From Spirochaeta sp. LUC14_002_19_P3 (GTDB taxonomy: Bacteria; Spirochaetota; Spirochaetia; DSM-2461), in contig MUIB01000116.1 of the NCBI GenBank assembly GCA_002084135.1, forward strand, positions 1-37,359: DNA of 37,359 bases, read 5' to 3'. Each line of letters opens with the position of its first letter. Positions within the stretch are counted from its first letter, which is position 1. The position numbers and the translations under genes were made by a program. Under the pieces are notes generated by a model. The model had not been told where the DNA came from. It worked only from the letters and a program-made list of their open reading frames with translations, and ran no database searches. Positions 1 through 37,359 of this stretch are shown here, piece by piece.

Positions 1-3000
1 ACCATACTCCAATCCTCAGTCTCAATAGCCTTCGCATACGCAAAGGCTTCCAACGCATTCCGTTCATTCAAACTTTTAAGCCCATAGGCCGCAGCAAGCT
101 GAGTCGCTACATTCATATGCCCAAAACTCGCTCTGGCCGTTTCCATGGCCTGTCCCAAATCCTGCACTTCAATGCCATCCCTATAGGCCTCATGTGCCAA
201 CAACACCGCCATATCAAGATTACTCTTTCCCGAAGCATTCAAATCCATGTAGCGCACACCATTAGACAAAACAGTATGGCCGTCATAATCCTGCCCCGTT
301 CCGATACGCACCTTCACCTTGCCCGAAATAATATCATCATAGGTATCCCGCAGTGTCGTATCCTCTTTGTCAAGGCCCATGGCCGAATAGAGCGTTCGCA
401 TTCCCTCGGTAATATCCTCATCAAGCTCAGCCTTCCTTATCTCATTGTTCACCTGGTAAGCCTCAATGCCCTTCATGGCCGATGCTATTGTCCCAATGCC
501 GAAATTATGTCCCCCGCGTCCTATGCCCAAACTGGAGCCGTCTTTGCTCAGTCTCAGTTCCAACAGACCCACATTCGTTTTGGAAAAGTCCCCCAATAAG
601 CCGGGTTTTTGCTTTGAACCCATAAAGAAGTCCGAAAAGCTCAGTATATTCAATGTTGTACTTCCAGTCAATGCATATTCAAAGCCTGCTGTTACCGTTG
701 TGCCTATCAGGTTATTCAATAACTTGCCATTATCCAGAACATCTCCCACAAAGCCGGTAAGATTAACCTTGTCCAGGCCGAACTGCACAAAACTTCCTGC
801 CATGCTGGCCGCAATGTTGCCAAGATTAATGCCCTTGACAAAGGCTTCCCCATCGAAGGAAATACCGTTGCCGTCAAACCTCACCGCATTAATGGTGCTC
901 GTTGCTACCTGGCTCCCCAGGGCACGAACTCCCACTAGAGCGGTTTTGGCTATTACTCTTGCTTTATCAAATACACCCGCGCCAATTGCTCCTATAGCAC
1001 TTGAAGCAATAGCCGAAAGGGCCTTTTTCCCAAAGCTCTCCAGAGACTGTTCAACTGTCCGGTAGCCAGTGGCCATATCAAGCGTGGTAAAGAGTAAATC
1101 ATCAGAAAGATTGATACCCACTGAAAGTGCTATAAGCCCGACGGAGACGCCAGAGCCCATTCCAATGGTTGCAACACTTGCAACAACAGCAGCCGCGATA
1201 TCACCTACTGTCCGAAGCGTTATCGCCTTAAACTCCATCCCCCGGTCGTCCCACAGTTTCTTTTCATAGAAGGGCTTGCGCATCTCCGATTCAGCATAGG
1301 CCTCAATCTTCTGATGCTGCATGAGCATTCCGTAAATCCGGCCCTGTTCGCCCGAACCGGGGAAGCGGACATTCTTCCGCCACTGCGATAGGCTAATCTC
1401 CGGATCCGGATTGTTTATAAACACAGGTTCATAGCCTATATGGGCACTTAATTCCCCGCTGTTAATTTCGTTGTACCGAAAATCTACACGCTCACTCTCG
1501 CTTAATGCCTCCCTGGAGGCACGAAGTTTGTCATACGCATCCTTATTCAGATACTCTCCCTCTTTCCCGGTTTTCTGCGAAACATACACACGCTCCCCGT
1601 TCCCGAACACCCGTATCTGTTCATCTTCCAGAGCCTTCATGGCCCTGTCCAAAAGAGCCTGAATGCCCATCGAGCCAAGTTCCTCAATAAGGGCATCGCT
1701 TACCGGAACCGCCTCCATCTTCAAGTCCGGCAGATGCGCATCATAATACTTATAGCCCTCAATAACATGATCCTCATAAGTATTACCCCATAGCGTGGAC
1801 ATTACCAGGGTGTTCTTAATGAAGTTATTTCCCGAACGGCGAAACTGCTTATCGGCAAGCGTCTGCCGTATGCTTTCAGCATAGTCGGCATTGGCATCTG
1901 CCACACTCTTGTCCAGGCCTGCTACGGCCTCATCCAGAGTGTCCAGCATCCGTTCATACTGCACCAGGGCCATTCGTGCTGCAAGCTCCTCATTCTCTGC
2001 GGTCTGGAACTCCCGTATCTTGTTCAGCATCTCCCCTGTTACATAGGGGTTCCGTCCCAAACTGGTAAGAATCTTTGTCTCAATGGCTCCGATACCGTCT
2101 TCCAGTCCCTTGGCATTTTCCAGCAGGGTGGAGAGCATGGTTCGGTTAAGAATTCTTCCCATGAAGTTGTCTAAATCGGGTAAAGCAGGGAGGTCGGGCA
2201 TAATGAAGCGGCTGGTTTCGGCTATGGCTTCCTTTGCGGACATGCCCACGCGGGTTAGGATATCTTCGTCTCCAACATGCACGGCCTGTTCGGTTATATC
2301 CGATACCCACTGGTTCTTTTTGGTCAGGAAATTTTCATACTGCAAGTCCCAGGCCTTCACGCCGTCCTGTAAGGTTTTCTGAAAATCCTTCTGCCACTGA
2401 ACATGTTCCTTATTCATCTTTATCTCGGCCAGCTTCCACTCAATATTTCCCCGTGCAAGCATGGCTGTCATTTGGTTCTGCCAGGTTTTATGGCGTCTGT
2501 CTCCCTCGGCTATGAGGAGGTCCATTTCCTTGTCGCGCACGCTCTGGTAGGCTGTCATGCGGGCGTTCAGGTATGCCTTTAGTTCCTCCATCATTTTGGG
2601 AAGCTGCTGGCTGGAGCCCAGCTCCACCATCTGGGCGCTGCCGGACTTCAGCGTTTCAAAAAGGGAGCTGTCCTGCTTCCATTTATCGCCCAGCACATCC
2701 CGCGCATTGTACAGGGGGGAGTTCCAGGCATTCGCTGCCGCATTAGCATAGCGCTCTCCGGCGCGGTAGGCTTCGAGCAGCATCCCGAACATATCCGCAC
2801 CTTGCGCAAACACCGCATCATCCGGTGAGTTCGCGTAAGTATCCATTATCTCCAGCAGATTCTTCTGAAGCAGAAAATTCATCTCCCCTCTTCGTTCAAG
2901 AGTGCTTAAATGACCCCGGATGTGGGCGGCCAGGGTGTTCCGGGTTTTCTCATCGCCTGTAGTCTGCCAGTCGGCAAGTACACTCTCTCCAGCGTTCATA

Positions 3001-6000
3001 TTATATCCCGAAGCCGGAAGTATTCCATGAGTGAGAAATTCGTCCTGTGCCTTAATAAATTCCTCTCTTTTCTCCTCTTGCTGCCTGGCAATGCCCTTCT
3101 TGCCGAACTGGTCTGGGTCCTCCCGGTAGAGATACCGATCAAGCTCCTCTTCCGCAGCTGTCCGCTGGTCTGTGGCTTTTTGAAGAAGTCTCTCCAGTAG
3201 CTGGGGCAGAGTCCGCACCTGACTGAGTTCTTTGGCAGAAATGGCATTCTTAAGCGTATTGAACCGCGTATTCAAGAGTCCTATCCAATTAGAGGGTGTA
3301 TAGTTGATATTCAGCAAATTCGCTATTTCTTTCGCTTGATATCCAGGGCTTTGTCTGAGTGTCAGATCCAATGCTCTCAACAGCTCATTAAAATCAGGGT
3401 TGTCGCTGCCTTTCGCCGTCTTGATATTCGATTCATACTGAGCCTCAATGGCGTATAAGTCTTTATACTCTGTAAGTGCTCCCATAAATAGATCTCTTTG
3501 GTCCGCATATTCCGAACCATAATTATCTCTTGCATTGGCTACTCTGTTTGCTGCCTTTCGGTGCCAAAACCAGTTCCATGCGTTTATTCCATGAACCGTG
3601 ACGGTATGAGCTTTATTCTGTGCTTTGTTATTCCCCATTTCCTTGAAGCTGAAGCCATTTTCCCCAACAAGGTCGGCAATACAGGCCAGCTTGAAGAATT
3701 GATAGGTGTTATCTTTAACGATAGAGGCGGAACTCCTCCCCAAATCATTATATCCTCTTGGAGCCTCCGCTTCAAAAATCAAGTGAATTATGTGATTCCA
3801 ATTATGTTTATGGGGATAATTTCCATAAGATATATCCATAAAGGCAGCGTAAGCCGGTCTTGAGCCTTCAGACATGGAGTAAGCCATCATTTCATATAGA
3901 ACGGCTTCAAACCACTGGTCAATTTGGTTTTTGTCCAATGGCCTCATTGTTAAAAGAAGGTTGTGAAGCAAATCCTCATAGGTTTCATATTTCTCGTTCG
4001 GAGGCTTCTTACCGTCTGTGCCGAAAAACTGGGCAAGCCGTGTACTTCTATCCGCATCGTTGCGCATTGAATCTTTATTGTTATCAAAGGTTATAATGGC
4101 CCGGCCATTGCTGTCCCATTTAATATCAAGAGTTTGAAGATAACGCTGCCGAGTTGGAAAATTGTTCTGAGTTATTCCCACTGTTCCTTTAAGCCCCTTA
4201 TCACTACTAACATGAGTGGTGTTAGATAGCTTCCTCAAGGCCGCCTCCCTCTTCTCCTTAGCCTTATCATACTCCCCAAGCGTCTTCTCGCGGTACTCCG
4301 CCAGCATTCCTTCCAGCCGCGTTAGGGCAATTTCATTCTTTTTGGCCGTTTTCACTTTTTCCGTTAAACTGCGGTACTTCCAATCCGTCTCGGCCAGGGT
4401 TTTAGGGTTCCTGGAATAGGCATTCTTCAGCACCTCTACCACATTTTGGGCCCGCCTGTACTCATCCTCCGCCTCAGCCAGAATCTTCTCCGGGCGGATC
4501 GCGTCTATCTGAGCCTGAAACTCTTTCAGTTCCACTTGCATTTCGTCATCCAAATCATGGTAGTCCCCGGCAATGTCGCGGCCCAGATACAGATGGTAAC
4601 TCACCGCATAGTCCCGTATGGCCTTGGCCGAACGGTAATTCAGCTTCGCGTTCTCCAAGTCCCGGATTTTCTCAAGGGCAGTCTCGTAGGCCTTGGCATA
4701 CAGGTACTCCGCTTCCCGGTAGGTATATTCGCTTTTCCCCGCGGCGGGGGCACTGTTCACCTTGCGGCCAATCAGCTCCGCCCACTCCTTCTGTACCTGC
4801 TCTATGTCCTCTTTCACCGCCGTCACCGCTTTCCGTGCATCCTGCAGGGCCTTCGAGTTCGCCGCATTTCCCGACGATGCCAGGTAATCGGCCACACTCT
4901 TTCCGAACGTGGCAATTTTCGCTTTTATTCCCGCTGCCCCCTCCTCCTCTTGCAGCCGGATCGTCTTCTTCTTATTGAGTGCCTCAGTCAATGCCGGGTT
5001 CATCGTCAGAGGAGCGAGGTCTTCAAGTGCTTTTAGAGCATCCTGGGTGCTCAGCGCATTTGCATCCCCGCTGAAGGCCGCCGCCCAGTTGTGGTAAGAT
5101 TGCAGTGCCTCAGACGAAAACTGCTCCTGCTCCCAGGTCTCAAGAACTCCCGCAAGTGCCGTATTCGCCCCATTGAGCAAATTCCAGGTTTCCAGAACAT
5201 CTGCCATCTGCTTATTGAAAGCACGGTACAGCACATCTGCCTCATCCTTCGTCTCCACGTCCGCCAATTTTGCCGCTGGAACAATCTTTGTTCCAGCCGA
5301 ACTCGCATCGCTCCATTCTTCCCCATCCTTAAGCCGCAAAAACTCCTTGTCCAGGTACAGCCGCCAGGCACCGGGTGCCAAAGCAGCCTTCCGCTTGGCG
5401 TAAGAGAGCCTCTGCTCAGTGGCCCGCAGGGCATCGCCCCGTGCATTCAAGGCTTCCTGAATGCTCTGGCCAAGTTTTTCCGCATAGCTTCCCGCAACCG
5501 AATGGAAATATTTTTGCTTCCCCCGGAGGAACTCCGCCGTCCAGCTCCTTTTCTCACTGTCGCTGCTCAAAACACCCCTTATTGGGTTTATGAAAAAACC
5601 ATCCTCCCAAATCGAAGCAGCCGCACCCCGCGCGATATTTTCATCTATTCCGGCATCTATCAGGTAGTGAAAAAAATCACCGTCTTTCGCGGAAATATAC
5701 TGGCGCATGGCATTCAGCATCGCGATAAAACTATCCAGCTTTGTTTGGGCGGCTGCGGAAAGGGCAAAACCCGCCAGTACCGCATCCGCCGTTTTCCGCT
5801 CATAAGCCGCCTTTTTCAGATAGTGCAGTACCGCTCTCTCATCCGTTTTGTAGCCCTGCAAGTTCTGCTTTAAGGTATCCTCAGGGCTTAAGGAGGCAGA
5901 ACTACCAGGAGCTGTCCAGGCACCGGTTAGCACAGCCGTTAAGTCTTCAAAAGACAGGCTGTTCATCCGGGCAAAAAGAGTCTCTTTCTCATAAGCCGCA

Positions 6001-9000
6001 TCATTCCCGGCAATGCCCCGCGCCCCTTCAATCCTTTCCCGTGCAAGCACCTTGGCCCGGTCAAAATAATTTTTCAGTTTTAACCCCGCCTCATTATCCT
6101 CATCGTCCAGCTCCAAAACATCCAGAATATGCGTCATGGCATCATTCCAGGGTTCATCCTCGCCCAGGTTGGCATCCGGTGCCATACTGGCCGCCAGTTC
6201 CCCCGCCAGCGTGGAGATGAGTATGGTCTCGCTCTTCGTATCCGATTCGTCAATCAATAGCGCGTAAGCCAGTTTCGTCAGCGGCTCGGACACACTGTTC
6301 ATCGCCTCAAGCCATTCATAATCTGCCTTAAGGGCATCCTGTCCCTCTTCCAGCTTAACAAATCCGCTTTCTATGTCCGCCTTGGTCAGGCCGCCGCTTA
6401 AAGCACGGCTTTTCACCAGAAAATAATTCTCCAGCTGCCGCTGCCAACGGTAAAGCTCCTCCCTCAGGGCCTCCGGCCCCGTCGACTGGAACCCGCTGAG
6501 TTTATCCCGCAGGTTTGCAAGCCAGTCCAACACCTCATCCTCACGGACAAACCCCAGCTCATCCCAAAGAGTCATCGCATTCCTAAACTGCCAGCTCCCG
6601 GAGGATTCTTCCGCTAAACCGGCATCCCTTAGCATGCCCCGCAGCCCGGCAATGGCCTCCTGGCGAAACATGTCCCGTCCGGCAATCGAAAGGCTGCCAA
6701 AGGTGTCCCAAACCTGGCCTGCTTTCACCGCCTGGTCGAAGGTGCTCCATTCATCAGCGAGAAACATGGAGCCGTAGTCGCGGCCATTGAAGCTAAACAC
6801 ACTGCCGTTATTCACATAGCTGGAAGCCAGGGCATTATTCTGGATCAGCGGGCGCAGGGCTTCTGCCAGAGAGTCAAAGTCGGTTTTACCAGCTATGGCA
6901 TTTTCCAGCTCTTCAAGGGTTTTAATGTCCGCATCCAGCTTCGCGGCAAATGTTCCGGTGTTATAGGTTTTTGCATAAAGCCAACCAAGAACTGCTTTTT
7001 CATCGCTAAAGTCATCCGGTTTTGGCAAGCTGAAATCCTTCATCTCCTTTCCGCTGTTCAGCCACTGCGTGAGTGCATCCCGCACTTCTGTCAGGGTCTG
7101 TTTATCCCGGCTTATCCGGTTGGCTATGAATTTCGCACGGGCCTGCTGGTTGTGCTCTTCCAGCTTGGCGGCTATGTCATCCGAACTATAAGAGGAAGCG
7201 TCCGAAATGCCCGCCCAGGTGAGCGGATTCTCATCGCTTAACAGCTTGAGCTGATTCAACATTAGCTCAAGCTCTCCCCGATAGCGGCGCAACAGCCCCG
7301 CCGTTATGCTGTGAATCTCCAGGCGCAGCCGTGCCTGTGTCTCGGGGTCGATGGAAGTACCGGCCTGATTCACGAAAGACTCTATGGTCTTATACGCGCT
7401 GTCCTTCACGCTCAAATTCCAGGCATCTTTCAAGTCGCTCAGGAAATCGGCACGGAAACCGCCCGCGCCAAGATCAGTCTGATCAAAGTGCCAGTTCAAA
7501 GCCGTGTTATAGCGGGTAAGCAATGCCTTCAGAGATAACACCCCATTCTCCGGATCGCCTAGAACCAGATTCCGGGCAATGTCCGCGCTACTCTTCAGAA
7601 AGCCTTTCCCGGCTTCATTTTTCACGGCTTCAAGGTAGGCGTTTAAATTATCCGCCGCACGCTCCGCCGCCTGAGGCTGATAGCTCCCGTCCAGTCCCAA
7701 AAGCTGGGCATAGTAATCGCGAAGCTGCTCCTGAAAGTAGTCCACAGAATCAAGCTCTATAAGCAGTATTTGATTCTGGTAAGCCTGTTGCGCTGTTTCC
7801 AGCTCCTTTTTCAGTGTGGACAGCTTTTCCTGCACCTCTGCAATCTTCCCGCTGTTGTCCGTTAGGGCCTTATTGGCCGCATTGAGTGCCTTCACCGCCT
7901 CCTCGTAATCGGCCAGAGCCTCGTTGTAATCGGTAAGCGCACTATCATAAGCCATTTCGCTTTCCCTTCGCTTGTCTGCCTGCTCCTCACGGGGTAAGTT
8001 GGCGTTCTCCTCCGCATAGTCGGCGGCGGCTTGGGCAACATCCCGCTCCTTTTTCCAGAAGTTAGCCACGGCCTGCGCCTTCAAGAGTTCTACCTGGTAC
8101 TCGTCCAGAAAGAATTCCTGCCATCTGCCGTCCTCAATATTAACGGCATTCGTCCCCTTAATGCCGTTCTCGTCCAAGCCACTCTCTCCGAACAGCGTAA
8201 TGTTGTAGGTATTATAAAGTTCCTTGTAGGCATCTTCCGCATAGTTTTTGTATGTGGTGTAGATTTTTTCCAGCCAGTAGCGGGCCTGCTCGGCGTCTTT
8301 GTCTGTGGAAGCCATGGGATCAATTATACCCCAACGAACAAGTATATTATTATTATATGTATCACGACGATGTGTATATTCTGTTATTTCCTTATCATAT
8401 AGCTTCCTCATCCCATTTAAATCATTCGGCACATCTTCAAGCTCCAGGGTGCTCTTCGGATTCACCTTGTTCAGCCAGTAGGCAAAATTCTCCCGTGCCG
8501 TGCTCATCATGTTCAAAGACTGTCCCAGCATATCCACCAGGGCATTAACGCGCTCCAGCATTGAGCCCTCACGGCTTAAAGCATTCTCCGCCATCTCCGC
8601 TTTCGCCGCATCCAGAGCATTGCTTAGCTCCCGCTTCTCATCCTCCCACAAGGTTTCTCCCCGGGTTTTTATGCTGTCAAAATCAGCCAGCCACTGAACC
8701 CGGGCCGCTTCCAAATCCTTAAAGGCCTGCTCCCAGTCCTTCACACCCTGCTCTAAATCATTCCCCGCCCGCGCTTCCCATGCCGCGCGGTTTTTCACCA
8801 TGGCATTCTGCGCGTCATCCCAGAGAGCCATGCCCTTCTCCAGCTCCTCCTTGAAACTCTCCCGCCAGCGTTCAGCATCAATCTTGCCATCTGCAACATT
8901 CGGGTCTTGAGCATCCGTTTCCAAATCGTTTTTCAGTCGCTCCAGCCCCCCCGCAATTTTATTCTGTATTCCGCTAACCCTTTGCCTGGCTTCGGAAGCC

Positions 9001-9746
9001 GTCTCCAAACCAAGATTCGGATCCGGCTTTTCAATATTCTGCAGCCGGCTATGCACCATCGCCGATTCGGCCAGATGCGTCATCTTCGCCAGCTCACGCG
9101 CCCTTGCCTTCTTCAAGGCATCCAGAGTCCCGGCGCGGTACTGCTCCAGGAACAGCTTCTCCTCATCCCCCGCCTGCGCTAAAAGCTCCGAGTACGCCGT
9201 CTCCACACCCCCATGCCAGGCATTCAAATACGTGGCCGCCTGCCCTTCCCAATCGCGCCTAAAAACCGCCTTATCGGCATCAATCGCAGCCCTATCGCTA
9301 ACCCTGGCCTTATAGCCATTCCCATCCCTAAGAAAGTCCCCCCCGGCATCCGTCTCATAAGCCAATTTGGAAGCCGCCCCGTTCACCGAAGTCCAATACT
9401 CCAAAAGCCCATCCCCAAAAGTCCGTTCACTGAACTTCCGCACCATCCATTTGGCCATCCACTCGCTCAGCCGCTCCTCAAGAGCCACCAGCGTATCGGC
9501 CTTCTTCTCCGCCAGCGCGTCAGCATCACGGAAAACAAGAATGGCCGCCGCCTCCCATTCCGCCAGCACCGTGTCTAGCCCCGCCCGCGCAATCCGCAGC
9601 CACTTGTCCCTGTCCTGTGCAGCGGATGCCCGATCGAGATACTTCTCAAAAAGTGCATTATCGAACGATGGAGCCGATTCCGGCCAAACAAAGCCGGTTA
9701 AGCACAGAAAAAACGCAGCAAGTGCTATTCGCCTGAAAATAAACAT
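1..9746 (-). CDS. Giant exported helical protein, at least 3,248 residues, C-terminus beyond the window
   Basis: The frame is open from an ATG at 9746 to the left edge with no stop. A strong Shine-Dalgarno (AGGAGGG, 9752-9758) lies 5 nt before the ATG. The N-terminus looks like a signal peptide: Arg-Arg at residues 5-6, a hydrophobic core at 7-20, then WPES. Most of the chain is charged, Ala/Glu/Leu/Lys-rich and helical, with an obvious coiled coil near residues 606-656. Tryptophans fall at 294, 309, 323, 338, 352 and 367, and again at 2422, 2437, 2451, 2466 and 2480, spaced 14 and 15 in turn. Residues about 1850-2150 are richer in Asn, His and aromatics and look globular. Residues about 2843-2940 form a Gly/Ala-rich hydrophobic block, followed by Gly-rich sequence and a motif LLAHEAYRDG (His3185). 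The layout recalls large spirochaetal proteins of the TIGR04388 kind and polymorphic toxins; that is inference. An export or surface role is likely, the function unknown. Confidence 0.93.
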   Translation of the reverse strand, partial: MFIFRRIALAAFFLCLTGFVWPESAPSFDNALFEKYLDRASAAQDRDKWLRIARAGLDTVLAEWEAAAILVFRDADALAEKKADTLVALEERLSEWMAKWMVRKFSERTFGDGLLEYWTSVNGAASKLAYETDAGGDFLRDGNGYKARVSDRAAIDADKAVFRRDWEGQAATYLNAWHGGVETAYSELLAQAGDEEKLFLEQYRAGTLDALKKARARELAKMTHLAESAMVHSRLQNIEKPDPNLGLETASEARQRVSGIQNKIAGGLERLKNDLETDAQDPNVADGKIDAERWRESFKEELEKGMALWDDAQNAMVKNRAAWEARAGNDLEQGVKDWEQAFKDLEAARVQWLADFDSIKTRGETLWEDEKRELSNALDAAKAEMAENALSREGSMLERVNALVDMLGQSLNMMSTARENFAYWLNKVNPKSTLELEDVPNDLNGMRKLYDKEITEYTHRRDTYNNNILVRWGIIDPMASTDKDAEQARYWLEKIYTTYKNYAEDAYKELYNTYNITLFGESGLDENGIKGTNAVNIEDGRWQEFFLDEYQVELLKAQAVANFWKKERDVAQAAADYAEENANLPREEQADKRRESEMAYDSALTDYNEALADYEEAVKALNAANKALTDNSGKIAEVQEKLSTLKKELETAQQAYQNQILLIELDSVDYFQEQLRDYYAQLLGLDGSYQPQAAERAADNLNAYLEAVKNEAGKGFLKSSADIARNLVLGDPENGVLSLKALLTRYNTALNWHFDQTDLGAGGFRADFLSDLKDAWNLSVKDSAYKTIESFVNQAGTSIDPETQARLRLEIHSITAGLLRRYRGELELMLNQLKLLSDENPLTWAGISDASSYSSDDIAAKLEEHNQQARAKFIANRISRDKQTLTEVRDALTQWLNSGKEMKDFSLPKPDDFSDEKAVLGWLYAKTYNTGTFAAKLDADIKTLEELENAIAGKTDFDSLAEALRPLIQNNALASSYVNNGSVFSFNGRDYGSMFLADEWSTFDQAVKAGQVWDTFGSLSIAGRDMFRQEAIAGLRGMLRDAGLAEESSGSWQFRNAMTLWDELGFVREDEVLDWLANLRDKLSGFQSTGPEALREELYRWQRQLENYFLVKSRALSGGLTKADIESGFVKLEEGQDALKADYEWLEAMNSVSEPLTKLAYALLIDESDTKSETILISTLAGELAASMAPDANLGEDEPWNDAMTHILDVLELDDEDNEAGLKLKNYFDRAKVLARERIEGARGIAGNDAAYEKETLFARMNSLSFEDLTAVLTGAWTAPGSSASLSPEDTLKQNLQGYKTDERAVLHYLKKAAYERKTADAVLAGFALSAAAQTKLDSFIAMLNAMRQYISAKDGDFFHYLIDAGIDENIARGAAASIWEDGFFINPIRGVLSSDSEKRSWTAEFLRGKQKYFHSVAGSYAEKLGQSIQEALNARGDALRATEQRLSYAKRKAALAPGAWRLYLDKEFLRLKDGEEWSDASSAGTKIVPAAKLADVETKDEADVLYRAFNKQMADVLETWNLLNGANTALAGVLETWEQEQFSSEALQSYHNWAAAFSGDANALSTQDALKALEDLAPLTMNPALTEALNKKKTIRLQEEEGAAGIKAKIATFGKSVADYLASSGNAANSKALQDARKAVTAVKEDIEQVQKEWAELIGRKVNSAPAAGKSEYTYREAEYLYAKAYETALEKIRDLENAKLNYRSAKAIRDYAVSYHLYLGRDIAGDYHDLDDEMQVELKEFQAQIDAIRPEKILAEAEDEYRRAQNVVEVLKNAYSRNPKTLAETDWKYRSLTEKVKTAKKNEIALTRLEGMLAEYREKTLGEYDKAKEKREAALRKLSNTTHVSSDKGLKGTVGITQNNFPTRQRYLQTLDIKWDSNGRAIITFDNNKDSMRNDADRSTRLAQFFGTDGKKPPNEKYETYEDLLHNLLLTMRPLDKNQIDQWFEAVLYEMMAYSMSEGSRPAYAAFMDISYGNYPHKHNWNHIIHLIFEAEAPRGYNDLGRSSASIVKDNTYQFFKLACIADLVGENGFSFKEMGNNKAQNKAHTVTVHGINAWNWFWHRKAANRVANARDNYGSEYADQRDLFMGALTEYKDLYAIEAQYESNIKTAKGSDNPDFNELLRALDLTLRQSPGYQAKEIANLLNINYTPSNWIGLLNTRFNTLKNAISAKELSQVRTLPQLLERLLQKATDQRTAAEEELDRYLYREDPDQFGKKGIARQQEEKREEFIKAQDEFLTHGILPASGYNMNAGESVLADWQTTGDEKTRNTLAAHIRGHLSTLERRGEMNFLLQKNLLEIMDTYANSPDDAVFAQGADMFGMLLEAYRAGERYANAAANAWNSPLYNARDVLGDKWKQDSSLFETLKSGSAQMVELGSSQQLPKMMEELKAYLNARMTAYQSVRDKEMDLLIAEGDRRHKTWQNQMTAMLARGNIEWKLAEIKMNKEHVQWQKDFQKTLQDGVKAWDLQYENFLTKKNQWVSDITEQAVHVGDEDILTRVGMSAKEAIAETSRFIMPDLPALPDLDNFMGRILNRTMLSTLLENAKGLEDGIGAIETKILTSLGRNPYVTGEMLNKIREFQTAENEELAARMALVQYERMLDTLDEAVAGLDKSVADANADYAESIRQTLADKQFRRSGNNFIKNTLVMSTLWGNTYEDHVIEGYKYYDAHLPDLKMEAVPVSDALIEELGSMGIQALLDRAMKALEDEQIRVFGNGERVYVSQKTGKEGEYLNKDAYDKLRASREALSESERVDFRYNEINSGELSAHIGYEPVFINNPDPEISLSQWRKNVRFPGSGEQGRIYGMLMQHQKIEAYAESEMRKPFYEKKLWDDRGMEFKAITLRTVGDIAAAVVASVATIGMGSGVSVGLIALSVGINLSDDLLFTTLDMATGYRTVEQSLESFGKKALSAIASSAIGAIGAGVFDKARVIAKTALVGVRALGSQVATSTINAVRFDGNGISFDGEAFVKGINLGNIAASMAGSFVQFGLDKVNLTGFVGDVLDNGKLLNNLIGTTVTAGFEYALTGSTTLNILSFSDFFMGSKQKPGLLGDFSKTNVGLLELRLSKDGSSLGIGRGGHNFGIGTIASAMKGIEAYQVNNEIRKAELDEDITEGMRTLYSAMGLDKEDTTLRDTYDDIISGKVKVRIGTGQDYDGHTVLSNGVRYMDLNASGKSNLDMAVLLAHEAYRDGIEVQDLGQAMETARASFGHMNVATQLAAAYGLKSLNERNALEAFAYAKAIETEDWSM

Positions 9747-10225
9747 GGATACCCTCCTGCCATGAAATTCGAAAAAAGACAGCTCACAACCCTGCCTGAA
9801 TCGCGTAAATAATGAGAACATAGTTTTCCCTCCTACCTTTTAAAGAAGCCCGCTACCCCCTTCAAAATTCAATGTTTTGAAAAAAAGTTGAGAATTTTTT
9901 CCTTAAAACAGGAAATTGGAGTAAAAATACTTAAATTATGTTTAGGTGTTTTTGAGTTATAACTAAGGATTATAATATACACTAGGGATATAGCATCGGA
10001 AAAAAACAGGGGAGCTTATCCAGCAGGGATACATGCCGGAACCCATCGGCTCAAATCCAGGTTTCGCCACCCACTTCAAAGAGCTGGTGACCTCTGGCGC
10101 TTTCAGGTTCATTCGTGTCGTTAAGGGCAATGCCTGCCTTCAGCGCTCAGCGGCGGAAGGCTCCCTTCCCATGCCTGCCCCTTCTGGCTCTCGCCGTCCC
10201 GGATCATCCAACCCCCAAAATTCAT
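9747..10225. other. Gene-free spacer between the giant gene and cobS
   Basis: The part next to the giant gene (about 9830-9990) is AT-rich and should hold its promoter, but I see no hexamer pair with good spacing on the minus strand. The part from about 10020 to 10225 is GC-richer and contains a short self-complementary stretch (GGAAGG-CTC-CCTTCC near 10155-10169). No T-run follows it in either direction, so it is not a clear terminator. I recognise no RNA gene or conserved protein here. Confidence 0.5.
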
Positions 10226-10957
10226 TCACAGCAGTATCACAGCACCCAAATAGCCCAGCATATCCCCAAGCTCGATAATCGCACCGTAACAGTCGCCCGT
10301 TAATCCCCCCAGTTTCCGGCTTACAAGAGCCCCTCCCGCCGTCATAAGAAGAGAAACGCCGCCCCAAAGCCCCAGGCCAATCCCGCCGTAAAGAAGCCCC
10401 GCCGCCAGCCCGGCACCCGCCGCCGCAAAAATTGCCGCCGCAGTGCTCACAGTTCCCCCCAGAGCCGCCCCCAAGCCCCCTTCACGCGCAAAGGGGAACA
10501 TCCGCATCAGGGCGGGCACAGCCCCCCGCGACAGACCCGGAACCAGAATCAGCGGCAGCACGGAAAAATTTCTATCCGCCAGCCATTCGGCAATAAAGGC
10601 CGCCTGCAAACCGCACATCGTTATCAGGGCTAAAACCCCATAGCTCCCAATGCGGCTATCTTTCATAATTTCCAGACATTTCTGAGCCTTGCTACCGCCT
10701 CCCAAACCGTCCGCCAAATCGGCCAGGCCGTCCAGATGCAGCCCGCCAGTAAGAACAATCCGCGCCGCCATTACCGCGGCCACGGTGCCCCATACACCCA
10801 GCACCAGGCCAGTCAGCCAGGCAATGGCCGCGGTACAGCCGCCCAGAACCAGCCCCGCCCAGGGATAGGCCGCAAAAACGGCCCCATCGCGGGGCCTGTC
10901 CATTCCGGGCATCGGCAATATGCTTAAAAAACTCAAAGCATGGAACAAGGCTTTCAT
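10226..10957 (-). CDS. cobS: Adenosylcobinamide-GDP ribazoletransferase (cobalamin-5'-phosphate synthase)
   Basis: This 243-residue protein is very hydrophobic with several membrane segments, as expected for CobS, the inner-membrane enzyme that joins adenosylcobinamide-GDP to alpha-ribazole (or its phosphate) at the end of the lower-ligand pathway of cobalamin synthesis. The family signature is clear: GGLHLDGLADLADG at residues 71-84, whose Asp residues (76, 80, 83) are the expected magnesium ligands, followed by IMKDSRIGSYGV at 97-108. Length is normal for the family. The ATG lies 3 nt after the stop of tsaE, so the two genes are almost certainly one transcript. No other cobalamin gene is in view, so this may serve salvage of imported corrinoids, which is inference. 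Confidence 0.93.
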   Translation of the reverse strand: MKALFHALSFLSILPMPGMDRPRDGAVFAAYPWAGLVLGGCTAAIAWLTGLVLGVWGTVAAVMAARIVLTGGLHLDGLADLADGLGGGSKAQKCLEIMKDSRIGSYGVLALITMCGLQAAFIAEWLADRNFSVLPLILVPGLSRGAVPALMRMFPFAREGGLGAALGGTVSTAAAIFAAAGAGLAAGLLYGGIGLGLWGGVSLLMTAGGALVSRKLGGLTGDCYGAIIELGDMLGYLGAVILL

Positions 10958-10960
10958 GGC

Positions 10961-11428
10961 TTATGCTGGCTCCCAAAGAGTAATAATCCGCATTCCGTCC
11001 GCTTCAATATCAATATCGATATATTTGCTACGCTCCGGCAACTCGTTTTCCGCCTTCCTTCCCCATTCAATAAGACAGACACCCTTGCCATTGAGCATTT
11101 CTTCTACACCCAGCCAAACAAATTCCTCCGGGCTGTCCAGCCGGTAAAGATCCAAATGGTACAGCGGCATCGTTCCTCTGTATTCGCTCATCAAGGTAAA
11201 TGAAGGGCTGGTTACCGCTTCGCTTATGCCCAGAGCCTCGGCCACGCCCTGAACAAATACCGTCTTCCCCGCCCCCAAAGCCCCGCTAAGCACAACAACA
11301 TCGCCGGCCCGCAGGGATTGGCCGAAGCTCCTGCCAGCACTTCTGGTATCAGCAGCCTTCCGGCAACAAAGAATTTGCCGATAACCGGAGGAATTGGCAC
11401 CGGACTGAATTTCTGTTTTGGACTTCAA
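10961..11428 (-). CDS. tsaE: tRNA threonylcarbamoyladenosine biosynthesis ATPase TsaE
   Basis: TsaE is the P-loop ATPase that works with TsaB, TsaC and TsaD to place t6A on position 37 of ANN-decoding tRNAs. The 155-residue product has a Walker A GALGAGKT at 49-56, the TSPSFTL segment near 77, HLDLYRL and a C-terminal LIEWG, all typical of the family. The start is a TTG at 11428: an excellent ribosome site AGGGAGG (11434-11440) sits 5 nt upstream and no better ATG exists. It is the first gene of a two-gene unit with cobS, with its own extended -10 promoter just upstream. The pairing with cobS has no obvious metabolic logic. The first 40 residues are a little longer than usual and carry two adjacent cysteines (21-22). 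Confidence 0.93.
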   Translation of the reverse strand: MKSKTEIQSGANSSGYRQILCCRKAADTRSAGRSFGQSLRAGDVVVLSGALGAGKTVFVQGVAEALGISEAVTSPSFTLMSEYRGTMPLYHLDLYRLDSPEEFVWLGVEEMLNGKGVCLIEWGRKAENELPERSKYIDIDIEADGMRIITLWEPA

Positions 11429-11452
11429 TGCAGCCTCCCTTGTACAAATAGC

Positions 11453-11481
11453 ATCATAGCAGAAAGGGCATCTTGAAAAAA
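11453..11481 (-). promoter_or_regulatory. Putative extended -10 promoter of tsaE-cobS
   Basis: Read on the minus strand, TGCTATGAT (11461-11453) is an extended -10 element matching TGnTATAAT at all but one position. The only candidate -35 is a run of six T (11481-11476), separated by 17 nt, which is a poor match to TTGACA. Transcription would begin near 11446, giving a leader of roughly 18 nt before the TTG start of tsaE. The T-run doubles as the tail of the terminator described next. Confidence 0.5.
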
Positions 11482-11515
11482 TGGGTACCTCTAAAAAACC
11501 ACTTTAGAGGTGCCC
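11475..11515 (-). terminator. Repeat-derived intrinsic terminator upstream of tsaE
   Basis: On the minus strand GGGCACCTCTAAA (11515-11503) can pair with TTTAGAGGTACCC (11495-11483), giving a 13-bp stem with one G-U pair and a 7-nt loop. After one A the stem is followed by six T (11481-11476). This is a good intrinsic terminator for transcription coming from the 38-codon gene at 11811. The two arms are the opposite ends of the local repeat element brought close together, so the terminator appears to have arisen from that element. Confidence 0.55.
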
Positions 11516-11633
11516 TTAGGAAATTGACGAAGAAATTTTTTGCCGGGCGGCAAAAGCGGTGAGCATTTTGACAACTTAAGGAGCGGCGGAAAAGTTCGAG
11601 TCAAGAACTAAATGGGGGTTTTTAGAGGTGCCC
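11483..11633. repeat. Inverted-end repeat element, copy 1
   Basis: This copy begins GGGTACCTCTAAAAAAC and ends GTTTTTAGAGGTGCCC, so its ends are inverted copies of each other with one or two differences. The interior matches copy 2 (11868-12021) almost base for base over segments such as AGGAAATTGACGAAGAAATT, GGGCGGCAAAAGCGG, GAGCATTTTGACAAC and GCGGAAAAGTTCGAGTCAAG. Relative to copy 2 it has an extra internal element end (TTTAGAGGTGCCC, 11503-11515) near its left side and lacks a 17-bp hairpin insert. It has no coding capacity of note. Size and ends fit a small non-autonomous transposable element (MITE-like) or a REP-like intergenic repeat. Confidence 0.8.
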
Positions 11634-11693
11634 AACTTAAGGAGCGGTGGAAAAGTTCGAGTCAAGAACTCAATGGGGTTTTTAGAGGTGCCC
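11573..11693. repeat. Tandem 61/60-bp duplication of the element's right end
   Basis: The unit starts AACTTAAGGAGCGG, continues through GTTCGAGTCAAGAACT and ends in TTTTTAGAGGTGCCC. It is present twice head to tail, at 11573-11633 (61 bp) and 11634-11693 (60 bp). The copies differ by two substitutions and one G in the run before the T-tract, so the duplication is recent. The second copy ends one base before the stop codon of the small minus-strand gene at 11695. Confidence 0.85.
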
Positions 11694-11694
11694 T

Positions 11695-11811
11695 TTAGAT
11701 TGTTGCGGTAACAATAATTACAACACCGGCAAAGATGAGAATAGCCAGGCCGAACAGCCCCACCGCACTTATCAGTATAATATCAAGCCAGCTTAATTTT
11801 TTTTTCTTCAT
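11695..11811 (-). CDS. 38-residue single-pass membrane peptide
   Basis: An ATG at 11811 opens a 38-codon frame that ends with TAA at 11697-11695. The peptide starts MKKKKLSWLD and then has one long hydrophobic stretch (residues about 11-38) of Ile, Leu, Val, Ala and Gly, as in a single transmembrane helix with a cytoplasmic Lys-rich end. No convincing ribosome site precedes the ATG. A well-spaced promoter (11820-11847) would start transcription at or within a base or two of the ATG, suggesting a leaderless message, and a terminator follows at 11475-11515. I do not recognise a family. Small membrane peptides of this form include toxin-antitoxin toxins and regulators of membrane complexes, but nothing here decides between them. 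Chance coding in this short stretch cannot be ruled out. Confidence 0.5.
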   Translation of the reverse strand: MKKKKLSWLDIILISAVGLFGLAILIFAGVVIIVTATI

Positions 11812-11819
11812 ATACCCAT

Positions 11820-11847
11820 ACTATACCAGAAATCCCGCTGGAATCAA
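11820..11847 (-). promoter_or_regulatory. Sigma-70-type promoter for the 38-residue peptide
   Basis: On the minus strand the -35 element TTGATT (11847-11842) and the -10 element TATAGT (11825-11820) are separated by 16 nt. Each hexamer has four or five of six consensus bases. Only 8 nt lie between the -10 and the ATG at 11811, so the transcript would begin almost at the start codon. Confidence 0.5.
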
Positions 11848-11867
11848 GGGAGCGGCCTCATAATAAA

Positions 11868-12021
11868 GGGTACCTCTAAAAAACGGCTTTAGGAAATTGA
11901 CGAAGAAATTTTTTGTCGGGCGGCAAAAGCGGAGCGTAGCAGGGCTACGTGAGCATTTTGACAACGCAGTAGCGGCGGAAAAGTTCGAGTCAAGAACTAA
12001 ATGGGTTTTTTAGAGGTGCCC
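11868..12021. repeat. Inverted-end repeat element, copy 2 (complete)
   Basis: This is the cleanest copy, 154 bp. The left end GGGTACCTCTAAAAAAC is the inverse of the right end GTTTTTTAGAGGTGCCC over 17 bp with a single mismatch. It is flanked on both sides by TAAA (11864-11867 and 12022-12025), a possible 4-bp target duplication. Inside are a perfect hairpin CGTAGC-AGG-GCTACG and another AGTTC-N7-GAACT. No frame of useful length is present, so movement would need enzymes from elsewhere. Confidence 0.8.
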
Positions 12022-12277
12022 TAAATCAACTTGAAAAAAGTGCTTGCCTCATAACGAAAACCTGCTTAAACAACCAATCTACTCTAAGAATACCACAGAC
12101 GGTATGATAGTGTCAAGTCCTTCACTTCGCATAGATTGAGTATTGACGCAACGGGGGATCAGCTTACCTTATCCGTAAAACTCAACATAAGTATAGTAAT
12201 TAGTCGTCTCTTTCAAATAATTTTCCTTTTTTTTACTCATTTTTATTTCTTTCCCTGTTTTCATTTTTATCTCAATG

Positions 12278-12304
12278 GGGTAAAACGTGGTAAATAAGGG
12301 TAAA
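12278..12304 (+). promoter_or_regulatory. Probable MraZ operator: three direct repeats with 10-bp period
   Basis: GGGTAAA (12278-12284), TGGTAAA (12288-12294) and GGGTAAA (12298-12304) are spaced exactly 10 bp apart and end 14 bp before the GTG start of mraZ. MraZ is known to bind two to four short GTG- or TGGG-type direct repeats at about one helical turn in front of its own operon in Escherichia coli and mollicutes. This is therefore the likely autoregulatory site of the division cluster. Upstream (12022-12277) is AT-rich spacer; TATAGT near 12195 is a possible -10 without a convincing -35. Confidence 0.65.
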
Positions 12305-12318
12305 AAATAGGATTGCAT

Positions 12319-12774
12319 GTGGAATTTTATCGTCAGTACAGTGTAACGGTGGATGACAAGGGGCGTATCAGGCTGCCTGCTGAAATAAGGAAAAATATTT
12401 CAGGAGAAACGCTGGTTCTTACCAAGGGGTTGGAAAAATGTCTGTGGCTCTACCTGCCGGAGGCATGGGAAGATGTTTCATCTGTTACCCGCCGTAAGGC
12501 AGGAGCGTATTCATCCAGGGTTCATCGTGTTGTACGCCGCGTTATCGCTCCGGCTACAGAGGTGCATATCGATAAAACAGGGAGGGTTAAACTTTCATTG
12601 TCGTTAATGAAGTCCGTAGGAATTAGCAAGTCCTGCTATCTTATCGGCATGGGACAGTTTCTGGAATTATGGGATGAAGCCGCACTGGATGCGAATGAAT
12701 CGGAGCATTCCAGCGAGGTACAGGAAACCTGGGAGGGCTTCGCTGGTGAATCATCTTCAGAAAATTCCTTATGA
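12319..12774 (+). CDS. mraZ: Transcriptional regulator MraZ
   Basis: MraZ is the DNA-binding repressor that heads division and cell-wall clusters and controls its own operon. The product has two AbrB-like SpoVT halves, each with the family's D-K-G-R core: VDDKGRIRLPAEIR near the N-terminus and IDKTGRVKLS in the second half. The GTG at 12319 is preferred over a TTG at 12313 and gives 151 residues. It places the TAGGA ribosome site (12308-12312) 6 nt upstream and sets the distance from Met to the first DDKGR as in other MraZ proteins, whereas the TTG would leave no room for a ribosome site. The stop overlaps the next start as ATGA. An acidic, Ser/Glu-rich tail ends the protein. Confidence 0.93.
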   Translation: MEFYRQYSVTVDDKGRIRLPAEIRKNISGETLVLTKGLEKCLWLYLPEAWEDVSSVTRRKAGAYSSRVHRVVRRVIAPATEVHIDKTGRVKLSLSLMKSVGISKSCYLIGMGQFLELWDEAALDANESEHSSEVQETWEGFAGESSSENSL

Positions 12775-13673
12775 ATCCGGTCCATGTATCGGTAATGCCG
12801 CAGGAGGTTATAGCCTGTCTGGTACCCGATAAGGACAGAGCTGTTATTGTAGACGGCACCTTGGGTGAGGGAGGGCACTCAAGGCTTTTTTTACAGAACT
12901 ATCCTCAGGCCAAAGTTGTAGGTATGGATGCCGATTCGGTTATGGCCAATCATGCCAAAAAGCGTATCGGTGCTGATTATGGCGAAAGGTTTGAATGCCG
13001 GGTGGGCTGGAATGATGAACTGCTGGCTGCATGGGAGGGAAGCGCAGTCGATATCGTCCTTCTCGATTTGGGGTTGTCTACCCGGCATTTTTTTGAAATG
13101 GAGCGTGGTTTTTCGTTTTCCAGAGCTGAGCCTTTGGATATGCGCTTTAATCCCGCTGAAGGAAAATCGGCGGCGGATTTGGTGAATACCCTTTCTGCAA
13201 AAGATTTGGCCGATATTATTTATAAATATGGCGAGGAGCGTTTCAGCCGCACAATCGCCAGGCAGATTGCTGAACGGCGCCGCATGAGCCGCATTACGGA
13301 TTCGCTTGATTTGGCGAATATTGTTTCTTTGGCGGTTCCACTGGCTGTTCGGCATGGCCGGATTCATCCGGCCACCCGCACTTTTATGGCGCTTCGTATC
13401 GCCGTTAACCGGGAGCTGGAACGGCTGGAGCGGCTGCTGAATATTGTACCGGACATGCTGGCACCCGGCGGAAAATTCGGTGTAATCAGCTTTCATTCGC
13501 TGGAGGACCGCATGGTTAAGCAGGCTTTTCGGAAACGGAACAGGCGTTATGGCGGCGAATTTGAGGTTGTAACAAAAAAGCCTTTTGTGCCTTCAGCAGA
13601 AGAATGCGCTGCTAATCCATCGGCCAGGAGCGCGAAATTCCGTGTTCTGGCCAAACCGCAGGAGGGAGAGTGA
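12771..13673 (+). CDS. rsmH: 16S rRNA (cytosine1402-N4)-methyltransferase RsmH (MraW)
   Basis: RsmH uses S-adenosylmethionine to methylate N4 of C1402 in the decoding centre of 16S rRNA. The 300-residue protein has HVSVMPQEV near the start, the SAM-binding loop DGTLGEGGHS at 28-37 and the Asp of GMDAD. Further motifs are DLGLSTRHF, FMALRIAVNRE and the C-terminal ISFHSLEDRMVK, all diagnostic. Its start overlaps the mraZ stop by 4 nt, indicating coupled translation, and its own stop overlaps the ftsL start. One mild departure is DLGLSTRHF, where many family members have DLGVSS. Confidence 0.97.
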   Translation: MNPVHVSVMPQEVIACLVPDKDRAVIVDGTLGEGGHSRLFLQNYPQAKVVGMDADSVMANHAKKRIGADYGERFECRVGWNDELLAAWEGSAVDIVLLDLGLSTRHFFEMERGFSFSRAEPLDMRFNPAEGKSAADLVNTLSAKDLADIIYKYGEERFSRTIARQIAERRRMSRITDSLDLANIVSLAVPLAVRHGRIHPATRTFMALRIAVNRELERLERLLNIVPDMLAPGGKFGVISFHSLEDRMVKQAFRKRNRRYGGEFEVVTKKPFVPSAEECAANPSARSAKFRVLAKPQEGE

Positions 13674-13957
13674 AGAAAATATTTTTTGCCGCAATACTCC
13701 TGAGTATTCCGGTTATTATGATGACCCGGGTACTCCAGGCCTATCGCTATGCCGTAGCCCTGGAAGAAATGGAGAACTATGAACAGCTCATCAAAGATCG
13801 TCTGGAAAGCAATAAGAGACTGCTGGCCGGCATAGCTGTTTTCAGTGCCCCGGAGCGGGTTTATAAAATCGGCAAGATCGATCTTGGGCTCATACCGGCC
13901 GATGCGGAGAATGTTGCCCAGGTTGAATTGCCTGAAAAACAGGGGAGCGGAGACTAA
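13670..13957 (+). CDS. ftsL: FtsL-like division protein, single membrane span
   Basis: This 95-residue protein begins at a GTG that overlaps the rsmH stop (GTGA), with a GGAGGG ribosome site just upstream. Residues about 4-22 form one membrane span, followed by a short helical stretch with heptad-like Leu and Ala (LEEMENYEQLIKDRLESNKR region). A small extracytoplasmic tail then contains RVYKIGKIDLG. Sequence alone is too short and divergent to prove identity. However, size, topology and position between rsmH and murF are those of FtsL, which bridges FtsQ and FtsB to the septal synthase FtsW. No ftsI follows, unlike the order in proteobacteria. Confidence 0.75.
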   Translation: MKKIFFAAILLSIPVIMMTRVLQAYRYAVALEEMENYEQLIKDRLESNKRLLAGIAVFSAPERVYKIGKIDLGLIPADAENVAQVELPEKQGSGD

Positions 13958-15324
13958 TGCTCGATGCCTTCACGGCATCCATGCTGGCTGATATGACCGG
14001 GGGTTCCGTTGCGGGAAATCCCGGAGCCGAAATAAAGCGTGCCCGGGCGGATTCCAGAATTTGCCGGGCAGGAGATGTTTTTATAGCTCTGCCGGGTGAA
14101 AAACTCGACGGCAGCAATTTTATTCAGTCCGCCTGGGATAGGGGTGCGAATGTGGTGCTGGCGGAAAAACGGGATGCGCTTCCCACGCCTCCGCCGGGCA
14201 GGGCATTGGTAAGCGTGGAGAATCCGTATCAGGCGCTGTTAGCGGTGGCGGCTGCCCGGAGAGCTTGCCTGCCAGAGCTTGTCGTTATTGGCATTACCGG
14301 CAGTAACGGCAAAACGACAACGAAAAACATCCTTGCCGCGATAATGCAGGCATGGCTCGGCAGGGAGGTGTTGGCTACCGAAGGAAATTACAATTCCGAT
14401 ATCGGGCTACCGCTAACCCTTTTCGATTTGCGTTCCTGGCACCGGTATGCCGTGCTGGAAATGGGAATGAACCGAATTGGAGAAATGGTGCTGCTAACAG
14501 AACTGGCAAGGCCGGATATTGCAATTATAACCAATATCGGCACGGCTCACGCAGGAATGGTAGGATCGGTTAAGGCTGTCGCCCGTGAGAAAAGGTCTAT
14601 TTTGTCCACGGCTTCAAAAAATTCGACGGCTATAATAGCCTCGGACGAGGCCTGGAAGGATTATTTAATCCGCGGGTATCCCGGTCGGATTCAGTTCTTT
14701 GGAGAATGGGGGAAAAACGGCTGGGATGAATTTCAAAACATTGGTACGGAAGGTTTTGTTATTAAGCGGTATGGCGAAGAGATAAAATTCCCGCTACCGG
14801 GAAAGCATAACCTGCTCAACGCCATGGCTGCGGCTGAAGCTGCACTTGCACTCGGAGTGCCGGAAACCGCACTTAAAGATGGTTTAGAATCTGTAAAACC
14901 TGCACCGGGACGCTGTGAGGTAATAAAAGGCGATGTAACTGTTATTTTAGACAGCTATAACGCCAATCCTCAGTCGCTTTATGCGGTACTTGATTTGTTC
15001 CGTACTCTGAATATATCCGGCAGAAAAATTATAATTTTTGGCGAACTGCTGGAGCTGGGGGAAGAAACGGAACGGGCGCTTAAGAGCGCAGGGGAGGCCA
15101 TTGCCAATATGAATTTTGATGCGGTATTTTTGTTTGGAAGTACGCAGCCGACTGTGGAACACGTACTGCAAACCAGAGGGTTTAGCGGGTATCTGAAACT
15201 ATTTTTGGATATGGATTCACTGAAAATTGCTCTCGCGGATTATGTAAAAAAAGGAGATGCTGTACTTGTTAAGGGTTCGCGAGGCAATGCTCTTGAACGA
15301 ATTTGTGAAGTCATTGTAAAATAA
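13957..15324 (+). CDS. murF: UDP-N-acetylmuramoyl-tripeptide--D-alanyl-D-alanine ligase MurF
   Basis: MurF adds the D-Ala-D-Ala dipeptide to the UDP-MurNAc tripeptide, the last cytoplasmic amino-acid step of peptidoglycan precursor synthesis. The 455-residue protein has the Mur-ligase ATP loop GITGSNGKTTTKN (112-124), preceded by an N-terminal substrate domain (RADSRICRAGDVFIAL, about 30-45). The central MGMNRIGE and NIGTAHAG motifs and the C-terminal DSYNANPQS follow, the last being typical of MurF rather than MurC, D or E. Length is normal. The ATG shares its A with the ftsL stop (TAATG). The gene after it is separated by 140 nt that contain a promoter, so the transcription unit may partly reset here. 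Confidence 0.96.
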   Translation: MLDAFTASMLADMTGGSVAGNPGAEIKRARADSRICRAGDVFIALPGEKLDGSNFIQSAWDRGANVVLAEKRDALPTPPPGRALVSVENPYQALLAVAAARRACLPELVVIGITGSNGKTTTKNILAAIMQAWLGREVLATEGNYNSDIGLPLTLFDLRSWHRYAVLEMGMNRIGEMVLLTELARPDIAIITNIGTAHAGMVGSVKAVAREKRSILSTASKNSTAIIASDEAWKDYLIRGYPGRIQFFGEWGKNGWDEFQNIGTEGFVIKRYGEEIKFPLPGKHNLLNAMAAAEAALALGVPETALKDGLESVKPAPGRCEVIKGDVTVILDSYNANPQSLYAVLDLFRTLNISGRKIIIFGELLELGEETERALKSAGEAIANMNFDAVFLFGSTQPTVEHVLQTRGFSGYLKLFLDMDSLKIALADYVKKGDAVLVKGSRGNALERICEVIVK

Positions 15325-15347
15325 ATAAGAATTTTGTAAAATTTCTC

Positions 15348-15376
15348 TTGCATAAAATATCATTGGATAGTATAAT
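15348..15376 (+). promoter_or_regulatory. Internal sigma-70 promoter ahead of mraY
   Basis: TTGCAT (15348-15353) and TATAAT (15371-15376) are separated by exactly 17 nt in the AT-rich gap between murF and mraY. The -10 is perfect and the -35 has four of six consensus bases. Transcription would start near 15383, leaving a leader of about 80 nt before the mraY ATG. It would allow mraY to ftsZ to be made independently of the MraZ-controlled start. Confidence 0.75.
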
Positions 15377-15464
15377 GAATATAGTAAGGTAAGTGAATTA
15401 AATTATAAAAAAATAATACAGGCTAAAGTATTATATACTGGACAATAACCGACTGGGAGAGGGT

Positions 15465-16544
15465 ATGTTTAGGGCGGTTTTTTATCCTTTGGCTGATACC
15501 GTAAAGGCATTTAATGTTTTTCAGTACATCAGTTTCAGAGCGGCTTATGCCGCGGTTACAGCTTTATTGATCGCGTTTCTTTTGGGGCCGAAAGTTATAC
15601 AGGCTTTGATCCACCTGGGTGTTGGTCAGCAGGTAAGAACTGATGGGCCAAAAACCCATCTATCGAAGGAGGGAACTCCAACGATGGGTGGAATTTTGAT
15701 CATATTTTCGTTTGTCATTTCTGTTCTGTTATGGCAAAAACTGAATGCCCCCTCTACATGGATAATATTACTCACCGCGCTAGGCTTCGGTTGTATTGGT
15801 TTTGTCGATGATTGGCTTAAAATAAAGCGAAAAAATTCGGCTGGTCTGCAAGCCAAAGTAAAACTATACGGCCAGTTCATAGTTGCATTCGCGGTAATGG
15901 TTTTTATTTATACTACGCGCAATCCTGAAACAACCTTGTTATACATACCATTTCTTAAAAATTCGGTTCTCGATTTGCATATATTTTATATTCCTTTCGG
16001 GGTACTGCTTTTGGTTGGAGTTTCCAATTCGGTTAATCTTGCTGATGGCCTTGATGGTTTGGCAACTGGTTTGGTTATTATTGTTCTATTGGCGTTTACA
16101 GTGCTGGCCTACTTAACCGGTCATGTTGAGTTTGCGAATTATCTGTTTATTCCATATATAAAAGGAGTAGGGGAGTTAACAATTTCCTCGACGGCTCTTC
16201 TGGGGGCATGTGTTGGCTTCCTCTGGTTTAACTCCCACCCGGCGGAAATGTTTCTGGGCGATTCAGGGAGTTTAACTTTGGGTGCTTTGCTTGCCTCGCT
16301 GTCGCTGCTGCTGAAAAAAGAGATGCTTCTTTTAATTATTGGCGGTGTTTTTATGCTGGAAGTACTCTCCGTTATTATCCAGGTAGTAAGTTATAAACTT
16401 ACCCGGCAGCGGGTATTTCTGATGGCTCCGATTCATCATCACTTTGAAATGATGGGCTGGAAGGAAACTAAGGTTGTTGTCCGCTTCTGGATACTGGGAT
16501 GCTTGTTTGCAATTCTGGGCTTGAGTACTTTGAAGATACAGTAG
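15465..16544 (+). CDS. mraY: Phospho-N-acetylmuramoyl-pentapeptide-transferase MraY
   Basis: MraY moves phospho-MurNAc-pentapeptide onto undecaprenyl phosphate, making lipid I at the inner membrane. The 359-residue protein is polytopic, with about ten hydrophobic segments. It carries the family hallmarks: RTDGPKTHLSKEGTPTMGG (58-76), the catalytic Asp pair in FVDDWLK (Asp115-Asp116), NLADGLDGLATG (191-202) and the C-terminal APIHHHFE. Start at 15465 is backed by GGGAGAGG upstream. It is followed after 6 nt by ftsW, pairing the enzyme that makes lipid I with the septal glycan polymerase. Confidence 0.97.
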   Translation: MFRAVFYPLADTVKAFNVFQYISFRAAYAAVTALLIAFLLGPKVIQALIHLGVGQQVRTDGPKTHLSKEGTPTMGGILIIFSFVISVLLWQKLNAPSTWIILLTALGFGCIGFVDDWLKIKRKNSAGLQAKVKLYGQFIVAFAVMVFIYTTRNPETTLLYIPFLKNSVLDLHIFYIPFGVLLLVGVSNSVNLADGLDGLATGLVIIVLLAFTVLAYLTGHVEFANYLFIPYIKGVGELTISSTALLGACVGFLWFNSHPAEMFLGDSGSLTLGALLASLSLLLKKEMLLLIIGGVFMLEVLSVIIQVVSYKLTRQRVFLMAPIHHHFEMMGWKETKVVVRFWILGCLFAILGLSTLKIQ

Positions 16545-16550
16545 GTTGCA

Positions 16551-17666
16551 ATGATTGTTAATACATTTAGGCCGGAAAAACTGGGCGGCCATGAACCGAT
16601 GAAGGGAATGATTACTCTGCTGTTCCTTGTTACCAGCATTGGGGCGGTTTATCTGTTTTCTGCGTCCTGGTATTTTGCCCGGGCTGTATTTGACGATCCG
16701 TTTCGCTTGTGGCGGCGGCAGCTGCTGTGGCTGCTTCTTGGAGCTCTGGCGGCGGCGGCTGTCTACCGTTTGCCGCGTTCGCTTATCCGCCGATCGGTGC
16801 CCGCTTTGGTGTGGACGGCTCTTGGGCTGAATCTGCTTACCTACCTGCCGGGTATTGGGTATCAGTCTGGCGGGGCTCGGCGGTGGATTGAGATTTTTGG
16901 ATTAACATTTCAGCCGTCGGAGTTTATGCGGGTCGTTCTTGTGCTTTATCTGGCGCGGATGCTGGAGAAGAATCACGGCAAACTTGACAAGTTTTGGGAT
17001 TCTCTTCTGCCGCCGCTGCTTATTATCGTAGTTTTGATTTTATCGGTGTATTTTCAGAATGACTTCTCAACGGTTGCTTCGTTGCTGCTTATAAGTTTGA
17101 TACTTTTTTTCTCGGCGGGTGTTTCTCGTGTGGCTATTGGCCTGCTCACTTTTTCGGGATTTGTTATATCTGCCGGGATGCTGCTGATCAAGCCATACCG
17201 GCGTGTCCGCATACTGTCCTGGCTGAATCCAAACTCGGATCCGGTTGGTGCAGGGTATCAGTTTCTGAAGGCCAGAACGGCTCTTGAGCGGGGTGGCCTG
17301 TGGGGGCAGGGAATTGGTCAGGGGATAATGAAAAAAGGGGGGTTGCCTTCGTCGCATTCGGATTTCCTTGTTGCCGTTATAGGGGAAGAATCGGGCATGA
17401 TTGGGATTATAATAGTTTTGCTGCTGTTTACATTTATTGCGCTGAAGGGCTGGGCTGCCGCGGGCGAGGCCGGGGATTTGTTTTCCTACTGGAGTATATT
17501 CGGTTTGATAACGGCGGTTTATTGGCAGGTGCTTGTAAATTTTGCTGTTGTATCGGGAGTGCTGCCTCCAACGGGTATTCCGCTGCCACTGTTTTCCGCC
17601 GGAGGCTCCGCCGCCTTTATGACCCTGGTATCGTTTGGGCTGATTTTGAATCTGGCCAGGAAGTAG
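16551..17666 (+). CDS. ftsW: SEDS-family septal glycosyltransferase FtsW
   Basis: FtsW polymerises glycan strands from lipid II at the septum together with a class B penicillin-binding protein. The 371-residue protein has about ten membrane segments and the SEDS signatures: GARRWIEIFGLTFQPSEF in the middle, an extracellular loop with DPVGAGYQFLKARTAL, and PPTGIPLPLFSAGGSA near the C-terminus. Position between mraY and ftsQ favours FtsW over its elongation relative RodA. The ribosome site is weak (TAGGTT), and a second Met at 16599 is possible but no better supported. The partner transpeptidase (FtsI) is not in the window. Confidence 0.93.
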   Translation: MIVNTFRPEKLGGHEPMKGMITLLFLVTSIGAVYLFSASWYFARAVFDDPFRLWRRQLLWLLLGALAAAAVYRLPRSLIRRSVPALVWTALGLNLLTYLPGIGYQSGGARRWIEIFGLTFQPSEFMRVVLVLYLARMLEKNHGKLDKFWDSLLPPLLIIVVLILSVYFQNDFSTVASLLLISLILFFSAGVSRVAIGLLTFSGFVISAGMLLIKPYRRVRILSWLNPNSDPVGAGYQFLKARTALERGGLWGQGIGQGIMKKGGLPSSHSDFLVAVIGEESGMIGIIIVLLLFTFIALKGWAAAGEAGDLFSYWSIFGLITAVYWQVLVNFAVVSGVLPPTGIPLPLFSAGGSAAFMTLVSFGLILNLARK

Positions 17667-17668
17667 CT

Positions 17669-18445
17669 ATGGAATATGTATTGCGCCGGAAGCGGTTGAG
17701 AGTTTTTGCATGGGCGGCTGTTGTTGTGCTTGCTGTACTGCTTTTTGTTGTTATAGTGGGAAATTATCAAGGCATACGGGGAAGTGCTGTGGGGCGCATT
17801 GTGCTGGAAAGCGATTTAAATATTACCAATGAGCAGCTACTGGAAATGCTGAACATCAGCGGTACGGCCTGGGGTGCTCTGGATGTGGGGGAGGTTGAAC
17901 AGAGGCTTGAATCCTATCCGGTTATCCGCAAGGCCCGGGTTATCAAGGCCTTCCCGGATGTTTTGCAGGTGTATTTGTATCGACGTAAGCCTCTGGCTGT
18001 TATACTCGCGGAAACGGACTCGGGAGTACATTCGGCCGTATTTGATGAAGAGGGATATGTTATAAAGATTGGTGAAATTTTTGCGGAAGACAATTTACCG
18101 ATAATTTCCGGAATCGATTTCGGTCAGCCTGTCCTTGGGGCAAGATTCCCGGAATCCATACGGTATGTTTTAGAGGATTTATCATCTTTGCGGAATGATA
18201 ATTCTGTGTTATTCAGTTTAGTTTCAGAGATTGAAATTTTACAGCGGGAACAGGCGGGTTATGATTTACGGTTGTTTATGAATCATGTCAGTATACCTAT
18301 TTTACTGGGTACGGATTTAAGCACCGGGAATATTCATAAGGCCCTGATGGTTCTTGATATATTGCATTCTGGTGCTGCCGGAACAGCTAAAGAAGCGGAT
18401 ATCAGAGGGGAAAATGCTGTGTATAATAGGGTTAAGGAGGGGTAG
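17669..18445 (+). CDS. ftsQ: Cell division protein FtsQ (DivIB), POTRA domain
   Basis: FtsQ is a single-pass membrane protein that recruits FtsL and FtsB to the divisome. The 258-residue product has a basic start (MEYVLRRKRLR) and a membrane span at about 12-31. A POTRA-like domain follows at about 45-115, containing NITNEQLLEML, LESYPVIRKARVIKAFPD and the strand LQVYLYRRKPLA, the conserved pattern of this family. A beta-rich region completes it. The ATG at 17669 is chosen because AGGAAG lies 6 nt upstream and it starts 3 nt after the ftsW stop; the frame is open further upstream inside ftsW but without signals. A 2-nt gap separates it from ftsA. Confidence 0.9.
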   Translation: MEYVLRRKRLRVFAWAAVVVLAVLLFVVIVGNYQGIRGSAVGRIVLESDLNITNEQLLEMLNISGTAWGALDVGEVEQRLESYPVIRKARVIKAFPDVLQVYLYRRKPLAVILAETDSGVHSAVFDEEGYVIKIGEIFAEDNLPIISGIDFGQPVLGARFPESIRYVLEDLSSLRNDNSVLFSLVSEIEILQREQAGYDLRLFMNHVSIPILLGTDLSTGNIHKALMVLDILHSGAAGTAKEADIRGENAVYNRVKEG

Positions 18446-18447
18446 GT

Positions 18448-19674
18448 GTGAATTATACACAAACTATGGCGGTTATGGATTTTGGAAGTGAAACTGATCG
18501 CGCTGTTGTCGCGGAAGCGGGTGTTAATGGAAGCTGGAAGATTATAGGTTACTATTCCAGTTTCGCGGAACGTGGCGAAAACAGGAATTTTCACAACATA
18601 GAGAATTTGCGTCACCGCATAAATTTGGTTCTGGAGGGTGCTCAGCTAAAGGCAGGACGGATGATAGAGGGTGTTTCCGCTTCGGTAGGCGGTGCATTGA
18701 TTGACAGCATCCCTTCAAAAGGTGCTGTGCCTATTTCCAGTAGGCGAGGTGAGGTGAGTCTTAACGATATCAGAAAGGTTGAGGAATATGCGCGAACCAT
18801 TCCTATTTCCGCCGGCAGAAGTGTGCTTCAGGTCCTTCCTAAATACTATGGCGTTGATGGAATATATGGAATCAGAGATCCTCTCAACATGGTAGGTGTT
18901 CGGCTTGAAGTAGCCGTTCTTATACTGACAATTTTTACTTCAGTTATGGACAATGTCTCGCAGGCGTTTCAGCGGACTGGCTACAAATTGAGAGATATAA
19001 CTCTGGGAACAATAGCGGCCGCATCGGCTATATTGAATCAGGATGAGTGGGCGATGGGTGTTCTGCTCATTGATATTGGTGCGCTTAAAACGGATTTTAT
19101 TCTGGTTAAGGACGGTGCCGCCTGTTTAACCGGCAGCGTGCCGGTGGGGGGGCGTACCGCAACATCCGATATCTCGACTGTACTCAATATTGCCATGGAA
19201 ACCGCGGAGCAGCTCAAGGTTAAGTCATCCAGCTGCTGGCCTGAATATAATTCAACCGATGATGAAGCGTTTGTGCAGAGTATGGGGGGTCAAAATACTG
19301 TTCATGTCAGTCCGGCTGAGCTTATCAGGATACTTGAACCCCGCATGTCTGAAGTTTTTTCTTTAATATGGAATAAAATAAAATCTTCACTGAGTGCAGA
19401 TAAGTATCCTCAGGGTGTGGTTATTACTGGCGGCGGTGCGCTTATGAACGGTGTAGCGGAATTGGCTCATCATCAGTTTCGTTTGCCTGTTCGTATAGGA
19501 AAGCCGAGATCGTCCTTGCGGCTGCCGATGGAGTGTCAGGATCCGCGGTGGTCTACCGTGATTGGAATGCTCCAGCCGACATTGACGGGTGGCCCTGTTG
19601 TGGATGAACAACCCGAGGAAAAAACTCCTGGTATAGGGAGGAAGATAATGAATTGGTTCGGGCAGTTTTTTTAG
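18448..19674 (+). CDS. ftsA: Cell division protein FtsA
   Basis: FtsA is the actin-like ATPase that ties FtsZ filaments to the membrane. The 408-residue protein has an N-terminal phosphate-1 like motif (AVMDFGSETDRAVV, where many have DIGTSK), a 1C subdomain around 85-160, phosphate-2 LLIDIGALKTDF and the adenosine loop VVITGGGALMNG. It ends in a short amphipathic helix, RKIMNWFGQFF, the usual membrane-targeting tail. The GTG at 18448 has a strong AAGGAGGGG site that overlaps the ftsQ end. The final Phe-Phe and the stop codon are read from a TTTTTTTAGAGGTGCCC sequence that is the right end of the repeat at 11483-12021. The protein is divergent compared with proteobacterial FtsA, which is usual for spirochaetes. 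Confidence 0.93.
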   Translation: MNYTQTMAVMDFGSETDRAVVAEAGVNGSWKIIGYYSSFAERGENRNFHNIENLRHRINLVLEGAQLKAGRMIEGVSASVGGALIDSIPSKGAVPISSRRGEVSLNDIRKVEEYARTIPISAGRSVLQVLPKYYGVDGIYGIRDPLNMVGVRLEVAVLILTIFTSVMDNVSQAFQRTGYKLRDITLGTIAAASAILNQDEWAMGVLLIDIGALKTDFILVKDGAACLTGSVPVGGRTATSDISTVLNIAMETAEQLKVKSSSCWPEYNSTDDEAFVQSMGGQNTVHVSPAELIRILEPRMSEVFSLIWNKIKSSLSADKYPQGVVITGGGALMNGVAELAHHQFRLPVRIGKPRSSLRLPMECQDPRWSTVIGMLQPTLTGGPVVDEQPEEKTPGIGRKIMNWFGQFF

Positions 19675-19682
19675 AGGTGCCC
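19666..19682 (+). repeat. Isolated right end of the repeat element, forming the ftsA stop
   Basis: TTTTTTTAGAGGTGCCC is identical in its last 15 bases to the right end of copies 1 and 2. No left end or interior is present nearby. The TAG inside it is the ftsA stop codon, and the two preceding TTT codons are the last residues of FtsA. It could be the scar of an excised or truncated element. Confidence 0.7.
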
Positions 19683-19739
19683 TAATGTATAATGGTGCAA
19701 TTTTAGCTATGGAACATATAAATTGTAAGGGGGGAATTT

Positions 19740-21005
19740 ATGGAGCTTGAATTAGCTGATGAAAAAGTTTTAGGCAATACCAATATCCTGGTTGTAGGAT
19801 GCGGCGGTGGCGGCGGCAATACCGTCAATCGGATGATTGATGTGGGTGTTAAGGGAATTCAATATATGGTTATTAACACCGATTATGATATGCTTGAAAA
19901 GTCCAAGGCCGAAATTAAGGTACTTGTAGGCAAGAATGTTACTAACGGATTGGGCGCGGGAGGAGTGCCGGATATCGGACGAAAGTCCGCCGAAGAAGAC
20001 AGCGATACCATCAAGGAACACTTAAAAGGCGTTGATATGGCATTCATTACCGCAGGTATGGGTGGAGGAACCGGTACGGGTTCCGCTCCGGTGGTAGCCC
20101 GCATCGCGAAGGAACAGGGCTGCTTAACAGTGGCTATTGTAACATTGCCCTTTCTCTTTGAAAGAAACATGAAAATGAAAATTGCGAAGGAGGGTATTGA
20201 TAAGCTTAAAGAGCATGTTGATATTCTCATTCAGATACCCAATGAAAATATTTTTAAAATTATTAGCGATGATGTATCCATCGACGAGGCATTTCTCAAG
20301 GTGGATGGAATTCTCCAGATGGGCATTCAGGGTATTTCGGATATTATAAACAAAACGGGAAATATAAACATAGATTTCGCGGATGTTCGAACTGTTATGA
20401 AGGGCAGAGGGGATGCCATAATGGGCATAGGCAAGTGTAGTGGGAAGGAAAATATCGAGATGGCCATTAAAGAGGCGGTTGAGAATCCTCTTCTCGGTAG
20501 CGTTGGTATTGACGGAGCCAAAGCTCTTTTGGTTAATTTCATTTCTGGTAAAAACATGTCTATGACTGAATTTAAGAAAATCATGGAATCGATCAGTTCA
20601 AAGGTGTCCGACGAGTCAATAGTTATTTCAGGGCAGTATACCGATGAGAGCCTGAAAGACGAGCTTGTCGTTACCGTTATCGCGACCGGGGTGAACAGTG
20701 CTGAAAAAGTGGAAGAGAAAAACTCTGAAGAAATTACGAGCGATAAAACACCGGAATTAAAGCAGGTGGAAAAGCCGGAAAATGAAGCTGAAGGCTCCTG
20801 GATGGAAAAGCCGGGAACTCAGATTAGATCCTTTAAGGATATGATGTGGCGCAAAGAATGGGAGGACTTGAAAGGAGGCAGAGGGATTAGCACAAGTGTT
20901 CCCTCCTGGGAGGGAAAAATCGGAAATAAGAATCAGGATTTATCCTATCCGACAGTTCTCCGCGGACAGCAGGTGCGGCACAGGAAAAATGACGACGAGG
21001 CTTGA
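19740..21005 (+). CDS. ftsZ: Cell division GTPase FtsZ
   Basis: FtsZ is the tubulin homologue that assembles the cytokinetic ring. The 421-residue protein shows the nucleotide loop [13 protein letters not shown] (20-32), the tubulin signature [10 protein letters not shown] (108-117) and the catalytic T7 loop NIDFADV (210-216, with Asp212 and Asp215). After the GTPase core is a Glu/Lys-rich linker (about 330-375) and a C-terminal peptide [10 protein letters not shown], which corresponds to the D-x-P-x-F-L-R motif that binds FtsA. A strong ribosome site (AAGGGGGGAA) precedes the ATG. A TATAAT at 19688-19693 in the spacer could be a -10, but no -35 is evident. The end overlaps the next gene by 17 nt. 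Confidence 0.98.
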
Positions 21006-21882
21006 TGTGGCTAGTGAATATTCAGGTTATCTCCGCTACTCCCTGCGTGCTGCGGAGTCCACGGTAGACACGTATGTGCCGGAAATACAGCGCTTTTTAT
21101 CGTGGCTGGAATCTTCGGGGCTGGATGTTTTAACTGTGGGAGGAACAGACCTTGAATCTTATGCTGCATATCGCGGCGCTTCCACGGATCTGGATGCCGG
21201 TACCATAGCGCGGATACTCAGTTCCCTGCGCTCCTTTTTTGAATTTATCCGGGTTTCCGGATACAGGGAGGACAATCCTTCCCGGGATATGGAGCGTCCT
21301 AAAATGCGGCGGCGGATACCGGAGGTTTTCGATGTTGATGAAGTGGAAAAAATTCTTGAATCCATTGATTTGAGTAAGCCTAACGGTATCCGCGACCGCG
21401 CACTTTTTGAGCTGATTTATTCATGCGGATTAAGAGTGAGCGAGGCCGCGGGACTGGAGATGAGCCGATTATTGCTTAGTGAGGGACTGCTTCGGATTCA
21501 AGGCAAGGGTTCCAGGGAGAGGCTTGTACCGCTTGGAGATGAAGCCGAACACTGGCTGAAGCTCTATCTCCGCGAGGCCAGGCCCCTCCTTCAGGGAGAG
21601 GCACCGAATACGGACAGGGTTTTTCTGAACAGCAGGGGAGGCGGACTGAGCCGTAAGGGAATATGGAAGCGGTTTCGCGGCGTGGCCGACAGGGCGGCTC
21701 TTAAGGGGAAAACCCATACCCTGAGACATTCGTTCGCCACCCATTTACTGCGCGGCGGGGCGGATTTGCGGAGTGTTCAGGAGCTTTTAGGGCATGCGGA
21801 TATCTGTACAACGCAGATTTACACCCATGTTGACGAGGACGATCTGGCGGATGCCCACAAACGGTATCACCCGAGAGGATAA
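20989..21882 (+). CDS. xerD: XerD-like site-specific tyrosine recombinase
   Basis: Xer recombinases resolve chromosome dimers at dif during division. The 297-residue protein has an N-terminal SAM-like DNA-binding domain (about 10-95) and a catalytic domain with the full set of active residues: Arg149 (CGLRVSE), Lys173 (GKGSRER), His243 and Arg246 ([10 protein letters not shown]), His269 (LGHAD) and Tyr278 (QIYTH). The ATG at 20989, inside the end of ftsZ, is chosen because AGGA lies just upstream and the length then equals that of classical XerD. A longer frame reaching 20896 has no signal. XerD rather than XerC is a weak preference from length and motif wording; a second Xer gene lies 1.7 kb downstream. 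Confidence 0.9.
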
Positions 21883-21886
21883 GAGG

Positions 21887-22624
21887 ATGACGGTGTTTTA
21901 CAGGAGGGTCATTTTAAGCAGGCCAATTATGCTGGGAGTGTTTTTATGCCTTCTGGCTCTTATCCCCTCGTGCAGCAAGGCGCGCACAAATGCCGAACTT
22001 GCAAAGCGGCTGATGGAGCTGGGCGGAGATGAGCATGAGAGCATAGTCCGCTACAAGAGCAAAATTCGCGCTGCGGATGCCAAGGTGGAAAAGACAATAG
22101 AGGCGGTGCGGGATTCAGGCACCTACTGGCGTTTGCTGGGACTGAAATTCATGGATTATCAGATGTGGGGCAAGGCACTGGAGGCATTTGACGAAGCGAT
22201 AAAAATTGAACCCGAGCATGCGGTACTGCTGTATAAAAGGGCATTGTGTGCGGGTCAGATGGCATTGTCCATGGCTAATTATTCTGATAGAATGAACTTC
22301 ATTGGGCAGGCTGAATCGGGTTACAGACGGGTTCTGGATATTGATTCCCGCTATACACCGGCCATGTATGCGCTGGCGGTGATACTTGTCTTTGAGAAGA
22401 ATAATCCCTTTGAGGCTGTGCGTTTACTGGAAGACTACCTGAGCATTGAGCGCAGCGATATACCGGGTCGCTTTCTTCTGGCCCGAAGCTATATGGAAGC
22501 CGATCAGATTGATGAAGCGCAGCGGGTGTATGGGGAAATTGTTCAAAAGGCCAGGAGCGATGCGGATAAGCAGAAAGCCGAAGATTTGAGCCGCCGGATT
22601 GCGGAGGGTAATTATGGATTCTAG
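21887..22624 (+). CDS. TPR-repeat lipoprotein
   Basis: The 245-residue product begins with a basic segment, a hydrophobic stretch (about 14-27) and a spirochaete-type lipobox LALIPSC with the acylated Cys at residue 29, so it should be a membrane-anchored lipoprotein. The rest is helical with at least two tetratricopeptide repeats: WGKALEAFDEAIKIEPEHAVLLYKRA in the middle and a later region around YMEADQIDEAQRVYGEIVQKA. TPR domains bind partner proteins; which partner is unknown. The start at 21887 is 5 nt after the xer stop; an ATG at 21929 would still include the lipobox. The end overlaps dprA by 11 nt. Conserved neighbours suggest a cell-envelope or division-linked role, which is inference only. 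Confidence 0.8.
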   Translation: MTVFYRRVILSRPIMLGVFLCLLALIPSCSKARTNAELAKRLMELGGDEHESIVRYKSKIRAADAKVEKTIEAVRDSGTYWRLLGLKFMDYQMWGKALEAFDEAIKIEPEHAVLLYKRALCAGQMALSMANYSDRMNFIGQAESGYRRVLDIDSRYTPAMYALAVILVFEKNNPFEAVRLLEDYLSIERSDIPGRFLLARSYMEADQIDEAQRVYGEIVQKARSDADKQKAEDLSRRIAEGNYGF

Positions 22625-23615
22625 ACAGCTTCTTGTTCTCGCCATTAATCGCCTGCCCGGCACTAAGGGCTGGAAGAAACACCGATTGCTGCTTGAGTGC
22701 CGGGACATGAGTGACTTTCAGGAATCCGCAAAGCAGTACCTGTCCGGGCTGCGGATGGCCCGGCGAACTGAGACCGTTAATGTGCAGCGGATTATTTCGG
22801 AAGCCGAGGTGGAAATTGGCTGCCTGGAGCATTGGGGCATTCAGTACAGTGTTCTGGGAAATTCCGATTATCCGCCTGCTTTGGCCATGATAAGCGATCC
22901 TCCGTTTGTGCTCTATCGGCGTGGTTTGGTGGATTTTAACGGGAAGCCGCCCATTGCTATTGTCGGGACCCGGCGGCCTTCGGGCGATGGCCTGCGGGAA
23001 GCCTATAAGCTGGGATTGGAATTCGCTTTGGCGGCTTATCCGGTGGTATCCGGCCTGGCCTTTGGGATAGACAAGGCCGCTCACGAAGGTGCTCTCGACG
23101 GCGGCGGCAGAACATGGGCTGTTCTGGCTGGCGGTTTGGACAGGCCGTCTCCGTTTTCCCATCGTTCGCTGGCTACCCGGATTCTCGATAAAGGGGGGGC
23201 ACTTCTGGGCGAAATTCCGCCGGGAGGTTTTCCGCTGAAATATGCCTTTCCCCGCCGTAACCGCATCCTTAGCGGTTTATGCCGCGGCTGTATTACGGTG
23301 CAGGCACCGCGGAAATCCGGGGCTTTAACAACGGCCGAATTCGCTCTGGAGCAGGACCGGGATCTTTATGTTGGTTCTTCAGGAATAACTGGTCCATATT
23401 CGGAAGGAACCCGGAATCTGGAGGAGCAGGGTGCCCCTGTTGTAAGGAGTGCAGGCGATGTCCTGGCGGACTGGGGAAGATTCACCGATGTCCGGCGGGT
23501 GGAGGCTGTCGGTGCTCCATGTAGTGGGGCGGACATGGCGGGGCTCATGAGAAAAGAGTTGAACGGGTGTTTATACCGGCACTATGGGGGATGGTTTGAA
23601 TCTCGGGGTGCATGA
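22614..23615 (+). CDS. dprA: DNA-processing protein DprA (Smf)
   Basis: DprA binds incoming single-stranded DNA and loads RecA during transformation; it is also conserved in bacteria not known to be competent. The 333-residue protein has an N-terminal helical region (1-70) and then the Rossmann-type DprA core. The core motifs are IAIVGTRRPSGDG (114-126), VVSGLAFGIDKAAHEGAL (144-161), WAVLAGGLD, FPRRNRILSG, SGALTTAEFALEQDRDLY and GTRNLEEQGAPVV. The ATG at 22614 has GGAGGG 5 nt upstream within the end of the preceding gene. The core is followed by only about 50 residues and no clear winged-helix domain, shorter than in Gram-negative homologues. Confidence 0.93.
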   Translation: MDSRQLLVLAINRLPGTKGWKKHRLLLECRDMSDFQESAKQYLSGLRMARRTETVNVQRIISEAEVEIGCLEHWGIQYSVLGNSDYPPALAMISDPPFVLYRRGLVDFNGKPPIAIVGTRRPSGDGLREAYKLGLEFALAAYPVVSGLAFGIDKAAHEGALDGGGRTWAVLAGGLDRPSPFSHRSLATRILDKGGALLGEIPPGGFPLKYAFPRRNRILSGLCRGCITVQAPRKSGALTTAEFALEQDRDLYVGSSGITGPYSEGTRNLEEQGAPVVRSAGDVLADWGRFTDVRRVEAVGAPCSGADMAGLMRKELNGCLYRHYGGWFESRGA

Positions 23616-24510
23616 TTGGTTAAGTCATCTCAAAAATGTCCGTCGGCTTTCGGATGCTGCCATTACCGCTTACCGCGGGGATTTGGCGGCCTGGACGGAG
23701 TATCTGGATGCGCAAGGTTTGGCATTGGATGGGGCCGTAAAGGCTCATGCCCTGTCCTTTATGGCCCAGCAGTCCAAAAACTCCCTGGCTGCCTCTACAC
23801 TGAACAGGCGTTTGTCGGCCCTTAAGGGCTTTTATGAGTGGCTGCGCCGCCGGGAACCGGAGCTGAAAAATCCCTTTGGGGACTTAAAAACCCTCAAAAA
23901 AGGCCGGAAGCTGCCGGACTGTTTGAGTTACAACGAGATTGAAAAGATGATTGCGCTTGCCGGGAACGATTTTATGGGACTGCGGGACAGGGTGTTAATG
24001 GAGCTATTGTATTCCACGGGCTGCCGGATAGGGGAGCTATGCGCACTTAATGTCGAAGATGTGCGGCGCCGCCAGGTAAAGGTAAGCGGAAAAGGAAACC
24101 GGATGCGAACGGTGTTTACAGGGACTGAAGCCGTGAAGGCACTGGAAGATTATCTTCCGCTGCGGGAAAAGCACGCGGAGGATAATCCAGACAGCCGCCG
24201 TGCGTTGCTGCTGAATATGCGCGGCAGTCGGCTTACGGTTCGGGGTGCCCGGTTTATCGTAGAGAAATATGCCCAATTGTCGGGACTGCCGAAATCGGTG
24301 CATCCTCACACATTTCGGCACAGTTTCGCCACCCATGTACACGATGAGGGCGCGGATATCCGCATGGTACAGGAGATGCTGGGGCATTCCAGCCTTTCCA
24401 CAACACAGATTTACACGCATACGGGAATTGAGCGCATAAAGGGCATATACCGGCAGGCTCATCCCCATGGCAGTAAAATACATACCGGAGGTATCGGTGA
24501 TAGACATTAA
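23584..24510 (+). CDS. xerC: XerC/CodV-like site-specific tyrosine recombinase
   Basis: A second Xer-type recombinase, 308 residues. The N-terminal domain (about 10-100) contains the typical [17 protein letters not shown] segment. The catalytic domain has Arg148 (TGCRIGE), Lys170 (SGKGNR), His242 and Arg245 ([10 protein letters not shown]), His268 (LGHSS) and Tyr277 (QIYTH). The last 25 residues ([17 protein letters not shown]) extend a little beyond the usual end and overlap hslV. The ATG at 23584 lies inside dprA with a 32-nt overlap; a GTG at 23608 is an alternative and neither has a strong ribosome site. Position directly before hslVU and a flagellar operon matches codV of Bacillus subtilis, so XerC is the better name. 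Confidence 0.9.
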
Positions 24511-25042
24511 GGGAACGACAATAATTGCGGTCCGGAAGAACAATAAAATCGCGATGGCGGGGGATGGCCAGGTTACTCTTGGCCAGTCTGTTATCGTAAA
24601 GGGCTGCGCCCAGAAAGTAAGGCGGCTGTATTCGGGGAAGGTGCTGGCGGGCTTCGCCGGTTCTACCGCAGATGCCTTTACGCTGGAGGAGCGTTTTGAA
24701 GGCAAGCTGAAGGAATTTTCCGGGGATGTAACCCGCTCGGCGGTGGAATTGGCGAAAGAGTGGCGGACGGACAGAATTCTCCGCCGCCTGGAAGCGATGC
24801 TGCTGGTGGCCGATCGGAAACGGATTCTCCTGCTCAGCGGGAACGGGGATGTTATTGAACCTGACGGGGCGGCCGTTGCCATTGGAAGCGGCGGAAATTA
24901 TGCTTATGCGGCCGCGAAAGCCTATCTTGATTCATCGGATCTGGAAGCGGATGAAATTGCCCGTAAATCACTCGATATTGCCGCTGATATCTGCGTTTAC
25001 ACGAATAAAAACATTGTTTTGGAGGTATTGGGAGATGAGTAG
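24497..25042 (+). CDS. hslV: ATP-dependent protease peptidase subunit HslV (ClpQ)
   Basis: HslV forms the double-hexamer proteolytic core of the HslUV protease and uses an N-terminal threonine as nucleophile. The GTG at 24497 is chosen because GGAGG (24487-24491) stands 5 nt before it; an ATG at 24467 lacks such a site. It gives a protein of 181 residues starting MIDIKG followed by [11 protein letters not shown], which aligns with the mature N-terminus of the family, so a six-residue propeptide must be removed to expose Thr7. Other motifs are [36 protein letters not shown] and [12 protein letters not shown]. It overlaps xerC by 14 nt and hslU by 8 nt. Confidence 0.96.
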
Positions 25043-26393
25043 GCTCACGGGAATGACTCCCCAGGAAATAGTTGAGTCGCTGGATCAATATATTATCGGC
25101 CAGAAGGCCGCGAAAAAAGCGGTTGCCATTGCGCTGCGGAACCGTCAGCGGCGAGCGGTGCTTCCCGAAGAGATAAAGGATGAGGTAACGCCGAAGAATA
25201 TTATTATGATAGGCCCTACCGGTGTAGGCAAGACAGAAATTGCCCGCCGTTTGGCCAAGCTGGACGGTGCTCCCTTTGTGAAGGTGGAGGCCACGAAATT
25301 TACCGAAGTGGGTTATGTTGGGCGCGATGTGGAGTCCATGGTACGCGATCTTATATCGACTGCGGTTGCTCTGGTAAAGGATGAAATGAAGGCTAATGTC
25401 GAGAAAGAGGCCAAGGAGGCTGCGGAGGAAGCTCTGCTCGATATTCTTCTGCCCGGCTCCAGCTCACCTCCTCCAGAAGGGGCGGACGCGAAAACTCCGG
25501 TGGATCCTAAGGGAAAGCACACCCGGGACATATTAAAAAAGCAACTCCGTGCCGGTGAACTCAACGAGAGAACGGTGGAAATTACTGCCGGGAGTGGCCG
25601 TAAGCCTCATGTGGAAATTATTACCGGTTCCGGCATTGAGCAGATGGGATTTGATTTCGGCAATTTCAGCCCGTTTTTTCAGAACTCGAAAAAAACCCGT
25701 AAGGTGAAGGTATCCCAGGCGTTGGAAATACTGGAAGCCGAACAGCAGGAAAAGCTCATTGATGCGGAAAGCGCATCGGAACTGGCGCGGGAACGGGTTC
25801 ATAACAGCGGCATTATATTCATAGACGAGATTGACAAAATTGCGGAGAAGGAAGGGCATTCCGGCAGCGGCAATGTTTCCCGCGAAGGAGTGCAGCGAGA
25901 TATCCTTCCCATCGTGGAAGGTTCAACGGTGTACACAAAGTACGGCATGGTGGATACCAGTCATATTCTGTTCATCGCGGCCGGGGCCTTTAATTTAACG
26001 AAGCCCTCGGATTTGATACCGGAGCTACAGGGACGCTTTCCACTGCGGGTGGAGCTTGAATCCCTGAGCGCGAAGGATTTCCGCGAAATTCTTACCTCTC
26101 CGCGCAATGCCCTTACCCGGCAGTACACGGAATTGTTGGCTACAGAAGGAATCAATCTGGAATTTGAGGATGAGGCCATTGAACGTCTTTCGGACATAGC
26201 GGCAGAGGTGAATTCCCGTACCGAGAATATTGGTGCCAGACGGCTCCACACGGTAATGGAACTCCTGCTGGAGGAAATTTCCTATGACGCTCCCAATAAA
26301 AGCGGCCAGACAATTTCTATAAGCAAAGACTATGTGGATGAGCGCCTGAAGGATATTTTGGAGGACAGGGATTTGTCGCGGTACATCCTCTAG
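25035..26393 (+). CDS. hslU: HslUV protease ATPase subunit HslU (ClpY)
   Basis: HslU is the AAA+ hexamer that unfolds substrates and feeds them to HslV. The 452-residue protein has [17 protein letters not shown] near the start, Walker A GPTGVGKT (60-67), the pore loop GYVG (93-96) and the intermediate domain (about 110-240, highly charged with a Pro/Ser linker at 140-160). Walker B IIFIDEID follows (260-267), then [12 protein letters not shown], the sensor [13 protein letters not shown] and the C-terminal RDLSRYIL that docks into HslV. The ATG at 25035 overlaps the hslV stop and has GGAGGT upstream. The frame is open further upstream inside hslV, but those residues are not family sequence. 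It ends the protease and recombinase block. Confidence 0.97.
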
Positions 26394-26422
26394 GGCTCGT
26401 TGCGCACAGATCGGTGAATGAT

Positions 26423-26437
26423 TTATTAGAGGTGCCC
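26423..26437 (+). repeat. Isolated right end of the repeat element after hslU
   Basis: TTATTAGAGGTGCCC matches the right end of the elements at 11483-12021 except for one base. It lies 30 nt after the hslU stop in the 172-nt gap before flgB, the place where Bacillus has codY. No left end is visible. Confidence 0.6.
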
Positions 26438-26537
26438 TGTAGACATTGACCGGTGATAGCCTTTGTGTGGGACAGGAAGGGATGCGCCCAAAAGAGTAAT
26501 TTTCATAACAGGCTTGAAAACAGCCGAAAATGAACAA

Positions 26538-26554
26538 GAGGGGCTTTGCCTCTC
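26538..26554 (+). promoter_or_regulatory. Stem-loop directly before the flgB ribosome site
   Basis: GAGGGGC (26538-26544), TTT, GCCTCTC (26548-26554) form a 7-bp stem with one G-U pair. The next base begins the G-run (26555-26560) that serves as the flgB ribosome site. No T-run follows, so it is not a terminator. It could stabilise the 5' end or modulate flgB translation. In the gap before it I see no convincing sigma-70 or sigma-28 promoter. Confidence 0.4.
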
Positions 26555-26565
26555 GGGGGGAAGAT

Positions 26566-26979
26566 ATGATTACAAACAGTTTTAACCGGGCTTTGGATCT
26601 GCTTGAAAGCAGTTTGTCCGCGACTTCTCTGCGCCGACAGGTTATTACCAATAATCTATCCAATGCGGAAACGCCGAATTTCAAGCGTTCGGAGGTGTCT
26701 TTTGAGGCCAGGCTTGGGGAGGCGCTGAAGGCGGAGAAAGAGGTTCAGCCTACGGGTTATCTTACAAATGAGAAGCATATACCGTTTAGCCGTCCGGTGG
26801 ATATCAATGCCGTGGATCCGCGGGTAACTTTGGACTATCTTACCACAGCTAAAAACAATGGTAACAATGTGGATGTGGAGCGGGAATTAAACGACAGTGT
26901 AAAAAACCAGATGATGTACGAGCTGATGACAAGTGTTGTTTCTCACCAGTTCAGACTGGTTAATATTGTGCTATCGTAG
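26566..26979 (+). CDS. flgB: Flagellar proximal rod protein FlgB
   Basis: FlgB forms the part of the rod nearest the MS ring. The 137-residue protein has the rod and hook family N-terminus (LRRQVITNNLSNAETPNFKR, about 26-45) and the C-terminal helix with MMYELMTSVVSHQFRLVNIVL. The ATG at 26566 follows GGGGGGAAG; a longer frame from 26530 has no ribosome site and its extra residues lie across a stem-loop. It is the first gene of the flagellar operon, and 15 nt separate it from flgC. Confidence 0.96.
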   Translation: MITNSFNRALDLLESSLSATSLRRQVITNNLSNAETPNFKRSEVSFEARLGEALKAEKEVQPTGYLTNEKHIPFSRPVDINAVDPRVTLDYLTTAKNNGNNVDVERELNDSVKNQMMYELMTSVVSHQFRLVNIVLS

Positions 26980-26994
26980 AAAAAGGATTGATTT

Positions 26995-27456
26995 ATGGGT
27001 ATTTTTACGACAATTAATACGGCGGCATCGGGCCTTACGGCGCAGAGGCTGCGATTGGATGTTATTTCGGACAACATTGCCAACGCCAATACCACGAGAA
27101 CGGCGGAGGGCGGCCCTTACCGCCGAAGCCGGGTGGTGTTTCGGCCCAGAACACAGGCTCCTTACTGGCGCAGTCCATTTTTGCCTGAGTACTTGAAGAA
27201 TAAAATTGGCGATGGCGTGCGGGTGGCGGCCATTGAAAAGGATATGGATTCCGAGCTGGTTCTCAAGTGGGATCCGACTCATCCAGATGCGATAAAAGTT
27301 GGGCCGAAAACTGGTTATGTGGAGCTGCCGAATGTGAATGTTGTGGATGAGATGGTGGATATGATTTCGGCGTCCAGGGCCTATGAGGCCAGCGCGGCTA
27401 TTATAGACGGTTCCAAGAGCATGTTCCGAAGGGCGATGGAGATTGGGAGGAGTTAA
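26995..27456 (+). CDS. flgC: Flagellar proximal rod protein FlgC
   Basis: FlgC is another proximal rod subunit, exported through the flagellar type III apparatus. The 153-residue protein starts GIFTTINTAASGLTAQRLRLDVISDNIANANT, the conserved N-terminal helix and NIAN motif. It ends in VDEMVDMISASRAYEASAAII, the matching C-terminal helix; the two helices pair in the assembled rod. A variable Arg/Pro-rich loop lies between. Its stop shares bases with the fliE start. Confidence 0.97.
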   Translation: MGIFTTINTAASGLTAQRLRLDVISDNIANANTTRTAEGGPYRRSRVVFRPRTQAPYWRSPFLPEYLKNKIGDGVRVAAIEKDMDSELVLKWDPTHPDAIKVGPKTGYVELPNVNVVDEMVDMISASRAYEASAAIIDGSKSMFRRAMEIGRS

Positions 27457-27773
27457 TGGAAATTACTGGTAATATAGTTCAGATGACTCTTACTAATCCG
27501 CGGCACTTGAACAGCAGCGGGCAGCAGGCCGCTACCGTGCAGCAGAGCGATACAACGGGTTTTGGCACTTTGGTGATGGACGGCCTTCAAAAGGCCGCAG
27601 ATCAGCAGACGGAGGCCAATGCGCTTTCTGAAAAGATGCTTACAAATCCCGACGATGTGGATATTCACGAAGTAACTATTGCCATGTCGAAGGCGGAAAT
27701 GGGCGTCCGCATGACCAAAGCACTTATAGACCGGGCTGTTAAGGCCTATACGGATATTACAATGATGAGGTAA
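27456..27773 (+). CDS. fliE: Flagellar hook-basal body complex protein FliE
   Basis: FliE joins the MS ring to the rod. This 105-residue protein has the normal size, a polar Gln/Ser/Thr-rich N-terminal part and the family's C-terminal region: AIAMSKAEMGVRMTKALIDRAVKAYTDI in outline, preceded by NPDDVDIHEVTIAMSKAE. The start is coupled to flgC through TAATG. The 80 nt before fliF hold no gene. Confidence 0.95.
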   Translation: MEITGNIVQMTLTNPRHLNSSGQQAATVQQSDTTGFGTLVMDGLQKAADQQTEANALSEKMLTNPDDVDIHEVTIAMSKAEMGVRMTKALIDRAVKAYTDITMMR

Positions 27774-27853
27774 TTGCAGGGTTTGGGACTGTCCTGGAGC
27801 TGCCGGGATAAGAGCGGTGCTTTGGGGGGTTCCAGCAATAATGGGAGGGAAAA

Positions 27854-29569
27854 ATGATAGATTGGCTGAAAAAATTTTTCGGCAAGCTGAAAGACTTGTG
27901 GCTGGGATGGTCCTTGATGAAAAAACTTGTTTTCATTGGGATTATCGTTGTTATTGTAGGTGCTTTTGTGCTGTTGGGCTTCTTGTCTTCGCAGCCGCCT
28001 CAGGCCGTGATTTTCAACACGACTGTAACGGATGAGCTGCTTACAGCTCAAATTTCGGCTGCGCTGGATGCTGAAAACATAGCCTATACCAAAGGCGCGG
28101 ACGGAAGATTCTATGTTAAGGATGATTTCACCGCAAGACAGGCGCGCACCTTGCTGGTAAGGGAAGACCTTTTACCGGGTCAGCTCGATCCCTGGAATTT
28201 CTTTACCAACATGGATCGCTGGACGCTTACTGATTTCGACCGCGATGTGAATCTACAGCGGGCATTAACAAATAATCTTGAGCAGCATATTTCGGCACTG
28301 AGCGATGTTGATACGGCAAAAGTTACGCTTGTAATGCCGGAGACACAGCTGTTTGCGCAAGATCAGAATCCGGTAACGGCTTCGGTTATTATTTATCCCA
28401 GGCCGGGAAGCGATATTACGGAAAACAAGGGGAAGGTGGAAGGCATAGTGAAGCTCATTCAATTCGCGGTTGAGGGGCTGGTTGCGGAAAATATTACTAT
28501 TGTCGATCATAAGGGAACGGTACTCAATGATTTTTCCGGCATGGAGGATGTCGATCGCCTGAATCTTACCAACCGCATGCTACGGCAGAAGAGGGCACTG
28601 GAGGCCCAGTACACAGCAGCGGTTCTGGCATCTCTGGGGAATGTTTTTACTCCTTCGCGGGTGAACATTGTTAATTTAGATATTGATCTGGAATTCATTA
28701 AAAAGTCCATTGAAACTCAGGAGTTTTACCCTATTACCATGAAGGAGGATAACCCCAATACTCCTTATAGCGAGCTTGAGGTTGTGCCCTCCATAATCCG
28801 CAGCCGGGAAAATAGTTCGGAGAGCTTTGAAGGCACGGGCTTCAATCCCGAAGGCCCACCGGGGCAGGAGGGGCAGACACCGCCCGCATATCAGGATCTT
28901 ACCAATCTGGTTGGTCAGTATGAATCAGACAGGAATATTGAAAATAACGAGATTAATCAGCGCAGTATCTCGGAGGAAAAAAGTCCTTACGAGATAAAGC
29001 GGATCAGCCTTGGAATAGTGCTGGATGGGGTGTGGAGTCTGAAATACGATGAAAATAACAAGCCTGTCGTAGGGCCCGAAGGCAGGCGGGAACGGACATA
29101 TACTCCTGTTGATGAAACAGTGCTGAGGGAGGCTCAGGCGGTGGTTGAGAGTGCCGTGGGATTTTCAAAGGCCCGGGGCGATGTTGTAACCGTAAAAAAT
29201 ATTTCCTTCGACCGTATTGAACAGTTCCGCATTGAAGATACAGAATGGATGCGCAAGCAGCAGAATCAGAAAATAATACTCTGGACGGCTGTTGGACTGG
29301 CTTCGATTATCTTCATCTTTGTTCTTGTGCGGGGAATCAGCAAGCAGCTGGAACGGCGGCGCAGGGAACAGGAAGAGCTACTGGCCAGACAGCATCAGGC
29401 CATGCGGGAGCAGGCTCTCAGAGAAGCGGAAGAAGAAGGTATGGAAATTGGACTGTCGGTCGAAGAGAGAGCACGTATGGATCTGCAGGATAATGCCAAA
29501 AATCTTGCCCGCGAATATCCCGATGATGTTGCCCACCTCATCCAGACTTGGCTGGCAATGGAGAATTAG
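27854..29569 (+). CDS. fliF: Flagellar MS-ring protein FliF
   Basis: FliF builds the inner-membrane MS ring on which the rotor and export gate assemble. The 571-residue protein has a membrane span at about 25-45, a periplasmic ring-building region (YscJ-like domain: VTLVMPE, ASVIIYPRPG, IVKLIQFAVEGL, NITIVDHKG) and a second span at about 474-496. The 75-residue cytoplasmic tail (AREYPDDVAHLIQTWLAMEN region) is the part that binds FliG. An acidic Pro/Gly/Glu stretch (about 320-350) is the usual beta-collar insertion zone. The ribosome site GGGAGGG is 4 nt upstream. A 3-nt gap separates it from fliG. Confidence 0.97.
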   Translation: MIDWLKKFFGKLKDLWLGWSLMKKLVFIGIIVVIVGAFVLLGFLSSQPPQAVIFNTTVTDELLTAQISAALDAENIAYTKGADGRFYVKDDFTARQARTLLVREDLLPGQLDPWNFFTNMDRWTLTDFDRDVNLQRALTNNLEQHISALSDVDTAKVTLVMPETQLFAQDQNPVTASVIIYPRPGSDITENKGKVEGIVKLIQFAVEGLVAENITIVDHKGTVLNDFSGMEDVDRLNLTNRMLRQKRALEAQYTAAVLASLGNVFTPSRVNIVNLDIDLEFIKKSIETQEFYPITMKEDNPNTPYSELEVVPSIIRSRENSSESFEGTGFNPEGPPGQEGQTPPAYQDLTNLVGQYESDRNIENNEINQRSISEEKSPYEIKRISLGIVLDGVWSLKYDENNKPVVGPEGRRERTYTPVDETVLREAQAVVESAVGFSKARGDVVTVKNISFDRIEQFRIEDTEWMRKQQNQKIILWTAVGLASIIFIFVLVRGISKQLERRRREQEELLARQHQAMREQALREAEEEGMEIGLSVEERARMDLQDNAKNLAREYPDDVAHLIQTWLAMEN

Positions 29570-29572
29570 GCT

Positions 29573-30643
29573 GTGGCGAATACTACACAGGGAAGTAAAA
29601 AAAGCAATGTCGGGGAATCTTCTTCGGGAGATAGCTGGTACAACTCCACGCTGACAGGAAAGCAAAAGGCCGCTATTTTTCTTGTTACCATGGGTTCGGA
29701 AATCGCGGCGGATATTTTCAAACATCTGCGGGATGAAGATATTGAAATTCTTACCTGGGAAATAACCCGTTTGGATAATATAGAGGCTCAAGACAGGGAT
29801 ATGGTGCTTCAGGAATTCCACTCCCTGATGATGGCGCAGGATTTTATTACATCCGGGGGCATTGATTATGCCCGGGAGCTTCTCGAAAAGTCTTTAGGGC
29901 CTCAGAAGTCCATAGACATTGTAAACCGTTTAACAAGTTCCTTAAAAACCCGTCCGTTCGATTTTATTCGGCGCACCGATCCAGCCAATTTGCTCAACTT
30001 GATTCAGCAGGAGCATCCGCAGACCATAGCACTTATTCTGGCCTATCTGGAGCCCATAAAGGCTTCCCAGATTATCGCGCAGCTTCCTCCGGAAAAACAG
30101 TCCAATGTCGCTAAGCGGATAGCCACCATGGATAGAACCAGTCCGGAAATTCTGCGCGAAGTGGAGAGGGTTCTGGACAAAAAACTCGCTTCTCTGTCTC
30201 AGGAGGACTATACGGTTGCCGGAGGTGTGGAAAACATCGTTGATATTCTCAACCTTGCCGATCGGACAACGGAAAAATCCATTATTGAATCTCTTGAAGA
30301 AGAGGATCCGGAACTGGCGGAAGAGATTAAAAAGCGCATGTTTGTATTCGAGGACATTGTTATGCTGGACGACAGGGCCATTCAGCGCGTTCTGCGTGAG
30401 GTTGATACCAGTGAGCTGTCCAAGGCTCTCCGGGCAGTGGATTCCGAAGTGCAGGACAAGATATTCCGTAACATGTCCAAGCGGGCAGCAGTTCTTCTCA
30501 AGGAAGACATGGATTACATGGGGCCAACCAGGAAAAAGGAAGTGGAAGAATCACAGCAAAAAATTGTTTCCATAATCCGCAAGCTGGAAGAGCAGGGAGA
30601 TATTGTCATCGCCAGATACGGCGAGGAGAATGTGCTGATTTAG
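29573..30643 (+). CDS. fliG: Flagellar motor switch protein FliG
   Basis: FliG is the rotor protein that contacts the stator and sets rotation direction. The 356-residue protein begins at GTG after a weak site and is probably coupled to fliF. It starts with a polar tail of about 25 residues, then the N-terminal domain (LTGKQKAAIFLVTMGSEIAADIFKHL in outline). The middle domain includes the EHPQTIALILAYL motif and follows with LPPEKQSNVAKRIATMD. The C-terminal domain has the charged torque helix (DDRAIQRVLREVDTSELSKALRA). Spirochaetes often carry two fliG genes; the one in this operon corresponds to the switch form known as FliG2 in Borrelia. Confidence 0.97.
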   Translation: MANTTQGSKKSNVGESSSGDSWYNSTLTGKQKAAIFLVTMGSEIAADIFKHLRDEDIEILTWEITRLDNIEAQDRDMVLQEFHSLMMAQDFITSGGIDYARELLEKSLGPQKSIDIVNRLTSSLKTRPFDFIRRTDPANLLNLIQQEHPQTIALILAYLEPIKASQIIAQLPPEKQSNVAKRIATMDRTSPEILREVERVLDKKLASLSQEDYTVAGGVENIVDILNLADRTTEKSIIESLEEEDPELAEEIKKRMFVFEDIVMLDDRAIQRVLREVDTSELSKALRAVDSEVQDKIFRNMSKRAAVLLKEDMDYMGPTRKKEVEESQQKIVSIIRKLEEQGDIVIARYGEENVLI

Positions 30644-30661
30644 CCCTGATTGGGAGTTATT

Positions 30662-31582
30662 ATGGCGAAGAATATTTTTCATCAAGTGGAAATTGAGGAT
30701 ATTACAAGACAGAAGGTGCAGCTAGAAGCACCAGTATTCACGATAAAGCATGATTACAGTACGGATATTTCCCGGGAAAAGGCGCGTCTCAATGAACTGA
30801 AAGCGGAAGCTGAAATGTTTCGCACCTCCTGGGTGGAAGAAAAGGAACGTATGATCGAAGACGCCCGGGAGGAGGCCGAGAGGATTAAAAATTCTGCGGA
30901 AGACACAGTTCTTGAAACGGTAAGGAATAAAACGGAAGCCGCTGAAAAAACTCTCAAGGAAGCGGAAGATGAGGCCGCCTTCATTAAAACCCGTGCGGAA
31001 GAAGATGCCAGGCAAATTATTGAAGAAGCCGAAGCGAATCGGGACAGGGTATATGAGGAAGCCCGGGAAGAAGCAAGGACGGAAGGCCGGAAGATTGGCT
31101 GGGACGATGGAAATGCGGAAGTAGAACGTTTAACCGAACGTATTCATGGCATTATCAACGCAATGATAGAAAAACGGCGGGAAATTATCGAAGATGTGGA
31201 GACGGAACTCATCGAACTTGTTCTTCTTATTGCCCGCAAAGTGGTAAAAGTTATCAGTGAAAATCAGAAAAATATCGTTATTCATAACATTGTCCAGGCA
31301 CTGAAAAAACTCAAGAGCCGAGGCGATGTTGCCATTCGGGTGAATCTGTCGGATCTGAACATGGCGTCGGAACATATCAAGGATTTTATTCAGCTGGTAG
31401 AACATGTGAAATCGATTTCCGTTCTTGAGGATTCATCGGTAGACAAGGGTGGAGCCGTCATTGAAACCGATTTTGGCGAAATAGATGCCCGTATCCACAA
31501 TCAGTTACGGGAAATTGAAGATAAAATTCTTGATATTGTTCCAATTAAAACTAACGGAGAGGGTGAGGATGTATCTGGATAG
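30662..31582 (+). CDS. fliH: Flagellar export ATPase regulator FliH
   Basis: FliH is the stalk-like stator that holds the export ATPase FliI and links it to the C-ring. The 306-residue protein has a long charged coiled coil (about 40-165, with many Glu, Lys and Arg and alternating Ala) and a C-terminal globular domain (about 180-300) with LIELVLLIARKVVKV and the ending GGAVIETDFGEIDARIHNQL, as in the FliH/V-ATPase E family. The ATG at 30662 has GGGAG 5 nt upstream and is preferred to a TTG at 30650. The end overlaps fliI by 14 nt. Confidence 0.93.
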   Translation: MAKNIFHQVEIEDITRQKVQLEAPVFTIKHDYSTDISREKARLNELKAEAEMFRTSWVEEKERMIEDAREEAERIKNSAEDTVLETVRNKTEAAEKTLKEAEDEAAFIKTRAEEDARQIIEEAEANRDRVYEEAREEARTEGRKIGWDDGNAEVERLTERIHGIINAMIEKRREIIEDVETELIELVLLIARKVVKVISENQKNIVIHNIVQALKKLKSRGDVAIRVNLSDLNMASEHIKDFIQLVEHVKSISVLEDSSVDKGGAVIETDFGEIDARIHNQLREIEDKILDIVPIKTNGEGEDVSG

Positions 31583-32921
31583 GTATACCGAAGCTGTACA
31601 GGGTGTCGATCCGGTTAAGTATATTGGCACTGTAAAACGTGTACAGGGGATTCTTATCGAGAGTACCGGCCCCAGGGCAGCGGTGGGGGAGCTTTGTCAT
31701 ATTATTCTCAAAAACGGAAAAGCTCTGGCGGCGGAAGTTGTTGCCGTGCGGGACAGCCTTGTCCAGCTCATGAGCTTTGATGCGCCTCAGGGACTGGAAA
31801 CCGGCGATAAAGTCGCGGCCTCAGGCACCATGCTGAATGCTCCTGTCGGCCCGGACATGCTGGGACGTGTCCTTGATGCGCTGGGGCGCCCCATGGATGG
31901 CAGGGGTGCGGTGCGGGCCGAGACCCACTATCCCCTTTATGCGCCTCCTCCATCTCCCATGGACAGGAAGCCCATTATACGGCGGCTGGATACCGGCATC
32001 CGGGCTGTTGACGCAGTTATGCCTATTGGACGGGGACAGCGCATGGGCATTTTTGCCGGTTCCGGCGTAGGAAAATCCACACTGCTGGGAATGATAGCCC
32101 GCAATACATCGGCCGATGTGAATGTTATCGCGCTTATCGGCGAGCGCGGCAGGGAAGTGCGGGAATTTATTGAAAATGATCTTGGGCCGCAAGGTTTGAA
32201 ACGATCCGTGCTTGTTGTTTCAACTTCGGACACCTCCGCGCTGGCCCGGGTAAAGGGCGCGTTCACCGCGACTGCCATTGCGGAATATTTTCGCGATCAG
32301 GGCAAGGACGTTATGCTCCTGTTTGATTCCATAACCCGCTTTGCCATGAGCCAGCGGGAAATTGGCCTGGCTATTGGCGAACCGCCTACCACACGAAGCT
32401 ATACACCGTCCGTGTTTTCGCTTATGCCGCGGCTGGTTGAGCGCTCAGGCGTATCCTCCCGGGGAACCATTACCGGCATTTATTCGGTATTGGTGGAAGG
32501 CGACGATTTAGACGAACCGGTTGCGGACGCAGTGCGAGGCTATCTGGACGGGCACATTGTTCTCAGCAGGCGGCTGGCGGATAAAAATCATTATCCGGCC
32601 ATAGATATTCTTTTTTCCATAAGCCGCGTAGCACCCCGCCTCATGGATACCCGAACGGCACAGGCTGCCGCAAAGCTGCGCCGCTTACTGGCCGCCTATC
32701 GAGACAAAGAAGACCTTATTGATGTCGGAGCCTATGTCCGCGGCAGCGATCCTGTCGTGGATGAAGCTATTAAAAAGCGGGATGCCCTTAATAATTTTTT
32801 CATGCAGAAGGTGGATGAACGCGATGAGCCGAAGGATGTGTTTGACAGAGCCGCAGAAATAGCCGGCATTGCCCTGGCGGAAGAGGATGAGGACAATGAA
32901 GAAATTTCAGTTTACGCTTGA
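31569..32921 (+). CDS. fliI: Flagellum-specific export ATPase FliI
   Basis: FliI is the hexameric ATPase, related to the F1 beta subunit, that helps load export substrates. The 450-residue protein has an N-terminal beta-barrel domain, the GxGLLGRVLD-like segment MLGRVLDALGRPMDG (97-111), Walker A GSGVGKST (164-171), the GERGREVREF motif and Walker B VMLLFD (248-253). The typical SLMPRLVERSG and C-terminal KLRRLLAAYRDKEDLIDVGAYVRGSDP follow. The ATG at 31569 inside the end of fliH has AGAGGGTGAGG before it. The open frame further upstream encodes nothing family-like. It overlaps fliJ by 26 nt. Confidence 0.97.
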   Translation: MYLDRYTEAVQGVDPVKYIGTVKRVQGILIESTGPRAAVGELCHIILKNGKALAAEVVAVRDSLVQLMSFDAPQGLETGDKVAASGTMLNAPVGPDMLGRVLDALGRPMDGRGAVRAETHYPLYAPPPSPMDRKPIIRRLDTGIRAVDAVMPIGRGQRMGIFAGSGVGKSTLLGMIARNTSADVNVIALIGERGREVREFIENDLGPQGLKRSVLVVSTSDTSALARVKGAFTATAIAEYFRDQGKDVMLLFDSITRFAMSQREIGLAIGEPPTTRSYTPSVFSLMPRLVERSGVSSRGTITGIYSVLVEGDDLDEPVADAVRGYLDGHIVLSRRLADKNHYPAIDILFSISRVAPRLMDTRTAQAAAKLRRLLAAYRDKEDLIDVGAYVRGSDPVVDEAIKKRDALNNFFMQKVDERDEPKDVFDRAAEIAGIALAEEDEDNEEISVYA

Positions 32922-33339
32922 GGCCTTGCTTCATCTGCGCCGGGAAAAAGAGAGGCTTTGCGAAATAGCCCTGGCCAAATCCGTCGGCAAGCTTAAATTG
33001 ATCGATGATGATATTCTGGCCGCCAAAGACAGGGGGAATGCCGTTTTTACTCAAAAAATGAGCACCTTGGACGATCTCAGGCTCAGGGAAAGAATCTGGC
33101 TCAAATCGATAAACGATCAGAAACGGCTGGCCACGGCCAGAGCCGAAGCCCTGCCGCAGTTTGAAGAAGACAGAAAAAAGTACACCGAAGCCCATACACA
33201 GCGCTATGCTCTGGATAAGCTGAAAGCCAAACAGCATGAGCGCTGGAAAAAAACCTGCACGCGCGAAGAAATTGCACGGCTTGATGAAGCAGGCAAGGGC
33301 ATGATAAAGCGACAGTCCCTGCTGGAGGAGAGCCTATGA
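32896..33339 (+). CDS. fliJ: Flagellar export protein FliJ
   Basis: FliJ is the small coiled-coil stalk that sits in the FliI hexamer and touches the export gate protein FlhA. The 147-residue product begins MKKFQFTLEALLHLRREKE, the signature start of the family, and is all charged helix thereafter. The ATG at 32896 is chosen over an earlier frame start at 32869 because the family N-terminus begins exactly here and GAGGACA precedes it. Its stop overlaps the next start as ATGA. Confidence 0.93.
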   Translation: MKKFQFTLEALLHLRREKERLCEIALAKSVGKLKLIDDDILAAKDRGNAVFTQKMSTLDDLRLRERIWLKSINDQKRLATARAEALPQFEEDRKKYTEAHTQRYALDKLKAKQHERWKKTCTREEIARLDEAGKGMIKRQSLLEESL

Positions 33340-33974
33340 CATTCCAGAGAATAGGCGGCATTATCGCCAAAGTGGTTTTTATGCTTATCCTTATTGTAGC
33401 ACTTCTCATCGGAGGAATGATTTGGCTGGATTTTCTCGGTTTTATAGACTTTAAGGCGCAACTGACACCGCTTATGTCGCTGGTGGGTCTGGGAGAACCG
33501 AAACCGGTTGAACAGCCCTATACCCCAACGCTGCTGGATGATGATCGTCTGGCAAAGGAGCGTCAGGCTATAACGATTGGCTGGGAGGAGCTGGAGCAGG
33601 CCCGTGAGGAATTGACTCTGCGGGAGGCTGAACTGAAGCAAAAAGAGAGCGAAATCGCCGAAAGAGAAAAATCTGTGGAAGAAAAACAGAATTCTCTAAG
33701 CGAGGCCATCCATCAATACGACAATAAAGTAGCGAACCTGGAGCAAACTGCTCAATACATGATGGGCATGCCGCCCCCCGATGCGGTTGCCATCATGGAG
33801 CAGTATGGCATAAACGATCTTGTTGACTTGCTTCGGACAAGCGAGCGTTTGTCGCAGGAGGCGGGCGAAGCGTCGTTGGTAGCCTACTGGCTGTCCATTA
33901 TGCCGAACCGCGTCAGGGCGGCGGAGATTCAGCGTCTGCTTGTGGAAAAGCCAAACCTGAATTTGAATGACTGA
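33336..33974 (+). CDS. flbB: Periplasmic flagellar collar protein FlbB
   Basis: The 212-residue protein has a membrane span at about 11-30, a charged coiled coil at about 80-140 and a C-terminal globular domain (MMGMPPPDAVAIMEQYGINDL to the end) similar to MotE/MgtE-N-type helices. Its place between fliJ and fliK, size and layout are those of FlbB, described in Borrelia as the base of the spirochaete-specific collar around the motor that recruits other collar proteins and the stators and sets flagellar orientation. It follows fliJ with a 4-nt overlap and has 24 nt before fliK. Confidence 0.85.
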   Translation: MTFQRIGGIIAKVVFMLILIVALLIGGMIWLDFLGFIDFKAQLTPLMSLVGLGEPKPVEQPYTPTLLDDDRLAKERQAITIGWEELEQAREELTLREAELKQKESEIAEREKSVEEKQNSLSEAIHQYDNKVANLEQTAQYMMGMPPPDAVAIMEQYGINDLVDLLRTSERLSQEAGEASLVAYWLSIMPNRVRAAEIQRLLVEKPNLNLND

Positions 33975-33998
33975 TTTTAATATCAAAGGTGCCAATAA

Positions 33999-35219
33999 AT
34001 GGTGAAAATGCTGGTATCGGTTGCAAGGGATAATGTAAAACAGGCAGAATTGCCCCGCGCCGACAAGAATAAGACTGAAAAGACGCAGTCCTTTTCTGAA
34101 AAAATGAAAAAAGCCCAGATAGATACGATTGAAGACCCGGAAAAAAAATCAGCTGGCCGTATTTCTAGGGAATTACAGTCTCAATCCCTTCGTAGTTCAG
34201 GGAAAGGCAAATTGCGGGGTGTGGAATTAAACGATGCGGAAAAGAATAAAAAAATTATTCCATTCCCCAGCCGACTGCCGGAAGAATCCCGCCCGGTGGA
34301 AGCTCTTCTAAAAGGATTAAAATCCAGAGCTGAGGCTAAAGAGGTTATTGAAGGCAAAAAGAAAAGCCTTTCCGGGGATAAACGGGAAGAATCGAAAACG
34401 GTAAAGCCAGCGAATACGGAACTGTTTTTTGCTTTGGCCCAGAAAGAGGAGGGGGTGGAGAATACCGGAAAAAACCGGGGAGAAAAAAAAGAAGCACCTA
34501 AGGCGGAGCTCCGTCTAAAACCCCAAACAGGTGAATTGCCCCGGCTGAACACCCCGAACCTTACCAGCACAGCCGGTAAGGTTTCCATTGTGGATGTCCG
34601 TAAGACAGCTCTGAACCAGAGCAGCCGCGGAGAGAAGAAAACCAGCAGAAGTGAAAAATTCCAATTAGCCGGGAAATCGGATACTTCTTCTCAAACCAAC
34701 GATGCCCGCTTCGCGATTGCCGAGACAACGATTGAAATCGATAAGGAACCGGGAATTAAACTGAACAACCAGAGCGCGGCCAGGGTGCTGTCCGACAAAA
34801 TTAATGGGCAGGCTGGCAGCGAGATAGTCCGTCAGGTTAAGGTTGTGCTCAACCAGGCGCAGGCTGGCGAAATTCGTATAAACCTGCGTCCGGAAAACTT
34901 GGGATCGGTGCGGGTAAGCATTCAAATGGAAGATAGCCACCTTACCGGAAAGATTTTGGTGGATTCCATCGCTGCCCGGGATGCGTTCCGCACTACTCTG
35001 GATGGTTTGCAGGCGAAACTTATTGAAAGCGGCTTTTCTTCCGCCGATATTGAAGTATTATGGGACGATCGGAATTCCAACCGGAACTTTTCCCATCAGG
35101 ATGAGCCGTACGGCTTTACCGATGAAAAAAGCAACCGCGAGAAACAAAGAGCCACCGAGGAGTTTGAAGTCCTGGCGGCCCGTCCCATCGGATATGAACA
35201 GATTAATTTGGTTATTTAG
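33999..35219 (+). CDS. fliK: Flagellar hook-length control protein FliK
   Basis: FliK is the exported ruler that measures the hook and switches the export gate to late substrates. The 406-residue protein has a long, polar, Lys/Glu/Ser-rich and largely disordered N-terminal part (about 1-265). The conserved C-terminal hook-control domain (about 268-355) contains AQAGEIRINLRPENLGSVRV, LTGKILVDS and an amphipathic helix. The last 50 residues are charged. The ribosome site AAAGGTG lies 7 nt before the ATG. In Borrelia the gene at this place was called flbC. Confidence 0.9.
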   Translation: MVKMLVSVARDNVKQAELPRADKNKTEKTQSFSEKMKKAQIDTIEDPEKKSAGRISRELQSQSLRSSGKGKLRGVELNDAEKNKKIIPFPSRLPEESRPVEALLKGLKSRAEAKEVIEGKKKSLSGDKREESKTVKPANTELFFALAQKEEGVENTGKNRGEKKEAPKAELRLKPQTGELPRLNTPNLTSTAGKVSIVDVRKTALNQSSRGEKKTSRSEKFQLAGKSDTSSQTNDARFAIAETTIEIDKEPGIKLNNQSAARVLSDKINGQAGSEIVRQVKVVLNQAQAGEIRINLRPENLGSVRVSIQMEDSHLTGKILVDSIAARDAFRTTLDGLQAKLIESGFSSADIEVLWDDRNSNRNFSHQDEPYGFTDEKSNREKQRATEEFEVLAARPIGYEQINLVI

Positions 35220-35230
35220 CAGGAGTAAGC

Positions 35231-35668
35231 ATGGATATAGCACCTACAATCAGCGGCGTGAACCAGGCAACTTTAGAAATGCAGGTAAACGCATTCAATA
35301 AAACCCTGAACGGCACAAGCAGTTCGCGGAATCTCGACAAGGATGATTTTTTGAAGATTCTTATGACCCAGCTTCAGCATCAGGACCCTTCCAAGCCCAT
35401 GGAAGACCGGGAATTCATCGCCCAGATGGCGCAGTTTTCCTCGCTGGAGCAGATGACCAACATGAGCAGACAGTTTACCGAGCTCTCGGCGGCCATGAAG
35501 GGTTCTCAGGCCTTGAGTCTTGTTGGCCGCAATGTTGAGGTTCTGCACGGCGATGAGTCTGTTACCGGGCTTGTTGAGGCTGTTACCGGTGGAATCTTTC
35601 CTCAGGTTATGGTGAATGGCATGTATTACGACTTCGATGAAGTCGCCAAAGTTATGAAGGAGAATTAA
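35231..35668 (+). CDS. flgD: Flagellar hook capping / scaffold protein FlgD
   Basis: FlgD caps the growing hook and is removed once the hook is complete. The 145-residue protein carries the N-terminal signature: DKDDFLKILMTQLQHQDPSKPM then REFIAQMAQFSSLEQMTNM (about 36-76), and a short beta region (LVGRNVEVLHGDES to GMYYDFDEV). It is much shorter than the enteric protein (about 230 residues) because it lacks the tudor and Fn3-type head domains; short forms of this kind are normal in spirochaetes and Bacillus. It starts 11 nt after fliK with GGAG upstream. Confidence 0.94.
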   Translation: MDIAPTISGVNQATLEMQVNAFNKTLNGTSSSRNLDKDDFLKILMTQLQHQDPSKPMEDREFIAQMAQFSSLEQMTNMSRQFTELSAAMKGSQALSLVGRNVEVLHGDESVTGLVEAVTGGIFPQVMVNGMYYDFDEVAKVMKEN

Positions 35669-35672
35669 GATT

Positions 35673-37085
35673 ATGATGCGATCACTTTATTCCGGTGTAT
35701 CCGGACTGCAAAACCATCAAATTCGGATGGATGTTATAGGTAATAATATTTCTAATGTGAACACAACCGGGTTCAAAAAGGGGAGGGTGAATTTTCAGGA
35801 TCTTATTTCTCAGAACATGAGCGGCGCGGCCAGGCCAACCGAAGAGCTGGGCGGGGTGAACCCCAAGCAGATTGGCCTGGGCATGACTGTTGCCGCCATT
35901 GATACCATTCATACGCAGGGCTCTTTGCAGTCCACTGGTGTTGTAAGCGATATCTCCATTCAGGGCAATGGTTTTTATGTCCTTCGCAGCGGGGATACTC
36001 AGCTTTATACCCGCGCCGGGGCCTTTTCCCTGGACAGCGAGGGTTATCTGGTAAATCCCGCCAACGGCATGCGGGTGCAGGGCTGGCTGCCGGAAGTGCT
36101 GGCAGATGGTCAGATTGGGGCAATTCGAACCAGTAGCGATGTAGAAGACCTCATTATTCCGGTCGGTTCAAAGGATCCGGCCAAGGCCACGGCACTGGTG
36201 GAGCTGGCCTGCAACCTCGACAAACGAACGCCCATTATTCCTGAGGGTGCCACGCCGGCGACAATAGCGGAAGGAACATGGAGCCTGAACAAAACCCTAT
36301 ATGATCCTTTCGGCAATGCCCATATTATGCGGATGAATTTTACCCGCACGCCTGGCATTAATAACTCCTGGGATGTTGTGGTGCAGGTCGATCCGGACAG
36401 ACCGGCAGATGCCGATGTGCCTTCCAATGTTACTCTGGGCTTCGATCCGGCCACCGCGGCAGGCAATGCCAACGGCGAGGGAGAATTTACCATAACATTT
36501 GATAATTTAGGAGCCCTGGCGACAGTTGTTGATGCGCAGGGTAATATCGTGGATGCCGGACGGCTTCAAATTCCTGTTACTTTTGATATTGAAAATGATG
36601 CTGTGGGTGAAATTCAGACTCAGGAATTTCTTCTGGATCTTGGTGAAGTTGGCAGCTACACCAATTCCACTACCCAGTTCGCGGAAACTTCCAGCACCAA
36701 AGCCTACCGCCAGGACGGCTATACCATGGGGTATCTGGAAACATTTAACATCGATCAGAAGGGTGTTATCAGAGGAGTCTATTCAAACGGCACGGAGCGG
36801 GATTTAGGGCAGGTGGCTCTGGCGAGCTTTACGAATCCTGGTGGTTTAACCAAAACCGGCGAAACGGCGTTTATGCGCTCCATCAATTCCGGGGATGCTC
36901 TGATTGGCCCCTCGGGTGTCGCCGGGAAGGGTAAGATTATCTCTGGTACTCTGGAGATGAGCAATGTAGACCTGGCTGAACAGTTTACGGACATGATTGT
37001 TACTCAGCGTGGTTTTCAGTCAAACAGCAAAACCATTCAGACTTCCGATCAGATGCTCCAGGAACTGCTCACCTTAAAGCGGTAG
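35673..37085 (+). CDS. flgE: Flagellar hook protein FlgE
   Basis: FlgE polymerises into the hook, the joint between rod and filament, here in the periplasm. The 470-residue protein has the N-terminal helix and motif MRSLYSGVSGLQNHQIRMDVIGNNISNVNT, the GNGFYVL region, central hook domains and the C-terminal NVDLAEQFTDMIVTQRGFQSNSKTI helix. Lys167 (GSKDP) and Cys180 (LACNLD) are 13 residues apart. As I recall, Lys165 and Cys178 of Treponema denticola FlgE, also 13 apart, form the lysinoalanine crosslink that welds spirochaete hooks. Two ATGs stand together at the start; the first is used, with AAGGAG upstream. The gene starts 4 nt after flgD. Confidence 0.97.
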   Translation: MMRSLYSGVSGLQNHQIRMDVIGNNISNVNTTGFKKGRVNFQDLISQNMSGAARPTEELGGVNPKQIGLGMTVAAIDTIHTQGSLQSTGVVSDISIQGNGFYVLRSGDTQLYTRAGAFSLDSEGYLVNPANGMRVQGWLPEVLADGQIGAIRTSSDVEDLIIPVGSKDPAKATALVELACNLDKRTPIIPEGATPATIAEGTWSLNKTLYDPFGNAHIMRMNFTRTPGINNSWDVVVQVDPDRPADADVPSNVTLGFDPATAAGNANGEGEFTITFDNLGALATVVDAQGNIVDAGRLQIPVTFDIENDAVGEIQTQEFLLDLGEVGSYTNSTTQFAETSSTKAYRQDGYTMGYLETFNIDQKGVIRGVYSNGTERDLGQVALASFTNPGGLTKTGETAFMRSINSGDALIGPSGVAGKGKIISGTLEMSNVDLAEQFTDMIVTQRGFQSNSKTIQTSDQMLQELLTLKR

Positions 37086-37096
37086 TATAATGGAAA

Positions 37097-37115
37097 GCCC
37101 CTGAATACCGGGGGC
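37097..37115 (+). promoter_or_regulatory. Stem-loop before the flbD ribosome site
   Basis: GCCCC (37097-37101) can pair with GGGGC (37111-37115) across a 9-nt loop. The GGAGGTG ribosome site of flbD begins immediately after. No T-run follows. It lies in the 41-nt gap between flgE and flbD and may slow exonucleases or mark a processing point between the abundant hook message and downstream genes. Confidence 0.35.
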
Positions 37116-37126
37116 GGAGGTGCTTA

Positions 37127-37336
37127 ATGATACAGGTTCATTTACCGGGCAAGGCCGACAGGCATGTACTGCTGAATCCTCATCTCATTGAGTACGCTGA
37201 AGCTGTCGGCACAGGGCGAACATCGCTGGTACTAACAACTGGCAAGCATTTTATTGTAACCGAAACGGCAGATGAAATTCGTTCTCTGGTTATTGCTTAC
37301 AGACGAGAAATAGGCTTTTCGGCTCAAGAGGAGTAG
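37127..37336 (+). CDS. flbD: FlbD-family small flagellar protein
   Basis: A 69-residue protein that starts MIQVHLPGKADRHVLLNPHLIEYAE, with the I-x-V-T/H-x-L ... x-LN-x-x-x-I-E pattern of the FlbD family, and continues with TSLVLTTGKHFIVTETADEIRSLVI. FlbD proteins lie between flgE and motA in spirochaetes and many Bacillota; in Bacillus the relative SwrD helps stator function. The spirochaete protein is not the response regulator of the same name in Caulobacter. GGAGGTG precedes the ATG, and motA starts 3 nt after its stop. Confidence 0.9.
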   Translation: MIQVHLPGKADRHVLLNPHLIEYAEAVGTGRTSLVLTTGKHFIVTETADEIRSLVIAYRREIGFSAQEE

Positions 37337-37339
37337 TTT

Positions 37340-37359
37340 GTGGACATAGCAACAATAGG
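37340..37359 (+). CDS. motA: Flagellar stator protein MotA, first codons only
   Basis: A GTG at 37340, with AGAGGAG 6 nt or more upstream inside the end of flbD, begins a frame reading M-D-I-A-T-I before the window ends. MotA of spirochaetes and many other bacteria begins MDIATI(I)G, and motA is the gene that follows flbD in this operon type. Only six complete codons are visible, so the call rests on position plus this short match. Confidence 0.75.

Follow-up and report, generated by a model that had tools for sequence, protein, structure and literature searches.

The window analysed here is the complete 37,359-bp contig C161 of a metagenome-assembled genome (MAG; 1.95 Mb in 177 contigs, 77.5% complete), and one frame on its minus strand, read from position 9746 to position 3, runs through 3,248 codons without a stop up to the contig edge, which raises the question of what kind of protein such a frame encodes and what the protein does. 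Approximately 165 stops are expected in this frame from the base composition (probability of remaining open, ~1.7e-74), and 54-232 stops are found in each of the other five frames. Because the window is the whole contig, the frame has been truncated by the assembly and not by a stop, and the C-terminus of the protein is missing. The start at 9746 is preceded by AGGAGG and directly followed by a typical signal peptide, MFIFRRIALAAFFLCLTGFVWPESA, in which residues 1-22 (9681-9746) include a hydrophobic segment at residues 2-20 with a mean hydropathy of 1.92; a signal-peptide-like N-terminus is also present in most full-length relatives. Uninterrupted frames of similar length are kept in the relatives described below. 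The main claims of an earlier note on this DNA, i.e. an open frame with a ribosome site and a signal-peptide-like start, maintained by selection and encoding an exported giant of spirochaete type beside housekeeping genes, are therefore upheld: the frame is genuine, and its product is the front part of a giant exported protein of spirochaetes.

The start itself is less certain than the earlier note had it. A second in-frame ATG at 9821 has its own Shine-Dalgarno sequence (AGGAGG) and would give a frame of 3,273 codons, and because it is the leader adjoining 9821 that has a similar counterpart elsewhere in the genome (see below), either start may be used. Further along the window, the region 12313-37085 contains mraZ, rsmH, murF, mraY, ftsW, ftsQ, ftsA, and ftsZ together with adjoining flagellar genes, with hslVU between them (names assigned by sequence reading). 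An intergenic repeat is located at 11559-12022; it includes a 61-bp tandem pair (11572-11693), and stretches of 93% identity to it are found at the end of contig C162 of the same genome.

The encoded protein can be divided into several parts. The signal peptide is followed by a long, charged, Trp-containing, cysteine-poor, and helix-rich stalk (residues ~25-2650; 1797-9674, minus strand), whose helical nature is predicted from the sequence; it is weakly conserved, and its N-terminal block (residues ~27-800) is better conserved than the rest. The conserved core (residues ~2680-3248; 3-1709) shares 24-41% identity with relatives and contains two Gly/Ala-rich hydrophobic segments identified by hydropathy (residues 2854-2872 and 2909-2927; 966-1187), which could form a membrane-interacting region. 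Near its end, at residues ~3099-3242 (21-452), lies a domain with the motif HEAYR-x-G (HEAYR at 180-194) and a later Glu and His. In the motif survey, HEAYR is replaced by HExxH in four relatives; HExxH is absent from the window protein. The AlphaFold model has a mean pLDDT of 48 overall, with values mostly of 55-84 across the last 140-150 residues, and the top Foldseek matches were mostly zincins (IrrE/PprI, oligoendopeptidase F, MATCAP, CapP, and abylysin), at non-significant E values of 0.3-2. This pre-tail domain is likely to be zincin-like, as judged from the model and the motif, and is possibly degenerate. According to the alignment with relatives, the window protein ends at residue 3248, ~20 residues short of the junction at which the C-terminal tail begins.

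No Pfam, NCBIfam, PHROG, or PADLOC family matched the window protein over the cut-off, and with no PADLOC match the defence families were rejected. The earlier note had named TIGR04388 (Lepto_longest) as the closest family, a proposal that our searches did not bear out. This profile gave no match to the window protein at E<=1, none to any of the 14 members of the giant's family, and none anywhere in the window's genome; sub-threshold scores of 22-29 bits (curated cut-off, 45 bits) were obtained in two relatives only, and profile-profile comparison (hhalign) with an alignment of TIGR04388 proteins gave no meaningful alignment. Membership in TIGR04388 was rejected on these grounds. Larger frames encoding 4,820-4,934 amino acids, with sub-threshold TIGR04388 matches, were noted in Spirochaetota of another class (L073, 3-14804, minus strand; L075, 640-15102, minus strand; and L076, 3784-18558, plus strand).

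Homologues were found in 19 of 61 genomes, including the window's own, by a genome search with residues 349-3248, and the C-terminal core was the best conserved part. A profile of this core is present in 56 of 393 Spirochaetota genomes but in just two of the nine genomes of the window's genus, and a scan of named genomes yielded six named loci. Of the relatives collected, 28 have 2,000 or more residues; these range from 2,161 to 3,890 residues, and most start with a signal-peptide-like sequence. Another giant of 3,078 amino acids (L080, 3155-12391, plus strand) is encoded on a contig filed under a Planctomycetota MAG, reflecting either transfer or mis-binning; its tail resembles that of locus L079. 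In the window's own genome, the start of contig C139 (1-187, L054) encodes a 61-residue core fragment with 37% identity that ends in a stop and adjoins a transposase-like ORF; this is a broken second copy of the giant. Contig C104 carries a 46-bp remnant (8500-8545, L004) that matches the giant gene (window ~1694-1739) at 98% identity and lies in an intergenic region upstream of another HlyD/RND gene pair.

The organization of the complete relatives indicates what is missing from the window. In these proteins, the core leads into a junction of the YDSSGDYWKL-x-DG type, which is followed by a tail of ~250-400 residues, and it is at this junction that close relatives diverge. L065 and L066, from two genomes (G166 and G200) of one genus, share 86% identity over ~2,700 residues, after which their tails, and also the genes that follow the tails, are unrelated; downstream of L066, there is an orphan tail with 97% identity to the L065 tail, accompanied by a partner gene product with 91% identity to the L065 partner. 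In the sister pair L121 and L122, 81% identity extends to residue 2629, and neither the tails nor the partners are related. L118 and L119 provide a weaker example: they are 91% identical over ~2,900 residues and have unrelated partners, but their tail regions are still partly alignable. In the reverse situation, L036 and L043, which belong to different families, have cores with 39% identity and tails with 52% identity. Arrays of orphan tail-plus-partner cassettes occur in several genomes; in the window's genome, such cassettes are represented only by the broken fragment on C139 and the remnant on C104.

Four of the five draft giants that are cut on the 3' side stop close to the junction. Repeats of the junction within a bin were rejected as the cause of these breaks, because searches of bins G020 and G026 revealed no further copy of the contig end; our guess would be mixed strains carrying different tails. 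When the M23 tail of the closest relative was used to search the window's genome for the missing tail, a single weak match was obtained (E=0.0025), in a 305-aa frame that is probably an ordinary M23-like protein, and a profile of the YkuD-like tails (see below) matched nothing in this genome.

The tails are closely associated with the genes that follow them. Of the cassettes whose 3' end is closed (56 in all), 47 are followed on the same strand by a gene at a distance of -60 to +150 bp (median, 2 bp), and by a hydropathy rule 45 of these 47 partners have a signal-peptide-like N-terminus, compared with 104 of 287 other ORFs of the same loci. Pairs of cassettes similar in both tail and partner numbered 35; 10,000 permutations gave a mean of 6.3 and at most 22 such pairs. 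In all of these counts, related sequences are treated as independent. The single-linkage tail clusters T1 and T2 mix several enzyme types and served only to define similarity pairs in this test. In L079, the tail is followed by a gene for an ankyrin-like lipoprotein.

Several tails have recognizable activities. Pfam matches identified an M23 peptidase in several tails of relatives (best, 1.4e-11), M15 in the tail of one relative (2.8e-12), and CHAP in that of another (1.4e-4, slightly below the cut-off), and M23 peptidases of solved structure were matched (best, 1.2e-5) by a profile built from six M23-like tails. In the largest tail type, the resemblance to YkuD consists of the arrangement of an invariant His and Cys and of one weak Pfam match (E=0.03); the profile of this type matched none of the solved structures. 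The M23, M15, CHAP, and YkuD families act on peptidoglycan. At least one tail pair, that of L079 and L080, looks hydrophobic rather than hydrolytic, and the remaining tails, which include several types, contain no confident domain; a structure prediction of one tail from its single sequence gave a pLDDT of 34.

Taken together, these data make it very probable that the window frame is the carrier part of a giant spirochaete polymorphic toxin, most likely one that harms the wall of neighbouring bacteria. The open frame, the signal peptide, the core homology, the tail exchange, the orphan cassettes, the linked partners, and the hydrolase matches are directly shown, the last four in the relatives, and the wall of neighbours is the most likely target because the commonest recognizable tail activities are those of peptidoglycan hydrolases. 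The tail and partner of the window gene lie off the contig and are deduced from the relatives, and we likewise infer toxicity and immunity. In the mechanism proposed, the signal peptide would carry the giant across the inner membrane, and the helical stalk of >2,500 residues, together with the conserved core, would present the C-terminal tail. Release of the tail may be brought about by the zincin-like domain that immediately precedes it, although such self-processing is a guess. The tail, swapped at a fixed junction, would cut the peptidoglycan of neighbouring bacteria, and the exported product of the next gene would protect the producer in its periplasm. The partners are likely to be immunity factors in the producer's periplasm, and exported partners of wall hydrolases would fit the protection of the producer's own wall.

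The most serious competing explanation, which we nevertheless consider unlikely, is a giant envelope protein with a structural or morphogenetic role, whose peptidoglycan-remodelling tails serve the producing cell itself, with tail diversity representing redundancy and the downstream genes encoding regulators or chaperones. The tails do match wall enzymes that cells use on themselves, the protein is exported, and its gene adjoins division and flagellar genes in the window. However, replacement of the tail at a fixed point in close relatives, orphan cassettes, and co-segregation of partner and tail are not expected of a self-serving enzyme, the distribution within the genus is patchy, and the other loci are found in different gene contexts. 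Much less probable still is a secreted protein whose targets are eukaryotic (hosts or predators) and not bacterial. Host-associated species are generally known in this bacterial class and giant exported proteins are able to act on hosts, but the substrate of the hydrolase tails, peptidoglycan, is absent from host cells, the tightly linked exported partners suggest protection from self-harm, and the named relatives are mostly uncultured MAGs. The remotest candidate, a phage or phage-derived tape-measure protein, which the earlier note had named as its refuting case, would account for a large helical protein with hydrophobic segments, and tape-measure proteins can, as is generally known, carry wall hydrolases, but it was rejected given the lack of any PHROG match or adjoining phage genes, the presence of a signal peptide, and the exported partner genes carried by the orphan cassettes.

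The preferred reading, a polymorphic toxin, was listed in the earlier note merely as a profile search and is now supported by the comparative evidence. The sections of Zhang et al. 2012 (PMC3482391) drawn on here describe polymorphic toxin systems as having an export signal, a long conserved carrier, a variable C-terminal toxin domain, an adjacent partner gene, and displaced downstream cassettes, all of which are shared by the giants, and list L,D-peptidase, glucosaminidase, and zincin processing domains among their kinds. The N-terminal export signal is found in the window protein itself; the exchanged C-terminal domain, the toxin-like catalytic domain (M23, M15, or CHAP), and the orphan cassettes are found in its relatives. 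The giants differ from those systems in that their carrier and core match no named family, their recognizable tails are peptidoglycan hydrolases with 45 of 47 partners being signal-peptide-like, and they adjoin an RND/TolC/HlyD operon, the terms 'RND', 'HlyD', and 'TolC' being absent from these sections.

Among individual systems, CdiA/CdiB share tail exchange and orphan cassettes with the giants, but the window protein has no recognizable two-partner-secretion (TPS/haemagglutinin) domain and no Pfam match over the cut-off. MafB shares a lineage-specific conserved N-terminal region after the signal peptide. In the PVC-metallopeptidase toxins, as described in the same sections of PMC3482391, a zincin directly precedes the toxin domain and is proposed to act in self-processing, an arrangement paralleled by the zincin-like domain of the giants; however, most giants have HEAYR instead of HExxH, and the giants have a Sec signal and partner genes. 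TIGR04388 proteins of the Leptospirales are likewise giant exported spirochaete proteins and may represent the same kind of system, because a pre-toxin HINT domain is present in the large Leptospira protein LA_3725 (PMC4751964) and a Hint-like stretch is visible in our alignment of TIGR04388 proteins; the giants differ in having no profile-profile match to this family and a pre-tail domain that is zincin-like and not Hint-like. No paper naming the giant lineage was found in a library of open-access literature, and the novelty of the lineage is therefore provisional.

A second feature shared by many of the loci is the linkage of the giant gene to an RND/TolC/HlyD operon, which we regard as new. 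An ACR_tran (RND) gene is located at most 8.3 kb from the giant in 17 of the 27 giant-bearing genomes, representing nine of 11 families (distances were calculated from positions taken by hand from tables), whereas random placement would give ~0.8 RND-linked genomes, with a maximum of eight in 200,000 trials, the genomes being related and not independent. Genes for TolC-like (OEP), HlyD-like, and Ig-like (Big_5) proteins are also neighbours of giants. In the window's genome, the RND/TolC/HlyD operon is located on contig C162 and does not adjoin the giant gene, but the leader of the giant gene (9822-9900, minus strand) resembles that of the C162 operon, with 74% identity over 77 bp directly before the Shine-Dalgarno sequence (E=1.4e-7 against ~110 kb of the same genome). 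Among 147 loci, the shared leader pattern occurs at just these two places, and a simple promoter scan of the giant's leader found nothing. The similar leaders suggest that the giant gene and the C162 operon are under shared regulation, and the RND/TolC/HlyD system would be the best candidate for delivery.

These results may explain giant spirochaete proteins that lack annotation and to which none of the family libraries used here gives a name. They predict that such giants act in antagonism, with wall-cutting tails that can be swapped and with partner proteins in the periplasm, and the conserved RND-type operon provides a testable candidate for their delivery. A broader possibility, which we put forward tentatively and hold to be rather doubtful, is a weapon system common to spirochaetes, in which giant polymorphic toxins whose tails cut the wall are routed through the periplasm and a tripartite RND pump dedicated to them carries out their export or display; the candidate parts of this pump are two RND proteins, HlyD, TolC, and Ig-like lipoproteins. 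If this were true, RND export would represent a novel way of delivering toxins between bacteria.
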